64,000 nt of DNA from Thermodesulfobacteriota bacterium (GTDB lineage: Bacteria; Desulfobacterota; UBA8473), in assembly GCA_040757775.1 (NCBI GenBank), contig JBFLWQ010000004.1, positions 2,270-66,269 of the forward strand, read 5' to 3'. A program made the translations under genes and the position numbers. The stretch's first letter is position 1; every line of letters begins with the position of its first letter. The notes below the pieces were generated by a model that had not been told where the DNA came from, made no database searches, and saw only the letters and a program-made list of their open reading frames with translations. This document shows, in pieces, positions 1 to 64,000 of the stretch.

Positions 1-75
1 GGGCGCGAAGCGCCCTCGACAACCAGGAATTGAGTTGCAGCGTACCTTAGCTGTCAACTCCAATGATTTGTTAGG
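1..75 (-). other. Possible partial integron attC-like site
   Basis: Read on the minus strand, the stop of the 115-aa gene is followed by CCCCTAACAAATC, then an imperfect stem (GAGTTGACAGC against GCTGCAACTC) and a perfect GGGCGC-TTC-GCGCCC hairpin at the window edge. CCTAACAA after a stop codon and a GC-rich hairpin are features of attC recombination sites. The other end of the site would lie outside the window, so the call cannot be completed. A plain terminator or unrelated repeat would explain the hairpins equally well. Confidence 0.3.
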
Positions 76-418
76 GGGTCTTATTTATGAGAATGTCAAT
101 GATTATATCCTTGATAATGGATAGTGCAGCGATGATTGCAGCAATTATCGCAATTATATATGCTCGGCGTGCAATTCGGCTTGTTTCCTCTTCTCGTTCT
201 TCTCGGCGTCGGGAAGCATCCTGATTAGATTCAAATTGTAGCTGTGCTTTTTTATCAATTGCAAGTTGATATGTATAGACCTTCTCTATCAACATTTGCG
301 CAGGAATGAGATGTATAAAATCATCAAGTTCTTTTATTGAAGTAGAATCCTTAATCCAATTTTCTGCTTCTATACTATACGCTATTTTTGCTATTTCAGA
401 TGGAGATTTTCTATTCAT
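71..418 (-). CDS. Small C-terminally anchored membrane protein, unknown function
   Basis: This 115-aa protein is not recognised. Residues 1 to about 60 are soluble and helical. A strongly charged stretch (RRREEREEETSR) follows, and then a single hydrophobic helix near residues 86-110, so it is probably tail-anchored in the inner membrane. The start is supported by TTAGGAG upstream of ATG with normal spacing. The gene sits between TTGTTAGGAG on its 5' side and CCCCTAACAA just after its stop, the arrangement of an integron gene cassette. It has the same orientation as the FrnE-like gene upstream, separated by about 140 bases of paired palindromes. No integrase is in the window. It could equally be an ordinary orphan gene. 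Confidence 0.6.
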   Translation of the reverse strand: MNRKSPSEIAKIAYSIEAENWIKDSTSIKELDDFIHLIPAQMLIEKVYTYQLAIDKKAQLQFESNQDASRRREEREEETSRIARRAYIIAIIAAIIAALSIIKDIIIDILINKTP

Positions 419-434
419 ACTTTACTCCTAACAA

Positions 435-472
435 GTGATTATCCAGGTCTGGATATCATTACTTTTGTAATG
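435..472. repeat. Two adjacent palindromes
   Basis: GTGATTATCCAG is followed two bases later by CTGGATATCATTAC, an imperfect inverted repeat. It overlaps CATTAC-TTTT-GTAATG. They fill the gap between the FrnE-like gene and the 115-aa gene. They may be a terminator for the former or the folded part of a recombination site. Confidence 0.5.
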
Positions 473-558
473 TTATCCAACAAAAATTAAAGTTTAACTA
501 GGAAGTTCTTGAGACACAATACTCAATTCAGCCATGTCTCTTTTTCTGTTCTCATAAT

Positions 559-1179
559 TCATTCCTTTTTTTTAACCCCATGAGCTTTCATAAGTCTTTC
601 CAGCATCTCGTAGGGCTGCGCACCAACCAACTTATCATGATTCATCACAAATGTTGGAACGGCTGTAATCGCTTTCTCTTGTGAAAGTGACCAATCCGCA
701 TCCACCGCCGTCTTAAATGCCCTTGTTGTAAGTATAGACTCTGCTTCTTTGCGAGAGAGCCCAATGGATGCAGCTAAATCTACAAGCACTGGAATTTTTG
801 CGATGTTTTTTCCGTCTACAAAGTAGGCCTTGAAGACCGCTATGTGGAACTCATCCCCTTTATTTTTTGATTCACACCAGAGACCCAATTCCTGAGATAG
901 ACGACTATTGTAAGTTTTTTCCTGCTCTCCGAAAGGCAATCCCAGAGTAGTTGCGGTTTGTCTAAAATTTCGCATCATTGCTTTTACATCTATACGGTAG
1001 TTGGCAAAAAGCTGTTCAATCAAAACCCCCCCCTCCGGTATTTCCGGATGAAGCGGAAAAGCCCGCCATTTAGTGGCGATTTCATATTCTCTTTTAAGCT
1101 GTTCAACACGCCCGGTGATGAAGTAGCACCAAGGTCAAATGTAATCGGAGAATATTTCAAGTGTTAAAGGTGTGGGCAT
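559..1179 (-). CDS. FrnE/DsbA-family thiol oxidoreductase, probable selenoprotein
   Basis: This is a DsbA-like thioredoxin-fold protein of the FrnE (2-hydroxychromene-2-carboxylate isomerase-like) family, about 206 aa, normal for the family. The ATG at 1179 has AGGA five bases upstream and opens with MPTPLTLEIFSDYI, the usual first strand. Codon 15 (1137-1135) is TGA where the first Cys of the CPWC motif is expected: it reads DYI-TGA-PWCYF. The frame then stays open to the stop at 559. Further family features are a cis-Pro loop (AVPTF, near residue 175) and the helical insert. Stopping at TGA would leave a 14-residue peptide, and no good start lies between TGA and a TTG at 1023, which would miss the active site. 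Selenocysteine insertion giving UPWC is the best reading. A nonsense mutation or sequencing error is the alternative. The role would be periplasmic or cytosolic dithiol-disulfide exchange; no signal peptide is visible. Confidence 0.75.
1135..1137 (-). other. In-frame TGA at active-site Cys (candidate Sec codon)
   Basis: The TGA replaces the first Cys of C-P-W-C. Two hairpins follow it by eye: CTTGGTG with CACCGGG (7 bp including G-U pairs, close to the TGA), and a short GTGT/ACA(G)C stem with loop TGA about 30 nt downstream. The second has the spacing expected of bacterial SECIS elements, but its stem is weak. Confidence 0.6.
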
Positions 1180-1242
1180 CTATATCCTGTTTATTGAGAA
1201 GGTTATCTTATTGTAAATCGAAACAAAGAGGCAGGTTTTTTG

Positions 1243-1271
1243 TTGACTTTTTTAATCCTTTTATATAAATA
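1243..1271 (+). promoter_or_regulatory. Candidate sigma70 promoter for tRNA-Gln
   Basis: TTGACT at 1243-1248 is followed 15-17 bases later by TATAAA/TAAATA. This is 23-30 bases before the tRNA-Gln 5' end and points toward it. Confidence 0.5.
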
Positions 1272-1293
1272 AGAAGCAATAAACATATCTTAC

Positions 1294-1367
1294 TGGGAGA
1301 TCGTCCAGCGGCAGGACTACGGACTCTGACTCCGTCAACCCAGGTTCGAATCCTGGTCTCCCAGCCA
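1294..1367 (+). tRNA. tRNA-Gln (CTG anticodon)
   Basis: The acceptor stem TGGGAGA/TCTCCCA pairs fully, the discriminator is G and CCA is encoded. The anticodon stem ACGGA/TCCGT encloses the loop CTCTGAC with anticodon CTG at 1326-1328, and the T arm contains GGTTCGAATCC. It lies tail-to-tail with glnS, which encodes the synthetase expected to charge it. Confidence 0.96.
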
Positions 1368-1387
1368 TTAAAAATCCCCCATTACTT

Positions 1388-3064
1388 CTAACTATTCTCC
1401 TTTTGAGTAATCTTGGCCCACGAATCACGCAACGTTACAGTGCGGTTAAACACCATTACTCCATCGGAGGAATCAACCAAATCAACACAGAAATAGCCAA
1501 GCCTTTCGAACTGGTACTGGCTCCCCGGTTCAGCCTTTGCCAGAGACGGCTCAACCCGGCATAAGGTCAAAACCTCAAGCGAGTTAGGGTTTAAATAAGC
1601 CCTGAAGTTAATGTTATCCTTTATTCTGTCGGGGTTTTCTTCGGTAAGCAGGTTATCGTAGAGACGTACCTCAGCCGGTATAGAGTGGCTTTCAGAAACC
1701 CAGTGCAGCGTTGCTTTAACCTTGCGTCCATCCTGTGACCAGCCACCCCGTGTCTCAGGGTCATAAGTACAGTGAAGCTCAACCGGTTCCCCGGTTTTTT
1801 CATCCTTCACCACACTTATACATTTAATGTAATAGCCGTATCTCAGACGCACCTCACGACCAGGGGCTAACCGGAAGAATTTTTTTGGCGGGTCTTCAAG
1901 AAAATCATCTTGTTCTATATACAAAACGCGAGAGAAGGGTAGCTTACGCGATCCCATGCCTGGGTCTTCCGGATGATAAGGTGAATCCAGTTCCTCTGTT
2001 TTGTCTTCAGGATAGTTATCAATGATTACCCGAAGTGGACGCAACACTCCCATAACCCGTGGAGCCCTTTGATTCAGATCTTCACGGATGCAGTGCTCGA
2101 GCAGTGCCATGTCAACCATGCTTTCTTTTTTAGCGACTCCGATACGTTCACAGAAGTTTCGGATTGACTCTGGTGTATAGCCGCGTCTGCGCAGGCCTGA
2201 TATTGTAGGCATCCGTGGATCGTCCCACCCGCTGACGACTCCGCTTTCCACCAGTTCCAGAAGCTTACGTTTACTCATCAAAGCATAGCTCAGATTGAGA
2301 CGGGCAAACTCAATTTGCTTCGGATGGCAATCGACCTCCAGTTGGTCAAGCACCCAGTCGTATAATGGACGATGATCCTCGAATTCCAGCGTACAAATAG
2401 AGTGCGTAATCCCTTCAATAGAGTCAGAAATACAATGGGCATAGTCATACATCGGATAGATGCACCACTTGTTACCTGTTCGATGATGCTCTGTTCGAAG
2501 GATACGGTAAAGAACCGGGTCCCGCATATTTAAATTTGGAGATGACATATCGATTTTTGCCCGAAGTACACGAGAGCCCTCCTCAAATTCCCCTGCCCGC
2601 ATGCGTTCAAACAGGTCAAGGTTTTCCTCTATGGACCGTGTGCGGTAGGGGCTGTCTTTGCCAGGCTCAGTCAATGTACCACGATAATCTCTAATCTCCT
2701 CTGGGCCTAAATCACAAACGTATGCCCTGTCCTTTTTAATTAACTGAACAGCATATTGGTACAGCCTGTCAAAGTAGTCAGATGCGTAAAAGAGTCTATC
2801 CCCCCAATCGAAACCAAGCCATTTGATGTCCGATTTGATTGATTTAATGTATTCAGCACTTTCTTTGTTGGGGTTGGTGTCATCGAATCGTAAATTGCAA
2901 AGGCCGTGGTTTTCAGCGGCAAGACTAAAATTAAGCCAGATAGACTTGGCATGCCCGATATGCAGGTAGCCGTTTGGTTCAGGTGGAAACCGGGTATGGA
3001 CCCGGCTGCTGTTCTTGTTTGCCTTCAAGTCCTCTGCAATGATATTGCTAATGAAGTTGATCAT
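1388..3064 (-). CDS. glnS: Glutaminyl-tRNA synthetase
   Basis: This class I aminoacyl-tRNA synthetase attaches glutamine to tRNA-Gln in the cytoplasm. It is 558 aa, like characterised GlnRS. The HIGH motif is in [15 protein letters not shown] near residue 28-42, and the KMSKS loop appears as ALMSKRKL. The C-terminal beta-barrel anticodon-binding domains follow ([20 protein letters not shown]). It starts two bases after the stop of the upstream acyl-CoA dehydrogenase, so it is probably the last gene of a three-gene operon. The neighbouring tRNA-Gln gene is convergent. A dedicated GlnRS implies direct charging of tRNA-Gln, although an amidotransferase route elsewhere cannot be excluded. Confidence 0.97.
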
Positions 3065-3066
3065 AC

Positions 3067-4197
3067 TTAAAATCCCATTTCACAAGCCACCTTCTCCCGA
3101 CAGAAATCGGGAGTTCCAAAAAGGGAAAGTGCCTGCCTGGCACGGCGGTAATAAAGCCCCATATCATGCTCTCTGGTAGTACCAATGCCACCAAAAATCT
3201 GAACTCCCATGCGGGTGCAGTGCCTGTATACCTCGCTCATTCGTGCCTTTGCCATAGCCGATTCCTTGGAGCAAGGCAAGCCTTGTTCTATAAGCCAGCC
3301 TGCATAATAAACCAGTCTCTTGGCATGGCCGATTTCTGCCCACATCTCAGCCAGGTAGTGCTGAATAATTCCAAAGCTGCCAATTGGCTTATCAAACTGT
3401 GTCCTTTCCTTAGCATAAGCCACACAGTTTTCTACCGTCCAATCGGCACCACCAATCATCTCAGCGCATTTTGCTACGGCAGCCCTGTCGAGGGTTTTTT
3501 TTACTGCTTGCCATCCAGCATTTAATCCACCGACCACATTCCCTTCTGGTACCATAACTCCCTCAAATAGAATTTCATTTTGTTTATCATCCGCAATGGT
3601 AGGCAGAGGAATGGTCTTTATCCCCTGGCTTTTAGCATCCACCAGAAAGATGGTAATGCCTTCTTCTGGCGGCGACCAGAAATTCGTCCTGGCTACGCAG
3701 AGAAAATAATCAACTACCTGGGCATCATGAACGAATAGCTTGGTACCGTTGATAATATATCCGTCTTTATCCTCTGTAGCCTTTGTGTAGATACCGCTGG
3801 CATCATATCTGGCACTGGGCTCGGTTAAAACCAGGGTAAATATCTTTTCCCCGGATGCTATCTTTGGCAACCATTCCCTCTTCTGCTCTTCACTACCGGC
3901 ATCCAAAAGAAGGAAGCTGCAGATAGCGGTTGAAAAAAACGGGGAGATGAGACAAGCCCGCCCCATCTCTTCCAACAGGACAATCAAATCCACGAATCCG
4001 CAACTGCTGCCACCATACTCCTCTGGGATAATTAATCCCATCCATCCCAACTCTGCCATTTTCTTCCAGATGTCAGGGCGAAATCCGATTGGATCCTCCT
4101 CCATTTCCCTCACCAATGTCTTGGGAAACTCTTTTGCCAATAAGTCATGAGCCATCTTTCTTAATATTTCCTGCTCTTCCGTAAAAGCGAAATCCAT
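3067..4197 (-). CDS. Acyl-CoA dehydrogenase, second subunit of a likely heteromeric pair
   Basis: This 376-aa flavoprotein of the acyl-CoA dehydrogenase superfamily has the N-terminal helical domain ([16 protein letters not shown]), the middle beta domain with [13 protein letters not shown], and a C-terminal helical domain containing [12 protein letters not shown] and [11 protein letters not shown]. The last motif normally binds FAD and carries family signatures. The usual C-terminal Y-E-G-T segment with the catalytic Glu is not apparent; the end reads [16 protein letters not shown]. It lies 11 bases downstream of another acyl-CoA dehydrogenase. Adjacent unlike pairs of this type form alpha2beta2 enzymes in steroid and branched-acyl degradation. 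That comparison is inference, and the substrate is unknown. Confidence 0.9.
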
Positions 4198-4208
4198 ATT
4201 TCCTCCAT

Positions 4209-5390
4209 TTAGTCACGGGGCAGCTTGAGTCCCTGCCAGGCGATAACATTTTTCCTTATTTCTGTGGTCCCTCCCGCAATGGTGAAGCCGGAACTCCACT
4301 GACAGAGATCTTGAAATTTTCCGCAGAGGGGAGCCCACTTAGATCCTCTTGTTACTGTTCCATAGAGCCCCATAATTTCCACTGCGGTGTTGGCGAGATG
4401 GAGATTAAGCTCGTTAGCGTAATAACCGCACGCCCCTGCCTCGGCTGCAACTTCCTTCCCTCTGCTCTGAAGCCAAGCTACGTAATATGCAAACTTCAGG
4501 GCTGCTTCAAAATCAATGGCAAGTTCGACGAGCCTGTGGCGAATCAAAGCCTTTTTAGCCAGGATTTCACCACCTTCTCGTGTCTCCTTGCAATATGAGA
4601 TCAGATCTTCCAGGTCTCGCTTTCCTCCGGCAGCAAAAGCTATATTGGCACGGGCAAAGTTTCTCCCTGCCATCATAACATACCACCCTTGATTTACCTT
4701 TCCCACTATATTTTCCTTGGGTACACGGAAATCATCTATGAACGTTTCGTTATAAAAATGGCTCCTGTTCATAAAGATTAAGGGGCGAAACTCAATACCA
4801 GGACCGAGCTTATTGATGAAGAAGGTCAGTCCCTTGTGCCTTGGCTCGTTAGGGTCTGTTCTTGCCAGGATAAAAATATGGTCAGCACGGTGGGCACCGC
4901 TTGTCCATACCTTTTGCCCGTTGATGACGTAAGAATCACCATCTGCCACTGCTGTAGTAGTAAGGGAGGCAAGGTCTGAGCCAGCATTAGGTTCGCTCAA
5001 ACCTTCAGCCCAATTTATTTCTGCTCTGGCTATCTTCGGTAGCCACTCTTTCTTCTGTTCTTCGGTTCCGTACACCATAATACCCGCAGCCACTGTCATA
5101 AAATGGAAAGGAATAGCGGGTACTCTATAGTAGGCCATTACCTCGCTGAAGATGAGCTGCTCAACAGGACCATGCCCCTTCCCACCATATTCTTTTGGCC
5201 AGGGCAAGCATAGCCATCCTTTTGCTGCTACCTTCTTTACTACCGATCGGTGATATGCCCAGCCTTCATCCGTTTCTTCAGCAGCGAGACCTCCTATCCA
5301 GCCCTCAGGGGCTCTATTTGATTCCTCTTTACAGAACTCCGTAAACTCTTTCCTCAATGCTTCCTGCTCAGGTGTAAACCTGAAGTCCAT
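4209..5390 (-). CDS. Acyl-CoA dehydrogenase, first subunit of the pair
   Basis: This 393-aa acyl-CoA dehydrogenase introduces an alpha-beta double bond into an acyl-CoA and passes electrons to an electron-transfer flavoprotein. It carries LSEPNAGSDLASL (FAD/substrate loop), INGQKVWTSGAHRAD, and near the C-terminus IAGGTTEIRKNVIA. At the place of the usual catalytic Glu in Y-E-G-T the sequence is A-G-G-T, so the base, if any, must come from elsewhere or from the partner. ATG at 5390 is preferred over the GTG six bases upstream because AGGAG lies seven bases before it. It is the first gene of the cluster with the second dehydrogenase and glnS. Confidence 0.92.
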   Translation of the reverse strand: MDFRFTPEQEALRKEFTEFCKEESNRAPEGWIGGLAAEETDEGWAYHRSVVKKVAAKGWLCLPWPKEYGGKGHGPVEQLIFSEVMAYYRVPAIPFHFMTVAAGIMVYGTEEQKKEWLPKIARAEINWAEGLSEPNAGSDLASLTTTAVADGDSYVINGQKVWTSGAHRADHIFILARTDPNEPRHKGLTFFINKLGPGIEFRPLIFMNRSHFYNETFIDDFRVPKENIVGKVNQGWYVMMAGRNFARANIAFAAGGKRDLEDLISYCKETREGGEILAKKALIRHRLVELAIDFEAALKFAYYVAWLQSRGKEVAAEAGACGYYANELNLHLANTAVEIMGLYGTVTRGSKWAPLCGKFQDLCQWSSGFTIAGGTTEIRKNVIAWQGLKLPRD

Positions 5391-5439
5391 CTTCACTCTC
5401 CTTTTCTATGAACTGGTTTATTTATATGGTTATTCTCCC

Positions 5440-5561
5440 AACTAATTTGGAGAAAGGGATCCATGATTCAAGGGTTCAAGGATTCAAGTATTTGTAATTT
5501 TCAAGTATTTCACTCGAATCCCTGAATCCTTATCATCGATCAACTAATTTGGAGATGATCC
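5440..5561. repeat. Short direct repeats and GATTCAAG-rich segment
   Basis: CAACTAATTTGGAGA occurs near 5440 and again at 5541-5555. Between the copies are GGGTTCAAGGATTCAAG and its partial inverse CGAATCCCTGAATCC. The same GGTTCNAGGATTCAAG string occurs upstream of ybaB near 35330. No coding capacity is seen. Confidence 0.45.
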
Positions 5562-5613
5562 TTACATTTAATGGTTTCCTCTGCTGCCACTTTAAGGGAA
5601 TGCTTTCATCTCC

Positions 5614-6075
5614 CTAACAACCACTGCGGGGCACCTTTACCTTTGCATCGATGAGCTGTTTGTGGCTGAGACGTAGCAGATTGGCAAGTTTGTGAACTAA
5701 GTAATCCTCATGTTTATCAAGCGTTCCATCGGCATAAACAATCTTCCATATCATCTCAATAATATGGATTCTCTCCTCAGTTGAATAATTCTGATTGATA
5801 AGGTTTGTAAACTGCCATAGGTCTATACTCTGCTTCAACTCCTTATTTGAAGCTTCAAGAAGTTCGGCAGCATATTCACCAGACAATTGATAGTCTTTTT
5901 TCAAAATAGATATAATATCTTCTCGCTCTGTATCACTGAACTCACCATCTATATTAGCCATCTCAAGGAGAATAGCACAGGTTGCCACTCTGATATCATG
6001 ATAATCTTCTCTTTTTTGATTCCCAGTATCAACCTGTGTGCTTTTCCCGAAAAAATTTTTTACCAGATCGATCAA
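5614..6075 (-). CDS. TerB-like helical protein
   Basis: This 153-aa protein has the TerB (tellurite resistance/DUF533-like) all-helical fold. Two copies of the acidic signature are visible: MANIDGEFSDTERE near residues 38-51 and IVYADGTLDKHEDY near 110-124. These are the conserved metal-binding type helices. No signal peptide or membrane segment is present, so it is probably cytosolic. TerB-domain proteins are thought to sense divalent metals or associate with membranes, but this gene has no ter operon neighbours, so resistance should not be inferred. It is monocistronic, with over 200 bases of non-coding DNA on each side. Confidence 0.75.
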   Translation of the reverse strand: MIDLVKNFFGKSTQVDTGNQKREDYHDIRVATCAILLEMANIDGEFSDTEREDIISILKKDYQLSGEYAAELLEASNKELKQSIDLWQFTNLINQNYSTEERIHIIEMIWKIVYADGTLDKHEDYLVHKLANLLRLSHKQLIDAKVKVPRSGC

Positions 6076-6343
6076 ATTACCTCTCCATTTTATATGGGTT
6101 GCAAACTCAGGACTATCATTAACTACCAGGTTATCTATATCTCAATTACCAGATTAAATCCAGTTCTTTTTCACCTTATACCATATTTTTAACGACCTTC
6201 CCGATTATCTCCCTTTTTTTGTATGTTACATTTCCCTGACCCAAGATCAATTCCACTGTAGAATGACAATATAAGGGATTAGAGATAAGTTGCAATACCC
6301 ACCCCCAAGAATCCACGACAAAATTATAACTATTCGTAAATTC

Positions 6344-8038
6344 CTATATAATAATGTGGCGAATATATTCCCGGGCAGCTCGTTCCCATGAGAAACTACG
6401 CCTTATATGGTTTATCCCTTCTGCCAGCATCCTGTAATACAGTTCAGGGGTATCTCTATAGACTCGAACAGCATCTATGATGCTGAGCATAAGCTCATGG
6501 GCAATTGATCGAAAAAGAGGGTATCTCTTTCGCTGTTCAACCCGGTCTAACCCTTTGTCTTTTATATCATATCCGGCAAAGTTAATTCCTCTCCAATCAT
6601 CAACAGCAGATTCTATGTTGTCTCTCTCCCGGAATAGGATTCCGGTGGGTGTGGCCGAGGCGGTATGCCAGTGCTCACTCCTAACCTGGACAGCTCGGGT
6701 GAAAGATGGGACAGACCTAAGGGGAACAATTTGCTGGACAACCCCTCCAGTTGCGCGACCAATCCCCACAGTACCATTAAGATAGAATTCGTTAGCCATT
6801 CCGAACGGCTCATATAGTGAGGGCATAATCCCATAAGTAGCTCCTTGGAGGACAGCGAAAAAGCCCTCTTGAAACAAAAAGGGAAGCACAAGGACACTTT
6901 CAGAAAATCTTTCCGACATCTTTTGCAAGAAGTGCAAACCCTCCAACCCCTCATCTCCCGGGATTGGGAATAAGAAAAATCGTGCTTCCCCCCCTTTTTC
7001 TAAAAACTCCGAGATGGCCAATACTGCAACATCATAACCCTTCTGTCGGGGATCATCCCGTCCTGCCATGATAAACCATGGAGAGTCATCTCGTCTTAAC
7101 CTTTTAAGGTCGCCCCAGATAGGTTTTTCCTTTGAAGGGGAAAATTCATCCAGTGACTTAAGGGCTTCCTTTCTTCTTGTATTCTTCCACTTCCGCACCG
7201 GAGTAAAATTGCCCCGCATTATTTCAGCTAAGATATTTTCACTAATCGCAAGGCTTGCAAAAAGACCGTTGTCAACCCCAAAAAGCCTTGGTTTCAGAAT
7301 GTCTTTTAGATGTGCTGCCATGACCTCAGCATGGAGAGGATCTTCCGTTAAGTCCATGGCAAATTGGCTTGATACAGTGAAAACAGGCCGTTCGGCAAGG
7401 GGCAGCGCCCGTTGCAGTATTGTTTCACCCGGGCAAGAGACAGAATCAATTCCCACCCGTGAAAGGTCAGCATCTGTAACTCCGCTGTCATAGCTGTTGT
7501 GAAGCGTTATGTACAGATGTTGATTCTTGCCCCGTCCTGTCATGGCTAAAACTGTGGTTGCCGCTTCCCAATCCTGTATCATGACCTTCCAATGGCATGT
7601 CCGGTCTATGAGGTTAAGTACACAGGCTGTAGCTGTACCAAAAAACAGGGAGTCCCGCAGTAAGTTCCCTGAAACCTCCCCCTGTGTCTCCCCAACGTCA
7701 TACGGATGACGTCTTCCTGCAAAAAACCGACTGTCTTTTGGTTTTAAGAAGTACCATGTCCACTCGTATCGGTTGTCATTGTATTGATACAATTCTACAC
7801 GGACATTTTTATTATCAAATGGGACATTGATGTTAGTCATGAGTTTGATTTTGTCATCAAGGAATGATGTCTTCTCGATTTTGTAATGGAATGGTGTAAT
7901 GACAATCGTATCCAGACCAGAGGCTTTTTGAACATAGCCGGGTAAACGCCCCATTACTGCAGCAATCCCTCCGCAGGGAGCAAATGGAGTTTCATATGTG
8001 ACAAAGGCCAGTTTCACAGACATCTGCTCTACCCTCAT
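6344..8038 (-). CDS. Glycogen/starch synthase-type glycosyltransferase (GT5-like)
   Basis: This 564-aa protein has the GT-B architecture of glycogen synthases. The N-terminal nucleotide-sugar loop, normally K-T-G-G-L, appears as APCGGIAAVMGRLP. The C-terminal half has the GRDDPRQKGYDVAV strand-loop and the donor-site motif MPSLYEPFGMANEF with ATGGVVQQIV. It should extend alpha-1,4-glucan chains from a nucleotide-glucose. It is longer and more diverged than GlgA, with an inserted segment near ETQGEVSGNL, so a related glucan synthase is possible. It follows the GpgS-like glycosyltransferase by 11 bases and is probably cotranscribed. The first ATG is used here; another in-frame ATG lies five codons further on. 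The rest of the glycogen genes are 6-17 kb away on the other strand. Confidence 0.82.
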   Translation of the reverse strand: MRVEQMSVKLAFVTYETPFAPCGGIAAVMGRLPGYVQKASGLDTIVITPFHYKIEKTSFLDDKIKLMTNINVPFDNKNVRVELYQYNDNRYEWTWYFLKPKDSRFFAGRRHPYDVGETQGEVSGNLLRDSLFFGTATACVLNLIDRTCHWKVMIQDWEAATTVLAMTGRGKNQHLYITLHNSYDSGVTDADLSRVGIDSVSCPGETILQRALPLAERPVFTVSSQFAMDLTEDPLHAEVMAAHLKDILKPRLFGVDNGLFASLAISENILAEIMRGNFTPVRKWKNTRRKEALKSLDEFSPSKEKPIWGDLKRLRRDDSPWFIMAGRDDPRQKGYDVAVLAISEFLEKGGEARFFLFPIPGDEGLEGLHFLQKMSERFSESVLVLPFLFQEGFFAVLQGATYGIMPSLYEPFGMANEFYLNGTVGIGRATGGVVQQIVPLRSVPSFTRAVQVRSEHWHTASATPTGILFRERDNIESAVDDWRGINFAGYDIKDKGLDRVEQRKRYPLFRSIAHELMLSIIDAVRVYRDTPELYYRMLAEGINHIRRSFSWERAAREYIRHIII

Positions 8039-8049
8039 AACCTGCTACT

Positions 8050-9312
8050 TCAGGAATTGTCAGCCTCCACAGCTTTCAGAAGCTTAATATATATGTCTGG
8101 AATACTATAGAGAACGCGGTTCCAAGATGGGATTTGTGTATCTTCGCTTTTTTCTCTTGTTTCTTTCCATGTAGTCCAAAGGAATTCGTGAAAATACCAT
8201 GCCATGAGCTCTTCTTCATGACGATCAAAAATCAGATCGTTCACTTCTGCATCGTCGCTGTATCGTTTAATGAAGTTGAGAGCATTCTGATAGTAAGTTC
8301 GCCTCATCATTTCCACGAAAGCATCATCAAGGACAACTCCGTTAGAGCGCATGTAATTAAAATAAAATTTAGCGATATCTATTACCATGCGGTGAAGCCC
8401 TTTTGTCTTGTCGTCAGGCGAGAGAGCCTGATGCTTGTGCTCGTAATTGGGGATAAGATCAATCTGGGCAATCTTTCTAGGGATAACTCTGTGGTAGACC
8501 TCTGAGAGTGTACTTACCTCAAGCCCCCAGTCGAAAGCTATATTTATCCCCTTAGCCAGGCGTGCAGTGAAACTAAACTCACCAGCCAGGGGATAATTGA
8601 ACGTTCGGTGGTAGGAGAAGAAAGATTCCAATTCGTGGTACCCGCGGTCGTGCATGATCTGTTTCATCGTATCAACAAAGGGAACTACAAAGAGACGGGT
8701 AACTCGTCCCTTCATACTTCGTTCTGTCGGAGAGATCCTCAGGTAGTATCCTTTACAAAATTCAAAGTCGTTATTAGGATTTGCTGTGGGTTCAATGAGC
8801 CTTCCCAGAAGGAGTCGGTTATATGTAAGAATATCACAATCATGAAGGGCTATTACATCGCTCTCATCTCGGGCAAAGAGGTAGCCTAGGGCAAGCCAGA
8901 CTGACTGCCCTTTCCCCTCAACACCGGCAGGGATTTTTCTTTCACGAATATAACTGAGTATACCCTGGATACGCAGACCATCGACCCAGAGGATTTTGAT
9001 ATCCCTCTCATCTGTGGTAAGCCGTCCAAAGTACTCTTTTGCCTCCTTGAATTTGCTTTCTTCTGTGGTACCCCCCAGTGCCACTACCACACTGTTGAGG
9101 TAGCGAACTTTCTGGATTTCATCCACTATTCTATCCAGAATTTGGGTATTCAACATTTCAGAATAAAAGCACGGAAGAATAAGACTGATTCTGGTATGGC
9201 GGGAATACTCCTCAAGTTTCTGTTCAAGCCCTATGAGATATTCTTCACGATCAAAAACTTCATAGAGTGCATGGAGGGTGGTGATTATTCCTTCCTGGTG
9301 AAAATCTGACAT
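8050..9312 (-). CDS. GT-A glycosyltransferase resembling glucosyl-3-phosphoglycerate synthase
   Basis: This 420-aa retaining-type glycosyltransferase has a Rossmann start (TRISLILPCFYSEM), the GKGQSVWLALGYL helix, the acidic metal motif HDCDIL, FEFCKGYYLR, GRVTRLFVVPF and the acceptor-side LAGEFSFTARL with FDWGLEVSTLSEV. This order matches the GpgS/mannosylglycerate synthase group (GT81/GT78-like). An AAGGAGG ribosome site precedes the ATG. It is the first gene of a two-gene unit with a glycogen synthase homologue. The product may be glucosylglycerate or a primer for a glucan; the sequence cannot decide, and no adjacent phosphatase is present. A second distant relative lies at 20571. Confidence 0.72.
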   Translation of the reverse strand: MSDFHQEGIITTLHALYEVFDREEYLIGLEQKLEEYSRHTRISLILPCFYSEMLNTQILDRIVDEIQKVRYLNSVVVALGGTTEESKFKEAKEYFGRLTTDERDIKILWVDGLRIQGILSYIRERKIPAGVEGKGQSVWLALGYLFARDESDVIALHDCDILTYNRLLLGRLIEPTANPNNDFEFCKGYYLRISPTERSMKGRVTRLFVVPFVDTMKQIMHDRGYHELESFFSYHRTFNYPLAGEFSFTARLAKGINIAFDWGLEVSTLSEVYHRVIPRKIAQIDLIPNYEHKHQALSPDDKTKGLHRMVIDIAKFYFNYMRSNGVVLDDAFVEMMRRTYYQNALNFIKRYSDDAEVNDLIFDRHEEELMAWYFHEFLWTTWKETREKSEDTQIPSWNRVLYSIPDIYIKLLKAVEADNS

Positions 9313-9445
9313 GAAAAATTCCTCCTTTCTCGGTTGTAATTTACCAAGGATTGGTATTTTTGACTTTTTAGGACTTCATCAGTTTTAGTTAGTAGGTATA
9401 AACGGTGATTGTTATCGAGGGAGTAAAAAGGTTATTCGACTCTGC

Positions 9446-9643
9446 CTAGGATTTTTTGGATGTAAGAATCCTCAGGAGCCAGCCTGTAATCAAACCAACT
9501 ATAAAGGTACTAAACAACAGAACAATTCTCGACATTGATATTTGCCAGAATAGAAACCGTACTTCAATGACCTCAGTATTTTGAAGAAGAAAGGTCACAA
9601 GAAGCGCAAGCAAAACTAAAATGATTATGTTTTTGATTTTCAT
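9446..9643 (-). CDS. LapA-domain (DUF1049) small membrane protein
   Basis: This 65-aa protein has two hydrophobic helices (about residues 4-21 and 38-58) joined by VIEVRFLFWQISMSR, the typical signature of the LapA/DUF1049 family. The C-terminus is basic (RILTSKKS). In enterobacteria LapA works in regulation of lipopolysaccharide assembly at the inner membrane, but many short homologues have no known role. Its ATG overlaps the stop of the upstream zinc-finger gene (ATGA), so translation is probably coupled. Confidence 0.8.
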   Translation of the reverse strand: MKIKNIIILVLLALLVTFLLQNTEVIEVRFLFWQISMSRIVLLFSTFIVGLITGWLLRILTSKKS

Positions 9644-9945
9644 TTCTTAAAAACACCAAAAAATTTATCTATCATGGATTTTTCAAGTTTTGACAGAGCT
9701 TCAAGCTCTCCAGCATCAAGCCATACACCTTCGCATGAAAAGCATTTGTCTATTTTTATATTCCTGTACTCAATCTCCGAAAGCTCCATCCCGCATTTTG
9801 GGCACATCATATAATGAAGCTCTTTTAACCTGCTCTTTTCCCCTTCAGCCAGTTTTTTCTGCTTTTCTTCCATAATCTTCTTTTTCTTTTCTATCTCAAT
9901 TCTTGTGAAATATTCTTGTTCGGATTCACTTGGTTTTAGTGGCAT
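9640..9945 (-). CDS. TFIIB-like zinc-ribbon protein (zf-TFIIB)
   Basis: This protein of about 101 aa has a charged N-terminal coiled coil (KKKKIMEEKQKKLAEGEKSR) followed by a zinc ribbon with MCPKCGMEL and KCFSCEGVWLDAGELE, the hallmark of the zf-TFIIB family. The ATG at 9945 is chosen because GAGGAGG lies just upstream; an in-frame ATG nine codons earlier has no such site. It overlaps the LapA-like gene by four bases. The function is unknown. The ribbon suggests metal binding and perhaps nucleic acid or protein contact. Confidence 0.8.
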   Translation of the reverse strand: MPLKPSESEQEYFTRIEIEKKKKIMEEKQKKLAEGEKSRLKELHYMMCPKCGMELSEIEYRNIKIDKCFSCEGVWLDAGELEALSKLEKSMIDKFFGVFKK

Positions 9946-10097
9946 ACCAACCTCCTCAGTTCGAAATGTCATAAAAATATTGTTAATACTACCTCAGAAT
10001 AGATTTATACACAAGAAAAATATTCAGGCTCTTTCTCATTTCATGTTAGTAAATTTCCCTCCCTTAATGGAAGTGACACCAACTACTTTTCCCTCCC

Positions 10098-10234
10098 TTG
10101 GAGACTGTATCGTAATAGGGGGAAATGTCATTTCGATCCCTTCGCCTGTCATTCTGAGCAAAGCGAAGAATCTTAACATCTTAATATTACTACTGGTTTA
10201 GATTTCTAGTCTACCATAGGCTGACTCGAAATGA
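10098..10234 (-). repeat. Dispersed repeat family 2, copy A
   Basis: The minus strand of this segment matches 14233-14370 over nearly its whole length, about three quarters identical by eye, starting TCATTTCGAGTC and ending near CAGTCTC. It contains the GTCATTCTGAGC...GAAGAATC motif common in intergenic repeats. The surrounding 9973-10380 gap holds further imperfect inverted arms (TTCCCTCCCTT against GGGAGGGAATT) and no gene. Confidence 0.75.
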
Positions 10235-10380
10235 TAAAAAAGGAGATTGCGACACAGTCTCTTGATGGGAGGGAATTAAGGGGAGGATGAAGTTAAAAAG
10301 GTCTCTCCCTTTGATCGAGATGACATCTTAATAAAGAAACAATCTACGGGGGGTATAGATAGGTAGGTAAACAGATGGAT

Positions 10381-10422
10381 AATTAAAAGGCATGGTCACA
10401 TAAAGCCCCATGCCTTTTAATT
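10381..10422. terminator. Bidirectional hairpin terminator
   Basis: AATTAAAAGGCATGG (10381-10395) pairs perfectly with its complement at 10408-10422 across a 12-base loop and is followed by TTT. It lies just beyond the stop of the 132-aa minus-strand gene. Confidence 0.75.
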
Positions 10423-10438
10423 TTTAACAGATTACGTC

Positions 10439-10837
10439 CTACTTGAAGATTGACTTAGCAGCCATAGTATCTTTTACATACATAGCTTTTACCTTGTCGC
10501 CTACCTTAATATCAGCCAGAGCCTTCTTTTCTTTCCCTATCTTTACCACAGTTTCTGGAGTAACATTAAGGGTAATCTCCTCGGGGGTCTTTCCAGCCTT
10601 TTTAATGGTAACGGTGTTGGCAGCGGCGTCTACCTTTGTAACCTCACCCTTTGCCACAATCACTTTCTCTTTGGGTGCTTTGGCTTCTTTCTTTGCCTCT
10701 GCCTTCGGAGCTGGGGCTTCTTTCTTTGCCTCTGCTTTTGGGGCTTGGGCTTCTTTCTTTGCCTCTGCTGCGAAACTTACACCAGCAATAAATACCACGG
10801 CAATAATAAGCGCCAGAACATTAGATATTTTTCTCAT
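10439..10837 (-). CDS. Secreted Lys/Ala/Glu-repeat protein with small C-terminal beta domain
   Basis: This 132-aa protein has a clear signal peptide (MRKISNVLALIIAVVFIAGVSFA, cleaved near residue 23). Three tandem copies of an 11-residue unit of the type APKAEAKKEAP follow to about residue 58. The C-terminal domain of about 75 residues (VIVAKGEVTKVDAAANTVTI ... VGDKVKAMYV) resembles small OB-like periplasmic domains (DUF5666-type). It should be periplasmic. The basic repeat could be a flexible linker or bind polyanions. A strong AAGGAGGTG site precedes the ATG, and a hairpin terminator follows. The function is unknown. Confidence 0.75.
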   Translation of the reverse strand: MRKISNVLALIIAVVFIAGVSFAAEAKKEAQAPKAEAKKEAPAPKAEAKKEAKAPKEKVIVAKGEVTKVDAAANTVTIKKAGKTPEEITLNVTPETVVKIGKEKKALADIKVGDKVKAMYVKDTMAAKSIFK

Positions 10838-10865
10838 TCTTCTTCACCTCCTTTCTAATAAATTA

Positions 10866-10993
10866 TATTAGAGACCTTTGAAAAATACACTCCCTACGTC
10901 ATTCCTGCGGACCTCGTATCAAGTACGGGGCATCAAGTGCGGAATGATGAAGGAGAGTTGCAATGCGGTTGTGCAAAGTTCTCTATATTAGAA
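10866..10993. repeat. Fold-back repeat in the leader of the secreted-repeat gene
   Basis: TATTAGAGACCTTTG near 10866 is partly inverted as CAAAGTTCTCTATA near 10975. Inside, CTCCCTACGTCATTCCTGC mirrors GCGGAATGATGAAGGAG. It is a palindromic intergenic element upstream of the minus-strand gene, related in style to the other GTCATTCC repeats. Confidence 0.55.
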
Positions 10994-11041
10994 AAGGAGC
11001 AATTTTTGTGCCTATTTAAAGATTCAAGGAAAATCAATGAG

Positions 11042-12472
11042 TTAAGTTTTGAATCTAAAATCCATTTTCCCCATTTGGGAAACCTTCCCTTCCCATTTGG
11101 GAAAATCTCCTTTTAACTCTAATTTCTTAATCCTGTACCAAAGGGTTTTATAGCTTAAACCCAAAAGCCTGGCTGCCTTAGTAATGACGAAATCAGATTT
11201 TTCCATAGCCTTAATGATCAAATCCCTCTCCAGATCATCCAGAGATATTCCCTCTTCCGGGATGTCCAGTTCAATTTTTCCCATAGTGTAAAAACAGGGG
11301 TGTATCGCTTTTGAAAAATCTTTCACCTCTAAAATCTCCCGCTCGGATAGGAGAACTGCCCTTTCTATAGCAGATTCCAGTTCTCTTACGTTGCCTGGCC
11401 AATGGTATTCCATCAATAAACGAAGGGCATCCTTAGAAATTCCTTTAATTTTTCTCCCCAGGGAACCATTGAATTTATTAATAAAATACTCTACCAATGC
11501 CGGGATGTCGGTAACTCTATCCCTTAAGGGGGGAAGGGATAGGGGGACCACACTTAATCTGTAATAGAGGTCGGCTCTGAACCTCCGTTCTTCCATCTCT
11601 TTATCCAGATCCTTATTAGTAGCCGTTATTATCCGCACATCCACCTTGATATTTTCTGTACTTCCCAGTCTTCTTATCTCCCTTTCTTGAAGTGTCCTCA
11701 GTATCTTTGCCTGCATGCTGTAACTCAGGTCTCCAATCTCATCCAGAAAAAGAGTGCCGTTGTGTGATACCTCGAAAAGACCTATTTTCCTTCTATCTGC
11801 ACCGGTAAAGCTGCCTTTTTCATAGCCAAAGAGTTCCGAATCCAGAAGGGTTTCCGGAACAGACGCACAGTTTATCGCATGGAAAGGCATTCCCTTTCTT
11901 TGGCTGTTGTAATGGATTGCTTTTGCTATCAACTCCTTTCCTGTGCCGCTTTCACCAGTAATCAAGACAGTGGAATTACTGGGTGCTACCTTCTGAACTA
12001 ATATGAAGACCTCCTGCATCTTCTCATGCCTTCCGATGATATTGTCCAGACTGAATCTTTCCTCTAACTGCTGTTTAAATAAGAGGTTCTCCCTTACAAG
12101 TCTTGCCTTCTCAAAACCCTTTCTAATGCTAAAGAGCAATTCATCCCTGCCTACCGGTTTAAATAGATAGTCAAAAGCCCCCAGTTTCATTGCTTCTTCA
12201 GCAGAACTCACTGACCCGAAGGCAGTAATGATAATTACAGTTACATATGGGGCTTCCTTCAGGAGATTTTGCATCAGATCTCCCCCATCTATATCAGGAA
12301 GTTTCAGATCAGTTAAAACGAGGCTACAAAGGTTTTCCCTGAATATTTTCAATGCATCTCTCCCGGTAGCAGCAGTCTCTACCTCGTATCCTTCTTCTTT
12401 CAGGATAACCTTAAGGATTTCCAGTTGAGACTTATCATCTTCTATTACAAGGATACTACCTTCTTTCATCAC
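11042..12472 (-). CDS. NtrC-family sigma54-dependent response regulator
   Basis: This 476-aa protein has a receiver domain (residues about 6-118, phospho-acceptor Asp55 in VLTDLKLPD), a sigma54-activator AAA+ domain (about 145-375) with Walker A GESGTGKE at 173-180, GSFTGA at 220-225 and FLDEIGDL, and a Fis-type helix-turn-helix (ITKAARLLGLSYKTLWYRIKKL). It activates sigma54-RNA polymerase when phosphorylated. Its start overlaps the end of the kinase gene by four bases, so the two form one operon. An unusual tail after the HTH is encoded by two copies of a CCCATTTGGGAA-type repeat. The targets are unknown. Confidence 0.95.
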   Translation of the reverse strand: MMKEGSILVIEDDKSQLEILKVILKEEGYEVETAATGRDALKIFRENLCSLVLTDLKLPDIDGGDLMQNLLKEAPYVTVIIITAFGSVSSAEEAMKLGAFDYLFKPVGRDELLFSIRKGFEKARLVRENLLFKQQLEERFSLDNIIGRHEKMQEVFILVQKVAPSNSTVLITGESGTGKELIAKAIHYNSQRKGMPFHAINCASVPETLLDSELFGYEKGSFTGADRRKIGLFEVSHNGTLFLDEIGDLSYSMQAKILRTLQEREIRRLGSTENIKVDVRIITATNKDLDKEMEERRFRADLYYRLSVVPLSLPPLRDRVTDIPALVEYFINKFNGSLGRKIKGISKDALRLLMEYHWPGNVRELESAIERAVLLSEREILEVKDFSKAIHPCFYTMGKIELDIPEEGISLDDLERDLIIKAMEKSDFVITKAARLLGLSYKTLWYRIKKLELKGDFPKWEGKVSQMGKMDFRFKT

Positions 12473-13875
12473 TGCCTCCTTAATTTGATCTTTACCTTAG
12501 TCCCCTTAAGGGGTTGGCTCTTAATCCTGATTTCTCCATTGTGCTCTTCAATGATCCGTTTGGTAATAGCCAGTCCCAATCCTATACCTACCTCTTTTGT
12601 GGTAAAATACGGTTCAAATACCTTCTCCATGTCTTCAGGCATTATACCTTCTCCGGTATCCTCGAATTCTATATCCATAAAAGGACCGGATTGAGATACC
12701 CGGATTGTTAGCTCTCCGCCTAAGGGCATTGCCTGAATGGCATTTACGGTTATATTTATAAAGCATGTTTTCACTTTATCTCTATCCACCATGCAAGGAG
12801 ATTTGAGCGGAAAGGACTTTCTTACCCTTATTCCCTGCGTATCGATCCTTTCCCTGGTAAGGGTCAATACCTCTTCCAGTAAAAGAACCAGGTCGGTTTC
12901 CCTCAAATGAAGTTTAAGGGGTCTTCCATAATCCAGGAGATCCTCTATCATCCTGTTTATGCTGGAGATCTCCCCTTTCATATTGTAAACCAGGTGATGA
13001 AGCTCCTCATTTGGAGATAGTTTGTCTTTTATATGGTCTATGGTTAAGCTGATAAAATTCAGAGGATTCCTTACTTCATGGGCAATCCCTGAAGCAAGTT
13101 GACCAATAGCAGAAAATCTCTCGGCTTCTTTAAGTCTATTTTCGAGCTCCTTTCTTTCCCTCAGTCCTTTTACCATCTTATTGAAGCTTTCTACCAAAAG
13201 ACCGACTTCATCCCTCTGCCGGGAGGGGGGCATATATTCAAGATTACCTTCAGTTATCCTTTGGGCAGCCTTTGCTACCTCTTGAATGGGCATAGTATAT
13301 CTCCAGAACAGGAGAAAGGAGAATACTATCCCAAAACCAAAGATCAGGGCGGTCACCAATACCCTTTGGTAATACTTCTTCCTCAGGAGTTTATTGAAGC
13401 CCTCTAAGTCCGTATTGATATGGATATAACCCAGGTGTTCTTCTCCTATTATTACTGGAACGCTAACTCCCAACTTTTTCTCACTACCGAAATTTCTATC
13501 GAGGATTGCCTCCGTTATCATACTATCAGACAGGGGATTAACCTTTGTGCCCAATTTTCCGGGGTCAGAACTGGCAATCACTTCATCCGCGTTACTGATA
13601 ATAGAGACTTCCTTAATTCCCTTTTTCTGGAGTTCCTTTATATACTGACGAAGACGTACCTCAGAATCGTTTCCCTCCAGGGTTAGTTTTTCTACACTCA
13701 CCCTGATAGCCTCAGAAATTCCTTCGGTATGCTTGCCCAATTTCAATACCATATCTTCCTTTCCCTGAACATAAAGAACCGACAATGCCAAAATGGTAAT
13801 TAAGGACAAAAAGATAAGGATAAGAAGGAGCTTTGTCCTTAGATTCAGATTAAAACTACCCAGAATTGTCCTCAT
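12469..13875 (-). CDS. Membrane sensor histidine kinase, partner of the NtrC-type regulator
   Basis: This 468-aa protein has TM1 at about residues 14-35, an extracytoplasmic sensor of about 130 residues (Cache-like, with ADEVIASSDPGKLG), TM2 at about 171-192, a HAMP linker (about 193-247), a HisKA domain with phospho-acceptor His266 in ASGIAHEVRNPL, and a HATPase domain with N box, DTGEGI and GIGLGLAITKRI. It resembles the AtoS/ZraS/HydH group. It is transcribed first and translationally coupled to the regulator. The ligand is not deducible. It diverges from the glgB block across a repeat-filled gap. Confidence 0.94.
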   Translation of the reverse strand: MRTILGSFNLNLRTKLLLILIFLSLITILALSVLYVQGKEDMVLKLGKHTEGISEAIRVSVEKLTLEGNDSEVRLRQYIKELQKKGIKEVSIISNADEVIASSDPGKLGTKVNPLSDSMITEAILDRNFGSEKKLGVSVPVIIGEEHLGYIHINTDLEGFNKLLRKKYYQRVLVTALIFGFGIVFSFLLFWRYTMPIQEVAKAAQRITEGNLEYMPPSRQRDEVGLLVESFNKMVKGLRERKELENRLKEAERFSAIGQLASGIAHEVRNPLNFISLTIDHIKDKLSPNEELHHLVYNMKGEISSINRMIEDLLDYGRPLKLHLRETDLVLLLEEVLTLTRERIDTQGIRVRKSFPLKSPCMVDRDKVKTCFINITVNAIQAMPLGGELTIRVSQSGPFMDIEFEDTGEGIMPEDMEKVFEPYFTTKEVGIGLGLAITKRIIEEHNGEIRIKSQPLKGTKVKIKLRRQ

Positions 13876-13912
13876 TAAATTCTCCTTATTACAGTGAACA
13901 ACCTCGAAAAGT

Positions 13913-13988
13913 AGTCATTGCGAGGAGTTCGCCAAAGGCGAACGACGTGGCAATCCCAAGAGATTGCTTTACTTCGTTCGCAATGACT
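13913..13988. repeat. Dispersed repeat family 1, short copy
   Basis: AGTCATTGCGA (13913-13923) is inverted at 13978-13988. Internal hairpins are TTCGCC-AAA-GGCGAA and GCAATCCC/AGATTGC. It belongs to the same family as 16380-16538 and 49734-49892. Confidence 0.75.
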
Positions 13989-14232
13989 GAAAGCGAGTTT
14001 TTCAAAGGTTTAGTATTCGTTCTCAGGACACTTTTTCAAAATAAACAGTAGTTTTTCAAAGATTTTATAGTATACCATAGTCAAAATGCTTTTGTTTACA
14101 AGATTTTCTGGGTCTTGATTTTTTTTTATAATAAAGGTATTCTACACGAGAATTCTGTGATAAAATAACAAACTTTTTACCTTTGAAAGAAGTAACAATA
14201 TGATCGCTATGCAAATAGAGCCTTGAATCTTG

Positions 14233-14370
14233 TCATTTCGAGTCCGCCTCTGGTGGACTAGAAATCTTAATCGTTAGAAATGTTAAGATGTTAGATTCCT
14301 CACTTCATTCGGAATGACAAGCGAGGGGTTCGGAATGGCATTTTACCCTACTGCGACAGAGTCTCTTGGT
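14233..14370 (+). repeat. Dispersed repeat family 2, copy B
   Basis: This is the homologue of 10098-10234 in opposite orientation. It ends about 60 bases before the chosen glgB start and contains an in-frame ATG (14314) that would wrongly extend GlgB by 40 residues. Confidence 0.75.
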
Positions 14371-14433
14371 CGAAATGATACTGTTGGCGGTTTTTCAAAG
14401 CTCGAAACCGGGGAAGAGAGAATTAATGTAGAT

Positions 14434-16374
14434 ATGCCTGAGAAAATGAAAGACAAAACAGAAAATGTATTACACGGTGTAAGCCTTCTTACAGACCACG
14501 ATGTTTATCTCTTTAAAGAAGGAAACCATTTTAAACTCTACGATAAACTCGGCTCTCATCCAATTACCATTGATGGAAGGAGGGGAATGCTCTTTGCAGT
14601 ATGGGCGCCAAATGCCGAGACGGTGTCGGTCATTGGAGATTTCAATGGATGGAAGCCGAATGTGCATCCTTTGAAGGCAAGGGAGGATGAATCGGGCATA
14701 TGGGAAGCCTTTGTCCCTGGTGTTGGAAAGGGGGCTCCTTACAAATATCACATTGCCTCCAGATACAATAACTACAAGGTTGATAAAGGTGACCCCCTTG
14801 CCTTTTATTGGGAGACTCCTCCCTGTACGGCTTCAGTCGCATGGGATCTTAGTTATGAATGGGGAGATGACGAATGGATGAAAAACAGGCATAAATTCAA
14901 TGCCTCTGATGCCCCCTTTGCCATATACGAAGTACATCTTGGTTCGTGGAAAAGATGCCCTGAAGAAGGAAACAGGTTTCTTACCTATAGAGAGATAGCC
15001 CATTGTTTAACAGAATACGTAAAGGAGATAGGGTTTACCCACGTTGAATTATTACCGGTTATGGAGCATCCCTTCTATGGATCATGGGGGTATCAAACTG
15101 TAGGATACTTTGCGCCAACAAGCCGATATGGAACTCCTCAGGACTTTATGTATCTGATAGACTATCTCCATAAAAATGGAATTGGTGTCATACTGGACTG
15201 GGTTCCTTCCCATTTTCCAACGGATGAACACGGGCTTGCTTACTTTGACGGAACCCACCTTTATGAACATGCAGACCGAAGAAAGGGATACCATCCTGAT
15301 TGGGACACCTATATCTTTAACCTGGGAAGGAACGAGGTCAAGGAATTCCTTATCAGCAGCAGTCATTTCTGGCTGGACAAATACCATGTTGACGGTTTCA
15401 GAGTAGATGCTGTAGCATCAATGCTGTACCTTGACTATGGAAGAAATGAAGGGAATTGGATACCTAACGAGTACGGGGGAAATGAGAGTATCAGGGCCAT
15501 AAACTTCCTGAAGAGGTTCAACGAAGCGGTCTACAGGGATTTTCCTGATGTACAGACAATAGCTGAAGAATCTACAGCGTGGCCAATGGTTTCTCAACCT
15601 ACGTATGTTGGAGGGCTTGGTTTCGGGATGAAATGGAATATGGGATGGATGCACGACACACTGGACTATTTTTCCAAAGACCCCCTTTACCGGAAGTACC
15701 ACCACAATCAGCTCACTTTTAGTATATGGTACGCATTTTCGGAAAATTTTCTACTTCCCCTGTCGCATGATGAAGTTGTCCACGAAAAGGGAGCCCTTGT
15801 TGGAAAGATGCCTGGAGATGAAGAACAAAAGTCGGCAAACCTTCGTCTCCTGCTAGGATACATGTATGCTCACCCGGGAAAGAAACTGCTCTTCATGGGA
15901 GGAGAATTTGGTCAATGGAAAGAATGGAATCATGACGAGAGTTTAGAATGGCATGCCCTCCAATACCCATCTCATCAGGAAATCCAGAGATGGGTTAAGG
16001 ATCTGAACCTCTTTTACAGAAGCGAACCTGCTATGCATGGACTGGACTTTGCGATAGAGGGTTTTGAGTGGATAGATTTTCATGACTGGGAGCATAGCAT
16101 CATAAGCTTTATAAGAAACGGTAAAGAAACTGACAGCATAATCCTTGTTGCCTGTAATTTCACACCTGTTCCACGATATAAATATAGAGTTGGAGTCCCT
16201 TGCAATGGCTTCTGGAAAGAGGTACTCAATAGTGATTCAGAGCTATACGGTGGAAGCGGGCATGGTAACCTCGGTGGTGTCGAGGCTACTCCGGTACAAG
16301 CCCATGGAAGAGATCATTCCATTTCCATAACTTTACCCCCTCTTGGGATTCTCTTCTTTAGGGGCAAGGCGTAA
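14434..16374 (+). CDS. glgB: 1,4-alpha-glucan branching enzyme
   Basis: This GH13 enzyme transfers alpha-1,4-glucan segments to form alpha-1,6 branches in glycogen. It is about 646 aa from the ATG at 14434. A CBM48 domain comes first ([20 protein letters not shown]), then the TIM barrel with [15 protein letters not shown] (nucleophile Asp325), [10 protein letters not shown] (acid Glu378) and LSHDEV, and a C-terminal beta domain. The frame is open back to 14314, but that stretch is a dispersed repeat, so the later start with AAGAGAG upstream is preferred. It is the first gene of the plus-strand glucan block; a repeat copy separates it from the GH57 gene. Confidence 0.96.
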
Positions 16375-16379
16375 AACCA

Positions 16380-16538
16380 AATGAAACTCACATGCCTCAA
16401 AGAGACACAAACGAATAAGTAAAATGTCTTTGCGAGGAGTTCGCCATAGGCGGACAGCCCCCACAACAGCACACTTAAGTGTGCTGTTGTAAAGGATGGG
16501 ATTGCTTCGTCCCGACTTGTCGGGGCTTGCAATGACAG
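16380..16538 (+). repeat. Dispersed repeat family 1, long copy
   Basis: This 159-base segment is almost identical (about nine differences) to the reverse complement of 49734-49892. At its centre, 16463-16490 is a perfect 28-base palindrome around CTTAAG. It carries TTGCGAGGAGTTCGCC...GCTTGCAATGACA. It fills the gap between glgB and the GH57 gene. Confidence 0.9.
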
Positions 16539-16590
16539 AACCAGGTGTATTTTCAAGTGAAAATGTATATAGCAAGGAGTAAACTCTATA

Positions 16591-19020
16591 ATGGATAAGT
16601 ATATATGCATCCACGGACATTTTTACCAGCCACCAAGGGAGAACCCATGGCTTGAAGAGGTAGAATTTCAGGACGGGGCTTATCCTTACCATGACTGGAA
16701 TGAGAAGATAACCGCCCAGTGTTACAAACCTAATGCAGCTTCCCGCATCCTTGATAAGGATGAAAGGATTGTTGATATAGTAAACAACTATTCGAAGATC
16801 AGCTTTAACCTGGGACCAACCCTTGCTTCCTGGATGGAAAGGCACGAACCAGAAGTCTACAAGGCTATCCTCGAAGCTGACAGATTGAGCATAAAACGGT
16901 TCTCCGGACATGGTTCGGCAATAGCCCAGGTATATAACCATATGATTATGCCCCTCGCAAACAAAAGGGACAAATATTCCCAGGCAGTATGGGGGATAAA
17001 GGACTTTCAGAAGAGGTTTGGGAGATTCCCTGAAGGAATGTGGCTTCCCGAGAATGCCGTTGATATAGAGACCCTTGAGGTGCTGGCAGAGCTTGGGATA
17101 AAGTTCACTATCCTCTCTCCAATACAGGCAAATAGGGTAAAGAAAAAAGAAGAGAGAGAATGGCAGGATGTCAGCAGAGGAAGGGTTGACCTAACGATGC
17201 CTTATATCTGCACCCTTCCATCCGGAAGGGCTATAAACCTGTTTTTCTACGATGGGCATATATCTGCTAATGTTGCCTTTGGGGACCTGCTGAATAGCGG
17301 GGAAACCTTTGCCAGAAAGTTGGCCTCTGCCTTTAATGATCAAAGGGGCGGACCCCAGCTTGTCCACATTGCAACGGATGGGGAGACATATGGGCATCAC
17401 CACCGCTTCGGGGATATGGCTTTAGCTTATTGTCTCTACCTTATTGAGTCAAATACCCTTTCAAAGATAATCAATTATGGAGAGTACCTTGAAAAATACC
17501 CTCCAACCTACACTGTTGAAATCTCAGAAAACTCATCCTGGAGTTGCTGTCACGGAATAGAAAGGTGGAGAGAGAATTGCGGCTGCAGCACAGGAATGAA
17601 TCAGGGATGGACCCAGGCATGGAGAAAGCCCCTAAGAGTGGCGATGGACGAACTGAGAGACAGACTCGTACCGCTCTATAAAGAAGATGCATCAAGGTAT
17701 TTAAGTGACCCATGGAAAGCAAGGGACGACTATATTGAGGTTATACTGGACAGATCACGGAAAAATACAGAAGAATTTCTAAGAAAACATTCTGTCAAAG
17801 CCCTTTCAACCGAAGAAAAAATAAGAGTCTTAAAGCTTCTGGAGATGCAGAGAAATGCTATGCTCATGTTTACAAGCTGCGGCTGGTTTTTCGACGAGAT
17901 ATCCGGAATCGAGACTACCCAGATCATGCAATATGCAGCCAGGGCTATCCAGCTTACAGAGGAACTGTTTGACATATCCGTTGAAGAAGATTACCTTTCG
18001 ACCCTTGAAAAGGCTCCTACCAATATACCGAAACTGGTGAATGGCAGAAGGATTTATGAAACCTTTGTCAAACCTGCAATGCTTGACCTCATGAGGGTTG
18101 GTGCCCATTATGCCATATCCTCTCTGTTCGATGGACATTCTGAAAGCACTGCCATATACTGTTATACCGTTACCAGGGATACATACAGCCTGAGTGAGGC
18201 AGGAAGGTTAAGGCTCGTAGCAGGAAGGGTCAGGGTAGTGTCGGACATAACATGGGAACAAGAATATGTATGCTTTGCTTTGCTCCACATGGGAGAGCAT
18301 AATATCATTGGGGGAATTAGAATTAATGTGAACGATGAAGCCTTCTCAACGATGTACAGGGAATTAACAGAAGTTTTTGACAGAGGAGATATCTCCAAGG
18401 TCATAAGAGCCGTGGACAAACACTTTGGTGCGAATGACTACTCTCTCTGGCATCTCTTTAAAGATGAACAGAGAAGGGTCTTAAATCACATCCTTCGTTC
18501 AACGCTGGATGAGGCAGAGGCTTCGTTCCGTCAGATATACGAGGATAATTACGGTATCATGAACTTCTTACATGAAGTCTCTTACCCCCTTCCAAGCCCG
18601 CTTCTTGCGGCCACTGAGCTCATCCTGAATACAGACATAAGGAAAGTTCTTGAAGAAGAAAAACCAGATTTAGACAAACTGAAACAGCTGATAAGCGCGG
18701 TAAAGAGATGGACTGTGAATATTGACAAGCCAACCTTGAGCTTTGCTGCAAACTCTATGATTAATACCCTCAGCGAAAAGTTAAACTTGAATAGTAATGA
18801 TCTGTCAATAATTGAAACCCTTGAGCATACTATAAGGCTGTTGAGGTTATTGGCACTGGAGTTAGACCTGTCAACTTCCCAGAATATCTACTTTCGCATA
18901 GGGCAGACGGTCCTTCATGATAAGTTGAAAGAGAGAGAAGAAAATAGAGATGAAAAAGCAGAGAAATGGCTGGATGCTTTTTATAAATTGGGGCATCAAC
19001 TCCATGTGAAAGTCTTATGA
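16591..19020 (+). CDS. GH57 family glycoside hydrolase with DUF3536 domain
   Basis: This 809-aa retaining alpha-glucan-active enzyme has GH57 motifs in the first 350 residues: HGHFYQPPREN (motif 1), FSGHGSAIAQ, GMWLPENAVD (motif 3, the expected Glu nucleophile) and IATDGETYGHHHRFG (motif 4, the expected Asp acid). The rest is the DUF3536 helical region. No signal peptide is seen, so it acts in the cytoplasm. The family includes amylases, branching enzymes and 4-alpha-glucanotransferases; position between glgB and malQ supports glycogen remodelling, but the exact reaction is open. AGGAG lies 11 bases before the ATG, rather distant. Confidence 0.9.
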   Translation: MDKYICIHGHFYQPPRENPWLEEVEFQDGAYPYHDWNEKITAQCYKPNAASRILDKDERIVDIVNNYSKISFNLGPTLASWMERHEPEVYKAILEADRLSIKRFSGHGSAIAQVYNHMIMPLANKRDKYSQAVWGIKDFQKRFGRFPEGMWLPENAVDIETLEVLAELGIKFTILSPIQANRVKKKEEREWQDVSRGRVDLTMPYICTLPSGRAINLFFYDGHISANVAFGDLLNSGETFARKLASAFNDQRGGPQLVHIATDGETYGHHHRFGDMALAYCLYLIESNTLSKIINYGEYLEKYPPTYTVEISENSSWSCCHGIERWRENCGCSTGMNQGWTQAWRKPLRVAMDELRDRLVPLYKEDASRYLSDPWKARDDYIEVILDRSRKNTEEFLRKHSVKALSTEEKIRVLKLLEMQRNAMLMFTSCGWFFDEISGIETTQIMQYAARAIQLTEELFDISVEEDYLSTLEKAPTNIPKLVNGRRIYETFVKPAMLDLMRVGAHYAISSLFDGHSESTAIYCYTVTRDTYSLSEAGRLRLVAGRVRVVSDITWEQEYVCFALLHMGEHNIIGGIRINVNDEAFSTMYRELTEVFDRGDISKVIRAVDKHFGANDYSLWHLFKDEQRRVLNHILRSTLDEAEASFRQIYEDNYGIMNFLHEVSYPLPSPLLAATELILNTDIRKVLEEEKPDLDKLKQLISAVKRWTVNIDKPTLSFAANSMINTLSEKLNLNSNDLSIIETLEHTIRLLRLLALELDLSTSQNIYFRIGQTVLHDKLKEREENRDEKAEKWLDAFYKLGHQLHVKVL

Positions 19021-19055
19021 TGAGAAGTCAGGATGGAAATGAATAGAGAGGAAGA

Positions 19056-20552
19056 ATGAAGAGAAGAGGAAGCGGCATACTTCTTCATATATCATCCCTG
19101 CCTTCATCATTCGGCATTGGAGATTTGGGACCATGGGCTTACCGTTTTGCGGATTTTCTTGCTGAGACCAAACAGGGTTTCTGGCAGATACTTCCCTTAA
19201 ACCCTGCCGAACCGGCTTATGCCAACTCCCCATACCATTCTATATCTGTCTTTGCCAGTAATCCACTGTTAATAAGTCCAGAGCTTCTGGTCCGCGATGG
19301 CTTCCTTACCGAAAAAGATATTGAGCCATCACCCAATTTCCCCAGGGAACGGGTAAACTATGAAGAGGTTGTTGCTTATAAAAAAAGGCTTTTTTCTATG
19401 GCATACGAGTCTTTCAAAAAAGGGGGAGCCAATTATGAATACGACAGGTTTTGTCAGGACAATTCCCATTGGCTCACAGACTTTGCCCTTTTTGTTACCC
19501 TCAAAGCCCATTTCAATGGAAAGATGTGGAGTGAATGGCCTTCTGAAATAAGAGATAGGGAAAAAGAAGCTCTGCAACTGTTTGAAGAAAAGCTTTCGGA
19601 TAAAATGGAGTTTCATAAGTTTCTTCAGTACATCTTCTTCAAACAGTGGTTCTCGCTAAAGCTCTATTGCAACCAGAAGGGCGTTCATATCATTGGAGAT
19701 ATCCCCTTTTATGTGGAATATGACAGTGCAGAGCTTTGGACTAATTCCGATATATTTAAGCTGGATGGAGGGAAAAGGCCTTATGCTGTAGCGGGTGTTC
19801 CACCAGATTACTTCAGTGAGACAGGACAGCTTTGGGGCAATCCTGTTTATCGGTGGGATGTCTTGAGGGAGAGGGGTTATGATTGGTGGAGTCAAAGGGT
19901 AGGACATAACTTAAAATACTTTGATATTGTAAGGATTGATCATTTCCGTGGCTTTGTGGGGTACTGGGAAGTTCCAGCAGGCGAAAGCACTGCTATAAAT
20001 GGAAGATGGGTTGAAGCACCCGCGGAAGACCTGTTCAATACACTGCTTAAGAAGTTTCCTTATCTGCCCATGATTGCTGAGGACTTGGGTCTCATCACCC
20101 CGGATGTGCGGGAAGTTATGAACCGTTTTGACTTTCTAGGCATGAAGGTGCTGCTTTTTGCCTTTGGTAAAGATATCCCTACCAACCCCTATATACCCCA
20201 TAATATAGTGAAAAACTGTGTTGTATACACAGGGACACACGATAACAATACGGTGAGGGGGTGGCTTGAAAAAGAGATTACCCCGGAAGACAAAAAGAGG
20301 CTATTTCAGTATCTGGGACATGAGGTGTCTGTAGAGGATATTAACTGGGAAATGATCCGGCTTGCCATGATGTCAGTCGCAAACATGGCAATATTCCCAA
20401 TGCAGGATATCTTAGGTCTAGGGGAGATTGCCAGGATGAATCGGCCATCAACAACGCAGGGCAACTGGATATGGCGGCTTCTGCCTGAACAGTTAACACC
20501 GGACATTGCTGCAAAACTCCTGGAGATAACCGAAATTTATGGAAGGGCATAA
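19056..20552 (+). CDS. malQ: 4-alpha-glucanotransferase (amylomaltase)
   Basis: This 498-aa GH77 enzyme moves alpha-1,4-glucan segments between maltodextrins. Typical features are RRGSGILLHISSLPS at the start, GDIPFYVEYDSAELW, GVPPDYFSETGQLWGNP, VRIDHFRGF (nucleophile Asp), IAEDLG (acid Glu) and GTHDNNTVRGW. Its length is that of bacterial MalQ. GAGGAAG precedes the ATG. It sits between the GH57 gene and a glycosyltransferase, in a cytoplasmic glycogen turnover cluster. Confidence 0.96.
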   Translation: MKRRGSGILLHISSLPSSFGIGDLGPWAYRFADFLAETKQGFWQILPLNPAEPAYANSPYHSISVFASNPLLISPELLVRDGFLTEKDIEPSPNFPRERVNYEEVVAYKKRLFSMAYESFKKGGANYEYDRFCQDNSHWLTDFALFVTLKAHFNGKMWSEWPSEIRDREKEALQLFEEKLSDKMEFHKFLQYIFFKQWFSLKLYCNQKGVHIIGDIPFYVEYDSAELWTNSDIFKLDGGKRPYAVAGVPPDYFSETGQLWGNPVYRWDVLRERGYDWWSQRVGHNLKYFDIVRIDHFRGFVGYWEVPAGESTAINGRWVEAPAEDLFNTLLKKFPYLPMIAEDLGLITPDVREVMNRFDFLGMKVLLFAFGKDIPTNPYIPHNIVKNCVVYTGTHDNNTVRGWLEKEITPEDKKRLFQYLGHEVSVEDINWEMIRLAMMSVANMAIFPMQDILGLGEIARMNRPSTTQGNWIWRLLPEQLTPDIAAKLLEITEIYGRA

Positions 20553-20570
20553 AATAGGAGGAGTCACCTG

Positions 20571-21851
20571 ATGCACTATGACACAGCTCTTAGGGGTTAC
20601 ACATCAAAACGGATCGAGGAGGTTGAATCCGCAGATATCCTGGTAGGGATTCCCTGCTACAACAACGAGCGAACCATTGCCCATGTGATTCAGATGGTCA
20701 GTCATGGTCTGGCCAAGCACTACAAAGAACTAAGGAGCGTAATATTCATTGCCGATGGGGGGTCCACAGACGATACCAGGGAGGCAGCCAAGGAGTTTGA
20801 AATCAAACCGTGGCAGGAGAAGATTGTCTCTATTTACCGGGGCTCAGCCGGGAAAGGGACAGCCCTAAGATCTATATTTGAGACCGCTAAGCGGTTAAGT
20901 GTTGAAGCGTGTGCTGTAGTGGACTCAGACCTCAGGAGTATCACATCAGACTGGGTACAGTACCTCCTGGACCCTGTTATTAGCCGGAAGTATCAGTTTG
21001 TATCACCTGTCTACCTCCGCCATAAGTACGACGGAACTATTACTAATAATATCGTATACAACCTTACCCGTGCCCTTTATGGAAAACGCATCCGACAGCC
21101 CATAGGTGGGGACTTTGCCTTCTCAAGGGATTTAGCCAGGTTCTATAGCGAACAGGACGTCTGGGAAACAGATGTGGCCCGGTACGGGATAGACATCTGG
21201 ATGACCACTAACGCCATAACTCAAGGGTTTCGTGTCTGTCAGTCCAATCTTGGGGCCAAGATCCACGATGCCAAGGACCCGGGGCAGCACCTGGGTCCCA
21301 TGTTCCGCCAGGTTATCTGGACCCTCTTTTCCCTCATGGAAGGCTTTGAAACCTACTGGAAAGAGGTCAGGGGCAGTAGCCCTGTTGAAACTTTTGGACA
21401 CGAAGAATACATAGAACCTGAGCCTGTAACCGTTAATGTAGAGGTAATGATAGAGAATTTCAGGACCGGCTTCCAGCAGTTCTCTTCCCTGTGGAAGGAG
21501 ATATTCTGCAAAAACTGTTTCGACGAGATCACAAAGAGCTACCAAATGGATTCGAGCCATTTTCATCTTTCCACCGATACATGGATTCAGATACTCTATG
21601 AATTAGCAGCTACCTTCCATGCCTGGCGCATCAACCGCAATAAGCTGATCGACTTAGTGACTCCCCTTTACTATGCCCGCGTAGCCTCCTTCATCCAGCA
21701 AACCCGGGAGATGTCCTCACAGGAGGCTGAGGCACTGGTAGAGGAACAGGCTATAAAATTTGAGAAACACAAGGATTATCTCATCGAAGTATGGAACAAG
21801 AAAACTGAGGAGATAGCAGGTGAGCAAAAACACATCGGGCTGGAATGTTAA
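20571..21851 (+). CDS. GT-A glycosyltransferase, GT2/GT81-like, unknown product
   Basis: This 426-aa protein has VGIPCYNNERTI, IADGGSTDDT, SAGKGTALRSIFE, the metal motif VVDSDLRS, then FVSPVYLRHKYDG, IRQPIGGDFAFSRD and YGIDIWMTTNAI. The order recalls mannosylglycerate synthase and glucosyl-phosphoglycerate synthase rather than cellulose-type GT2 enzymes. The C-terminal 150 residues are helical, which suggests a soluble enzyme. AGGAGGAGTC precedes the ATG. It lies 18 bases after malQ and is followed by a small membrane protein. It may form a glucosyl-glycerate type solute or prime a glucan. Confidence 0.72.
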   Translation: MHYDTALRGYTSKRIEEVESADILVGIPCYNNERTIAHVIQMVSHGLAKHYKELRSVIFIADGGSTDDTREAAKEFEIKPWQEKIVSIYRGSAGKGTALRSIFETAKRLSVEACAVVDSDLRSITSDWVQYLLDPVISRKYQFVSPVYLRHKYDGTITNNIVYNLTRALYGKRIRQPIGGDFAFSRDLARFYSEQDVWETDVARYGIDIWMTTNAITQGFRVCQSNLGAKIHDAKDPGQHLGPMFRQVIWTLFSLMEGFETYWKEVRGSSPVETFGHEEYIEPEPVTVNVEVMIENFRTGFQQFSSLWKEIFCKNCFDEITKSYQMDSSHFHLSTDTWIQILYELAATFHAWRINRNKLIDLVTPLYYARVASFIQQTREMSSQEAEALVEEQAIKFEKHKDYLIEVWNKKTEEIAGEQKHIGLEC

Positions 21852-21886
21852 AAAAACGATCCATACAAGGAAAGGAGATTGAAATT

Positions 21887-22114
21887 ATGACAGTATTAAA
21901 TTTTATCATTGCCATTATCGCTTTGGTTGTTGCTGTTTTGGCATACAATAAGGCAGGGGGGGTGGCTGATTTAAAGAAACAAATTGAGTCACTGGGTCCT
22001 CTCCGGGAAAAGGCAGCGGATATCCTTGCCAAGTTTGAAAAGGGACTCCGCAAGGAAGGGACTGAAGAAAAGCCGGAAGAAAAAGGTGAGGAGACAATAA
22101 ACAAACAAGTATGA
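21887..22114 (+). CDS. Small single-pass membrane protein with charged tail
   Basis: This 75-aa protein has one N-terminal transmembrane helix (about residues 3-22, LNFIIAIIALVVAVLAY). A helix follows (KKQIESLGPLREKAADILAKFEK) and a Lys/Glu-rich tail. The ATG at 21887 is chosen for AAAGGAGATT upstream. It sits between the glycosyltransferase and glgC in one transcription unit. It may anchor a glucan enzyme at the membrane, but that is speculation; no family is recognised. Confidence 0.7.
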   Translation: MTVLNFIIAIIALVVAVLAYNKAGGVADLKKQIESLGPLREKAADILAKFEKGLRKEGTEEKPEEKGEETINKQV

Positions 22115-22133
22115 GAAAGAGGAGGTGAGACCG

Positions 22134-23363
22134 ATGAGGAACGTCCTGGCTATGATCATGGCAGGCGGTGGCGGACAGCGGCTCTACCCATTAACCCGTG
22201 ACAGAGCAAAACCGGCAGTCTCTTTCGGAGGAATATACCGTTTGGTCGATTTCACATTAAGCAATTGCATCAATTCGGGAGTTCGAAAGATCGTGGTCCT
22301 GACCCAATACAAATCTCTGTCCCTGGAACGACATTTGAGGTTGGGCTGGGATATATTGGATTCAGAACTTGGCGAATATATATTTCCGATCCCCGCCCAG
22401 ATGAGGACCAGCGGGGAATGGTATAAGGGAACTGCGGACAGCATCTATCAGAATTTATACTTTGCCGATACAGTAAACCCCCGGTATTTCCTGATCCTCT
22501 CAGCCGACCATGTGTATAAAATGGACTATTCCAAAATGCTCGACTTTCATGAAAGCAAAGGCGCTGATGTCACCCTTGCCACCACAGAGGTTGATCAGAG
22601 CATCGAATCCCGGTTCGGCATACTAAAGGTGGATGAAGAAGACAAGGTGACAGGTTTTGAGGAAAAGCCTCAGAGAATCGAGGCTTCACCCCGCAGCATG
22701 CAGCCCCTCTTTGCCAATATGGGGGTGTATATCTTCAATAGCGACATCTTAAGAGAATCGCTTGAGGAGGATGCCCATAAAGAGACCAATCACGACTTTG
22801 GCAAGGACATTATCCCGGAGATAATCCACAAGGCGAGGGTCTTTGCCCATAATTTCAGAGATGAAAACAAAAAGGAAGCCAAATACTGGAGGGATGTAGG
22901 TACCATCGATGCCTACTTTGATGCCAATATGGATCTGGTTGCGCCAGATCCAGCCCTGAACCTTTATGACACTGAGTGGCCCATACGTACCTATCAAGGA
23001 CATTACCCTCCTGCCAAGACTGTCTTTGCACAGGAATATCCCGGTGGAAGGTTAGGTATCTGCCTCGATTCTATGGTTTCCGGGGGATGTATAATTAGCG
23101 GTGGTAGGGTACAAAACTCTGTCCTCTCTCCCCATGTTCGGATCAACAGCTACGCTGATATTCGGGAATCCGTTTTGATGGAAGGTGTAGAGGTAGGCAG
23201 ATATTCTAAGATCAGGAGGACTATCATAGATAAAAGAATAAAGATACCTCGGGGAACAGAGATCGGTTATGACCTGGAAGCGGACAGAAAGCGTTTTTTT
23301 GTAAGTGAGTCAGGGATAGTGGTTATAGCTAAAGGCACTAAAATTCCATATTCAGACAAATAA
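22134..23363 (+). CDS. glgC: Glucose-1-phosphate adenylyltransferase
   Basis: This 409-aa enzyme makes ADP-glucose from ATP and glucose-1-phosphate, the first committed step of bacterial glycogen synthesis. It has the nucleotidyltransferase loop MIMAGGGGQRLYPLTRDRAKP, SADHVYKMDY, FEEKP and KYWRDVGTIDAYFDANMDL, followed by a C-terminal left-handed beta-helix (RVQNSVLSPHVRINSYADI). GGAGG eight bases upstream supports the ATG at 22134 rather than the GTG at 22125. Its product should feed the glycogen synthase homologue encoded at 6344-8038. Confidence 0.96.
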   Translation: MRNVLAMIMAGGGGQRLYPLTRDRAKPAVSFGGIYRLVDFTLSNCINSGVRKIVVLTQYKSLSLERHLRLGWDILDSELGEYIFPIPAQMRTSGEWYKGTADSIYQNLYFADTVNPRYFLILSADHVYKMDYSKMLDFHESKGADVTLATTEVDQSIESRFGILKVDEEDKVTGFEEKPQRIEASPRSMQPLFANMGVYIFNSDILRESLEEDAHKETNHDFGKDIIPEIIHKARVFAHNFRDENKKEAKYWRDVGTIDAYFDANMDLVAPDPALNLYDTEWPIRTYQGHYPPAKTVFAQEYPGGRLGICLDSMVSGGCIISGGRVQNSVLSPHVRINSYADIRESVLMEGVEVGRYSKIRRTIIDKRIKIPRGTEIGYDLEADRKRFFVSESGIVVIAKGTKIPYSDK

Positions 23364-23389
23364 ACTTGCGGCATAATAATATTTGGTTA

Positions 23390-23450
23390 TTGACTTCCCT
23401 CCAAAAATATACTATATATTGGGTATGTATTAATTTTATACTCAATATAT
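23390..23450 (+). promoter_or_regulatory. Candidate glgP promoter overlapped by a 13-bp inverted repeat
   Basis: TTGACT (23390-23395) and TATATA (23413-23418) are 17 bases apart. ATATATTGGGTAT (23414-23426) is inverted as ATACTCAATATAT (23438-23450) with one mismatch, covering the -10 box and start region. That is the layout of a repressor operator. Confidence 0.55.
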
Positions 23451-23498
23451 GGGGGAACCTTTCAGCGTAAACCAATCAATTCATGGAGAAAAAGCAAA

Positions 23499-25649
23499 AT
23501 GGATATGAGATTATTGGCAGCAAGGCTTCCTGCACCTATTGGCAGACTTGCCGAGTTGGCTTACAATTTGTGGTGGTCATGGCACCCGGAGGGACGGGCT
23601 CTGTTCAGGTCGTTGGATAGAGTGCTCTGGAAAGGTGCCCGCCATAATCCAGTTAAACTCCTTGGGGATATCCCCCTTCAAAGGCTTCTGGCGGCCTCCG
23701 CAGACATTTCTTTCCTCCAGGAATATGATGCTGCGGTAAAAACCTTTGATGACTACATGTCACAAAACAGCAGCTGGTTTGTCAATAACTACGGAATCCT
23801 TGACAGACAGACCATTGCCTACTTTTCAGCAGAGTACGCCATACATAATTCCCTTCCCATATATGCCGGAGGACTTGGTGTCCTGGCAGGCGATTACTGC
23901 AAGGAAGCCAGCGACTTAGGGGTACCACTGGTAGGCATAGGATTCATGTATCCCCAGGGGTATTTTCACCAACATATTTCCCCTGATGGTTGGCAAGAGG
24001 AGCTCTACGAACAGCTTAATTTCGAAGAAGCGCCCATCAGTGCTGCAGTCTCATCTCAGGGGGAGAGATTAAAGGTTCCCATAGAGCTGGATTCAAGAAC
24101 AGTATGGGTCGCAATATGGAAGGTCAGTATTGGACGTGTCAATCTCTTCCTGATGGATACCGATATAGAAGAAAACCCACCCAGTGACCGTCAGCTTTCC
24201 GCTCGCCTCTATGTAAGTGATAGAGAGAAGCGCCTGCAACAGGAAATTCTTTTGGGGATTGGGGGGGTACGGGTTCTCCGGGTACTGGGTATCAAACCAA
24301 CTGTCTGGCATGCTAATGAGGGGCATGCAGCCTTTATGATGCTTGAGCGTGTTCGAGAATTGGTAGAAAAGGGTATGAATTTTGACGAAGCTGTTCCTAG
24401 GATTCAGGCTACCACCGTATTTACCACTCACACTCCAGTTCCTGCAGGTCATGATGCCTTCCCCTTCGACCTGGTTGAGAGCTACTTCCATCGCTATTGG
24501 GAATCTTTGAGTTTGGACAGGAATACCTTCCTGGAACTGGGCAGAATAAAAGGAGAAACTTCTTTCAGCATGACTGTGCTTGCACTCCGGATGGCTGACT
24601 GGATAAATGGGGTAAGTAAACTTCACAGCAAAGTCTGTCGCAGGATGTGGCAATCCCTTTGGCCTGACGTGAAAGAGGATGATGTACCCATCACTTCTGT
24701 GACTAATGGGGTACATATCCCCACATGGTTAGCCCCCGATATGAGGAATCTCTACAGGAAGTATCTGGGCAAAGATTGGAGAGAAAAACAGGATAACCCC
24801 GACTTCTGGAAACGAGCAATGGACATTCCGGATGAGGAACTCTGGAAGACCCATCTGTGGTTGAAACGTAAACTCATCAGTTTTGTATGCGACAGGTCCC
24901 GTAAGCGCTGGACTGAAGACAATGTAACACCAGGACAGGTACTAACTATGGGAGCGTTGTTGGACCCCGAGGTACTTACCATCGGTTTCGCCCGTCGTTT
25001 TACTGACTACAAACGGGCTACCCTTATCTTAAAGGATACGCAGCGTTTGAAGCGTATTGTTCAGGACCAGTGGCGGCCGGTACAGATAATATTCGCCGGC
25101 AAATCACATCCGGCGGACGAACAGGGCAGATACCTCATTCAGCAGATATATCATATAGCAAAGGATCCTATGTTTGGGGGGCGAATAGCTTTCGTTGAGG
25201 ATTACGATATGCATGTAGCACGATACCTGGTGCATGGGATGGACGTCTGGTTGAACACTCCCCGACTATTGCAGGAAGCCAGCGGTACCAGTGGCCAAAA
25301 GGCAGCGCTCAACGGCATCCCCCATTTTAGCGTATTGGACGGGTGGTGGTATGAGGGTTACAATGGAGCCAATGGTTGGGCTATTGGCAATGGCAAAGCA
25401 TCTCCTGTGGCATCTCAAGATGACCAGGATGCCGAGGCATTCTATCGTCTCCTTGAGGATGAAATTGTGCCACTATATTATGAACGCGACTGGAATGGAT
25501 TACCTCGTGGATGGATAAGGGTAATGAAAGAAGCCATATCTTCAATCGTACCTGCTTTCTGCACAAGACGCATGGTGAAGGAATATGTAGAAAGAATGTA
25601 CATAAAAGCTGCCCAAGCAGTTGAAGACATGGCCGCCACTCATGGTTAA
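23499..25649 (+). CDS. glgP: Alpha-glucan phosphorylase
   Basis: This 716-aa PLP enzyme of GT35 releases glucose-1-phosphate from alpha-1,4-glucan. It is the short archaeal/Thermotoga-type form, starting with the PIGRLAELAYNLWWSWHPE segment, then YFSAEYAIHNSLPIYAGGLGVLAGD, VWHANEGHAAF and VTNGVHIPTWL. The PLP lysine lies in EASGTSGQKAALNG, where the more usual residue before Lys is Met. GGAGAAAAAGC precedes the ATG. It has its own likely promoter and operator, so breakdown may be regulated apart from synthesis. It converges with the CDF transporter gene. Confidence 0.95.
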   Translation: MDMRLLAARLPAPIGRLAELAYNLWWSWHPEGRALFRSLDRVLWKGARHNPVKLLGDIPLQRLLAASADISFLQEYDAAVKTFDDYMSQNSSWFVNNYGILDRQTIAYFSAEYAIHNSLPIYAGGLGVLAGDYCKEASDLGVPLVGIGFMYPQGYFHQHISPDGWQEELYEQLNFEEAPISAAVSSQGERLKVPIELDSRTVWVAIWKVSIGRVNLFLMDTDIEENPPSDRQLSARLYVSDREKRLQQEILLGIGGVRVLRVLGIKPTVWHANEGHAAFMMLERVRELVEKGMNFDEAVPRIQATTVFTTHTPVPAGHDAFPFDLVESYFHRYWESLSLDRNTFLELGRIKGETSFSMTVLALRMADWINGVSKLHSKVCRRMWQSLWPDVKEDDVPITSVTNGVHIPTWLAPDMRNLYRKYLGKDWREKQDNPDFWKRAMDIPDEELWKTHLWLKRKLISFVCDRSRKRWTEDNVTPGQVLTMGALLDPEVLTIGFARRFTDYKRATLILKDTQRLKRIVQDQWRPVQIIFAGKSHPADEQGRYLIQQIYHIAKDPMFGGRIAFVEDYDMHVARYLVHGMDVWLNTPRLLQEASGTSGQKAALNGIPHFSVLDGWWYEGYNGANGWAIGNGKASPVASQDDQDAEAFYRLLEDEIVPLYYERDWNGLPRGWIRVMKEAISSIVPAFCTRRMVKEYVERMYIKAAQAVEDMAATHG

Positions 25650-25681
25650 ATACGAAGTTGGACAACAGAACACATATCTCA

Positions 25682-26596
25682 CTATTCAGAAAGGTCTTCC
25701 AGGGCAGTTTCCACCATTGAAGGGTCAACATGTACAATCATTAGGCCAAGGTACTGGAAGTCTTTGGTAAGACATGCTTCCACCTCCTTAGCGATTCGGT
25801 GACCCTCAGCTACAGTCAGATTCCTGTCCACCACTACGTGGAGCTCTATTTGATAAAGCCCACCGGAGGTGCGAACCTTTAAATCATGAACATCAATGAC
25901 ACCTTTTACTTGACAGGCGCAGTATCTGATCCCGTCCACGATTTCAGGATTGGGGGCAGTGTCTGTGAACTCGCGTACAGAGTCCCGCAGGATTTCCAAA
26001 CCCACCTTAAATATAAAAAATGAGACCACAAGGGCAGCATATGCATCAAGGATGTGCCAGCCTGGTTTGATAATGGCTCCTCCCACACCTATCAGCACCG
26101 CTACAGATGACAGGGCATCTGAACGATGTTCCAAAGCATTGGCTATAACTGCGGCACTCTTGATCCGTTTTCCAACATGGATTGTGTAGCGGTAGAGAGT
26201 TTCTTTAATGGCGATGGAAAGCCCTGCCGCTCCTACGGCCAGCCAGGTGGGGTGATGCTCGGTATGGTGGTAGATATTTAAAGTGGCTTCTACGCCTATA
26301 TAAACTGCAGTACCCATAAGCCCCAGGCCAATAATCGAAGATGACAGGGTCTCAAACCTGGCATGTCCAAAGTGGTGATCTTTATCAGAGATTTTGCGCC
26401 CTATCGTTAAGCCAAACAGTACCACAAAGTCGGTTGCAAGATCTGATGCAGAGTGGGCTGCGTCAGCAATAAGGGCCTGACTGTGTCCGAACAGACCTGA
26501 AAAAAACTTGAGGGCGATCAAGAACAGATTGACCAGCATACCGATATAGGTAACCCTGTAACCAGAATGGGTTTGTGAATGACCATGTTCTGACAT
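25682..26596 (-). CDS. Cation diffusion facilitator (CDF) family metal exporter
   Basis: This 304-aa inner-membrane protein has about six transmembrane helices. The intramembrane metal-site motifs are IADAAHSASD (TM2) and EHRSDALSS (TM5), the H-D and D-D sets typical of zinc/cobalt/iron CDF proteins. A His-rich N-terminus (HGHSQTHSG), a loop with DHHFGHARFE, and a C-terminal cytosolic ferredoxin-like domain (VHDLKVRTSGGLYQIELHVVVD) follow. It should export divalent metal in exchange for protons. The metal cannot be told from sequence alone. Confidence 0.92.
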   Translation of the reverse strand: MSEHGHSQTHSGYRVTYIGMLVNLFLIALKFFSGLFGHSQALIADAAHSASDLATDFVVLFGLTIGRKISDKDHHFGHARFETLSSSIIGLGLMGTAVYIGVEATLNIYHHTEHHPTWLAVGAAGLSIAIKETLYRYTIHVGKRIKSAAVIANALEHRSDALSSVAVLIGVGGAIIKPGWHILDAYAALVVSFFIFKVGLEILRDSVREFTDTAPNPEIVDGIRYCACQVKGVIDVHDLKVRTSGGLYQIELHVVVDRNLTVAEGHRIAKEVEACLTKDFQYLGLMIVHVDPSMVETALEDLSE

Positions 26597-26726
26597 CTCT
26601 TGTATAATGCCTTTTTTTTCTGTCTGGCTTTGTGTTGGGCACAGCCTGTATCTTCTTTAGTACAAACGGTATACTTGATGAAGTCGTAAAAAGTCAAAAA
26701 TCAGGCGCATAGCTCTCAGTTATAGT

Positions 26727-27083
26727 CTAATCGATAAACTCGGCAATCCTGCTGTACTTTTGTTTAAGCTCCAAAATAATCCTATCGTAGTAGCGAATCC
26801 TGATGATTCCTCGTATAATGAGGTATGAACCCAGAAAAAACAAAATGGCACTTATCACCAATGCCGGCACAAACAGATGTATCACCTGGATAACATCGTA
26901 GTATTTCGAGGTGGCTATCAGGATACTCAGCACCGAGAGCGGCAAAGCTAAAACGGCAATTCCTGTGCGCATGGCTGACAGTGATGTCCTTTTTTCCGCC
27001 AAAAGAAGCTGAACCTCATTGATGACAACGCCTTCACTGTCAATCTCACCGTTCTGTGGCAAAGATTCCTCCTTGAGTTCCAT
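26727..27083 (-). CDS. DUF202 (YidH-like) membrane protein
   Basis: This 118-aa protein has the family signature LLLAEKRTSLSAMRTGIAVLAL near residues 26-48. It is followed by two or three hydrophobic helices (VLSILIA, LFVPALVISAILFFLGSYLII). It lies at the inner membrane and its function is unknown. It follows the trkA-remnant region on the same strand by about 20 bases, so cotranscription is possible. Confidence 0.78.
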   Translation of the reverse strand: MELKEESLPQNGEIDSEGVVINEVQLLLAEKRTSLSAMRTGIAVLALPLSVLSILIATSKYYDVIQVIHLFVPALVISAILFFLGSYLIIRGIIRIRYYDRIILELKQKYSRIAEFID

Positions 27084-27104
27084 GCTACTCAGTTTTCTAG
27101 TCCA

Positions 27105-27400
27105 TCACTCTTCTCCACGCAACTTTTCAAGTCCTTCATTTGACCCCAGAAGAACCAAGATGTTGCTGTCTTTCATGATGGAATCTCCCGTGGGGATAAG
27201 GTTCAAACGCTCAGGGATAAGTTCTTTGATTGCGATTACCTGAACACCATAAAGATTGATGAGATCGAGTTCACGCAGGGTTTTACCCGTAAACTTTTTT
27301 GATGGAGCCAATTCTATAATACTGTAACCTTCCAGGAAAGGTAAATAGTCGAGCATATTAGGGTTGTGTAACCTTTCAGCCAGAGAGATAGGAATGTCCC
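27105..27400 (-). pseudogene. Partial second trkA (RCK_C domain) remnant
   Basis: Translation on the minus strand gives a linker (ISLAERLHNPNMLDYLPF) followed by a complete TrkA-C domain (FTGKTLRELDLINLYGVQVIAIKE ... NILVLLGSNEGLEKL). It is clearly homologous to the last 100 residues of the intact trkA next to it. No RCK_N domain, nucleotide fold or good ribosome site is present; the frame stops just upstream, at the 3' end of trkA. The ATG at 27356 would give an 83-aa domain only. It looks like a partial tandem duplication, though a free RCK_C protein is possible. Confidence 0.7.
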
Positions 27401-27414
27401 TTTCAGGGTAGTTT

Positions 27415-28065
27415 TCAAAAACTTAATTTTTCAAAATCTTCTTCTTTACAAATAAACAGAAGAATTGAGTCTGGTTCTATCTTTGAATCAGGATCGGGCA
27501 TAAATGAAATCACATCTTTTAGAATATTTTTAATGGCTATTATTTCAATATGATACTTTTTTCGAAAACCTATATCTTTAATTGTCTTACCGATAAATTT
27601 ATCTGGGATTGCGATTTCAAAAATGCCATATTCAGGCGTAAGTGGAATATATTCAATTAAATTAGGGGAATTTAATCGTTCTGATAAATGTTCGCCAGCC
27701 ATTTTTTCGGGATTGATAATTTCAGTGGCACCTATTTTTTTATAGATTATCGCCTGAATGTCATTCACTGCTTTTACAATTATGTTCTTAATTCCAATTT
27801 CCTTTAAATGATAAATCGCCAAGCTATTTGCTTCAATTGTTTCCCCAAGATTTAATATAACAGTATCTATGTTTTTGTTTAGATACTCTTTCAAATATTC
27901 CCCCGTTTTTACATCATGAACTATCGCATTGGTAACCAAATCTTTAATCTCTTCAATTTTATCACTATCCGAATCAATGACCAAAACTTCATGACCCTTT
28001 TGGGCAAGTGATACAGCAAGACTAAATCCAAAATTGCCCAGCCCAATAACTGCAAATTGACGCAT
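27415..28065 (-). CDS. trkA: TrkA/KtrA-type potassium uptake regulatory subunit
   Basis: This 216-aa cytosolic gating ring subunit has a Rossmann RCK_N domain (VIGLGNFGFSLAVSLAQKGHEVLVID, nucleotide-binding G-x-G-x-x-G) and an RCK_C domain (FIGKTIKDIGFRKKYHIEIIAIKN). The length is that of KtrA. It controls the TrkH-type channel encoded 16 bases upstream on the same strand. ATP/ADP or NAD(H) binding regulates such rings. Confidence 0.94.
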   Translation of the reverse strand: MRQFAVIGLGNFGFSLAVSLAQKGHEVLVIDSDSDKIEEIKDLVTNAIVHDVKTGEYLKEYLNKNIDTVILNLGETIEANSLAIYHLKEIGIKNIIVKAVNDIQAIIYKKIGATEIINPEKMAGEHLSERLNSPNLIEYIPLTPEYGIFEIAIPDKFIGKTIKDIGFRKKYHIEIIAIKNILKDVISFMPDPDSKIEPDSILLFICKEEDFEKLSF

Positions 28066-28081
28066 ATAAAATCACCTACCT

Positions 28082-29413
28082 TTATCCAACATAAATATCA
28101 CCAAGGGGATATTTATATGTTTCCCTGTGTCTTTTGAGAACAGAAAGACCAACACCTAATGGGCCTATCCGCCCAATTAGCATGGTTGCTATAATAAACA
28201 ATTTTCCAATGAAGGTCAAATTGCCGGTTATACCGGTGGAGAGGCCTACGGTGCCTAATGCCGAAACCACTTCAAATAGAATCTGGATAAATGATCCACT
28301 TTCCGTAACAGATAAAACGAGAGTAGCCAAAAACATCCATAAACCAGCCAAAAGCATTATCGATAATGAGTGTCGGATAACTTCAGCGCTGACGCGTCGT
28401 TTGAAGATATTCACGTCATTTTTTTGCCTCAACACAGAATAAAGCAAAGCAAGCAGAATACCAAATGTTGTTATCTTAATACCACCTGCTGTGCTGCCTG
28501 AACCCGCTCCAATAAACATGAATCCAATAATCAGAAATAAACTTCCTTCACTCATTCCACCTATATCAATAGTATTAAACCCCGTTGTGCTGGTAGCCGT
28601 TAAAGTCTGAAATATAGAATTGAGCATTTTTTCTTTAACAGAAATGGTGGCTACCCAGTGTTCCGAAAAATAAATAATGAATGTGCCCATAATAAAAAAT
28701 ACAATCATTAGCAAGTAAACAAGTTTGCTATGGACCGATAACCTGCTGGGTTTCTTTTTCTTTAATTTGTTCCGAATATTTTCAAAACTATCAAATACGA
28801 CCCAAAATCCCAGACAACCTGCCGTAAAGATCAAGATCAGGATTATATTCAGAACAATGCTGTTATTATATCGGCAGAGATTATCAGCATAAATTGAAAA
28901 TCCTGCTGTATTGAACGCAGAAACGGAATGAAAAATAGCTGAATAGACAGCTTGCGGTAGTGTAAAATCGCTGGAAAGATAAATACTTAATGCGATGGCA
29001 CCTATCAATTCAATTACAAATGTATAAAATATGATTAGTTTTGCAAATTTGGCCGCTTCAATTTTAAAAGGCCGTTTTACTACCTCATGAAGCAGTAATG
29101 TGCTTTGCATAGAAAGTTTATTGCCCATCAAGAGAACAAAAAAAACAAAAAACAGCATATAGCCTAAACCGCCGATTTGAAAGAGTATCATAATTACAAT
29201 TTGTCCGAACAAATTATAATGTGAACCTGTATCGACGACAATTAGCCCTGTAGTAGTTATGGCTGAAGTCGCGGTAAATAGAGCATCCAGATAAGGAGTC
29301 GTTTCCCCAGAAGATGATGAAATCGGTAAATATAATAAAATGCCACCGATGAGACTAATTAGAATAAATCCAACGGATAGAATTTGAATAGGAGTTCGTT
29401 TCCTAAATTTCAT
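28082..29413 (-). CDS. trkH: TrkH/KtrB-family potassium transporter
   Basis: This 443-aa membrane protein is built from four M1-P-M2 repeats. The filter glycines are visible in ITTTGLIVV, SAFNTAGFSIY, TSTTGFNTIDI and SALGTVGLSTGIT. Basic cytosolic loops (RNKLKKKKPSR) lie between. It mediates potassium, possibly Na-coupled, uptake with TrkA. The length fits KtrB better than E. coli TrkH. First gene of the trkH-trkA unit. Confidence 0.94.
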   Translation of the reverse strand: MKFRKRTPIQILSVGFILISLIGGILLYLPISSSSGETTPYLDALFTATSAITTTGLIVVDTGSHYNLFGQIVIMILFQIGGLGYMLFFVFFVLLMGNKLSMQSTLLLHEVVKRPFKIEAAKFAKLIIFYTFVIELIGAIALSIYLSSDFTLPQAVYSAIFHSVSAFNTAGFSIYADNLCRYNNSIVLNIILILIFTAGCLGFWVVFDSFENIRNKLKKKKPSRLSVHSKLVYLLMIVFFIMGTFIIYFSEHWVATISVKEKMLNSIFQTLTATSTTGFNTIDIGGMSEGSLFLIIGFMFIGAGSGSTAGGIKITTFGILLALLYSVLRQKNDVNIFKRRVSAEVIRHSLSIMLLAGLWMFLATLVLSVTESGSFIQILFEVVSALGTVGLSTGITGNLTFIGKLFIIATMLIGRIGPLGVGLSVLKRHRETYKYPLGDIYVG

Positions 29414-29504
29414 AATATATAATGTCCATTTATAATCTATTGTTTCATGAGAAAAAAAATCAGAAATAAATTACTCCCTTCCCTTCATCATTAAAAAATG
29501 AAGA

Positions 29505-29534
29505 GTTAGGGGCACGGCGCGCCGTGCCCCTAAC
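29505..29534. repeat. Perfect 30-bp GC-rich palindrome
   Basis: GTTAGGGGCACGGCG is followed directly by its reverse complement (29505-29519 and 29520-29534). It lies between the corA pseudogene and trkH. GGGGCACGGC-type palindromes recur as intergenic repeats in many environmental genomes; here it may also end transcription. Confidence 0.85.
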
Positions 29535-29542
29535 CGAACATT

Positions 29543-30153
29543 TCAAAGCCACTTTTTTCTCTTAAAATAGATTACCATTACAACTCCTACAGTTGCCATG
29601 GCTATCAACGCGGCTGGATAAGCCCAATGAAGTTCAAGCTCTGGCATATATTTAAAGTTCATTTCATAAATACCCGCCATAAAAGTCAGGGGGATGAATA
29701 TGGTAGCAATAATAGTTAAAACCTTCATAACCTCGTTCATTTTATTGCTGATACTGGAAAGATAGACATCGAGCATTCCAGAAACCATGTCTCTGAATGT
29801 TTCTATTGTATCCTTATGACTACGAAGATGTAATCCTCAAAATCCTCCATTTTTGGACGTTGCCCCGTATTCAAAATGTCTTCCAGAATAAGGGGATGTA
29901 TGTTAAAATGGATCCCAAGTCTTTCTATCGCATCAACCTCATGGAGACCATCTATGTTTACCCAGGTAACGGTCGGTGTATCTTTAAACGGGAAGCATTC
30001 CTCCACTGTATTTACTTCCTGCTCTTGAAACTGCACTTCATCGTAGTCAATAACCGTAATCCTTGTCCTGTCAGTTTTCTTTTCCCCTATATGGACGAGG
30101 GTACCAGGGGAGAGACCAACCTTTTCTTGCCTCTTCTTAATCAGCTTAAGCAT
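29543..30153 (-). pseudogene. corA: corA magnesium/cobalt transporter pseudogene with internal deletion
   Basis: The 5' part (30153 to about 29806) encodes the CorA N-terminal domain up to MEDFEDYIFVVIRIQ. The next bases continue in a different frame as TIETFRDMVSGMLDVYLSS, the stalk helix before TM1, then ATIFIPLTFMAGIYEMNF and TM2. About 140 residues of the cytosolic helical region are missing and the join is out of frame. In addition the invariant G-M-N signature reads E-M-N. Full CorA is about 350 aa. The gene is therefore non-functional by deletion, frameshift and motif loss. Confidence 0.88.
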
Positions 30154-30201
30154 TATGGGACGGACCTTCTAATAATACAGAAAGGATTTTTTACGAAGCT
30201 G

Positions 30202-32079
30202 TCATAATTTATCTGGTGTAATATAGTCACCGTATCTTTCCCTTGCCTTGTTCAACCTCTGCCTTTGTTCCTCCAATACTTCAAATACCTTTTTGGGTGT
30301 ATCAGAAACCTTGGTCTCATAAATCGCTTTTATCCTATCAATCTTTGCCAGGTTTTCCGGAATCCTTATCATAAATTGCTTACTATAGTCTTTTTCAGTA
30401 TAGTCTTTTTTAAGTACCTCCTTAAACAGCCTTTGAATATCCTCATACCTGGGTATCTTACCAGTAGGTGTTTCAATGAAGCCAACTTCATCATTGACCC
30501 GCAGTTCCATCCATTTATACCAGACTCTCTTATCTGTCTTCTCATTTAAGAAATTTCCCTCCCTGTCTTTAATAAAGTAATTAACAGAAAAGATGATGGG
30601 CGGTTTTTTCAGGTTTTTGCCAAAATCCAGATTGTCTTGAATATACTTTCCTACAGGAATGGACAAAAAATCCAGATTGGACATAGGATTAAATTCTCTT
30701 ACCCCTTCCTTCCCTAACGTGGCAGCCGTAGTCTCAGATTCCAATGATGCACCTTTGGCTATTATTCCATGTGCCCAGTCAAAAGATTCTTCAACTGGTA
30801 CACAGGTATCTGAATCCCTGCCCCCGTAAACTATTCCACCTACCGAAACACCTGATGGGTCATTAATTTTAGGGTCAAGGTTTTCAAAAGCATCTAAACT
30901 GATCGTAAATCTTGCATTTGGATGGGAGCATTGTATCTCTTTACCCTTTCCGTCTTTTTTCCCAGTAAGCCATTCCCCTGAATGGTTATAACCTTTGGCG
31001 GGGACATTTCCATCCTTTCCAATCCAGTGTACGTGTTTATCTTCAGTAACCAGCACGTTGGAAAATATGATCTCTCCAGGGCTATGAAGCCCATTCCACT
31101 GATATGGGTCATCCTTAGAATTTACTCCCATTATTATACCAAACATGCCCTTTTCCACATTGACTGCCCTGACCTCTCCATCTTTTTGTCTGAGATAGGC
31201 AATATCATCCCCCACGATTCTTTCACCATCCAGCATGGCAGTAGAGGTCTTCCCGCAGAGGGAAGGAAACGCCCCTGTAAAATAAGTCACCCTATTTTTT
31301 GGGCCGTTTATTCCCAGGATTAGCATATGCTCTGTTAACCAGCCTTCTTTTGACCCCTGGTTGATTGCCAGGCGCATAGCCAACTTTTTCAACCCAATAG
31401 TGTTGCCACCGTACTGGGTGTTGGTGCTGTACACAATATCATCATCAATATCAATATATATTCTTCGTTTATCCAGATTTTTACATACCTTCCTTTCATC
31501 GAGTTCCCCTTGAGAATGGACAAACTTGAAGAAACGGGCTTTTGCCCCCTGCCTGACAAACTCTTCATAACCTGTTCGGTAAAGGAGAAACTCACTGTGA
31601 GCCACATAACTGGAATCGGTAAGCTGGACACAGGGGATGGAAAACTCGGATTTGGTAGGGCCCAAACAGAAGAAACATATGTAGAGTTCTTTGCCCTCCA
31701 TAATATTTTTAAGTATCTCATGGACTTCCTTTACCCCTTCATATCTGTCCTTTGTAATTATGGTTGGACCAAGATCCACACCCTTAGGGACAAGGATATC
31801 GGTATGCTCTTTGTCCCTCCCTTGGTCATAATAACTGTCAAAATGAATGGTATGACCATCAATAGCCAGTCTGCTTTCCTCCCCATTTATTATTGCCGAT
31901 TCCCTTATATATTTAATATCATTCATGGAATCAGTACTAACAAACACCTTTCTGGGGTTACAGAGTTCAACATACTTGGCAATGAATTGATGAAGCTCTG
32001 GATTGTCAATTCTAATCAGTTTTTGGTACCCTTCTTCCCCTAATCTGGTTTTGAGCGTGTCCATACTTTTTTTACCCAT
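30202..32079 (-). CDS. pckG: Phosphoenolpyruvate carboxykinase (GTP)
   Basis: This 625-aa enzyme interconverts oxaloacetate and phosphoenolpyruvate using GTP/GDP. Signatures are QYGGNTIGLKKLAMRLA, the P-loop AFPSLCGKTSTAM, GDDIAYLR, and GGRDSDTCVPVEESFDW. The length is typical of GTP-type PEPCK rather than the ATP type. AGGGAGGATTG precedes the ATG. It is monocistronic with long flanking gaps. Together with PFOR it would support gluconeogenesis toward the glycogen genes. Confidence 0.96.
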   Translation of the reverse strand: MGKKSMDTLKTRLGEEGYQKLIRIDNPELHQFIAKYVELCNPRKVFVSTDSMNDIKYIRESAIINGEESRLAIDGHTIHFDSYYDQGRDKEHTDILVPKGVDLGPTIITKDRYEGVKEVHEILKNIMEGKELYICFFCLGPTKSEFSIPCVQLTDSSYVAHSEFLLYRTGYEEFVRQGAKARFFKFVHSQGELDERKVCKNLDKRRIYIDIDDDIVYSTNTQYGGNTIGLKKLAMRLAINQGSKEGWLTEHMLILGINGPKNRVTYFTGAFPSLCGKTSTAMLDGERIVGDDIAYLRQKDGEVRAVNVEKGMFGIIMGVNSKDDPYQWNGLHSPGEIIFSNVLVTEDKHVHWIGKDGNVPAKGYNHSGEWLTGKKDGKGKEIQCSHPNARFTISLDAFENLDPKINDPSGVSVGGIVYGGRDSDTCVPVEESFDWAHGIIAKGASLESETTAATLGKEGVREFNPMSNLDFLSIPVGKYIQDNLDFGKNLKKPPIIFSVNYFIKDREGNFLNEKTDKRVWYKWMELRVNDEVGFIETPTGKIPRYEDIQRLFKEVLKKDYTEKDYSKQFMIRIPENLAKIDRIKAIYETKVSDTPKKVFEVLEEQRQRLNKARERYGDYITPDKL

Positions 32080-32448
32080 TTTTCAATCCTCCCTGGCTAT
32101 AAAAGTTCATTAAAATTTGAGGGCTTTGAGAAACATATTTTTCAAATGTTTCAATTTGCTATTATTTACCTTTATCAGAAAAGGACTCCCTTATCAATCA
32201 TTTCTTTATTATTTTCTTTTTTTCTAACCGGCACATTTCCCATTTTTCAGGGCTAAGGTTATTGGAGTACTGTGTTTTTTTTATCCTTAACAGAAAAATT
32301 CTTTTTCCTCAGACAAAAACTTTGTTGTCCGATTCCCCTTTTTAAGTTGCCCGTAGATTGCGTTTATGGTATAAAAAATAAGTAGCTAATTCAGTAGACA
32401 GGAGATAGAATTCAGGAGTCAGTAATTAAATCAACAATCAGCCGAAGA
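32080..32448. other. AT-rich intergenic region
   Basis: About 370 bases between the divergent pckG and tadA genes. It is rich in T runs and has CAGGAGATAGAATTCAGGAGTCAG-like short repetition before tadA. No gene or clear promoter could be supported. Confidence 0.6.
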
Positions 32449-32910
32449 ATGGATATACATACTGAATTTATGCAGGAAGCGCTGGCAGAAGCCAGAAAGG
32501 CAGGGAAAAAGGGTGAGGTCCCTGTTGGAGCTGTAATCATTTCCTCAAATGGAGAGTTATTGGCCAGCGCTCATAATGAATCCATTTCCAGAAATGATCC
32601 CACTGCCCATGCTGAGATCCTGGCACTAAGAAAAGCAGGCAAAAAACTGGGTAACTATCGTATATCAAACAGCACGTTTTACGTAACCATAGAACCCTGT
32701 ATCATGTGTATAGGAGCGCTTATCAATGCCAGAATACATCATCTGGTTTATGGTGCCAGAGATCCAAAGGCAGGGGCAGTAGATTCTGTCTATAATATTC
32801 TACAGAACTCAAGGGTTAACCATAAAATGGAGGTTTCTTCAGGAGTTTTGGAAAGAGAGTGTCAGGATATTATTCAGTCGTTCTTTAGACGATTGAGAGA
32901 CAATCAATAA
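32449..32910 (+). CDS. tadA: tRNA-specific adenosine deaminase
   Basis: This 153-aa zinc deaminase converts A34 to inosine in tRNA-Arg(ACG). The catalytic motifs are TAHAEILAL (His and Glu) and EPCIMCIGAL (PCxxC zinc site), followed by ARIHHLVYGARDPKAGA. The length is normal. It is followed within 65 bases by a tRNA-Ser gene. The ribosome site is weak (GAAG). Confidence 0.94.
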   Translation: MDIHTEFMQEALAEARKAGKKGEVPVGAVIISSNGELLASAHNESISRNDPTAHAEILALRKAGKKLGNYRISNSTFYVTIEPCIMCIGALINARIHHLVYGARDPKAGAVDSVYNILQNSRVNHKMEVSSGVLERECQDIIQSFFRRLRDNQ

Positions 32911-32971
32911 TGATTGCCTAGTAAAAAGTAAAAGGTGAAAACCACCTGATTTCGCAACGCAGGAAATTTCA

Positions 32972-33065
32972 GGAGAGATGGCCGAGTCTGGTCGAAGGCG
33001 ATTGATTCGAAATCAATTGTCCTGAGAGATCGGGACCGGGGGTTCAAATCCCTCTCTCTCCGCCA
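32972..33065 (+). tRNA. tRNA-Ser (CGA anticodon)
   Basis: This type II tRNA has a long variable arm. The acceptor GGAGAGA/TCTCTCC pairs fully, the discriminator is G and CCA is encoded. The anticodon stem ATTGA/TCAAT encloses TTCGAAA with CGA at 33008-33010, and the T arm has GGTTCAAATCC. Confidence 0.96.
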
Positions 33066-33143
33066 TAAAAACCAGTTACCACCCCCACCCTCCCCTCCCC
33101 CTTCAAGGTGAAGGGTTTGGGAGGGGGTGAAAAGTGATGAGTA
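33040..33143 (+). repeat. Direct repeat, copy 1: tRNA-Ser 3' end plus flank
   Basis: From GGGTTCAAATCCC in the T arm through CCGCCA and about 80 bases downstream to GTGATGAGTA, this matches 33268-33372 closely. The flank holds an imperfect hairpin of CACCCTCCCCTCCC against GGGAGGGGGTG. Confidence 0.9.
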
Positions 33144-33199
33144 GTTAAAAAGATTTTTGACTGAAAACTGTTCACTGATAACTGACCACTGTAGTTATG

Positions 33200-33293
33200 G
33201 GAGAGATGTCCGAGCTGGCTGAAGGAGCACGACTGGAAATCGTGTGTACGCTCAAAAGGTGTACCGAGGGTTCAAATCCCTCTCTCTCCGCCA
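33200..33293 (+). tRNA. tRNA-Ser (GGA anticodon)
   Basis: This type II tRNA has acceptor GGAGAGA/TCTCTCC, an anticodon stem CACGA/TCGTG with loop CTGGAAA and anticodon GGA at 33235-33237, a long variable arm, and encoded CCA. It is the second serine tRNA in tandem. Confidence 0.96.
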
Positions 33294-33372
33294 TAAAAAC
33301 CAGTTACCACCCCCCACCCTCCCCTCCCCCTTGAAGGGGGAGGGTTTGGGAGGGGGTGAAAAGTGATGAGTA
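33268..33372 (+). repeat. Direct repeat, copy 2: tRNA-Ser 3' end plus flank
   Basis: This is the second copy of the 104-base segment at 33040. The few differences are mainly in the C-rich run and the hairpin loop (CTTGAAGGGGGAGG against CTTCAAGGTGAAGG). Confidence 0.9.
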
Positions 33373-33443
33373 TATAAAAAGATAGAGATGATTAGTTTGT
33401 TAGTTTGTCATGGAAAATGAAAAAGATAATTTTAAAGCTTGAA

Positions 33444-33449
33444 TATAAT
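33444..33449 (+). promoter_or_regulatory. -10 box of the SRP RNA gene
   Basis: TATAAT lies eight bases before the predicted 5' end of the SRP RNA. No good -35 box is seen at the usual distance. Confidence 0.5.
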
Positions 33450-33457
33450 TACAAATT

Positions 33458-33559
33458 GATAGCTGGATCCTACGCAATTAAAGGGTACAAACCCCGTCAG
33501 GTCCGGGAGGAAGCAGCGGTAGTAATCTCTTTAGTGTGCCGTAGGGTAATCCAGCTATC
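33458..33559 (+). ncRNA. ffs: Signal recognition particle RNA, small bacterial (4.5S) type
   Basis: The ends GATAGCTGGAT and ATCCAGCTATC pair over 11 bases. The apical domain contains CCCCGTCAGGTCCGGGAGG followed by AAGCAGCGGTAG, the conserved Ffh-binding symmetric and asymmetric loops with the GNRA-type tip. The length is about 102 nt. It sits immediately before dnaX-ybaB-recR, a common neighbourhood for ffs. Confidence 0.95.
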
Positions 33560-33588
33560 ATTTATTAGAGGTAAGAAAGGACTATTCT

Positions 33589-35292
33589 ATGTCCTATTTG
33601 GTTCTGGCTCGGAAATGGCGACCTCAGATCTTTGAAGAAGTGGTAGGCCAAAGACACGTCACAAAGACCCTCCAAAATGCAATTATTGGCAATAGAGTCC
33701 CTCATGCCCTTTTGTTTACTGGCACAAAAGGAGTAGGAAAAACATCCGTTGCCCGAATTCTGGCAAAAGCCTTAAATTGCCAGAATGGTCCAACTCCTGG
33801 ACCGTGTAACCAGTGCCAGTTCTGTAAGGATATATCCACCGGGGCATCTATAGACGTTCTGGAGATTGACGGAGCGTCAAATACTGGCGTAGACGATGTA
33901 AGAGAACTCAGGGAAAATGTTAGATACCTTCCATCGAAAGGTAGCCATAAGGTCTATATTATTGATGAAGTTCATATGTTATCCAATAGTGCATTCAATG
34001 CATTATTGAAAACCCTGGAAGAACCCCCAGAACATGTGGTATTTATATTTGCCACTACAGAACCCCATAAAATACCCCCAACTATACTCTCCAGATGTCA
34101 ACGATATGATTTTAAGCGGATCTCTGCCAGAGATATTCTTGCTCATCTGAAACTCATCGTATCAGACGAGAAGGTACAAATCAGTGATAAGGGTTTAGCT
34201 TTAATTGCCAGGGGAGCAGAGGGTAGTATGAGGGATGCCCAGAGTATTCTGGATCAGGCTATATCATTTGCCGGGAGGGATATTAGCTATGATGAAATTG
34301 TGGAGATTCTGGGGATTATAGATCGGAAACTGTTCTATGAAACTTCCCTTTCAATAATAGAAAGGAAGCCCAAAAGATGCCTCGATATTATCGAGGATGT
34401 ATATAACTATGGGTATGATATTAAAGAATTTTACAAGGGGCTTCTGGAACAGTTTAGAAATCTGATAATAACCAAGGTTACTGAGAACCCCTCTAGGTTA
34501 ATAGACCTTCCGGATAGCGAGATTGAAGATCTTACCACGCAAGGGGCATTATTAGGCATCGACGAGATTCAGCAGCTATTCAGCATCCTTGCTAATAGTG
34601 AACAAGAGATTATAAGATCGAGTAACCCCAGGTTGGTCATGGAGATGACCCTTGTCAGGATGGCTCATACAAGACCATTGCTCTCTATTGATGACATCTT
34701 ACGTAAGATTGATAAGTTGGAAACAAAATTACTCAATACAGATAATAGTGATACTAATAGCACAAGGTTGTCCCTGGAAAAACCACAGCTTTTGGATTCA
34801 TCCCCAGAACAAGTATTGGTCAACCACGAAATTGAGCACCTGGAAGTTGCTAATGATACGGAACTTTCCGAGGCAGAATCTGGAATTAAGGGATGGGATA
34901 CTAAGGAGATATGGCTTAATCTGATTGGCTTCGTTAAGAAGAAAAGACCTCTTTTAGCTTCCATCCTTGAACTTGGTCATTTGATAAACATAGACGATGG
35001 AAAGATTGATATAGGACTTGAAAAAAATTCTGTATTCATGGACAGTATAAATGAACCCCAGAACAAAAAGGACCTTGCAGATATCTTCAGAGAATTCTTC
35101 CAGAGGGAAATGGCACTGAACATATCAGTCATAGTTCCTAACTCAGACTCAGCGTCCATTTTAAAAAAAAACAGTAAAGGATCTGACGGAGTTAGAAAAT
35201 TGAGAGAGGAAGCATTGAACAATCCGATTGTCCAGTATGCCATCAACATATTCGGAGGCAAGGTTACAGAGATAAAGACGAAGCAAGTATAA
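33589..35292 (+). CDS. dnaX: DNA polymerase III subunits gamma and tau
   Basis: This 567-aa clamp-loader ATPase has Walker A GTKGVGKTSVAR, a zinc module (CNQCQFCKDI), Walker B IIDEVHML, the SRC motif (ILSRCQRYDF) and sensor 2 region GSMRDAQSILDQA, then a C-terminal region from about residue 375. AAAGGA precedes the ATG. A run of nine A at 35163-35171 (codons 525-528) lies in the 3' part. Shifting back one base there gives K-Q-stop at once, so a shorter product of about 529 residues could be made. It is followed by ybaB and recR in the standard order. Confidence 0.96.
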   Translation: MSYLVLARKWRPQIFEEVVGQRHVTKTLQNAIIGNRVPHALLFTGTKGVGKTSVARILAKALNCQNGPTPGPCNQCQFCKDISTGASIDVLEIDGASNTGVDDVRELRENVRYLPSKGSHKVYIIDEVHMLSNSAFNALLKTLEEPPEHVVFIFATTEPHKIPPTILSRCQRYDFKRISARDILAHLKLIVSDEKVQISDKGLALIARGAEGSMRDAQSILDQAISFAGRDISYDEIVEILGIIDRKLFYETSLSIIERKPKRCLDIIEDVYNYGYDIKEFYKGLLEQFRNLIITKVTENPSRLIDLPDSEIEDLTTQGALLGIDEIQQLFSILANSEQEIIRSSNPRLVMEMTLVRMAHTRPLLSIDDILRKIDKLETKLLNTDNSDTNSTRLSLEKPQLLDSSPEQVLVNHEIEHLEVANDTELSEAESGIKGWDTKEIWLNLIGFVKKKRPLLASILELGHLINIDDGKIDIGLEKNSVFMDSINEPQNKKDLADIFREFFQREMALNISVIVPNSDSASILKKNSKGSDGVRKLREEALNNPIVQYAINIFGGKVTEIKTKQV

Positions 35293-35302
35293 TAGTCAAC
35301 TA

Positions 35303-35322
35303 CCATCGGCTAAAGCCGATGG
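35303..35322. repeat. CCATCGGCT hairpin
   Basis: CCATCGGCT and AGCCGATGG are separated by two A bases, a 9-bp stem just after dnaX. It is a common type of intergenic hairpin and may attenuate transcription into ybaB. No T run follows. Confidence 0.6.
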
Positions 35323-35386
35323 CTTAAGGGTTCGAGGATTCAAGTTTTTCTCCCATTCCCCGAGGGGACAATAACGGAGGTAGCGG

Positions 35387-35701
35387 ATGTCAAAAGGTTT
35401 TGGAAATATTATGAAACAGGCTAAGATGATGCAGGAAAGGCTTGGAAAGATCCAGGAGGAACTTGCCAATAAGACCGTAGAGGCTTCGGCTGGTGGAGGA
35501 ATGATTACAACTGTGGTCAACGGAAGACAGGAACTGGTCTCCATAAAGATAGACCCTGAGGTTGTCGACCCCAATGATGTGGAGATGCTGCAGGACCTTA
35601 TAGTAGCCGCAGTGACTGAAGGAATAAAGAGGTCGCAGGAGATGATGGCAGAAGAGATGAGCAAGGTCACTGGCGGGATAAAGATTCCCGGCTTAACCTA
35701 A
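35387..35701 (+). CDS. ybaB: YbaB/EbfC nucleoid-associated protein
   Basis: This 104-aa protein dimerises in a tweezer-like shape and binds DNA. Features are MKQAKMMQERLGKIQEELA at the N-terminus, VNGRQELVSIKIDPEVVDP and LQDLIVAAVTEGIKRSQE, the usual YbaB pattern. GGAGG precedes the ATG. It lies between dnaX and recR, its conserved location. Confidence 0.95.
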   Translation: MSKGFGNIMKQAKMMQERLGKIQEELANKTVEASAGGGMITTVVNGRQELVSIKIDPEVVDPNDVEMLQDLIVAAVTEGIKRSQEMMAEEMSKVTGGIKIPGLT

Positions 35702-35703
35702 TT

Positions 35704-35795
35704 TGATGGCTTCGTAAAAAGTCCATCTGTCCGCCTCTGGCGGATTACTGTGCCATCCCAATTTTGACTTTTTACAAGTCCATCTGATTTAATCC
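35704..35795. repeat. Fold-back repeat of the GGCTTCGTAAAAAGTC family
   Basis: GATGGCTTCGTAAAAAGTCCATCTG is mirrored by GACTTTTTACAAGTCCATCTGATTT, with a GTCCGCCTCTGGCGGATTAC hairpin inside. Single arms of the same family occur near 26678 (GAAGTCGTAAAAAGTC) and at 51783 (GACGGCTTTGTAAAAAG). Confidence 0.7.
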
Positions 35796-35820
35796 AGCGT
35801 GAATTTAAAAAGGTGACAGG

Positions 35821-40030
<4,210 letters not shown>

Positions 40031-40075
40031 TATAATCCGTTTTCTTATTCTGTAACTGTATTGGTTGCTTATTAC

Positions 40076-40151
40076 TCCCCGGTAGCTCAACCGGCAGAGC
40101 GGGTGGCTGTTAACCACTAGGTCGTAGGTTCGAATCCTACCCGGGGAGCCA
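40076..40151 (+). tRNA. tRNA-Asn (GTT anticodon)
   Basis: TCCCCGG/CCGGGGA acceptor, discriminator G, encoded CCA, anticodon loop CTGTTAA with GTT at 40109-40111, and T arm AGGTTCGAATCCT. The antisense strand reads as a spurious peptide (RIRTYDLVVNSHPLCRLSYR) often misannotated in databases. Confidence 0.97.
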
Positions 40152-40191
40152 AAATTCAATCCGCTGATCTCGGTGGTTCTGTATTTAACAC

Positions 40192-40223
40192 AAGACCCCA
40201 AAGGATGATCTTCTTGGGGTCTT
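40192..40223 (+). terminator. Hairpin terminator after tRNA-Asn
   Basis: AAGACCCCAA (40192-40201) pairs with TTGGGGTCTT (40214-40223) and is followed by ATCGTTTTC. Confidence 0.7.
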
Positions 40224-40319
40224 ATCGTTTTCACTGTATTTACACCAAGTTACACCACTCCCCTTGTCATCCTGCCTTGAGGGACTTTTAAAAAATTCTA
40301 AGATTTTTTATATTTTTGC

Positions 40320-40347
40320 TTGACAACATAAAATCATATTCTATAGG
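40320..40347 (+). promoter_or_regulatory. Candidate promoter of the RND efflux operon
   Basis: TTGACA (40320-40325) is followed 16 bases later by TATAGG (40342-40347), about 50 bases before the adaptor gene start. No convincing operator palindrome is seen. Confidence 0.5.
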
Positions 40348-40395
40348 GTGAATGGTAACTTAATACGTTCATAATTGAAAATAGGAGATTTTCTT

Positions 40396-41610
40396 ATGCA
40401 AATAAATGGAACTGTCTATAAACCCCCTAAATGGAGTGTATTCCTGATAGCCCTGTTCGGCTGTCTTTTGCTGACCGCTTGCAACCGTCGGCAGCAACCC
40501 CCGCCGCCCCCTGTTGCCGAGGTTGCCACAGTGACTATTGAGCCGCGGCAGGTCGAGCTGACCACCGAACTGCCTGGTCGTACGTCCGCCTACCGCACTG
40601 CGGAAATCAGACCTCAAGTAAGCGGCATCATCCAGAAACGACTGTTTACGGAAGGCACCAATATAAAGACAGGTGAAGTACTATATCTGATCGATCCCGC
40701 GCCCTTTCAGGCAGCGCTTGACAATGCAAGTGCCGCCCTCGGCAGGGCTGAGGCAAATCTGCCTGCCATACGGTTAAGAGCCAAACGCTACAGGGAATTG
40801 TTAGCCGAAAAAGCGGTCAGCCAGCAGGATTACGATGACGTGGCAGCTGCTTTGAAACAGACCGAAGCCGACATCAGGTATTGGAAAGCAACATTGGAGA
40901 CGGCCCGTATCAATATGGCATACACGCATATTACTGCCCCCATCTCCGGACGCATTGGCAGATCCAACGTGAACGAAGGCGCTATCGTAATGGCATATCA
41001 GCCTGTGGCACTGGCAACTATTCAACAACTTGACCCTATTTACGTAGATGTACCCCAATCCACCATCGAACTGCTTCGGTTGAAACGCCGTCTGGAGGAA
41101 GGCAATCTTAGTCAAAATGGGAAAAAGCAAAACAAGGTTCGGATCATCCTGGAAGACGCCACGGCATATCCAATGGAAGGAATTCTTCAGTTCCGGGATG
41201 TAACGGTAGAACCGACCACAGGTTCTGTTATCCTGCGGGTTGTAGTTCCCAACCCAAACACTGTCCTCCTGCCAGGTATGTTCCTACGGACATTAATTAA
41301 GGAAGGCGTCAGTGAACATGCCATTCTGATTCCTCAGCAGGCCGTGTTGCGTGATCCAAAAGGGAATCCGCAGGTTCTGATCATTGATGTTAAAGGTAGA
41401 GTCCAGCAGCGCATGCTCACGATTGATCGCGCCATTGGCGACAAATGGCTCGTTACATCAGGTCTTGCAAAAGGCGATCGGGTTATAATCGAGGGCATCC
41501 AAAAAGTGCGTCCTGGAGCACCCGTGCAGGTTGTTCCTTTTGAAGCCGACTCTTATAAAAGTGGTGCCAAACCTGAAACAGGGCACAGGCAGTCCCGAAA
41601 TCGAAACTGA
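40396..41610 (+). CDS. RND efflux periplasmic adaptor lipoprotein (AcrA/MexA type)
   Basis: This 404-aa membrane-fusion protein starts with a hydrophobic signal and lipobox LLLTAC, so it is anchored in the inner membrane by a lipid. Barrel-sandwich halves (RTAEIRPQVSGIIQKRLFTEG and NMAYTHITAPISGRIGRSNV) flank a helical hairpin (LPAIRLRAKRYRELLAEKAVSQQDYDDV). The beta-barrel and proximal domains follow. ATG at 40396 is chosen because AGGAG lies eight bases before it; the upstream TTG has none. It bridges the RND pump and the outer-membrane channel encoded next. Confidence 0.94.
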   Translation: MQINGTVYKPPKWSVFLIALFGCLLLTACNRRQQPPPPPVAEVATVTIEPRQVELTTELPGRTSAYRTAEIRPQVSGIIQKRLFTEGTNIKTGEVLYLIDPAPFQAALDNASAALGRAEANLPAIRLRAKRYRELLAEKAVSQQDYDDVAAALKQTEADIRYWKATLETARINMAYTHITAPISGRIGRSNVNEGAIVMAYQPVALATIQQLDPIYVDVPQSTIELLRLKRRLEEGNLSQNGKKQNKVRIILEDATAYPMEGILQFRDVTVEPTTGSVILRVVVPNPNTVLLPGMFLRTLIKEGVSEHAILIPQQAVLRDPKGNPQVLIIDVKGRVQQRMLTIDRAIGDKWLVTSGLAKGDRVIIEGIQKVRPGAPVQVVPFEADSYKSGAKPETGHRQSRNRN

Positions 41611-41622
41611 CGGAGGAGTGTG

Positions 41623-44600
41623 ATGTTATCAAAATTTTTTCTGGACCGTCCGGTCTTCGCATGGGTCATCGCCATTATCATAATGGCAGCAGGGGGACTT
41701 GCGATCTACAATCTGCCCGTGTCTCAGTACCCTCCCATCGCTCCCCCGTCGATCTACATTCAGTCCTTTTACCCCGGAGCATCGGCGGAGACAGTGGAAA
41801 ACAGCGTAACCCAGATCATCGAGCAGAAAATGACCGGTCTTGACAGAATGATCTACCTGTCTGCCACCAGTGATTCGGCAGGTGCTTCCCGCGTTGAGTT
41901 GACCTTTGCTCCTGGAACCGATCCGGACCTTGCCTGGGCCAAAGTGCAAAATAAGCTTCAACTTGCCATGGCGAGCCTGCCCGAGGTGGTCCAGCGTCAG
42001 GGCGTCACCGTAGGGAAGGCCACCAGAAACTACCTGATGATCGTGGGACTGATTTCGGAAGACGGCAGCATGGACGGCACTGACTTAAGGGACTATGCCC
42101 AATCCAACCTGGAAAAAGTACTGGCGAGGGTTCCCGGTGTAGGCGAGGTAGAAAACTTCGGGACCCAGTATGCCATGCGCATCTGGCTGAACCCCAGCAA
42201 GCTCACTGATTATCACCTGACAATAGAAGATGTTATAGCGGCACTTCAGATATACAACGTGGAGGTCTCAGCCGGCCAGTTCGGCGGGGCACCGGCAATT
42301 AAAGGTCAACGCCTGAACGCCTCTATCATCGTCCAGAGCATGCTTAAGACCCCTGATGAATTTGCCGCCATTCCCATTCGCGTTAATCCAGACGGTTCTA
42401 TCTTACGGATCAGGGATGTGGGACGAACGGAACTGGGAACCGATTCCTACGACGTCGAAGTCTATCACAACGGTAAATCTTCTGCCGGTATGGCCATCCG
42501 GCAGGCAGCTGGCGCAAATGCTCTGGATACAGCCGATGCAGTCAAAGCGAAAATGAAGGAGATGAGCCGATACTTCCCTCAGGGGATGAAGGTCGTCTAT
42601 CCCTATGACACTACCCCCTTCGTCAAGGTGGCCATCGACGAGGTGGTCAAAACCCTCCTCGAGGCAATATTGCTTGTTTTTCTGGTTATGTGGTTATTCA
42701 TGGGGAATATCCGGGCTACCCTGATCCCGACCATCGCTGTACCGGTAGTAATTCTGGGGACATTCGCCGTGCTTAGTCTATTCGGGTTCTCCATCAATAT
42801 GCTGACTATGTTTGCCATGGTGCTCTCCATCGGTCTTCTGGTGGACGATGCCATCGTTGTAGTCGAAAATGTGGAGAGGATCATGAGCGAGGAAGGGCTT
42901 TCTCCAAGGGAAGCCACCCGCAAAGGCATGGAACAAATCACCAGCGCCCTGATCGGTATTGGGCTTGTGCTCTCGGCAGTGTTCGGTCCGATGGCATTTT
43001 TTGGTGGTTCTACAGGGGTTATCTATCGCCAGTTTTCCGTGACTATTGCATCATCCATGCTGCTTTCGGTGCTGGTGGCTCTCATCCTGACACCCGTTCT
43101 GTGCGCATCTCTCCTAAAACCGGTAGCGGCCGGGCATGAACCGGCACAAAATGCGATTTTCTTCCTTCGCCCCTTTTTCCTTTGGTTTGACCGAATCTTT
43201 TTCCGCTTCAGAGACTTTTATGTAAGGCTGGTCGGACATTCCCTTTCCAGAAAACTGCGCTATGTCTTAGCTTTTGTTCTGATTGTAACAGCGATGGGAT
43301 TCCTTTTCCTGAGGATGCCCACAAGCTACCTCCCGGATGAAGACCAGGGAATCCTGCTCGCCCAGGTCATGTTGCCGACGGGCTCCACCATGGAACAGAC
43401 TCAGAAGGTAGTGGATGAAGTACGGCAATATTTCCAGGAGAACGAAAAAGAGGCAGTGGAATCCTGTATGACAATTTGCGGTTTCGGCTATTCAGGCAGG
43501 GTTCAGACTAACGGCATGGTATTCATCAAACTCAAGGACTGGAAGCTCCGCAACCGTTCTGATTTGAGGGTAAATGCAATTGCGGAACGCGCAATGAAGG
43601 CCTTTTCTCAAATCCGCAAGGCACTGGTATTCGCTTTTCCCCCGCCTTCTGTGATCGAACTGGGCAACGCCACCGGATTTGATTTCCGGCTGCTGGATAG
43701 GGGCGGACTTGGTCACGAAAAGCTGATGCAGGCCCGCAACAAGTTCCTAGGTATGGCGGCACATGACTCCAGATTAACGAAGGTTCGGCCTAACGGTATG
43801 GAAGATGTACCAGAATACCGAATCGATGTGGACTGGGAAAAAGCCGGGGCTCTCGGGGTTCCCATTACCTCCATTCATAACACCATCTCAGCGGCCTTCG
43901 GCAGTGCCTATGTAAATAACTTTATCCAGGGCGGCAGGGTGAAGCGGGTGTTTGTCCAGGCGGACGCTCCCTACCGTATGCTGCCCAAGGACATAGAAAA
44001 GCTCTACGTACGCAATACCTCGGGCAAAATGGTCCCCTTTTCTTCCTTTGCTTCCAGCCACTGGACCAGCGGTTCACCGAGGTTGGAGCGCTACAATGGC
44101 TTTCCATGCATAAATATCTGGGGTGAGCCGGCACTGGGGAAGAGTTCCGGTGAAGCGATGAATGCTATGGAAGAGATCGTTTTAAAAATGCCGCAGGGAA
44201 TCGGCTTCGAGTGGAGCGGTCTATCTTTCCAGCAACGGATGGCAACGTCTCAGGCACCTCTGTTGTATGCCTTTTCCGTTTTCGCGATATTCCTGTGTCT
44301 CGCTGCACTTTATGAGAGCTGGCCTATTCCCCTTTCGATTCTCCTGGCTATGCCTCTGGGGGTCATCGGTGGTGTAATAGCCTCGTCGCTTAGGGGATTA
44401 CCCAATGACGTCTATTTTCAGATCGGGCTCCTGACCACCCTGGGGCTGACAACCAAAAACGCCATCCTGATCGTCCAGTTCGCCAAGGCGAGAGTAGAAG
44501 AAGGAAGGGGGCTAATCGAGGCAACGCTGGAAGGGACAAAATTACGATTCCGCCCGATCATGATGACCTCGCTGGCCTTCGGCTTTGGCGTCCTGCCCCT

Positions 44601-44787
44601 GACATTGAACAAGGGAGCAGGAGCAGGGGCTATGAACGCGATCGGCACCTCCGTACTAGGGGGAATGATCACCGGCACCATTCTGGTTATCCTCTTTGCC
44701 CCGCTCTTCTATGTATTGATTGAAAAGTTATTGGGTAAAAAAAGGAAGGAATATAAACCGGTAAAGACCACCGAGATAAATCCATGA
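41623..44787 (+). CDS. RND multidrug efflux permease (HAE1/AcrB type)
   Basis: This inner-membrane proton-driven exporter has 1054 aa and twelve transmembrane helices. Signatures are FFLDRPVFAWVIAIIIMAAGGLAI at TM1, AMVLSIGLLVDDAIVVVENVERIM at TM4 (proton-relay Asp pair), the pore-domain repeats, and LGLTTKNAILIVQFAK at TM10 (the relay Lys). The length and two large periplasmic loops match AcrB/MexB. GGAGG six bases before the ATG at 41623 decides the start. It is the middle gene of a complete tripartite operon; base composition is more GC-rich than its neighbours, possibly a sign of transfer. Confidence 0.96.
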   Translation: MLSKFFLDRPVFAWVIAIIIMAAGGLAIYNLPVSQYPPIAPPSIYIQSFYPGASAETVENSVTQIIEQKMTGLDRMIYLSATSDSAGASRVELTFAPGTDPDLAWAKVQNKLQLAMASLPEVVQRQGVTVGKATRNYLMIVGLISEDGSMDGTDLRDYAQSNLEKVLARVPGVGEVENFGTQYAMRIWLNPSKLTDYHLTIEDVIAALQIYNVEVSAGQFGGAPAIKGQRLNASIIVQSMLKTPDEFAAIPIRVNPDGSILRIRDVGRTELGTDSYDVEVYHNGKSSAGMAIRQAAGANALDTADAVKAKMKEMSRYFPQGMKVVYPYDTTPFVKVAIDEVVKTLLEAILLVFLVMWLFMGNIRATLIPTIAVPVVILGTFAVLSLFGFSINMLTMFAMVLSIGLLVDDAIVVVENVERIMSEEGLSPREATRKGMEQITSALIGIGLVLSAVFGPMAFFGGSTGVIYRQFSVTIASSMLLSVLVALILTPVLCASLLKPVAAGHEPAQNAIFFLRPFFLWFDRIFFRFRDFYVRLVGHSLSRKLRYVLAFVLIVTAMGFLFLRMPTSYLPDEDQGILLAQVMLPTGSTMEQTQKVVDEVRQYFQENEKEAVESCMTICGFGYSGRVQTNGMVFIKLKDWKLRNRSDLRVNAIAERAMKAFSQIRKALVFAFPPPSVIELGNATGFDFRLLDRGGLGHEKLMQARNKFLGMAAHDSRLTKVRPNGMEDVPEYRIDVDWEKAGALGVPITSIHNTISAAFGSAYVNNFIQGGRVKRVFVQADAPYRMLPKDIEKLYVRNTSGKMVPFSSFASSHWTSGSPRLERYNGFPCINIWGEPALGKSSGEAMNAMEEIVLKMPQGIGFEWSGLSFQQRMATSQAPLLYAFSVFAIFLCLAALYESWPIPLSILLAMPLGVIGGVIASSLRGLPNDVYFQIGLLTTLGLTTKNAILIVQFAKARVEEGRGLIEATLEGTKLRFRPIMMTSLAFGFGVLPLTLNKGAGAGAMNAIGTSVLGGMITGTILVILFAPLFYVLIEKLLGKKRKEYKPVKTTEINP

Positions 44788-44800
44788 GGGGATCAGCAAC

Positions 44801-46237
44801 ATGAACAGACACCTTTTTATTTTAGTGATTGGAATTTATATCTTGCTGACAGGCTGCAATCTGGCACCGAAATACACAAAGCCCGAAGCCCCGATCCCTG
44901 CCGACTGGCCGACCGGTGCGGCGTACCAGAAAACCAAAGCTATGCCCGGCACACTCACGGCAACGAAGATACAATGGCGGGAGTTTTTCAGCGATGAACG
45001 GCTTCAAAAGGTCATCAAGACGGCTCTGAACAATAACCGTGACCTGCAGCTTGCTTCCTTGAATGTGCAGAAAGCACAGGCAATTTACGGTATCCGGCGG
45101 GCAGATCTTTTTCCGGCGTTCAGCACATCTGCAACCGGAAGCAAACAACGCGTACCGGCTGATCTTTCATCCAGTGGACAAGCCAGTATATCAGAACGAT
45201 ATGACGTCAATCTGGGTGTAATTTCATGGGAGGTCGATTTCTTCGGCCGTATCCGTAACCTGAAGGATCGGGCGCTGGAAGAGTTCATGGCAACGAAGCA
45301 GGCACACCGCAGCGCGCAGATCTTATTGGTGTCCGCAGTTGCAAATGCTTACCTGACCCTGGCAGCGGACAGGGAAATCCTCAAACTGGCTGAGTCTACC
45401 CTTGGAACCCAGAAGACTGCTTACAATTTAATTCAACGGCGCTTTGAAGTCGGATTAACGACCGAACTTGATCTTCGCCAGGCTCAGACGAGAGTTGATG
45501 CAGCACGGGTAGACGTCGCCCGCTATACGCAATTGGTGGCGCTGGATGAAAATGCACTGAATCTTTTGGTAGGCTCTTCGGTGCCGGGCAAGCTCTTACC
45601 CCCAGACCTGAACAGCATCAACCCTCCAAAAGAAATTTCTCCAGGCACATCTTCCGAGGTTCTCCTATACCGGCCTGATATTCTGGCAGCAGAACACCAG
45701 CTCAAAGCAGCCAATGCCAACATCGGCGCCGCCCGGGCAGCCTTCTTTCCCCGGATTTCGCTGACAACATCTGTCGGAACTGCGAGCAGCGAGCTATCCG
45801 GGCTCTTCAGCCCCGGTTCGGAAGCATGGGCTTTCTCTCCCAGTATCATTATGCCCATTTTTGACGCCCGGACATGGTCAGCGTTACGGGCAATCAAAGT
45901 GGAAAGAAAAATCGCCCTGGTACAATATGAGAAGGCCATTCAGAATGCCTTCAGGGAAGTGGCAGATACCCTTGCCGTCCGGGGGACGATTGACGAACAG
46001 CTATCGGCACAACAATCTCTGGTCAACGCTGTTGCGAAAACCTACCGCCTCTCCAATGCTCGTTATACCAGGGGAATCGACAGCTACCTGGGAGTACTCG
46101 ATGCACAGCGCTCACTCTATGCGGCACAGCAGGGGCTTATTTCCCTGATCTTTGCCAAACTTGCAAATCAGGTAAGGCTTTATGGGGTATTGGGCGGAGG
46201 CGTTGACCAGCCTATGACAGACCAGGGTGGATTATAA
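44801..46237 (+). CDS. Outer-membrane efflux channel lipoprotein (OprM/NodT type)
   Basis: This 478-aa TolC-like protein has a lipoprotein signal (ILLTGCNLAPKYTKPEAP) and two outer-membrane-factor repeats. Each repeat has long helices (NRDLQLASLNVQKAQAIYGI; RRFEVGLTTELDLRQAQTRVD; and in the second half RYTRGIDSYLGVLDAQRSLY). It forms the trimeric exit duct for the RND pump. It starts 13 bases after the permease gene. Short C-terminus without the long TolC extension. Confidence 0.95.
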   Translation: MNRHLFILVIGIYILLTGCNLAPKYTKPEAPIPADWPTGAAYQKTKAMPGTLTATKIQWREFFSDERLQKVIKTALNNNRDLQLASLNVQKAQAIYGIRRADLFPAFSTSATGSKQRVPADLSSSGQASISERYDVNLGVISWEVDFFGRIRNLKDRALEEFMATKQAHRSAQILLVSAVANAYLTLAADREILKLAESTLGTQKTAYNLIQRRFEVGLTTELDLRQAQTRVDAARVDVARYTQLVALDENALNLLVGSSVPGKLLPPDLNSINPPKEISPGTSSEVLLYRPDILAAEHQLKAANANIGAARAAFFPRISLTTSVGTASSELSGLFSPGSEAWAFSPSIIMPIFDARTWSALRAIKVERKIALVQYEKAIQNAFREVADTLAVRGTIDEQLSAQQSLVNAVAKTYRLSNARYTRGIDSYLGVLDAQRSLYAAQQGLISLIFAKLANQVRLYGVLGGGVDQPMTDQGGL

Positions 46238-46252
46238 ACTCCACTATCCCCT

Positions 46253-46330
46253 TTACTCATACCGCAATGCCTCGATCAGGTCCAGCCGGGCATTATATTT
46301 CCCTCCCATTTTCCGTTGCTGAATTTGCAT
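46253..46330 (-). pseudogene. C-terminal scrap of a MacB/FtsX-type ABC permease
   Basis: The minus strand reads MGGKYNARLDLIEALRYE and stop. (A/R)-x-x-D-P-I-E-A-L-R-Y-E-stop is the usual end of MacB-type ABC transporter permeases. Only 25 codons remain open, with a stop just before them, so the rest of the gene has been lost. It lies between the efflux channel gene and lpxR. Confidence 0.6.
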
Positions 46331-46350
46331 TTACAGATATATTCCTGGAT

Positions 46351-47397
46351 TTAAAACGTGATCGAGACGGAAATCGCTCCGAAATGCTGTTCTTCCTTCT
46401 GGGTATCGAATTCCTTCGTCCGGTAAACGTAGGAATAGGTTATCTTGAAGCGGTAGATGATCATCCCGACTCCACCAATAAAATCGGCTACCAATGGCTT
46501 TTTGTCAACGCTGTGGCTGTCCCGGAAGGTGTTCCCGTCAAGGAAGATGTTCCGGGCTACCGCGTTGCCGTCTACTGCAAAGAAGAGATGGATACCAAAA
46601 CGGCGAAAAAAGCGTGGGTCTCCATCGTTTACGGGAGCGCTGCTATCTGAACCAGGGCGGATGAGATAGGTTCCGAAATCATTCGGGAGGTTCCAGCCTA
46701 AACGCACCTGGCCGCCCAGATTAGCTCCAGTGTAAATATTCCCCATAGCAATTCCCATGTGAGGGATACAGTCGAATCCGAGACTCCCCGCTACTTTGGT
46801 TTGCAACACCTTCCACTTGCGTTCAAAATAAATGTTCAGCACGGGTTCATCGTGGAGCTGATTCTCCCAGCCCTTGGGGTCAACCGAACCGATCCAATTG
46901 TGGACCACTTTCTGGCAATCTTCGGCATAGGAATGCCGGCCGACAATGCCAAGATCGAGTTCGAAGGTATCCATTTGCCGCTGGTTTTTGCTGTGCAGCC
47001 CCAGCCCCAGATATGTAATCCCGGCATAAGGCCGGTCATTCCGAATCAGGTCGCTCCGTTCTTTGTCCTCCGGGGTGTAGATGTTCTGCCCCAAAGAAAG
47101 GGAAACCATACGCTGGCGTTCCGGATCGTTGATAAACGGCATCCGTTCAATTAACCAATACACCCACGACGGCACAATCACAACGTCGTGATAGCTCGAA
47201 ATATCCCGGGAAATCCAAGAGATCTTCGTCCCATGGGTGTAATAGCGGTCATTGTTGTCGGAGGCAAAGAGATCGTTTTCCAGATAAAGGGTGAGAGTAT
47301 CCGACCTCCTCGCTTTTTCGTCTCCGGCAACGGATGGCTGTGACAGGAAGAAAAGTATGAGTATCAAGGCAAGTGCCAGAAACGGTTTTGCCTTCAT
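46351..47397 (-). CDS. LpxR-family outer-membrane lipid A 3'-O-deacylase
   Basis: This 348-aa protein starts with a signal peptide (cut near SVAG) and forms a 12-strand barrel. The family hallmark DTLTLYLENDLFASDNNDRYYTHG contains the catalytic Asn-Asp pair of the type known in Salmonella LpxR. RPYAGITYLGLGLHS and a C-terminal aromatic residue (SITF-end) are typical of outer-membrane barrels. It would remove the 3'-acyloxyacyl group of lipid A. It is on the strand opposite to the efflux operon and is followed by the MacB scrap. Confidence 0.88.
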   Translation of the reverse strand: MKAKPFLALALILILFFLSQPSVAGDEKARRSDTLTLYLENDLFASDNNDRYYTHGTKISWISRDISSYHDVVIVPSWVYWLIERMPFINDPERQRMVSLSLGQNIYTPEDKERSDLIRNDRPYAGITYLGLGLHSKNQRQMDTFELDLGIVGRHSYAEDCQKVVHNWIGSVDPKGWENQLHDEPVLNIYFERKWKVLQTKVAGSLGFDCIPHMGIAMGNIYTGANLGGQVRLGWNLPNDFGTYLIRPGSDSSAPVNDGDPRFFRRFGIHLFFAVDGNAVARNIFLDGNTFRDSHSVDKKPLVADFIGGVGMIIYRFKITYSYVYRTKEFDTQKEEQHFGAISVSITF

Positions 47398-47603
47398 TTC
47401 ATAGTATCCTTCGGTATTTTCACGATTCTCTGTTCCCCCTCTGTTTTTTCTCCTTGCCCCCTAACCCATCTTATTTTTTGCCCTTTCCACTCAAAAGCGA
47501 AGTCTTATCAAATCACCTAAGAGCATCTGAAGGGCTAATCCATAGGTGGTTTTCCCACCTCTTATATCAGTCTGATTAACTTTAGATGAAACTTATACTC
47601 TCT

Positions 47604-47768
47604 CTATTCGATACCAGCCGGGTTCTCTTGTGCCCCATCACGAATTGCACGGATACCTGCCAGCGAGAATCTGACCACATGGTCGGCAAATGCTTTAATA
47701 TCGTCTATCCTCGGGGGATCGTATTTCTCCCCCTCTTTTTCCTTAAAATGCTCATTTGAAAATGTCAA
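47604..47768 (-). pseudogene. Unrecognised coding remnant
   Basis: The minus strand is open from before a TTG at 47768 to TAG at 47604 and reads like real protein (FKEKEGEKYDPPRIDDIKAF, then VVRFSLAGIRAIRDGAQENP). There is no ribosome site. Upstream the frame is disturbed at a run of eight T (47777-47784). It may be the end of a lost regulator or enzyme; I do not recognise the family. The remainder of the 47398-47899 gap holds only a small GGTGG-TTTT-CCACC hairpin near 47545. Confidence 0.4.
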
Positions 47769-47899
47769 GCGATTTTGAAAAAAAATTCTCCTCTACCCTG
47801 GAACCAAGGATAGAGGAGATAATATAAGATATTATACGGATGGAGGTAAAAAAGTCTTCGGAAAAAAGGCAGTCGCAGGAGGGAGGAGGGATGAAGATT

Positions 47900-49579
47900 C
47901 TAAAAAGGAAACTCCCTTTCCCTTTCCCGATCATAATCTAACCCGTCGTTCATCCTCATAACACCGATTATCTCTGCAAAGGTAGCATCGGCTTCCAGTG
48001 CCTCGTAAACGTAAGGAACGAGATTTGTTTCGGGTTCAGATGCTGCCTTTTGTAATTTTTTGATCTTTCCCTTGAGGTTTTTGTAATTCCTTTTTTCTTT
48101 AAATTTCCGATAGTTCTCTAAGTACTCATCCACATCTGAATTATCAGGAGCATATAGCTGAGGTTTGAAATCCTCTTCGGGTGGTATCTGGAAACGGTTC
48201 ACACCTACAACAACCCGCTCACCGTTATCAATCTTTCTCTGAATATCCAGTAATCCCTTCTTTACCTCTTCATGAATCCAGCCACTCTTCAATGCCGCCA
48301 TCCAGCCGCCCAAATCTTCTATTTTGTCAACCAGTTCTTGAATTTCTTCCTCAAACTTTGAGGTTAACCACTCAACATAATAGGAACCTGCTAATGGGTC
48401 GGCAACACTTGTAGTCCCTGACTCGTAACGTAGTACCTGCTGGGTCCTTATCGCTATTCTTTCTGCTTCCTCAGTCGGAGTGGACCATGCTTCGTCATAA
48501 CAGGCAACCTGAATCCCCATGCAACCACCAAGAATGCCAGCCAAAGCCCCTATGGCACCTCGTGCGATGTTGACGAGTGGTTGTTGACGGGTACAAAAAG
48601 TGCCCACTATATTCCCATGAGCTCGCAGACACATAGCCTTGGGGTCTGTAGCCCCCCACTTTTCTTTCATGGTTCGCGCCCATATCTTTCGGGCAGCCCT
48701 TAGTTTGGCTATATGTTCAAAGAAGTCCCGATCTAAACCAACTGTTGGGCTTAAACCACGACCTATAGCATTTATGTCAACACCCCTCCTGAGTATCTCT
48801 CGGATCAGTTCATCCCGACAGGCAATTATGAATGCAATTTCCTGAACTGCGTTTGCACCTGACTCGCAGAAGGCAGCTCCGTCAGCATACCATATGTTCC
48901 ACTTCGGCAAATTCCTCAGTATATACTCACAGAAATCATTACCCCATCTTGCCAGTGTAGAAAATCTGCCATCAGTATAAAGGACTTCAGGCCAACTCGG
49001 CGTGTAAACAAGAAGATGAAGGTATAATGCCGAATGAACTACTCTGAGATCGCTGATATCATAGCCCCGCCTCTTGGCTGTCAATATATATGCCTGGGAT
49101 AGTGCAGGGAGGGGATAATTCCAGCACATGCTTAACGCATCCATCGGCAGCCCCTCAGTCATAGCCTCAACATCCCTCAAATTATGTAAAGCTACACCGC
49201 AAACCCCAAATTGACCCTCAGCATATGGCTGGTCAGGTTCGATACCATACCATGTTGGAGTATCCATTTCACAATCCACGGCATTTGCGCCGTGCGATAG
49301 TACAAACTTGAGCCTCTCATTCTGTCTTTTTGGTGTTGATAAACCAATTATCTGTCTGATATTCCAGAGTTTACCCCTGTACATTTGGGGATGATGACCT
49401 CTGGTAAAGGGATATTGACCGGGGAGACCAATATCCTTGTCGAAGTCGATTTGTGAGATATCATCCGGGGTATATACCTCTTTGACTGGGATACCTGAAG
49501 GAGTAGTGAAATCAGTGACTGCTTCCCGGTATGCTTCTTCGATCTTTTTTGCTGTGATTTTCTTAGATTGAGTGCTCAT
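47900..49579 (-). CDS. Divergent B12-dependent acyl-CoA mutase large subunit (MCM-like)
   Basis: This 559-aa protein has the length and TIM-barrel pattern of a stand-alone large subunit of methylmalonyl-CoA mutase relatives (FTRGHHPQMYRGKLWNIRQI; GANAVQEIAF; GLSPTVGLDRDFFEHIAKLRAARKIWA; SVADPLAGSYYVEWLT). It lacks the C-terminal B12 domain, so it needs a separate small subunit, not present here. Three residues that define MCM differ: the Tyr89 position (IRQY) is Ile77, the Arg207 position is Val191, and the His244 position (SGYHIQEAG) is Ala236 in DGAAFCESGA. Isobutyryl-type mutases have Phe/Gln and hydroxyisobutyryl-type Ile/Gln. The substrate is therefore likely different and unknown. It diverges from the AOR gene across a repeat copy. 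Confidence 0.85.
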   Translation of the reverse strand: MSTQSKKITAKKIEEAYREAVTDFTTPSGIPVKEVYTPDDISQIDFDKDIGLPGQYPFTRGHHPQMYRGKLWNIRQIIGLSTPKRQNERLKFVLSHGANAVDCEMDTPTWYGIEPDQPYAEGQFGVCGVALHNLRDVEAMTEGLPMDALSMCWNYPLPALSQAYILTAKRRGYDISDLRVVHSALYLHLLVYTPSWPEVLYTDGRFSTLARWGNDFCEYILRNLPKWNIWYADGAAFCESGANAVQEIAFIIACRDELIREILRRGVDINAIGRGLSPTVGLDRDFFEHIAKLRAARKIWARTMKEKWGATDPKAMCLRAHGNIVGTFCTRQQPLVNIARGAIGALAGILGGCMGIQVACYDEAWSTPTEEAERIAIRTQQVLRYESGTTSVADPLAGSYYVEWLTSKFEEEIQELVDKIEDLGGWMAALKSGWIHEEVKKGLLDIQRKIDNGERVVVGVNRFQIPPEEDFKPQLYAPDNSDVDEYLENYRKFKEKRNYKNLKGKIKKLQKAASEPETNLVPYVYEALEADATFAEIIGVMRMNDGLDYDREREREFPF

Positions 49580-49733
49580 CGAAATGTCCTTTCTATGACT
49601 TGAAGGTTAAAAAAGTAAACTACCTTTCGATACTCTAGATTACCCAGCAAGGTAGCAAAGGTCAAGATAAATTTTTTCCCTGCAAAACTTTCTCTTTCTC
49701 TCCAGCGAGAATTTTGGTAGTATGTACCTATTC

Positions 49734-49892
49734 CTGTCATTGCGAACCCCGACAACTCGGGGTGAAGCAATCCCATCCTTTACAACAGCAGACTTAAGTG
49801 TGCTGTTGTAGGGGCTGTTCGCCTATGGCGAACTCCTCGCAAAGACATTTTACTTATTCGTTTGTGTCTCTTTGAGGCATGTAAGTTTCATT
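49734..49892 (-). repeat. Dispersed repeat family 1, long inverted copy
   Basis: This is the reverse-complement partner of 16380-16538, about 94% identical over 159 bases. The central palindrome is at 49782-49809 with one mismatch. It ends 21 bases before the AOR start and makes up most of the divergent promoter region. Confidence 0.9.
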
Positions 49893-49912
49893 TATATAAG
49901 GAGGCTTATATT

Positions 49913-51796
49913 ATGTCCCACTTAAAAGGCTATGCAGGCAGCATCTTAAGAATAGACCTTTCAGCAAGGAAAATATATAAGACACCAACTATAGAATATG
50001 CTGATCTTTTTATAGGTGGAAGGGGTGTTGGGTGCAAAATCTATTGGGATGAGGTGCCTCCTGAAGCAGACGCCTTTCATCCTGAAAACCGTATGATCTT
50101 TCTAACAGGCCCCCTTTGTGGTATCCCTGGATTCGCTGGTGCAAGATGGCAGGTTTGTGCCAAATCACCACTTAATAACCGTTTTTCCTATTGCAACCTG
50201 GGTGGTTCCTGGGGTGTGTACCTTAAGTTCGCTGGTTACGATGCCCTTGTGGTTAACGGTAAGGCAGATATGCCCGTATATCTATACATTAACAATGATG
50301 TTGTAGAGATAAGGGATGCAGGTCGCTTTTGGAGCAAGGGTGCTATAGATACCAGGGAGGCTTTAAAAAAGGAGTTGGGTAATTCCTTCAGGATAGTTTC
50401 CATAGGCCCGGCTGGGGAAAACAGGGTAACCTTTGCTATACTCCTGGCAGACAATGATGCTACAGGCGGAAGCGGCTTAGGGGCAGTGATGGGATCGAAA
50501 AGCCTTAAGGCTATAGCTGTCTATGGAAAAGGCAAGGTTGATGTTGCCTCACCAGAAAGGGTAAAAGGGCTGAAAAAAAGGGTTTCTGAGCTTACCAGGG
50601 GTATGATGCTGTCACTTCCAACTGTTTTTGCTTCTGATAAGATCAGGAAGGACTCATGTTACGGCTGTACCCATGAGTGTATTCGGAGTGTCTTCCACGG
50701 GAAGAGCGGCAGAAAGGGTAAGTTTATGTGCCAGGCTGCCCTCTTTTATCAGACCCGTGCACAACGTTATTACGGAGAAGATAACGAGGTTCCATTTGAA
50801 GCCGCCAAGCTCTGCGACAATTACGGCATCGATACCCATCCTGTTGAAACTATGATCATGTGGTTGAGCAGGTGTTATAATGCCAACGTCTTAAATGAGG
50901 AGCAGGCAGGCATTCCCCTTTCCAGGATAGGGAGCATTGAATTTATTGAGAAGCTTGTTAGAGACATATCCCGAAGGGACGGGTTTGGTGATCTCCTTGC
51001 AAATGGAACCCACAGGGCAGCCGAGGCATTGGGTCCCCCTGCAAAGAATCTTATTAAAGACTATATTACAAGAACAGGGTATAATCCTGTTTATGGGGCA
51101 AGGATGTTTATCACTACAGCACTGTTCTACGCGATGGAGCCGAGGCTTCCCATACAACAACTCCACGAAATAAGTATTCTGGGTATGTTGTGGGCTGCTC
51201 AGGCTAAGGGATACGATGATAATTACATTACCTCTCGGGTTTTCAGAGCCATTGGAGACCGCTTCTGGGGAAGTGAGATTGCTGCCGATTTCTCTACTTA
51301 TGAGGGAAAGTCCCTTGCCGCTGCCAGGATTCAGGATCGCCAGTATGCAAAGGAAAGTTTGATACTCTGTGATTTTATCTGGCCAATTATGCATACCGGG
51401 ATTACAGATGATCATGTGGGGGATCCCACCCTTGAGAGCAAGGTTTACTCTGCCGTTACAGGAAGGGAGATAGATGAAAAAGGACTTTACATGATAGGGG
51501 AGCGGATATTCAATCTTCAGAGGGCTATCCTTGTCAGAGAAGGACATAAAGGAAGGGAAGACGATACCCTGGAGGAGTTCAATTTCACCATACCACTGAA
51601 GGGTGATTTTTTGAATGAAGACTGCCTGCTTCCCGGAGAAGACGGCAAACCCTTTTCCAGAAAGGGTATGGTGCTGGACAGAAAAGGATTCGAAAAGATG
51701 AAGGATGAATACTATAGTATCAGAGGTTGGGATGTCTCTACCGGTTTGCAGACACCGGGGAAACTCAGGGAACTCAAATTATTGACGGCTTTGTAA
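49913..51796 (+). CDS. Aldehyde:ferredoxin oxidoreductase family, tungsten-pterin enzyme
   Basis: This 627-aa protein of the AOR family oxidises an aldehyde to the carboxylic acid with ferredoxin, or reverses this. It has the N-terminal GYAGSILRIDLSARKI, IGGRGVGCKIYWDE, FTGPLCGIPGFAGARWQVCAKSP (tungstopterin-binding domain) and GPAGENRVTFA. The 4Fe-4S ligands are CYGCTHEC at residues 249-256 plus a later Cys (ESLILCDF). ATG at 49913 is chosen for AAGGAGG upstream; an earlier in-frame ATG at 49862 lies inside a dispersed repeat. It lies next to the SDR gene and opposite the divergent mutase. The substrate is unknown. Confidence 0.94.
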   Translation: MSHLKGYAGSILRIDLSARKIYKTPTIEYADLFIGGRGVGCKIYWDEVPPEADAFHPENRMIFLTGPLCGIPGFAGARWQVCAKSPLNNRFSYCNLGGSWGVYLKFAGYDALVVNGKADMPVYLYINNDVVEIRDAGRFWSKGAIDTREALKKELGNSFRIVSIGPAGENRVTFAILLADNDATGGSGLGAVMGSKSLKAIAVYGKGKVDVASPERVKGLKKRVSELTRGMMLSLPTVFASDKIRKDSCYGCTHECIRSVFHGKSGRKGKFMCQAALFYQTRAQRYYGEDNEVPFEAAKLCDNYGIDTHPVETMIMWLSRCYNANVLNEEQAGIPLSRIGSIEFIEKLVRDISRRDGFGDLLANGTHRAAEALGPPAKNLIKDYITRTGYNPVYGARMFITTALFYAMEPRLPIQQLHEISILGMLWAAQAKGYDDNYITSRVFRAIGDRFWGSEIAADFSTYEGKSLAAARIQDRQYAKESLILCDFIWPIMHTGITDDHVGDPTLESKVYSAVTGREIDEKGLYMIGERIFNLQRAILVREGHKGREDDTLEEFNFTIPLKGDFLNEDCLLPGEDGKPFSRKGMVLDRKGFEKMKDEYYSIRGWDVSTGLQTPGKLRELKLLTAL

Positions 51797-51810
51797 AAAG
51801 TTCATCAGAT

Positions 51811-52569
51811 TTATGCCCATGCCCCCCCATTCACATAAATCGATTGAGCCGTAATATATGAGGAAGCGTCAGAGGCAAGAAAGACTACAGCTCCTACAAT
51901 ATCCTCGGGTTCAGCAATACGACCGAGTGGGATGCTGCCCGATATTCCCTTTGCTATATCCGGGTTCCTCCATAAGGGCTTACTAAAATCAGTTTTTGTT
52001 AAACCGGGTCCAACAGCGTTTACATTGATCTTGAACGGTGCCCATTCCAGTGCCATAGATTTGGTAAGCATTTTTAAGGCTGCCTTACTGGTACTGTATG
52101 CCCCCATGTTGTTCTCAGCCTTTTCTGCCCCAACCGTTGTTATATTTATGACCCTTCCACCTCCCTGTTCCTTCATCACCATGGCTGCCTCCCTGCTTAA
52201 GAGAAAGACTGCCTTTAGATTGGTATTGAATACCTTATCCCAGCCCTCTTCACGAAGCTCCATCAGTGGTCTCAAATAACTGGTGGCAGCGTTGTTTACC
52301 AGTATATCGATTCTTCCAAACTTCTCTCTGGTTTTTGCTACGAGGTTTTCGATATCCTCCTTTTTTGTTACATCTGCCACTATGGCAAGGGAGTCTCTCC
52401 CCATCTTTTTTATCTCCCCAGAAACCCCTTCCAGGTCAGGAAGATTCCGGCTACATACCACTACGTCTGCCCCAGCCTTTGCCAACCCTAAAGCTATAGC
52501 CCGTCCTATTCCTTTGCCTCCGCCTGTAACAATAGCTACCTTATTGTCTAATGAAAATTCTTGCAGCAT
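51811..52569 (-). CDS. Short-chain dehydrogenase/reductase
   Basis: This 252-aa classical SDR has the cofactor motif VTGGGKGIGRAIA near residue 15, VVCSRN (Arg after beta2 suggests NADP preference), NNAA, catalytic Ser in NITTVG and YSTSK (Tyr-x-x-x-Lys), and VGPGLTKT. It resembles FabG-like 3-oxoacyl reductases and gluconate/alcohol dehydrogenases; the substrate cannot be named. It converges with the AOR gene. Confidence 0.93.
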   Translation of the reverse strand: MLQEFSLDNKVAIVTGGGKGIGRAIALGLAKAGADVVVCSRNLPDLEGVSGEIKKMGRDSLAIVADVTKKEDIENLVAKTREKFGRIDILVNNAATSYLRPLMELREEGWDKVFNTNLKAVFLLSREAAMVMKEQGGGRVINITTVGAEKAENNMGAYSTSKAALKMLTKSMALEWAPFKINVNAVGPGLTKTDFSKPLWRNPDIAKGISGSIPLGRIAEPEDIVGAVVFLASDASSYITAQSIYVNGGAWA

Positions 52570-52637
52570 TTAATTGTAACCTCCTCTCCTCTTTTCTCAG
52601 TTACTATAAATAGCATAAAAGCAAAGAGATGCCAATA

Positions 52638-52967
52638 CCCAAAAATAGACATTGAATTGCTGTAGCCTGTATTTTATCCTTCAAAGGCTTTTAAAAATAC
52701 CACCACGCTGACCCATCCGTCTTAACCAATCCCCTGTGGCATTAGAACCGGGCATGTTACATTCCGCATAAAGAACAAGCCCACTCCTCGGGGGCATCCT
52801 CTCTTCCGTTCTTTTTAACTTGAATCGCATTACCGTCTGTTGTATCATTGCTTAAACCCCTTTCTTTGTTTTTGGTTTCACCTGTTAGGTGAGATTAGTA
52901 TCTCACTGAAACCTATAAACATAAAGGGGTTTCTTATGCCCTATGCAATTCAATGTCTATTTTAGGG
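52638..52967 (-). mobile_element. Internally deleted insertion sequence (MITE-like)
   Basis: Terminal inverted repeats of 23 bases (52638-52660 and 52945-52967, 22 matching; core AAAATAGACATTGAATTGC) enclose about 330 bases. On the minus strand a 55-codon remnant of a DDE transposase gene begins at 52848. Upstream of it is a nested hairpin: AAACCCCTTT/AAAGGGGTTT, GGTTTCA/TGAAACC and GTGAGAT/ATCTCAC. No clear target duplication is seen. Confidence 0.8.
52681..52848 (-). pseudogene. Transposase remnant (IS4/IS1380-type N-terminus)
   Basis: The 55-aa frame begins MIQQTVMRFKLKRTEERMPP followed by RSGLVLYAE, the usual start of this transposase type. It jumps directly to SNATGDWLRRMG, which normally lies roughly 60 residues further on, and then ends. 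The catalytic residues are gone. The exact IS family is uncertain. Confidence 0.65.
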
Positions 52968-53010
52968 ATAGTAATAGGTGACTATGGGTCATGGAGATCT
53001 TAGGGCAATT

Positions 53011-53061
53011 CTAGAAATTTCTAGTTAAAGTTGTTGACAAAAATATAGTAGTGTGTTAAAT
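53011..53061 (+). promoter_or_regulatory. Candidate promoter and palindrome upstream of the ATP synthase Fo genes
   Basis: TTGACA (53034-53039) and TTAAAT (53056-53061) are 16 bases apart. CTAGAAATTTCTAG (53011-53024), a perfect 14-base palindrome, lies just upstream of the -35 box, a plausible activator or repressor site. Confidence 0.5.
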
Positions 53062-53158
53062 GAAATGGCAAATGAATATTCATTCATTTTTGTTATTTTG
53101 TAATTTTTTTTTTAGGGCTTTCAAGCCTAATTGGCTGTAAGAGTTAGATAGCTGATCG

Positions 53159-53392
53159 ATGAAGAATAAGAGAAAGCTTTTCAGACTGATCGGTAGATAC
53201 AGTACAATTGGGCTGGAAATGGTTATCTCGGTTGTTATTGGTATCCTCTTTGGATGGTGGTTAGACAGGTTGTTCGATACTAAACCATGGTTAACAATGA
53301 TCTTTATGTTGTTTGGTATTGTAGCAGGGTTCAGGAGTCTATTCAGGTTATTGAAGGATATAGAAAAGGATGGAGGAATCAGCCAGGAGTAA
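53159..53392 (+). CDS. AtpZ/AtpI-like small ATP synthase accessory protein
   Basis: This 77-aa protein has two transmembrane helices (GLEMVISVVIGILFGWWLDRLF and LTMIFMLFGIVAGFRSLF), the AtpZ family pattern with G-W-W-L-D. It is an accessory factor for assembly or Mg uptake near F-type ATP synthase. It is first in the Fo operon. No strong ribosome site is seen. Confidence 0.82.
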   Translation: MKNKRKLFRLIGRYSTIGLEMVISVVIGILFGWWLDRLFDTKPWLTMIFMLFGIVAGFRSLFRLLKDIEKDGGISQE

Positions 53393-53396
53393 TTGT

Positions 53397-53768
53397 GTGA
53401 ATGAAGTTAAAGAAGAATCGAGACTTACTTCTATTCAGAGAAATAATATAATAATACTTCTGATTCTTACCTTGGGTAGCATAGTCTATAAATCATCTGC
53501 TGTTACTCTGGGAGTGTTTTTAGGAGGGGTTATAGTCATCCTGAATTTTTGGTTTCTCCGCAAGATTATTGAGGGTGGTTTTAAAAAGGGAGATAATGTT
53601 GCGGCTTTCGCATTGAGTTATTTTTTTAAATTTGCCGCCCTGGTTGCAATTATATTTGTGGTTATCTATTCTGGTATTGTGAATACGCTTGGTCTAATAA
53701 TAGGGCTCTCAACAGTATTCATCGGTATTGCTCTGGACGGATTCGTTCAAGTATTAAAGAAACCATAG
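53397..53768 (+). CDS. atpI: ATP synthase protein I
   Basis: This protein of about 123 aa has four hydrophobic helices of the ATP-synt_I family (NIIILLILTLGSIVYKSSA; LGVFLGGVIVILNFWFLRKII). AtpI helps c-ring assembly. The GTG at 53397 is preferred: AGGAG lies seven bases before it, and it starts just after the stop of the AtpZ-like gene. An in-frame ATG at 53370 would overlap that gene. Confidence 0.8.
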   Translation: MNEVKEESRLTSIQRNNIIILLILTLGSIVYKSSAVTLGVFLGGVIVILNFWFLRKIIEGGFKKGDNVAAFALSYFFKFAALVAIIFVVIYSGIVNTLGLIIGLSTVFIGIALDGFVQVLKKP

Positions 53769-53783
53769 GGGAGAAAACAGATC

Positions 53784-54494
53784 ATGGGACATGATTTTAC
53801 ATGGGTTTCAACATTTCCGTTTTTTCATTTTGTTACGTCTTTTTTAGGTCACGAACATGATGCCTTGGCTGTTTATCATGGAATACTGGTATTCTTGGTT
53901 CTAACTATTCTTGTACTTATAGGGTATGCAAGAAAATCTAAAAACCTTATTCCTGAAGGTAAAGCCAGTATCAGGAATTTTCTGGAGGTGCTTGTTGAAG
54001 CAGTTCTTGGTCTGGTAGAGAACACATTAGGGCACGAGGGAAGAAGGTTTTTACCTTTGATTGGTACCCTTGCCATATTTATATTGTTCTGTAACCTGTT
54101 GGGGCTTTTCCCAGGGTTTTTGCCGCCAACAGACAATATCAATACAACGGCAGCATGTGCACTAACTGTCTTCTTCTACTATCATTATGTAGGGATTAAG
54201 AGACATGGATGGAAGTATGTAAAACAGTTTACAGGGTCTTTTTGGCCGATAGCTCCGCTGATGTTTCCTATTGAGATTATAAGTCATTTAGCCCGTCCGT
54301 TATCATTGTCCCTCAGGTTATTTGGGAATATTACAGGAGATCATTTGGTTCTGGTTATATTTTCTGGTTTAATACCCCTGATTGTTCCAATCTTTGCATT
54401 GGGTCTTGGAATTTTTGTTTCCGTCATTCAATCTTTAGTGTTTATTCTTCTTTCAATGATGTACATATCAGGTGCTCTTGCTGAAGAACATTAA
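53784..54494 (+). CDS. atpB: ATP synthase Fo subunit a
   Basis: This 236-aa membrane protein forms the ion half-channels beside the c-ring. It contains LGLFPGFLPPTDNINTTAACAL, FPIEIISHLARPLSLSLRLFGN (the essential Arg in the long helix) and a C-terminal helix pair. The His-rich start (HFVTSFLGHEHDALAVYHG) is usual for this group. GGGGAG precedes the ATG. Fo genes here are separate from F1 genes, which are not in the window. Confidence 0.96.
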   Translation: MGHDFTWVSTFPFFHFVTSFLGHEHDALAVYHGILVFLVLTILVLIGYARKSKNLIPEGKASIRNFLEVLVEAVLGLVENTLGHEGRRFLPLIGTLAIFILFCNLLGLFPGFLPPTDNINTTAACALTVFFYYHYVGIKRHGWKYVKQFTGSFWPIAPLMFPIEIISHLARPLSLSLRLFGNITGDHLVLVIFSGLIPLIVPIFALGLGIFVSVIQSLVFILLSMMYISGALAEEH

Positions 54495-54565
54495 GGAGTG
54501 ATAAAAGAGTAAGGTCTAAATGTTGTCCAGGATATTTAATCTCTAAATAGAAAGGAGGATTGCGG

Positions 54566-54895
54566 ATGAGGCGAAGGGCAAGAATGATTTTGTTTCTTCT
54601 AGTTGTTACCTTGTTTTCCATTGTCCCTATGGCTTTTGCAGCAGAAGAAGGTGGGGTGCTGGATTCTACAGTGAAGAGTGCTATAGCCATAGCGAGTGGA
54701 TTTGCCATTGGAATTGCCGCCTTCGGTGGTGGATTGGGGCAGGGTAGAGCCATTGCAGCCGGGCTTGAAGGTATTGCTAGGAATCCAGGTGCTTCAGGGC
54801 AGATAATGACGCCAATGATTATTGGTCTTGCTTTGATTGAGTCCCTGGTTATCTATGCTTTTGTAATATCCTTTATGCTGTATATGAAGCTGTAA
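54566..54895 (+). CDS. atpE: ATP synthase Fo subunit c with signal-like N-terminus
   Basis: This 109-aa proteolipid has a cleavable-looking signal (MRRRARMILFLLVVTLFSIV, ending PMAFA) and two helices joined by the polar loop ARNPGASGQ. The ion-binding Glu is in LALIESLVIYAF. The first helix has GGGLGQGRA with a Gln, and the second has Glu-Ser and a Tyr five residues on, as in Na-binding c-rings; the Thr after Ser is Leu here. ATG at 54566 follows AAGGAGG by seven bases. Confidence 0.93.
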   Translation: MRRRARMILFLLVVTLFSIVPMAFAAEEGGVLDSTVKSAIAIASGFAIGIAAFGGGLGQGRAIAAGLEGIARNPGASGQIMTPMIIGLALIESLVIYAFVISFMLYMKL

Positions 54896-54903
54896 ATATG
54901 TTT

Positions 54904-54937
54904 AGTCCAATCATTGTTTTTTGTTCGTGATTGGACT
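54904..54937 (+). terminator. Hairpin after atpE
   Basis: AGTCCAATCA (54904-54913) pairs with TGATTGGACT (54928-54937); the loop is T-rich. Confidence 0.55.
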
Positions 54938-54983
54938 GCTTTGAAGAAAGAAAAAATTAATAATTGATAATATAACCTGTTTG

Positions 54984-55022
54984 TTGGCTTTTAAGGCAGG
55001 TTTGGTGTGCCTTAAAAGCCAA
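54984..55022. terminator. Bidirectional terminator between atpE and uvrA
   Basis: TTGGCTTTTAAGGCA (54984-54998) pairs perfectly over 15 bases with 55008-55022 across a nine-base loop, between two converging genes. Confidence 0.75.
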
Positions 55023-55030
55023 TACTAATT

Positions 55031-57847
55031 TTAGTTAATTACCTTTTTTAAAAACTGACCGGTATAAGATTCGCTTATGCATGTCAATTCTTCCGGGGTT
55101 CCACATGCCACTACTTCCCCACCTTTTTCTCCGCCTTCTGGCCCTAAATCAATTATAAAGTCTGCGGTTTTTATTACCTCAAGGTTATGCTCGATTACAA
55201 TAACTGTATTTCCTGCATTAACCAGTTTATTTAAAACATGGAGTAACTTTTGAATATCAGCGAAATGAAGGCCTGTAGTTGGTTCATCCAGAATATAGAG
55301 GGTCTTCCCCGTGCTCTTTTTGCTTAATTCTTTTGCCAACTTTACCCTTTGAGCTTCTCCACCCGATAGGGTAGTAGCTGACTGCCCTAATTTTATATAA
55401 TTTAAGCCCACGTCAGAAAGGGTTTGAAGTTTTGCCTTGATCTTTGGGACCCTGCTTAAAAAAGCAAATGCCTGATCTACCGTCATGTCTAAGATATCAG
55501 CAATATTTTTTCCTTTATACTGTATTTCTAATGTTTCCCTATTGTATCTTCTCCCCTTACATACCTCACAGGTAACATAAAGGTCAGGAAGGAAATGCAT
55601 CTCGATCTTTATGGTTCCGTCACCTCTGCATGCTTCACACCTTCCTCCCTTAACATTAAAACTGTATCTTCCTGGCATATATCCCCGTGCTTTTGATTCT
55701 GGGAGTTTAGAGAATATATCTCGAATATGAGTAAAAACTCCGGTATAGGTAGCTGGATTAGAACGAGGGGTTCTTCCTATGGGGCTCTGGTCTATATCTA
55801 TAACTTTATCTATGTATTCAATCCCTTCAATCTCCGCAACCTTTCCAGCTCGCTCTTTGGTATAGTGGAGTTTTTGAGCTAAAACCTTATATATTGTATC
55901 GATTACCAATGTACTTTTTCCTGAACCAGAAACTCCGGTTACGCAATTAAACAGTCCCAGGGGTATCTTAACTGATATATTTTTCAAGTTATTTTCAGTA
56001 GCTCCCCTCACAACTAAGTATCTTTTGTCATGCCTACGTCGTTTAACGGGTACTGGAATTGCTAACTCCCTTGAGAGGTACTTTCCTGTCAAAGAATTCT
56101 CATCTTTAACTATTTCCTGTGGTGTTCCGCAGAATACTACCATTCCACCATCAGTTCCTGCGCCTGGCCCCATATCCACAATATAATCAGATGAAAGAAT
56201 GGTTTCTTCGTCGTGTTCTACAACCAGTACAGTGTTGCCTATATCACGTAGTCTCTTTAAAGTCTCAAGGAGTCTGATATTATCCCTTTGATGCAATCCT
56301 ATACTGGGTTCGTCCAATATATAGAGAACTCCTACCAGACTAGAACCAATCTGAGTAGCAAGCCTGATGCGTTGTCCCTCTCCCCCAGATAGAGTAGCTG
56401 ATGGCCGATCTAAGGTTAAATAGTCTACACCAACATTTATCAGGAACCCCAATCTTTCTCGAATCTCTTTTAATATTCGCTCTGCTATCTCCATATCCCG
56501 ATCACTTAACCGAATATTAGAGAATAGTTTGGAAGCTTCTTTTATTGAGAGGTTCGTTATATCACATATTGACCTGCCGTCTACCTTAACGAAAAGACTC
56601 TCCTGACGTAATCTGTTTCCATTGCAGGTAGGACAGGGATGATTATTCATATACCTCTCTAATTCTTCTCGAATGAAGTCGGAATCGGTCTCTCTATATC
56701 GGCGTTCAAGGTTATTTATAATCCCTTCAAACTCTTTATAATGAAAGGTCTTCCGTCCATTTAATTCAAAGTAGAATTTTATCTTTTCCTCTCCGGAACC
56801 ATGGAGAAGAGCGTGTTGAACTTCAGGAGATAAGTCCTTGAAGGGGGTGTATATATCTATCTTATAGTGTTCACTCAAGGCATCTAACATCTGATGGAAA
56901 TAGCTAGAATTTTTCCTGGCCCAGGGCAAAATTGCTCCTTCCCTCAGCGACAAACCGGGGTTGGGTACGATAAGATCAGGGTCGAAGTGCATAGTAGTCC
57001 CTAATCCTCCACAAGTAGGACAGGCTCCGTAAGGGTTATTAAAGGAGAACATCCTTGGAGTTATTTCCGGGTAATTGATACCACAGTCTATACAGGCAAA
57101 CTTTTCACTGAATGTTAGTTCCTTACCACCAATTATCTCTACTTTAACTATTCCTTCGGAGAGGTTAAGGGCAGTCTCCAGAGAGTCTGCAAGCCTCCTC
57201 TTTATATTTTCCTTAATGATAAGTCGGTCTATTATGGCATCTATATGGTGCTTCTTGTTTTTATCCAGGATGATATCTTCGCTAAGGTCTCTTACCTTTC
57301 CATCAATTTTAACCCTTACATAACCACCCTTTCGTAGTTGATTCAGCTCTTTTCTATATTCTCCCTTCCTTCCCCTGACTATTGGCGATAAGATGACGAT
57401 CCTGGTTTCATCTGGTAACTCGATTATTTGGTCAACGATTTGCTGAACAGTTTGAGAGAGAATCTCTTTGCCACATTTATAACAGAAAGGTTTACCGACT
57501 CTAGCAAACAGTACTCGCAGATAGTCGTATATCTCGGTGACCGTTGCCACAGTGGAGCGAGGATTTTTACTAATGGCTTTTTGTTCGATAGAGATAGCGG
57601 GAGAAAGCCCCTCAATGGATTCTACGTCAGGCTTTTCCATCTGTTCCAAGAACTGCCGGGCATAAGCAGAAAGAGACTCCACATATCTTCGCTGTCCTTC
57701 AGCATAAATAGTATCGAATGCAAGTGTTGATTTTCCAGAACCGCTTAATCCTGTAATTACTACCAATTTATCTCTGGGAATATCAACATCAATATTCTTA
57801 AGATTATGTTCTCTGGCTCCTTTGATTATAATTTTGTTGCTTACCAT
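55031..57847 (-). CDS. uvrA: UvrABC excinuclease subunit A
   Basis: This 938-aa damage-recognition ATPase of nucleotide excision repair has two ABC modules with Walker [14 protein letters not shown] and [13 protein letters not shown]. The signatures are [13 protein letters not shown] and [13 protein letters not shown]. Zinc sites include [10 protein letters not shown]...CPTCGG and [14 protein letters not shown] with CEVCKG. Standard length. It is on the minus strand, divergent from pgk and convergent with atpE. Confidence 0.97.
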
Positions 57848-58044
57848 GATTTTATAATCCTAAATTTTATCTTTAGGGTACCAGAATGAAGATAGGAGAA
57901 CTTTTTATTCTAGTTTATACCTACTTAGATTGCAAAACAAATTTTTAAAATCTTCTTGATTTTGGAAGTAACTACAGATAATATGAAAAAAAGAGAAATA
58001 TTTAATGTTAACCCATAGTTATCTTTTATGGAAAGGTGAAAAAG

Positions 58045-59355
58045 ATGAAAAATGGTTTGGATACAAAACTTCCTTTAATACAAGATGCAAACCTTGATAG
58101 TAAAGTAGTTTTGCTAAGAGTTGACCATAATGTGGTAAAAGGAGGATTCATAAGAGATCCATACAGGATAGATAGCACATTGGGTACAATTTATAACATC
58201 GTGGAAAGGGGAGGGCGTCCTATCCTTATGACCCATGTGGGGAGGCCACGTAACAAAAAAACAGGAGAGATAAACTGTACCCCAGGCAATTCTGTAGACC
58301 CCATTGTAGAGTACCTGGAGCGCAAGCTGCACATAAAGTTTCATATACCAAAGTTCAATATAGATTCTGCCAAAGGGATTCCAGGTATAGATACATCTAT
58401 AAATCTGGCGATAAAAGAATTAAGGAACAGAAATATAGGGGGCATTTATCTTCCAAATACCAGATGGTTCCAGGGAGAAGAGGGAGATGGAGATGTTCGG
58501 GAAAACTTTGCCTTACAGCTTGCAGGACTGGCAGATGTCTTTGTTAATGATGCCTTTGGGAGCTGGCAGCCCCATGCCTCAACATACGATATCACGAAAC
58601 ATTTACCTTCATTTGCTGGCTTTTTAATGCAGCAGGAGATAAAAAACCTGAGCTATGTATTAGAACCTACCAGACCATTTGTGGCCGTCGTTGCCGGTGC
58701 CAAGTATGATACCAAAATAGGACCATTAAAAGAAATCTACAAGAAAGTAGACCACCTTATACTAGGCGGTGTCATATACAGTACCTTTCTAAGTGCTAAG
58801 TATAAGGTGCAGATAGAGGGTATCCCCGAGTCAGATGTTATGGCGGCTGAGGATTTAGTTGAGACCGACAGAAAGAGCCACAAGATAATAGAACTGCCCT
58901 ATGTGGTTGAATCAGATACCCTGGAAGGAAGGATTCCAGGGAAATACAGAACAATATCAATTCGGGATTTTAAGAAGGGAAAGAAAGTTGGCTACATATT
59001 GGATGTTGATCCTAAGTCCTTCGAGGACAAAAGGGTGTCAAGTTTTATAGGAGATGCAATGACTATTTTTGTAAACGCAGTGATGGGATTTACCCCTCAT
59101 TTTACAGCCGGTTCAGAAGTGTTAGATAAAACTATTGATCAGAACAGTAAAGCAAGGAAGCTGTATGGGGGTGGAGATACATTACAAGAATTTAAAAACC
59201 TTTGTCCTGGGTTGTATCTGGCCGTTCTGGATGATGCACAGTATTACTTCTTCACAGGGGGAGGAAGTGTACTCAAGGCTATACAGGAAGGAAGTCCATA
59301 TGGTATGGAACCCATAAGGGGACTGATAGAAAATGGTGGAAAGCCGCCCAGGTAA
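58045..59355 (+). CDS. pgk: Phosphoglycerate kinase, divergent form
   Basis: This protein of about 436 aa has the PGK fold: LLRVDHNVVKGGFIRDPYRID (usually VDFNVP), ILMTHVGRPR, the active-site Arg region LPNTRWFQGEE, FVNDAFGSWQPHAST, VVAGAKYDTKIG (nucleotide site), and the C-terminal YGGGDTLQEF and FTGGGSVLKAI. It makes ATP and 3-phosphoglycerate from 1,3-bisphosphoglycerate. It is some 40 residues longer than usual and differs in several core motifs, so it may be a second, specialised PGK. ATG at 58045 is chosen because GAAAGG ends eight bases before it. No other glycolysis gene is adjacent. Confidence 0.88.
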   Translation: MKNGLDTKLPLIQDANLDSKVVLLRVDHNVVKGGFIRDPYRIDSTLGTIYNIVERGGRPILMTHVGRPRNKKTGEINCTPGNSVDPIVEYLERKLHIKFHIPKFNIDSAKGIPGIDTSINLAIKELRNRNIGGIYLPNTRWFQGEEGDGDVRENFALQLAGLADVFVNDAFGSWQPHASTYDITKHLPSFAGFLMQQEIKNLSYVLEPTRPFVAVVAGAKYDTKIGPLKEIYKKVDHLILGGVIYSTFLSAKYKVQIEGIPESDVMAAEDLVETDRKSHKIIELPYVVESDTLEGRIPGKYRTISIRDFKKGKKVGYILDVDPKSFEDKRVSSFIGDAMTIFVNAVMGFTPHFTAGSEVLDKTIDQNSKARKLYGGGDTLQEFKNLCPGLYLAVLDDAQYYFFTGGGSVLKAIQEGSPYGMEPIRGLIENGGKPPR

Positions 59356-59505
59356 GGAATATTCATCTGAAGATAAAATGTGGATATTATATTCCCTCTT
59401 AGTGAAGTTTCTATTTATTTCTTGACATAAAAAATTAAATCTGATACCAATTTTAGTGTCCCTAACTACTTCAGTTGAACAAGCTGAATTTATTGGAACT
59501 TAATA

Positions 59506-60081
59506 ATGGAATCCAAAGTCTGCGACATAAAGAAATTGATGGCTGAAGAGTTGCAAAATGGTTCAAATGACCTTGTAACCAGAGATACGGGTATTGCTAT
59601 ACGGTCTAGAATAGAAAAAGAACTAATGAATATAAAGGAAGGAGACATACTATTCATAGATTTTTCAAGGATAGGTGTTATGGATTACTCCTGTTCAGAT
59701 GAGATTATTGCAAAACTCATATCCAGGTTAATTGGGCTGGAGTATGGAGATAAGTATATAGTCTTAGCCGGCGTTAACTCTAATCAGTTGGAAAATATTG
59801 AGGTCGCCTTAGAAAGAAAGAAACTGGCAGCTATGGGGATCGATTCAGATAACTCATGGAGGGTTATCGGTAAATTAAACAATTATTTGGCGGCTACCTT
59901 GGAATTTGTGATGGGTAAAGGAGAAATCACAACCAGGGAATTTGCTGAATCTAAAAAAATAGGACTCAATACCAGTGGAACTCGCTTATTGAACCTATAT
60001 AAAAAACGATTTGTTGCTAGAATAGAAAATACTACAGAGGAAGGAGGTCGCCAATATGTTTATAAATCACTAATTATTTAG
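59506..60081 (+). CDS. STAS-like (DUF4325) protein with C-terminal winged-helix-like domain
   Basis: In this 191-aa protein, residues about 20-110 resemble the STAS-like DUF4325 domain (GDILFIDFSRIGVMDYSCSDE, with a Ser in the place where STAS regulators are phosphorylated). Residues about 135-190 look like a winged helix (EITTREFAESKKIGLNTSGT ... LYKKRFVARIE). It could be a switch protein coupling a partner kinase or phosphatase to DNA binding. No Spo/Rsb partner is nearby. The ribosome site is weak. Confidence 0.6.
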   Translation: MESKVCDIKKLMAEELQNGSNDLVTRDTGIAIRSRIEKELMNIKEGDILFIDFSRIGVMDYSCSDEIIAKLISRLIGLEYGDKYIVLAGVNSNQLENIEVALERKKLAAMGIDSDNSWRVIGKLNNYLAATLEFVMGKGEITTREFAESKKIGLNTSGTRLLNLYKKRFVARIENTTEEGGRQYVYKSLII

Positions 60082-60225
60082 ATGAACAAAAAGTGACCTC
60101 TGTAATGCAAATAGAAAGATGAAAATATGAAAGGTGTACTTGAAGTATTAAAATAAATAATAAAGGAGGGTCGAGTAAGCAGGTTTCAGGCTAAAGAGTT
60201 TGAACCGCTTAGTTGAGAATAGAAT

Positions 60226-60318
60226 ATGGGCAGTGTTGTGAAGAAGAGAAGAAAAAAGATACGTAAACATAAATACAAAAAATTACGGTCCCGTACACGA
60301 CATAAAAGGAGAAAATGA
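60226..60318 (+). CDS. 30-aa AURKAIP1/COX24-domain protein (bS22-like)
   Basis: The peptide starts MGSVVKKRRKKIRKHKYKKL and is followed by RSRTRHKRRK, almost entirely Lys/Arg with His. It matches the bacterial AURKAIP1/COX24 family, whose mycobacterial member is the ribosomal protein bS22 bound at the small-subunit decoding region. It is short enough to be missed by most gene callers. No strong ribosome site lies immediately before ATG; GGAGGG occurs about 60 bases upstream. Very good match by eye. Confidence 0.85.
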   Translation: MGSVVKKRRKKIRKHKYKKLRSRTRHKRRK

Positions 60319-60457
60319 TTAATACCTTCAGAAAAGTATTTGAATTTTTTTGTAATTTTTTTCATACATTATTCGTAATGGGTAGTACTGACAATTCTAG
60401 ACTTTTTTACTTAGGAGGTTAGATGAACAAAAACACTATTCCTATGGAGGTATTCTT

Positions 60458-60697
60458 ATGGAATGGAACAAAAAAGAAAAAGAAAAGTCTATTCAAAGTC
60501 TTGAAAATTGGATTGACTGGACCTACGATGAAATCGACTTTGCTGAAAAACTGATAGCTTTTATAGAAGATTCTATGTCTGAGAATGATTTCATAGAAAG
60601 GGCACACAAAGAGGTAGAAAGGTATCATAATACCTGTATTAAAGACGATTTGTATTCGATGATATACAGTATTGTGTTGCCAAATAGTTCAAACTGA
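60458..60697 (+). CDS. Small acidic helical protein, unknown function
   Basis: This 79-aa protein is mostly helical and rich in Glu/Lys/Asp (WNKKEKEKSIQSLENWIDWT; FIERAHKEVERYHNTC). No family is recognised. GGAGG seven bases before the ATG supports the start. It lies immediately upstream of the DnaD-like gene, with slight overlap of alternative starts, in the same transcription unit as the helicase-loader-like ATPase. A second ATG at 60423 with its own AGGAGG opens a 40-codon frame that overlaps it in another phase. Confidence 0.55.
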   Translation: MEWNKKEKEKSIQSLENWIDWTYDEIDFAEKLIAFIEDSMSENDFIERAHKEVERYHNTCIKDDLYSMIYSIVLPNSSN

Positions 60698-60719
60698 AAA
60701 AGTCTTATGGGAGCTAAGG

Positions 60720-61412
60720 TTGAGTTTAATAAACAGGAACAACTTAAGCTATCTTTACTGTGTAGAACAGTATTTTTTATCCCTGACCAAAATTGGAACA
60801 GCCCTTTCGCCTTTAGATTATCAGATAATTAAATCATGGGAGAAAAGAGGGGTCCCTTTAAACGTTGCCTGCAATGCGGTAAAAATAGGGATCGAATCTT
60901 TCAAAAAGACCTCCGGGCTTAATAAACCCCTGCCGAAATCGATTAAGTACTGCAAAAATTTAGTAGAAGAGGAGTTCATCAATTACAAGAGGCGTAAAGT
61001 CGGAACCCATTTTAAGCGATCAGGAGAGCTGGAAGAGAAAATAGTCCTTTTTAAAAAAATAAATGTATTGATCGATAAAATAGCCAGGATTACCGATATA
61101 GAAAAAGACGAAAAAGTCAGGAAATTATATGCTGTGGTTTATGATAGAATTCTAAGATTAAGTTCCAATATAGATGAAAATTATCTGTTTATATATACAG
61201 AAGTAGAAAGGATAGACAAATATTTAATTGACGAATTCCTTAAACTAATATCACCTGACGACGTAACGACTCTTATGGGAGAAGCAGAGGAGAAATTATC
61301 TTTACATAAAATTAAGATGAGTCAGGAGGCATATGAAAGAACATTCATAAGTCTAAGAAATCTTCTTGTTAGGGAAAGATATGGATTATTGAAGATTGAG
61401 ATTGGAGATTAA
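60720..61412 (+). CDS. DnaD-like helical protein
   Basis: This protein is about 230 aa from TTG at 60720, which has GGGAG seven bases upstream. Residues about 10-85 (YCVEQYFLSLTKIGTALSPL, then DYQIIKSWEKRGVPLNVACNAV) follow the pattern of the DnaD/DnaB_2 domain of primosome proteins (P-x-(D/E)-x-x-x-I-x-x-W, then an I-x-x-A-I-type helix). The rest is charged helix. It ends two bases before a DnaC/DnaI-like ATPase. The pairing suggests a helicase-loading module; the family assignment rests on motif reading only. Confidence 0.5.
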   Translation: MSLINRNNLSYLYCVEQYFLSLTKIGTALSPLDYQIIKSWEKRGVPLNVACNAVKIGIESFKKTSGLNKPLPKSIKYCKNLVEEEFINYKRRKVGTHFKRSGELEEKIVLFKKINVLIDKIARITDIEKDEKVRKLYAVVYDRILRLSSNIDENYLFIYTEVERIDKYLIDEFLKLISPDDVTTLMGEAEEKLSLHKIKMSQEAYERTFISLRNLLVRERYGLLKIEIGD

Positions 61413-61414
61413 CC

Positions 61415-62293
61415 GTGGGAAAGCGGGTTTGTGATAATTGTAAGGGCAAAAAGTATGAGATTTTCCAGAAGGGGAAATTTGCCAGGGCAATAATATGCGA
61501 AAGGTGCCGCAGTGTTTGTGATAAATGTGGCGGAGATGGAGTTGTCTTTAAAAGGGGTGAAAATAACTATACATATGCCAATAAATGTGACTGTACTATG
61601 TTAGAAAATAGGGCAGTGCTTTTTAACGAGGCAGTGATCCCTGCTCAATTTGCCCAGGTTACCCTGGAGGACTTTCAGATTACTCACCATACCCAAGAAG
61701 AAGCTCGAACCAATTCTCAGAAGTTTGTGGATTCATATCCTATACAGGAGAGAGGGTTGCTCTTTATGGGACCGGTAGGGGTGGGAAAGACCCATCTGGC
61801 TGTGGGTATTATAAAGAAATTAACCCTAGAGAAGGGCTTTAGCTGTAAGTTTGTTGACTTTTTCCATCTCCTGGCAGATATAAAAGAAGGATATTCCGCG
61901 GGAAAATCTGATAAGGAAATAATAGAGCCGTTTGTAAAAGCCCCTGTTCTGGTTATAGATGAATTGGGAAAGGGCAGGAATAATGAATGGGAATCCAACA
62001 TCCTGGATCAGATAATCTCTAATAGATATAATAATTCAAATGAGCTGGTTACTATAATTACCACTAATTACACCACAAGGAAAGATTCTACCTTGAGTTT
62101 AACCAGAACCAAGACGAAGAAGGATCTTTTAACTTCAACCAAGGATAAAAATTATGAGAAGGAAGTCTTGCAGGAGACCTTACAGGAGAGGGTGGGAGAG
62201 AGGATCTTTTCAAGATTGGTGGAAATATGCAAAATGATAGAAGTGAAGGGGGAGGACTTCAGGACCTTAAAATATAAAGAGGATGACTTGTGA
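61415..62293 (+). CDS. DnaC/IstB-like AAA+ ATPase with N-terminal zinc motifs
   Basis: This 292-aa protein has four CxxC-type pairs in the first 75 residues (CDNCKG, CERCRSVCDKC, NKCDC), then the AAA+ core: GPVGVGKTHLAVGI (Walker A), VLVIDELGKGR (Walker B) and TIITTNY (sensor 1). It resembles DnaC/DnaI helicase loaders; an insertion near RKDSTLSLTRTKTKKDLLTS is unusual. The start is GTG with GGAG upstream. It lies in a unit with the DnaD-like gene and overlaps the HAD gene by 11 bases. It is probably a replicative helicase loader; IS21 IstB is excluded by the absence of IstA. Confidence 0.85.
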   Translation: MGKRVCDNCKGKKYEIFQKGKFARAIICERCRSVCDKCGGDGVVFKRGENNYTYANKCDCTMLENRAVLFNEAVIPAQFAQVTLEDFQITHHTQEEARTNSQKFVDSYPIQERGLLFMGPVGVGKTHLAVGIIKKLTLEKGFSCKFVDFFHLLADIKEGYSAGKSDKEIIEPFVKAPVLVIDELGKGRNNEWESNILDQIISNRYNNSNELVTIITTNYTTRKDSTLSLTRTKTKKDLLTSTKDKNYEKEVLQETLQERVGERIFSRLVEICKMIEVKGEDFRTLKYKEDDL

Positions 62294-62933
62294 AGTGAAA
62301 TTTAAACTTGCTATATTTGACCTAGACGGTACTTTAACCAAAGAAAGAAGTCTATGGGAATTTATACACAAAAGCATAGGCAAGTGGTACGGCTTTGCAG
62401 AGGAGTATCAGACTCAATTTTTTAACAATGAGATATCCTACGAGGAATTCTGCAGGCTGGATGCTCAAGTCTGGAAGGGGATGAGCATTAAGGAACTTAA
62501 AACTATTGTTGAATCTGTGCCATTATACGAAGGCATCGGACTTCTCACTTCACACCTTAAGAATCGTGGGATTAAATTATCCCTAATATCGTCAGGGCTT
62601 TCTGTCCTGTCTGACATGGTCAAAGAAAGGTATGCCTTTGATTATGCCATAGCAAATGACTTACTCTGTAATAATGGTACCCTGACCGGAGAAGTCTGCA
62701 TAAATGTTAATTTCGACAAAAAGGCTCTATGGGCTGAAAGGGTAATGAATAAATACAAGACAAAAAGGGAGGAGGTCATTGCTATTGGTGATAGTCCGGG
62801 AGATAAGGAGTTGTTCGAGATAGCAGGGTTCTCAGTAGCCTTTAATCCGTCTTCTAAAGAGTTAAATAGTATCGCTGATGTTATCGTCAGTAGTGACAAC
62901 ATATCCGATATAATTCCAAAGCTGCCGTTTTAG
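62283..62933 (+). CDS. HAD-superfamily phosphatase (SerB-like)
   Basis: This 216-aa protein has HAD motif I FDLDGTLTKE near residue 12, motif II SLISSGLS, a Lys (DKKALWAE) and motif III IAIGDSPGDKELFEIAG. A helical cap lies between I and II. It belongs to the SerB/phosphoserine phosphatase-like subgroup, but many members act on other phosphomonoesters. Overlap with the loader ATPase implies cotranscription. Confidence 0.87.
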   Translation: MTCEVKFKLAIFDLDGTLTKERSLWEFIHKSIGKWYGFAEEYQTQFFNNEISYEEFCRLDAQVWKGMSIKELKTIVESVPLYEGIGLLTSHLKNRGIKLSLISSGLSVLSDMVKERYAFDYAIANDLLCNNGTLTGEVCINVNFDKKALWAERVMNKYKTKREEVIAIGDSPGDKELFEIAGFSVAFNPSSKELNSIADVIVSSDNISDIIPKLPF

Positions 62934-62934
62934 G

Positions 62935-62998
62935 GGTTGCTTCGTCCGCCTCTGGCGGTTTCGCAATGACAAAACTAGGTGCATTTTCAAGTGAAAAC
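62935..62998 (+). repeat. Dispersed repeat family 1, partial copy
   Basis: GGTTGCTTCGTCCGCCTCTGG and CGCAATGACAAAACTAGGTG, then ATTTTCAAGTGAAAA, match the 3' part of 16505-16570 (TTGCTTCG, CAATGACAGAACCAGGTG, ATTTTCAAGTGAAAA). The GTG start of the DUF763 gene lies inside it. Confidence 0.75.
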
Positions 62999-64000
62999 AG
63001 GCATAACAAATCTCCCTCTGCATTACGGAAAGGCCCCGTCCTGGCTATTTAGTCGAATGAAAGATCTGGCAAGGGAGATAACCATTGTCATAGTAGGGGA
63101 ATTCGGGTCAGAAGAAATGCTTGAGAGGCTCTCTGACCCTTTCTGGTTTCAAGCCTTTGGGTGTGTACTGGGCTTTGATTGGCATAGCAGCGGTCTTACC
63201 ACAACCGTATGCGGAGCCTTGAAAGAAGGCATAAAGGGGCTGGAAAAGGATCTCAATCTGTTTGTAGCTGGTGGTAAAGGAAAGGTATCCAGGCAGACCC
63301 CCCTTGAGATAGAGAGCCATTGCGAGGCTATCTCTCTGGATGCTAATGGTCTTGTATATGCCAGCAAAATGTCTGCAAAGGTGGATAGTGCTGCTATTCA
63401 AGATGGTTATCAACTCTATCATCACTGTTTTTTTTTACCGGAAAGGGAGATTGGGGAGTTATTCAACAGGGCATGAATGAAACCAATAGATTTGCCAGAA
63501 GGTATCACTGGCTCGGTCGTGGATTAGGGGATTTTGTATGTGAGCCCCACTCTGCCATATGTTGTGATTTGAAAGGTAAGACTCTTAACATGGTAGCTAA
63601 AGAGAGCGGAGATGCCAGGGAGACTGTAACATCTATATCCATGGAGAAACCCCATATTCTTGAATCGGAGATTATGAAACTCCAGCGATTGGACCTCCCA
63701 GATCACCATCAGATTCTCCCCAGTGATTTGAATTCGAGCAGGTTAAAAAAGATTCTTTTGGAAATCTATGAGAGGCAACCGAAAGACTTTGAAACCCTTC
63801 TTGGTATAAAGGGGGTGGGGCCAAAGACCATCCGCTCCCTGAGTTTGATTTCAGAATTGGTGTACGGGGTAAAGTCAAGCTTCCGCGATCCAGCCAGATT
63901 CAGCTTTGCCCATGGAGGTAAGGACGGGCATCCCTATCCTATAGATCGGAAAAACTATGATCTGTCTATTGAGTTTCTTAAGGAGAGTATTTCTCTGGCA
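62991..64000 (+). CDS. DUF763 protein, frame broken at a T run, truncated by the window
   Basis: DUF763 (COG1415) proteins are about 370-400 aa and of unknown function. The first part runs from GTG at 62991 (KTGITNLPLHYGKAPSWLF) to YQLYHHCFF at 63430. The frame then changes at a run of nine T (63428-63436): the zero frame ends at 63476, whereas the family sequence continues one base back as TGKGDWGVIQQGMNETNRF, then ARRYHWLGRGLGDF. A helix-hairpin-helix (LLGIKGVGPKTIRSL) follows. One extra T, -1 frameshifting on T-TTT-TTT, or transcript slippage would restore the product. The gene runs off the window. The HhH suggests DNA or RNA contact. Confidence 0.8.

Follow-up and report, generated by a model that had tools for sequence, protein, structure and literature searches.

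Organisation of the locus and the encoded protein

The window, meaning the whole 64,000-nt stretch of DNA that was analysed, carries near its start a minus-strand gene for a FrnE/DsbA-like protein with a TGA at its active site. Translation from the ATG at 1179 gives MPTPLTLEIFSDYI-TGA-PWCYF...AITAVPTF...KKKE, in which the region before the TGA ends in LEIFSDYI. Besides the TGA at codon 15 (1137-1135), the frame from 1179 to 559 contains no internal stop. The features of the gene are listed below.

559..1179, minus strand: gene of the predicted FrnE/DsbA-like selenoprotein, 206 aa, with Sec as residue 15 and the final stop at 561-559
1185..1188, minus strand: AGGA, a candidate ribosome-binding site, read from the sequence and plausible
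1135..1137, minus strand: codon 15, the UGA predicted to encode Sec, with which the U-P-W-C redox motif opens
1126..1128, minus strand: TGC codon of the resolving Cys18 of U-x-x-C; Cys18 is invariant in an alignment of 38 proteins
655..657, minus strand: Pro175 of AVPTF, at the cis-Pro position of the thioredoxin fold; invariant in alignments

The mechanical ORF caller sets the gene start at 1023, downstream of the active site. Since this start lies past the TGA, the active site is lost in the standard annotation. The gene comes after an ORF on the same strand (1388-3064) that, from its translation, we take to be glnS (glutaminyl-tRNA-synthetase-like). A tRNA-Gln lies between the two on the opposite strand (window 1294-1367), and a downstream ORF (71-418, 115 aa) has no Pfam match. 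Among 90 homologous loci, with flanks of mostly 1.5-3 kb, no general conserved neighbour or operon partner was found. The large neighbour clusters in this comparison reflect the selenoprotein gene itself, read antisense or out of frame, and were set aside.

When the frame is read through the TGA, residues 6-197 match PF01323 (DSBA) with E=1.4e-29, and the AlphaFold model has a pLDDT of 97.4. The best PDB matches found by Foldseek, with which phmmer agrees, are Deinococcus radiodurans FrnE (5co3; E=1.3e-14, TM 0.89, 26% identity) and Streptomyces coelicolor SCO1869. The family match, the predicted model, and the likeness to 5co3 all point to a DsbA-like thioredoxin fold with a helical insert. 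Residues 15, 16, 18, and Pro175 are invariant in 38 proteins, the cis geometry of Pro175 being that expected for the family. Cys102 of the window protein corresponds to Ala in nearly all the other Sec proteins and, for that reason, probably has no part in the mechanism. No signal sequence is apparent by inspection, so the protein is probably cytoplasmic. The original prediction described the frame from 1179 to 559 as a complete FrnE-type protein except for the TGA at codon 15, placed that TGA where the redox motif has its first Cys, and regarded the resolving Cys, the cis-Pro of AVPTF, and the helical insert as intact. This description is confirmed by the translation, with its (TGA)-P-W-C, and by the PF01323 match, and the recurrence of the TGA at one codon in all 65 distinct Sec-form loci goes beyond chance.

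The TGA codon, its exchange with Cys codons, and the Sec machinery

Of 395 genomes from the phylum, 78 have the gene (E<=1e-20), and most of these copies contain a single TGA. In the alignment, 65 distinct homologous loci share the TGA at one and the same codon, where the surrounding motif reads D[YF]x-U-P[WFY]C[YF]. At this position, only the Cys codons TGC and TGT occur in the CxxC homologs. Random stops elsewhere in the orthologues, which the original prediction named as evidence against itself, are essentially absent: further in-frame stops within the aligned frames occur only near the C-terminal end of two loci (L120 and L124). On the best tree of 92 proteins (64 Sec and 28 Cys), the Sec/Cys label switches 10 times, and at least seven of the switches between TGA and a Cys codon at position 15 are forced by well-supported branches. 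This pattern across the aligned genes shows that the UGA at codon 15 is evidently translated, as an amino acid that can be exchanged for Cys.

The source assembly is fragmented (3.1 Mb in 50 contigs) and contains all four of selA, selB, selC, and selD. A lack of selB or selC, which the original prediction had named as counting against itself, is thus not observed. The tRNA-Sec, the product of selC, scores 77 bits (cut-off 47) and has the anticodon UCA, while SelB scores 357 bits (cut-off 242), SelA 641 bits, and SelD 393 bits. The SelD gene has an in-frame TGA of its own (L096), so that SelD, like that of many bacteria, is probably a selenoprotein too. Co-occurrence of the gene with SelB across the phylum was discarded as evidence because SelB is present in 353 of the 395 genomes anyway, which makes the co-occurrence uninformative.

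Two other genomes deserve mention. Genome G199, rated 100% complete, has a Sec-form gene with the conserved SECIS (L106, on G199:C37), and no SelB, SelA, or tRNA-Sec was found in it at the thresholds used. Either the contig was misbinned, or other contigs are missing, or the selenoprotein gene is stranded. Genome G232 has two Sec-form copies (L070 and L136), the second of which is cut by a contig end.

Within the genus of the source organism, the gene is broken in two genomes. In G001 (L133, 3001-3557), the TGA and the SECIS are kept and a net 56-nt deletion breaks the frame, which is either real decay or an assembly fault. In G004 (L134, 1984-2955 and 3008-3151), the last quarter of the gene is all that is left, and it adjoins, at the syntenic position, a gene for an IS200-like (Y1) transposase. 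These broken copies in two close relatives suggest that the gene is dispensable in the genus. SelA is kept in both genomes and tRNA-Sec in G004, so the loss of Sec decoding does not explain the loss of the gene. SelB was not found in G002, G003, G004, and G006, in which the selenoprotein gene is absent or a remnant. Decay of the gene where the Sec machinery had been lost was considered and rejected, as G003, G004, and G006 have selA and tRNA-Sec; the missing SelB in the four genomes may be an assembly gap.

A conserved hairpin downstream of the UGA

The alignment of the 65 Sec loci is gap-free downstream of the UGA, and alignment columns are numbered here with the U of UGA as 1. The hairpin mapped from it has the following features in the window.

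1102..1122, minus strand: SECIS upper stem-loop, from covariation, controls, and fold
1122-1115, minus strand: 5' arm of the upper stem, UUCAUCAC
1114-1110, minus strand: apical loop CGGGC, 5 nt, its second base a G
1109-1102, minus strand: 3' arm of the upper stem, GUGUUGAA
1118/1106, minus strand: single U-U mismatch in the upper stem
1098..1127, minus strand: SECIS including the lower stem (1127-1125 with 1100-1098), from the 60-nt minimum-energy fold of one sequence only

Of all the 7-bp hairpins scanned, the helix formed by columns 17-23 with 29-35 is the best, with a paired fraction of 0.930 in the Sec genes against 0.575 in 40 Cys genes. In the Sec loci, 92.9% of the cells of this helix are paired, and two-sided changes are seen at 6 of the 7 pairs; for example, U-A has become C-G in 23 sequences, and A-U has become G-C in 22 and U-A in 5. 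The covariation of the helix is 0.482, compared with 0.192 after shuffling (with 0 of 500 shuffles reaching the observed value) and no more than 0.184 in slid controls. RNAalifold, given no prior hint, selects the same helix. Because the hairpin lies inside coding sequence, two synonymous-codon null models were applied. Free synonymous codon choice gives 0.627 +/- 0.015 paired, and permutation of synonymous codons within columns gives 0.870 +/- 0.006, against the 0.930 observed. As judged from the aligned genes, selection keeps a stem-loop just downstream of the UGA in the Sec genes; the Cys genes do not maintain it.

A second candidate, which overlaps this helix and lies closer to the UGA, has GGUG/CACC arms (columns 7-13/19-25). 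It is 90% paired and has two-sided changes at only 2 pairs; its good pairing follows from the conservation of PWCY, and the candidate was rejected.

The helix encloses a 5-nt loop that begins 21 nt after the UGA (a spacing of 20 nt), nearer than the apical loop about 30 nt away that the original prediction had described. The published model of the bacterial SECIS has an apical loop of 3-9 nt, a stem of 4-16 bp, a G in the first two loop positions, a distance of 16-37 nt from the UGA, and a minimum free energy (MFE) of -7.5 kcal/mol or lower (PMC13188914). The mapped hairpin agrees with this geometry in its 5-nt loop, its stem of 7-8 positions, its G at position 2, and its 20 nt spacing. When the 60 nt starting at the UGA are folded, the hairpin is part of the minimum-energy structure, which has an MFE of -8.8 kcal/mol. 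The value depends on the length folded, being -7.3 kcal/mol for 36-40 nt and -4.5 kcal/mol for the upper stem-loop alone, against the published limit of -7.5. Folded alone over 71 nt, the window sequence gives z=0.18 and prefers the competing hairpin of columns 7-13/19-25, and an Rfam search of the window returned no SECIS match. With the window's own sequence, the hairpin has only moderate stability, and the SECIS is visible through comparison, not from folding that sequence by itself.

Interpretation and comparison with known systems

The TGA is one base away from both TGC and TGT, and the gene could be a pseudogene in which a recent nonsense mutation struck the first active-site Cys of an ordinary FrnE gene, an account that the broken copies in the close relatives G001 and G004 would suit. 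Yet the TGA is kept in 64 other distinct loci with the remaining frame open, the RNA structure downstream of it is under selection, and the Sec machinery is present in the genome. A TGA shared at one codon by 65 loci rules out both a private nonsense mutation and a sequencing error as its explanation, and on these alignments the pseudogene appears already refuted as a general account; for the window gene, it is very unlikely. A sequencing or assembly error hiding a true TGC or TGT, for which the fragmented 50-contig assembly could be blamed and which the original prediction had allowed for, has a negligible probability. Independent genomes and assemblies, among them a separately deposited MAG (L038), have the TGA at this codon too, and therefore the TGA does not stem from a sequencing error in this window.

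Reading of the TGA as Trp or Cys, through a variant code or near-cognate readthrough and without selenium, would also leave the frame open past the TGA, whichever residue were inserted. However, the gene's own terminator is a TGA (561-559), Cys codons are the only others at position 15 in the CxxC homologs, a tRNA-Sec with the anticodon UCA and SelB are present, and the TGA genes retain a SECIS-type hairpin that is not maintained in the Cys genes; such a reading is extremely improbable. With the Sec machinery, the TGA at 65 loci, the exchange with Cys, and the covariation of the SECIS, the original prediction of a likely selenoprotein is upheld, and the gene almost certainly encodes a FrnE-type selenoprotein with Sec at its active site.

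In bacteria in general, SelB with Sec-tRNA-Sec binds the apical loop of the SECIS and delivers Sec at the UGA. By analogy, SelB loaded with Sec-tRNA-Sec would bind the apical loop of the mapped hairpin and bring Sec to codon 15. As proposed from FrnE, the selenolate of Sec15 would be the nucleophile that attacks substrate disulfides, and Cys18 would resolve the resulting selenenylsulfide. The U-x-x-C motif may make the oxidoreductase much more reactive, as the original prediction supposed. A C-terminal CX4C is absent in 64 of the 64 Sec proteins examined, which makes direct recycling by a thioredoxin-type or small-thiol reductant probable. A role as a cytosolic disulfide reductase or isomerase is likely, judging by the 26%-identical FrnE.

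On a broader view, the chances seem about even that FrnE-type selenoproteins form a large, long-established clade in this phylum, with Sec as the commoner form, repeatedly swapped with Cys, a SECIS at a fixed place whose sequence turns over, and recycling without a C-terminal CX4C. The same view holds that no NCBIfam model recognises these proteins, so that most of the genes have probably been annotated in truncated form. The 64 Sec and 28 Cys proteins, together with the covariation of a SECIS within coding sequence, offer a clean profile for recognising the family. They are also a good natural series for Sec/Cys exchange and for the benefit of Sec to a cytosolic disulfide reductase. The general picture of selenium biology is unchanged.

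The fold superfamily is shared with 2-hydroxychromene-2-carboxylate isomerase and GST kappa, both of which depend on glutathione and carry a Ser in place of Sec15, whereas the window gene has UxxC. Two homologs (L030 and L032) serve as comparison cases for Ser at this position. The Rcas_1661 family of thioredoxin-like (seleno)lipoproteins (NF041057; DsbG-like selenoprotein) shares the thioredoxin fold with UxxC. Membership in it was rejected, as the match reaches 44 bits against a cut-off of 190 and covers residues 130-198 only; the NF041057 proteins are lipoproteins, while inspection of the window protein reveals no signal sequence.

Deinococcus radiodurans FrnE (DR_0659; PDB 5co3, 5cnw, 5cp1), the best PDB match, shares the DsbA fold, the CP(W/F)C-type motif, and the cytoplasmic location predicted here. 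It differs in having Cys where the window protein would have Sec and in possessing a C-terminal CX4C. This CX4C has been proposed to regenerate the active site in Deinococcus FrnE, the FrnE proteins of D. maricopensis and S. roseofulvus are without it, and disulfide reductase/isomerase activity has been shown only for D. radiodurans FrnE (PMC8945050). As many FrnE proteins have it and others are without it, the CX4C does not decide FrnE membership. Matches in plasmid records numbered 822, all below 60% identity.

The closest likeness is to the DsbA-like selenoproteins of COG2761, which we take to be the FrnE group. Such proteins with UxxC were described in 2005 from the Sargasso Sea (PMC1088965), appeared again in a 2006 survey (PMC1794560), and are listed by a 2026 review (PMC13188914) as "DsbA-like protein form 1" (PF01323). 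Among open-licence papers, the 2005 paper is the only one found to join COG2761 with selenoproteins, and none relevant by title or abstract links FrnE with selenocysteine or a selenoprotein. What is added here is the mapped SECIS with its covariation, the large proportion of Sec forms in the phylum, and the missing CX4C, details not spelled out as far as the open-licence papers searched show. The window gene shares with the COG2761/PF01323 proteins the family, UxxC with Sec first, a downstream bacterial SECIS, and widespread Cys homologs, and nothing excludes its membership, the comparison being with a family-level description that omits the name FrnE. Since UxxC selenoproteins of COG2761 have been known from 2005, this is no new kind of selenoprotein; the gene is a well-supported further example of a DsbA-like family already known in selenium versions.
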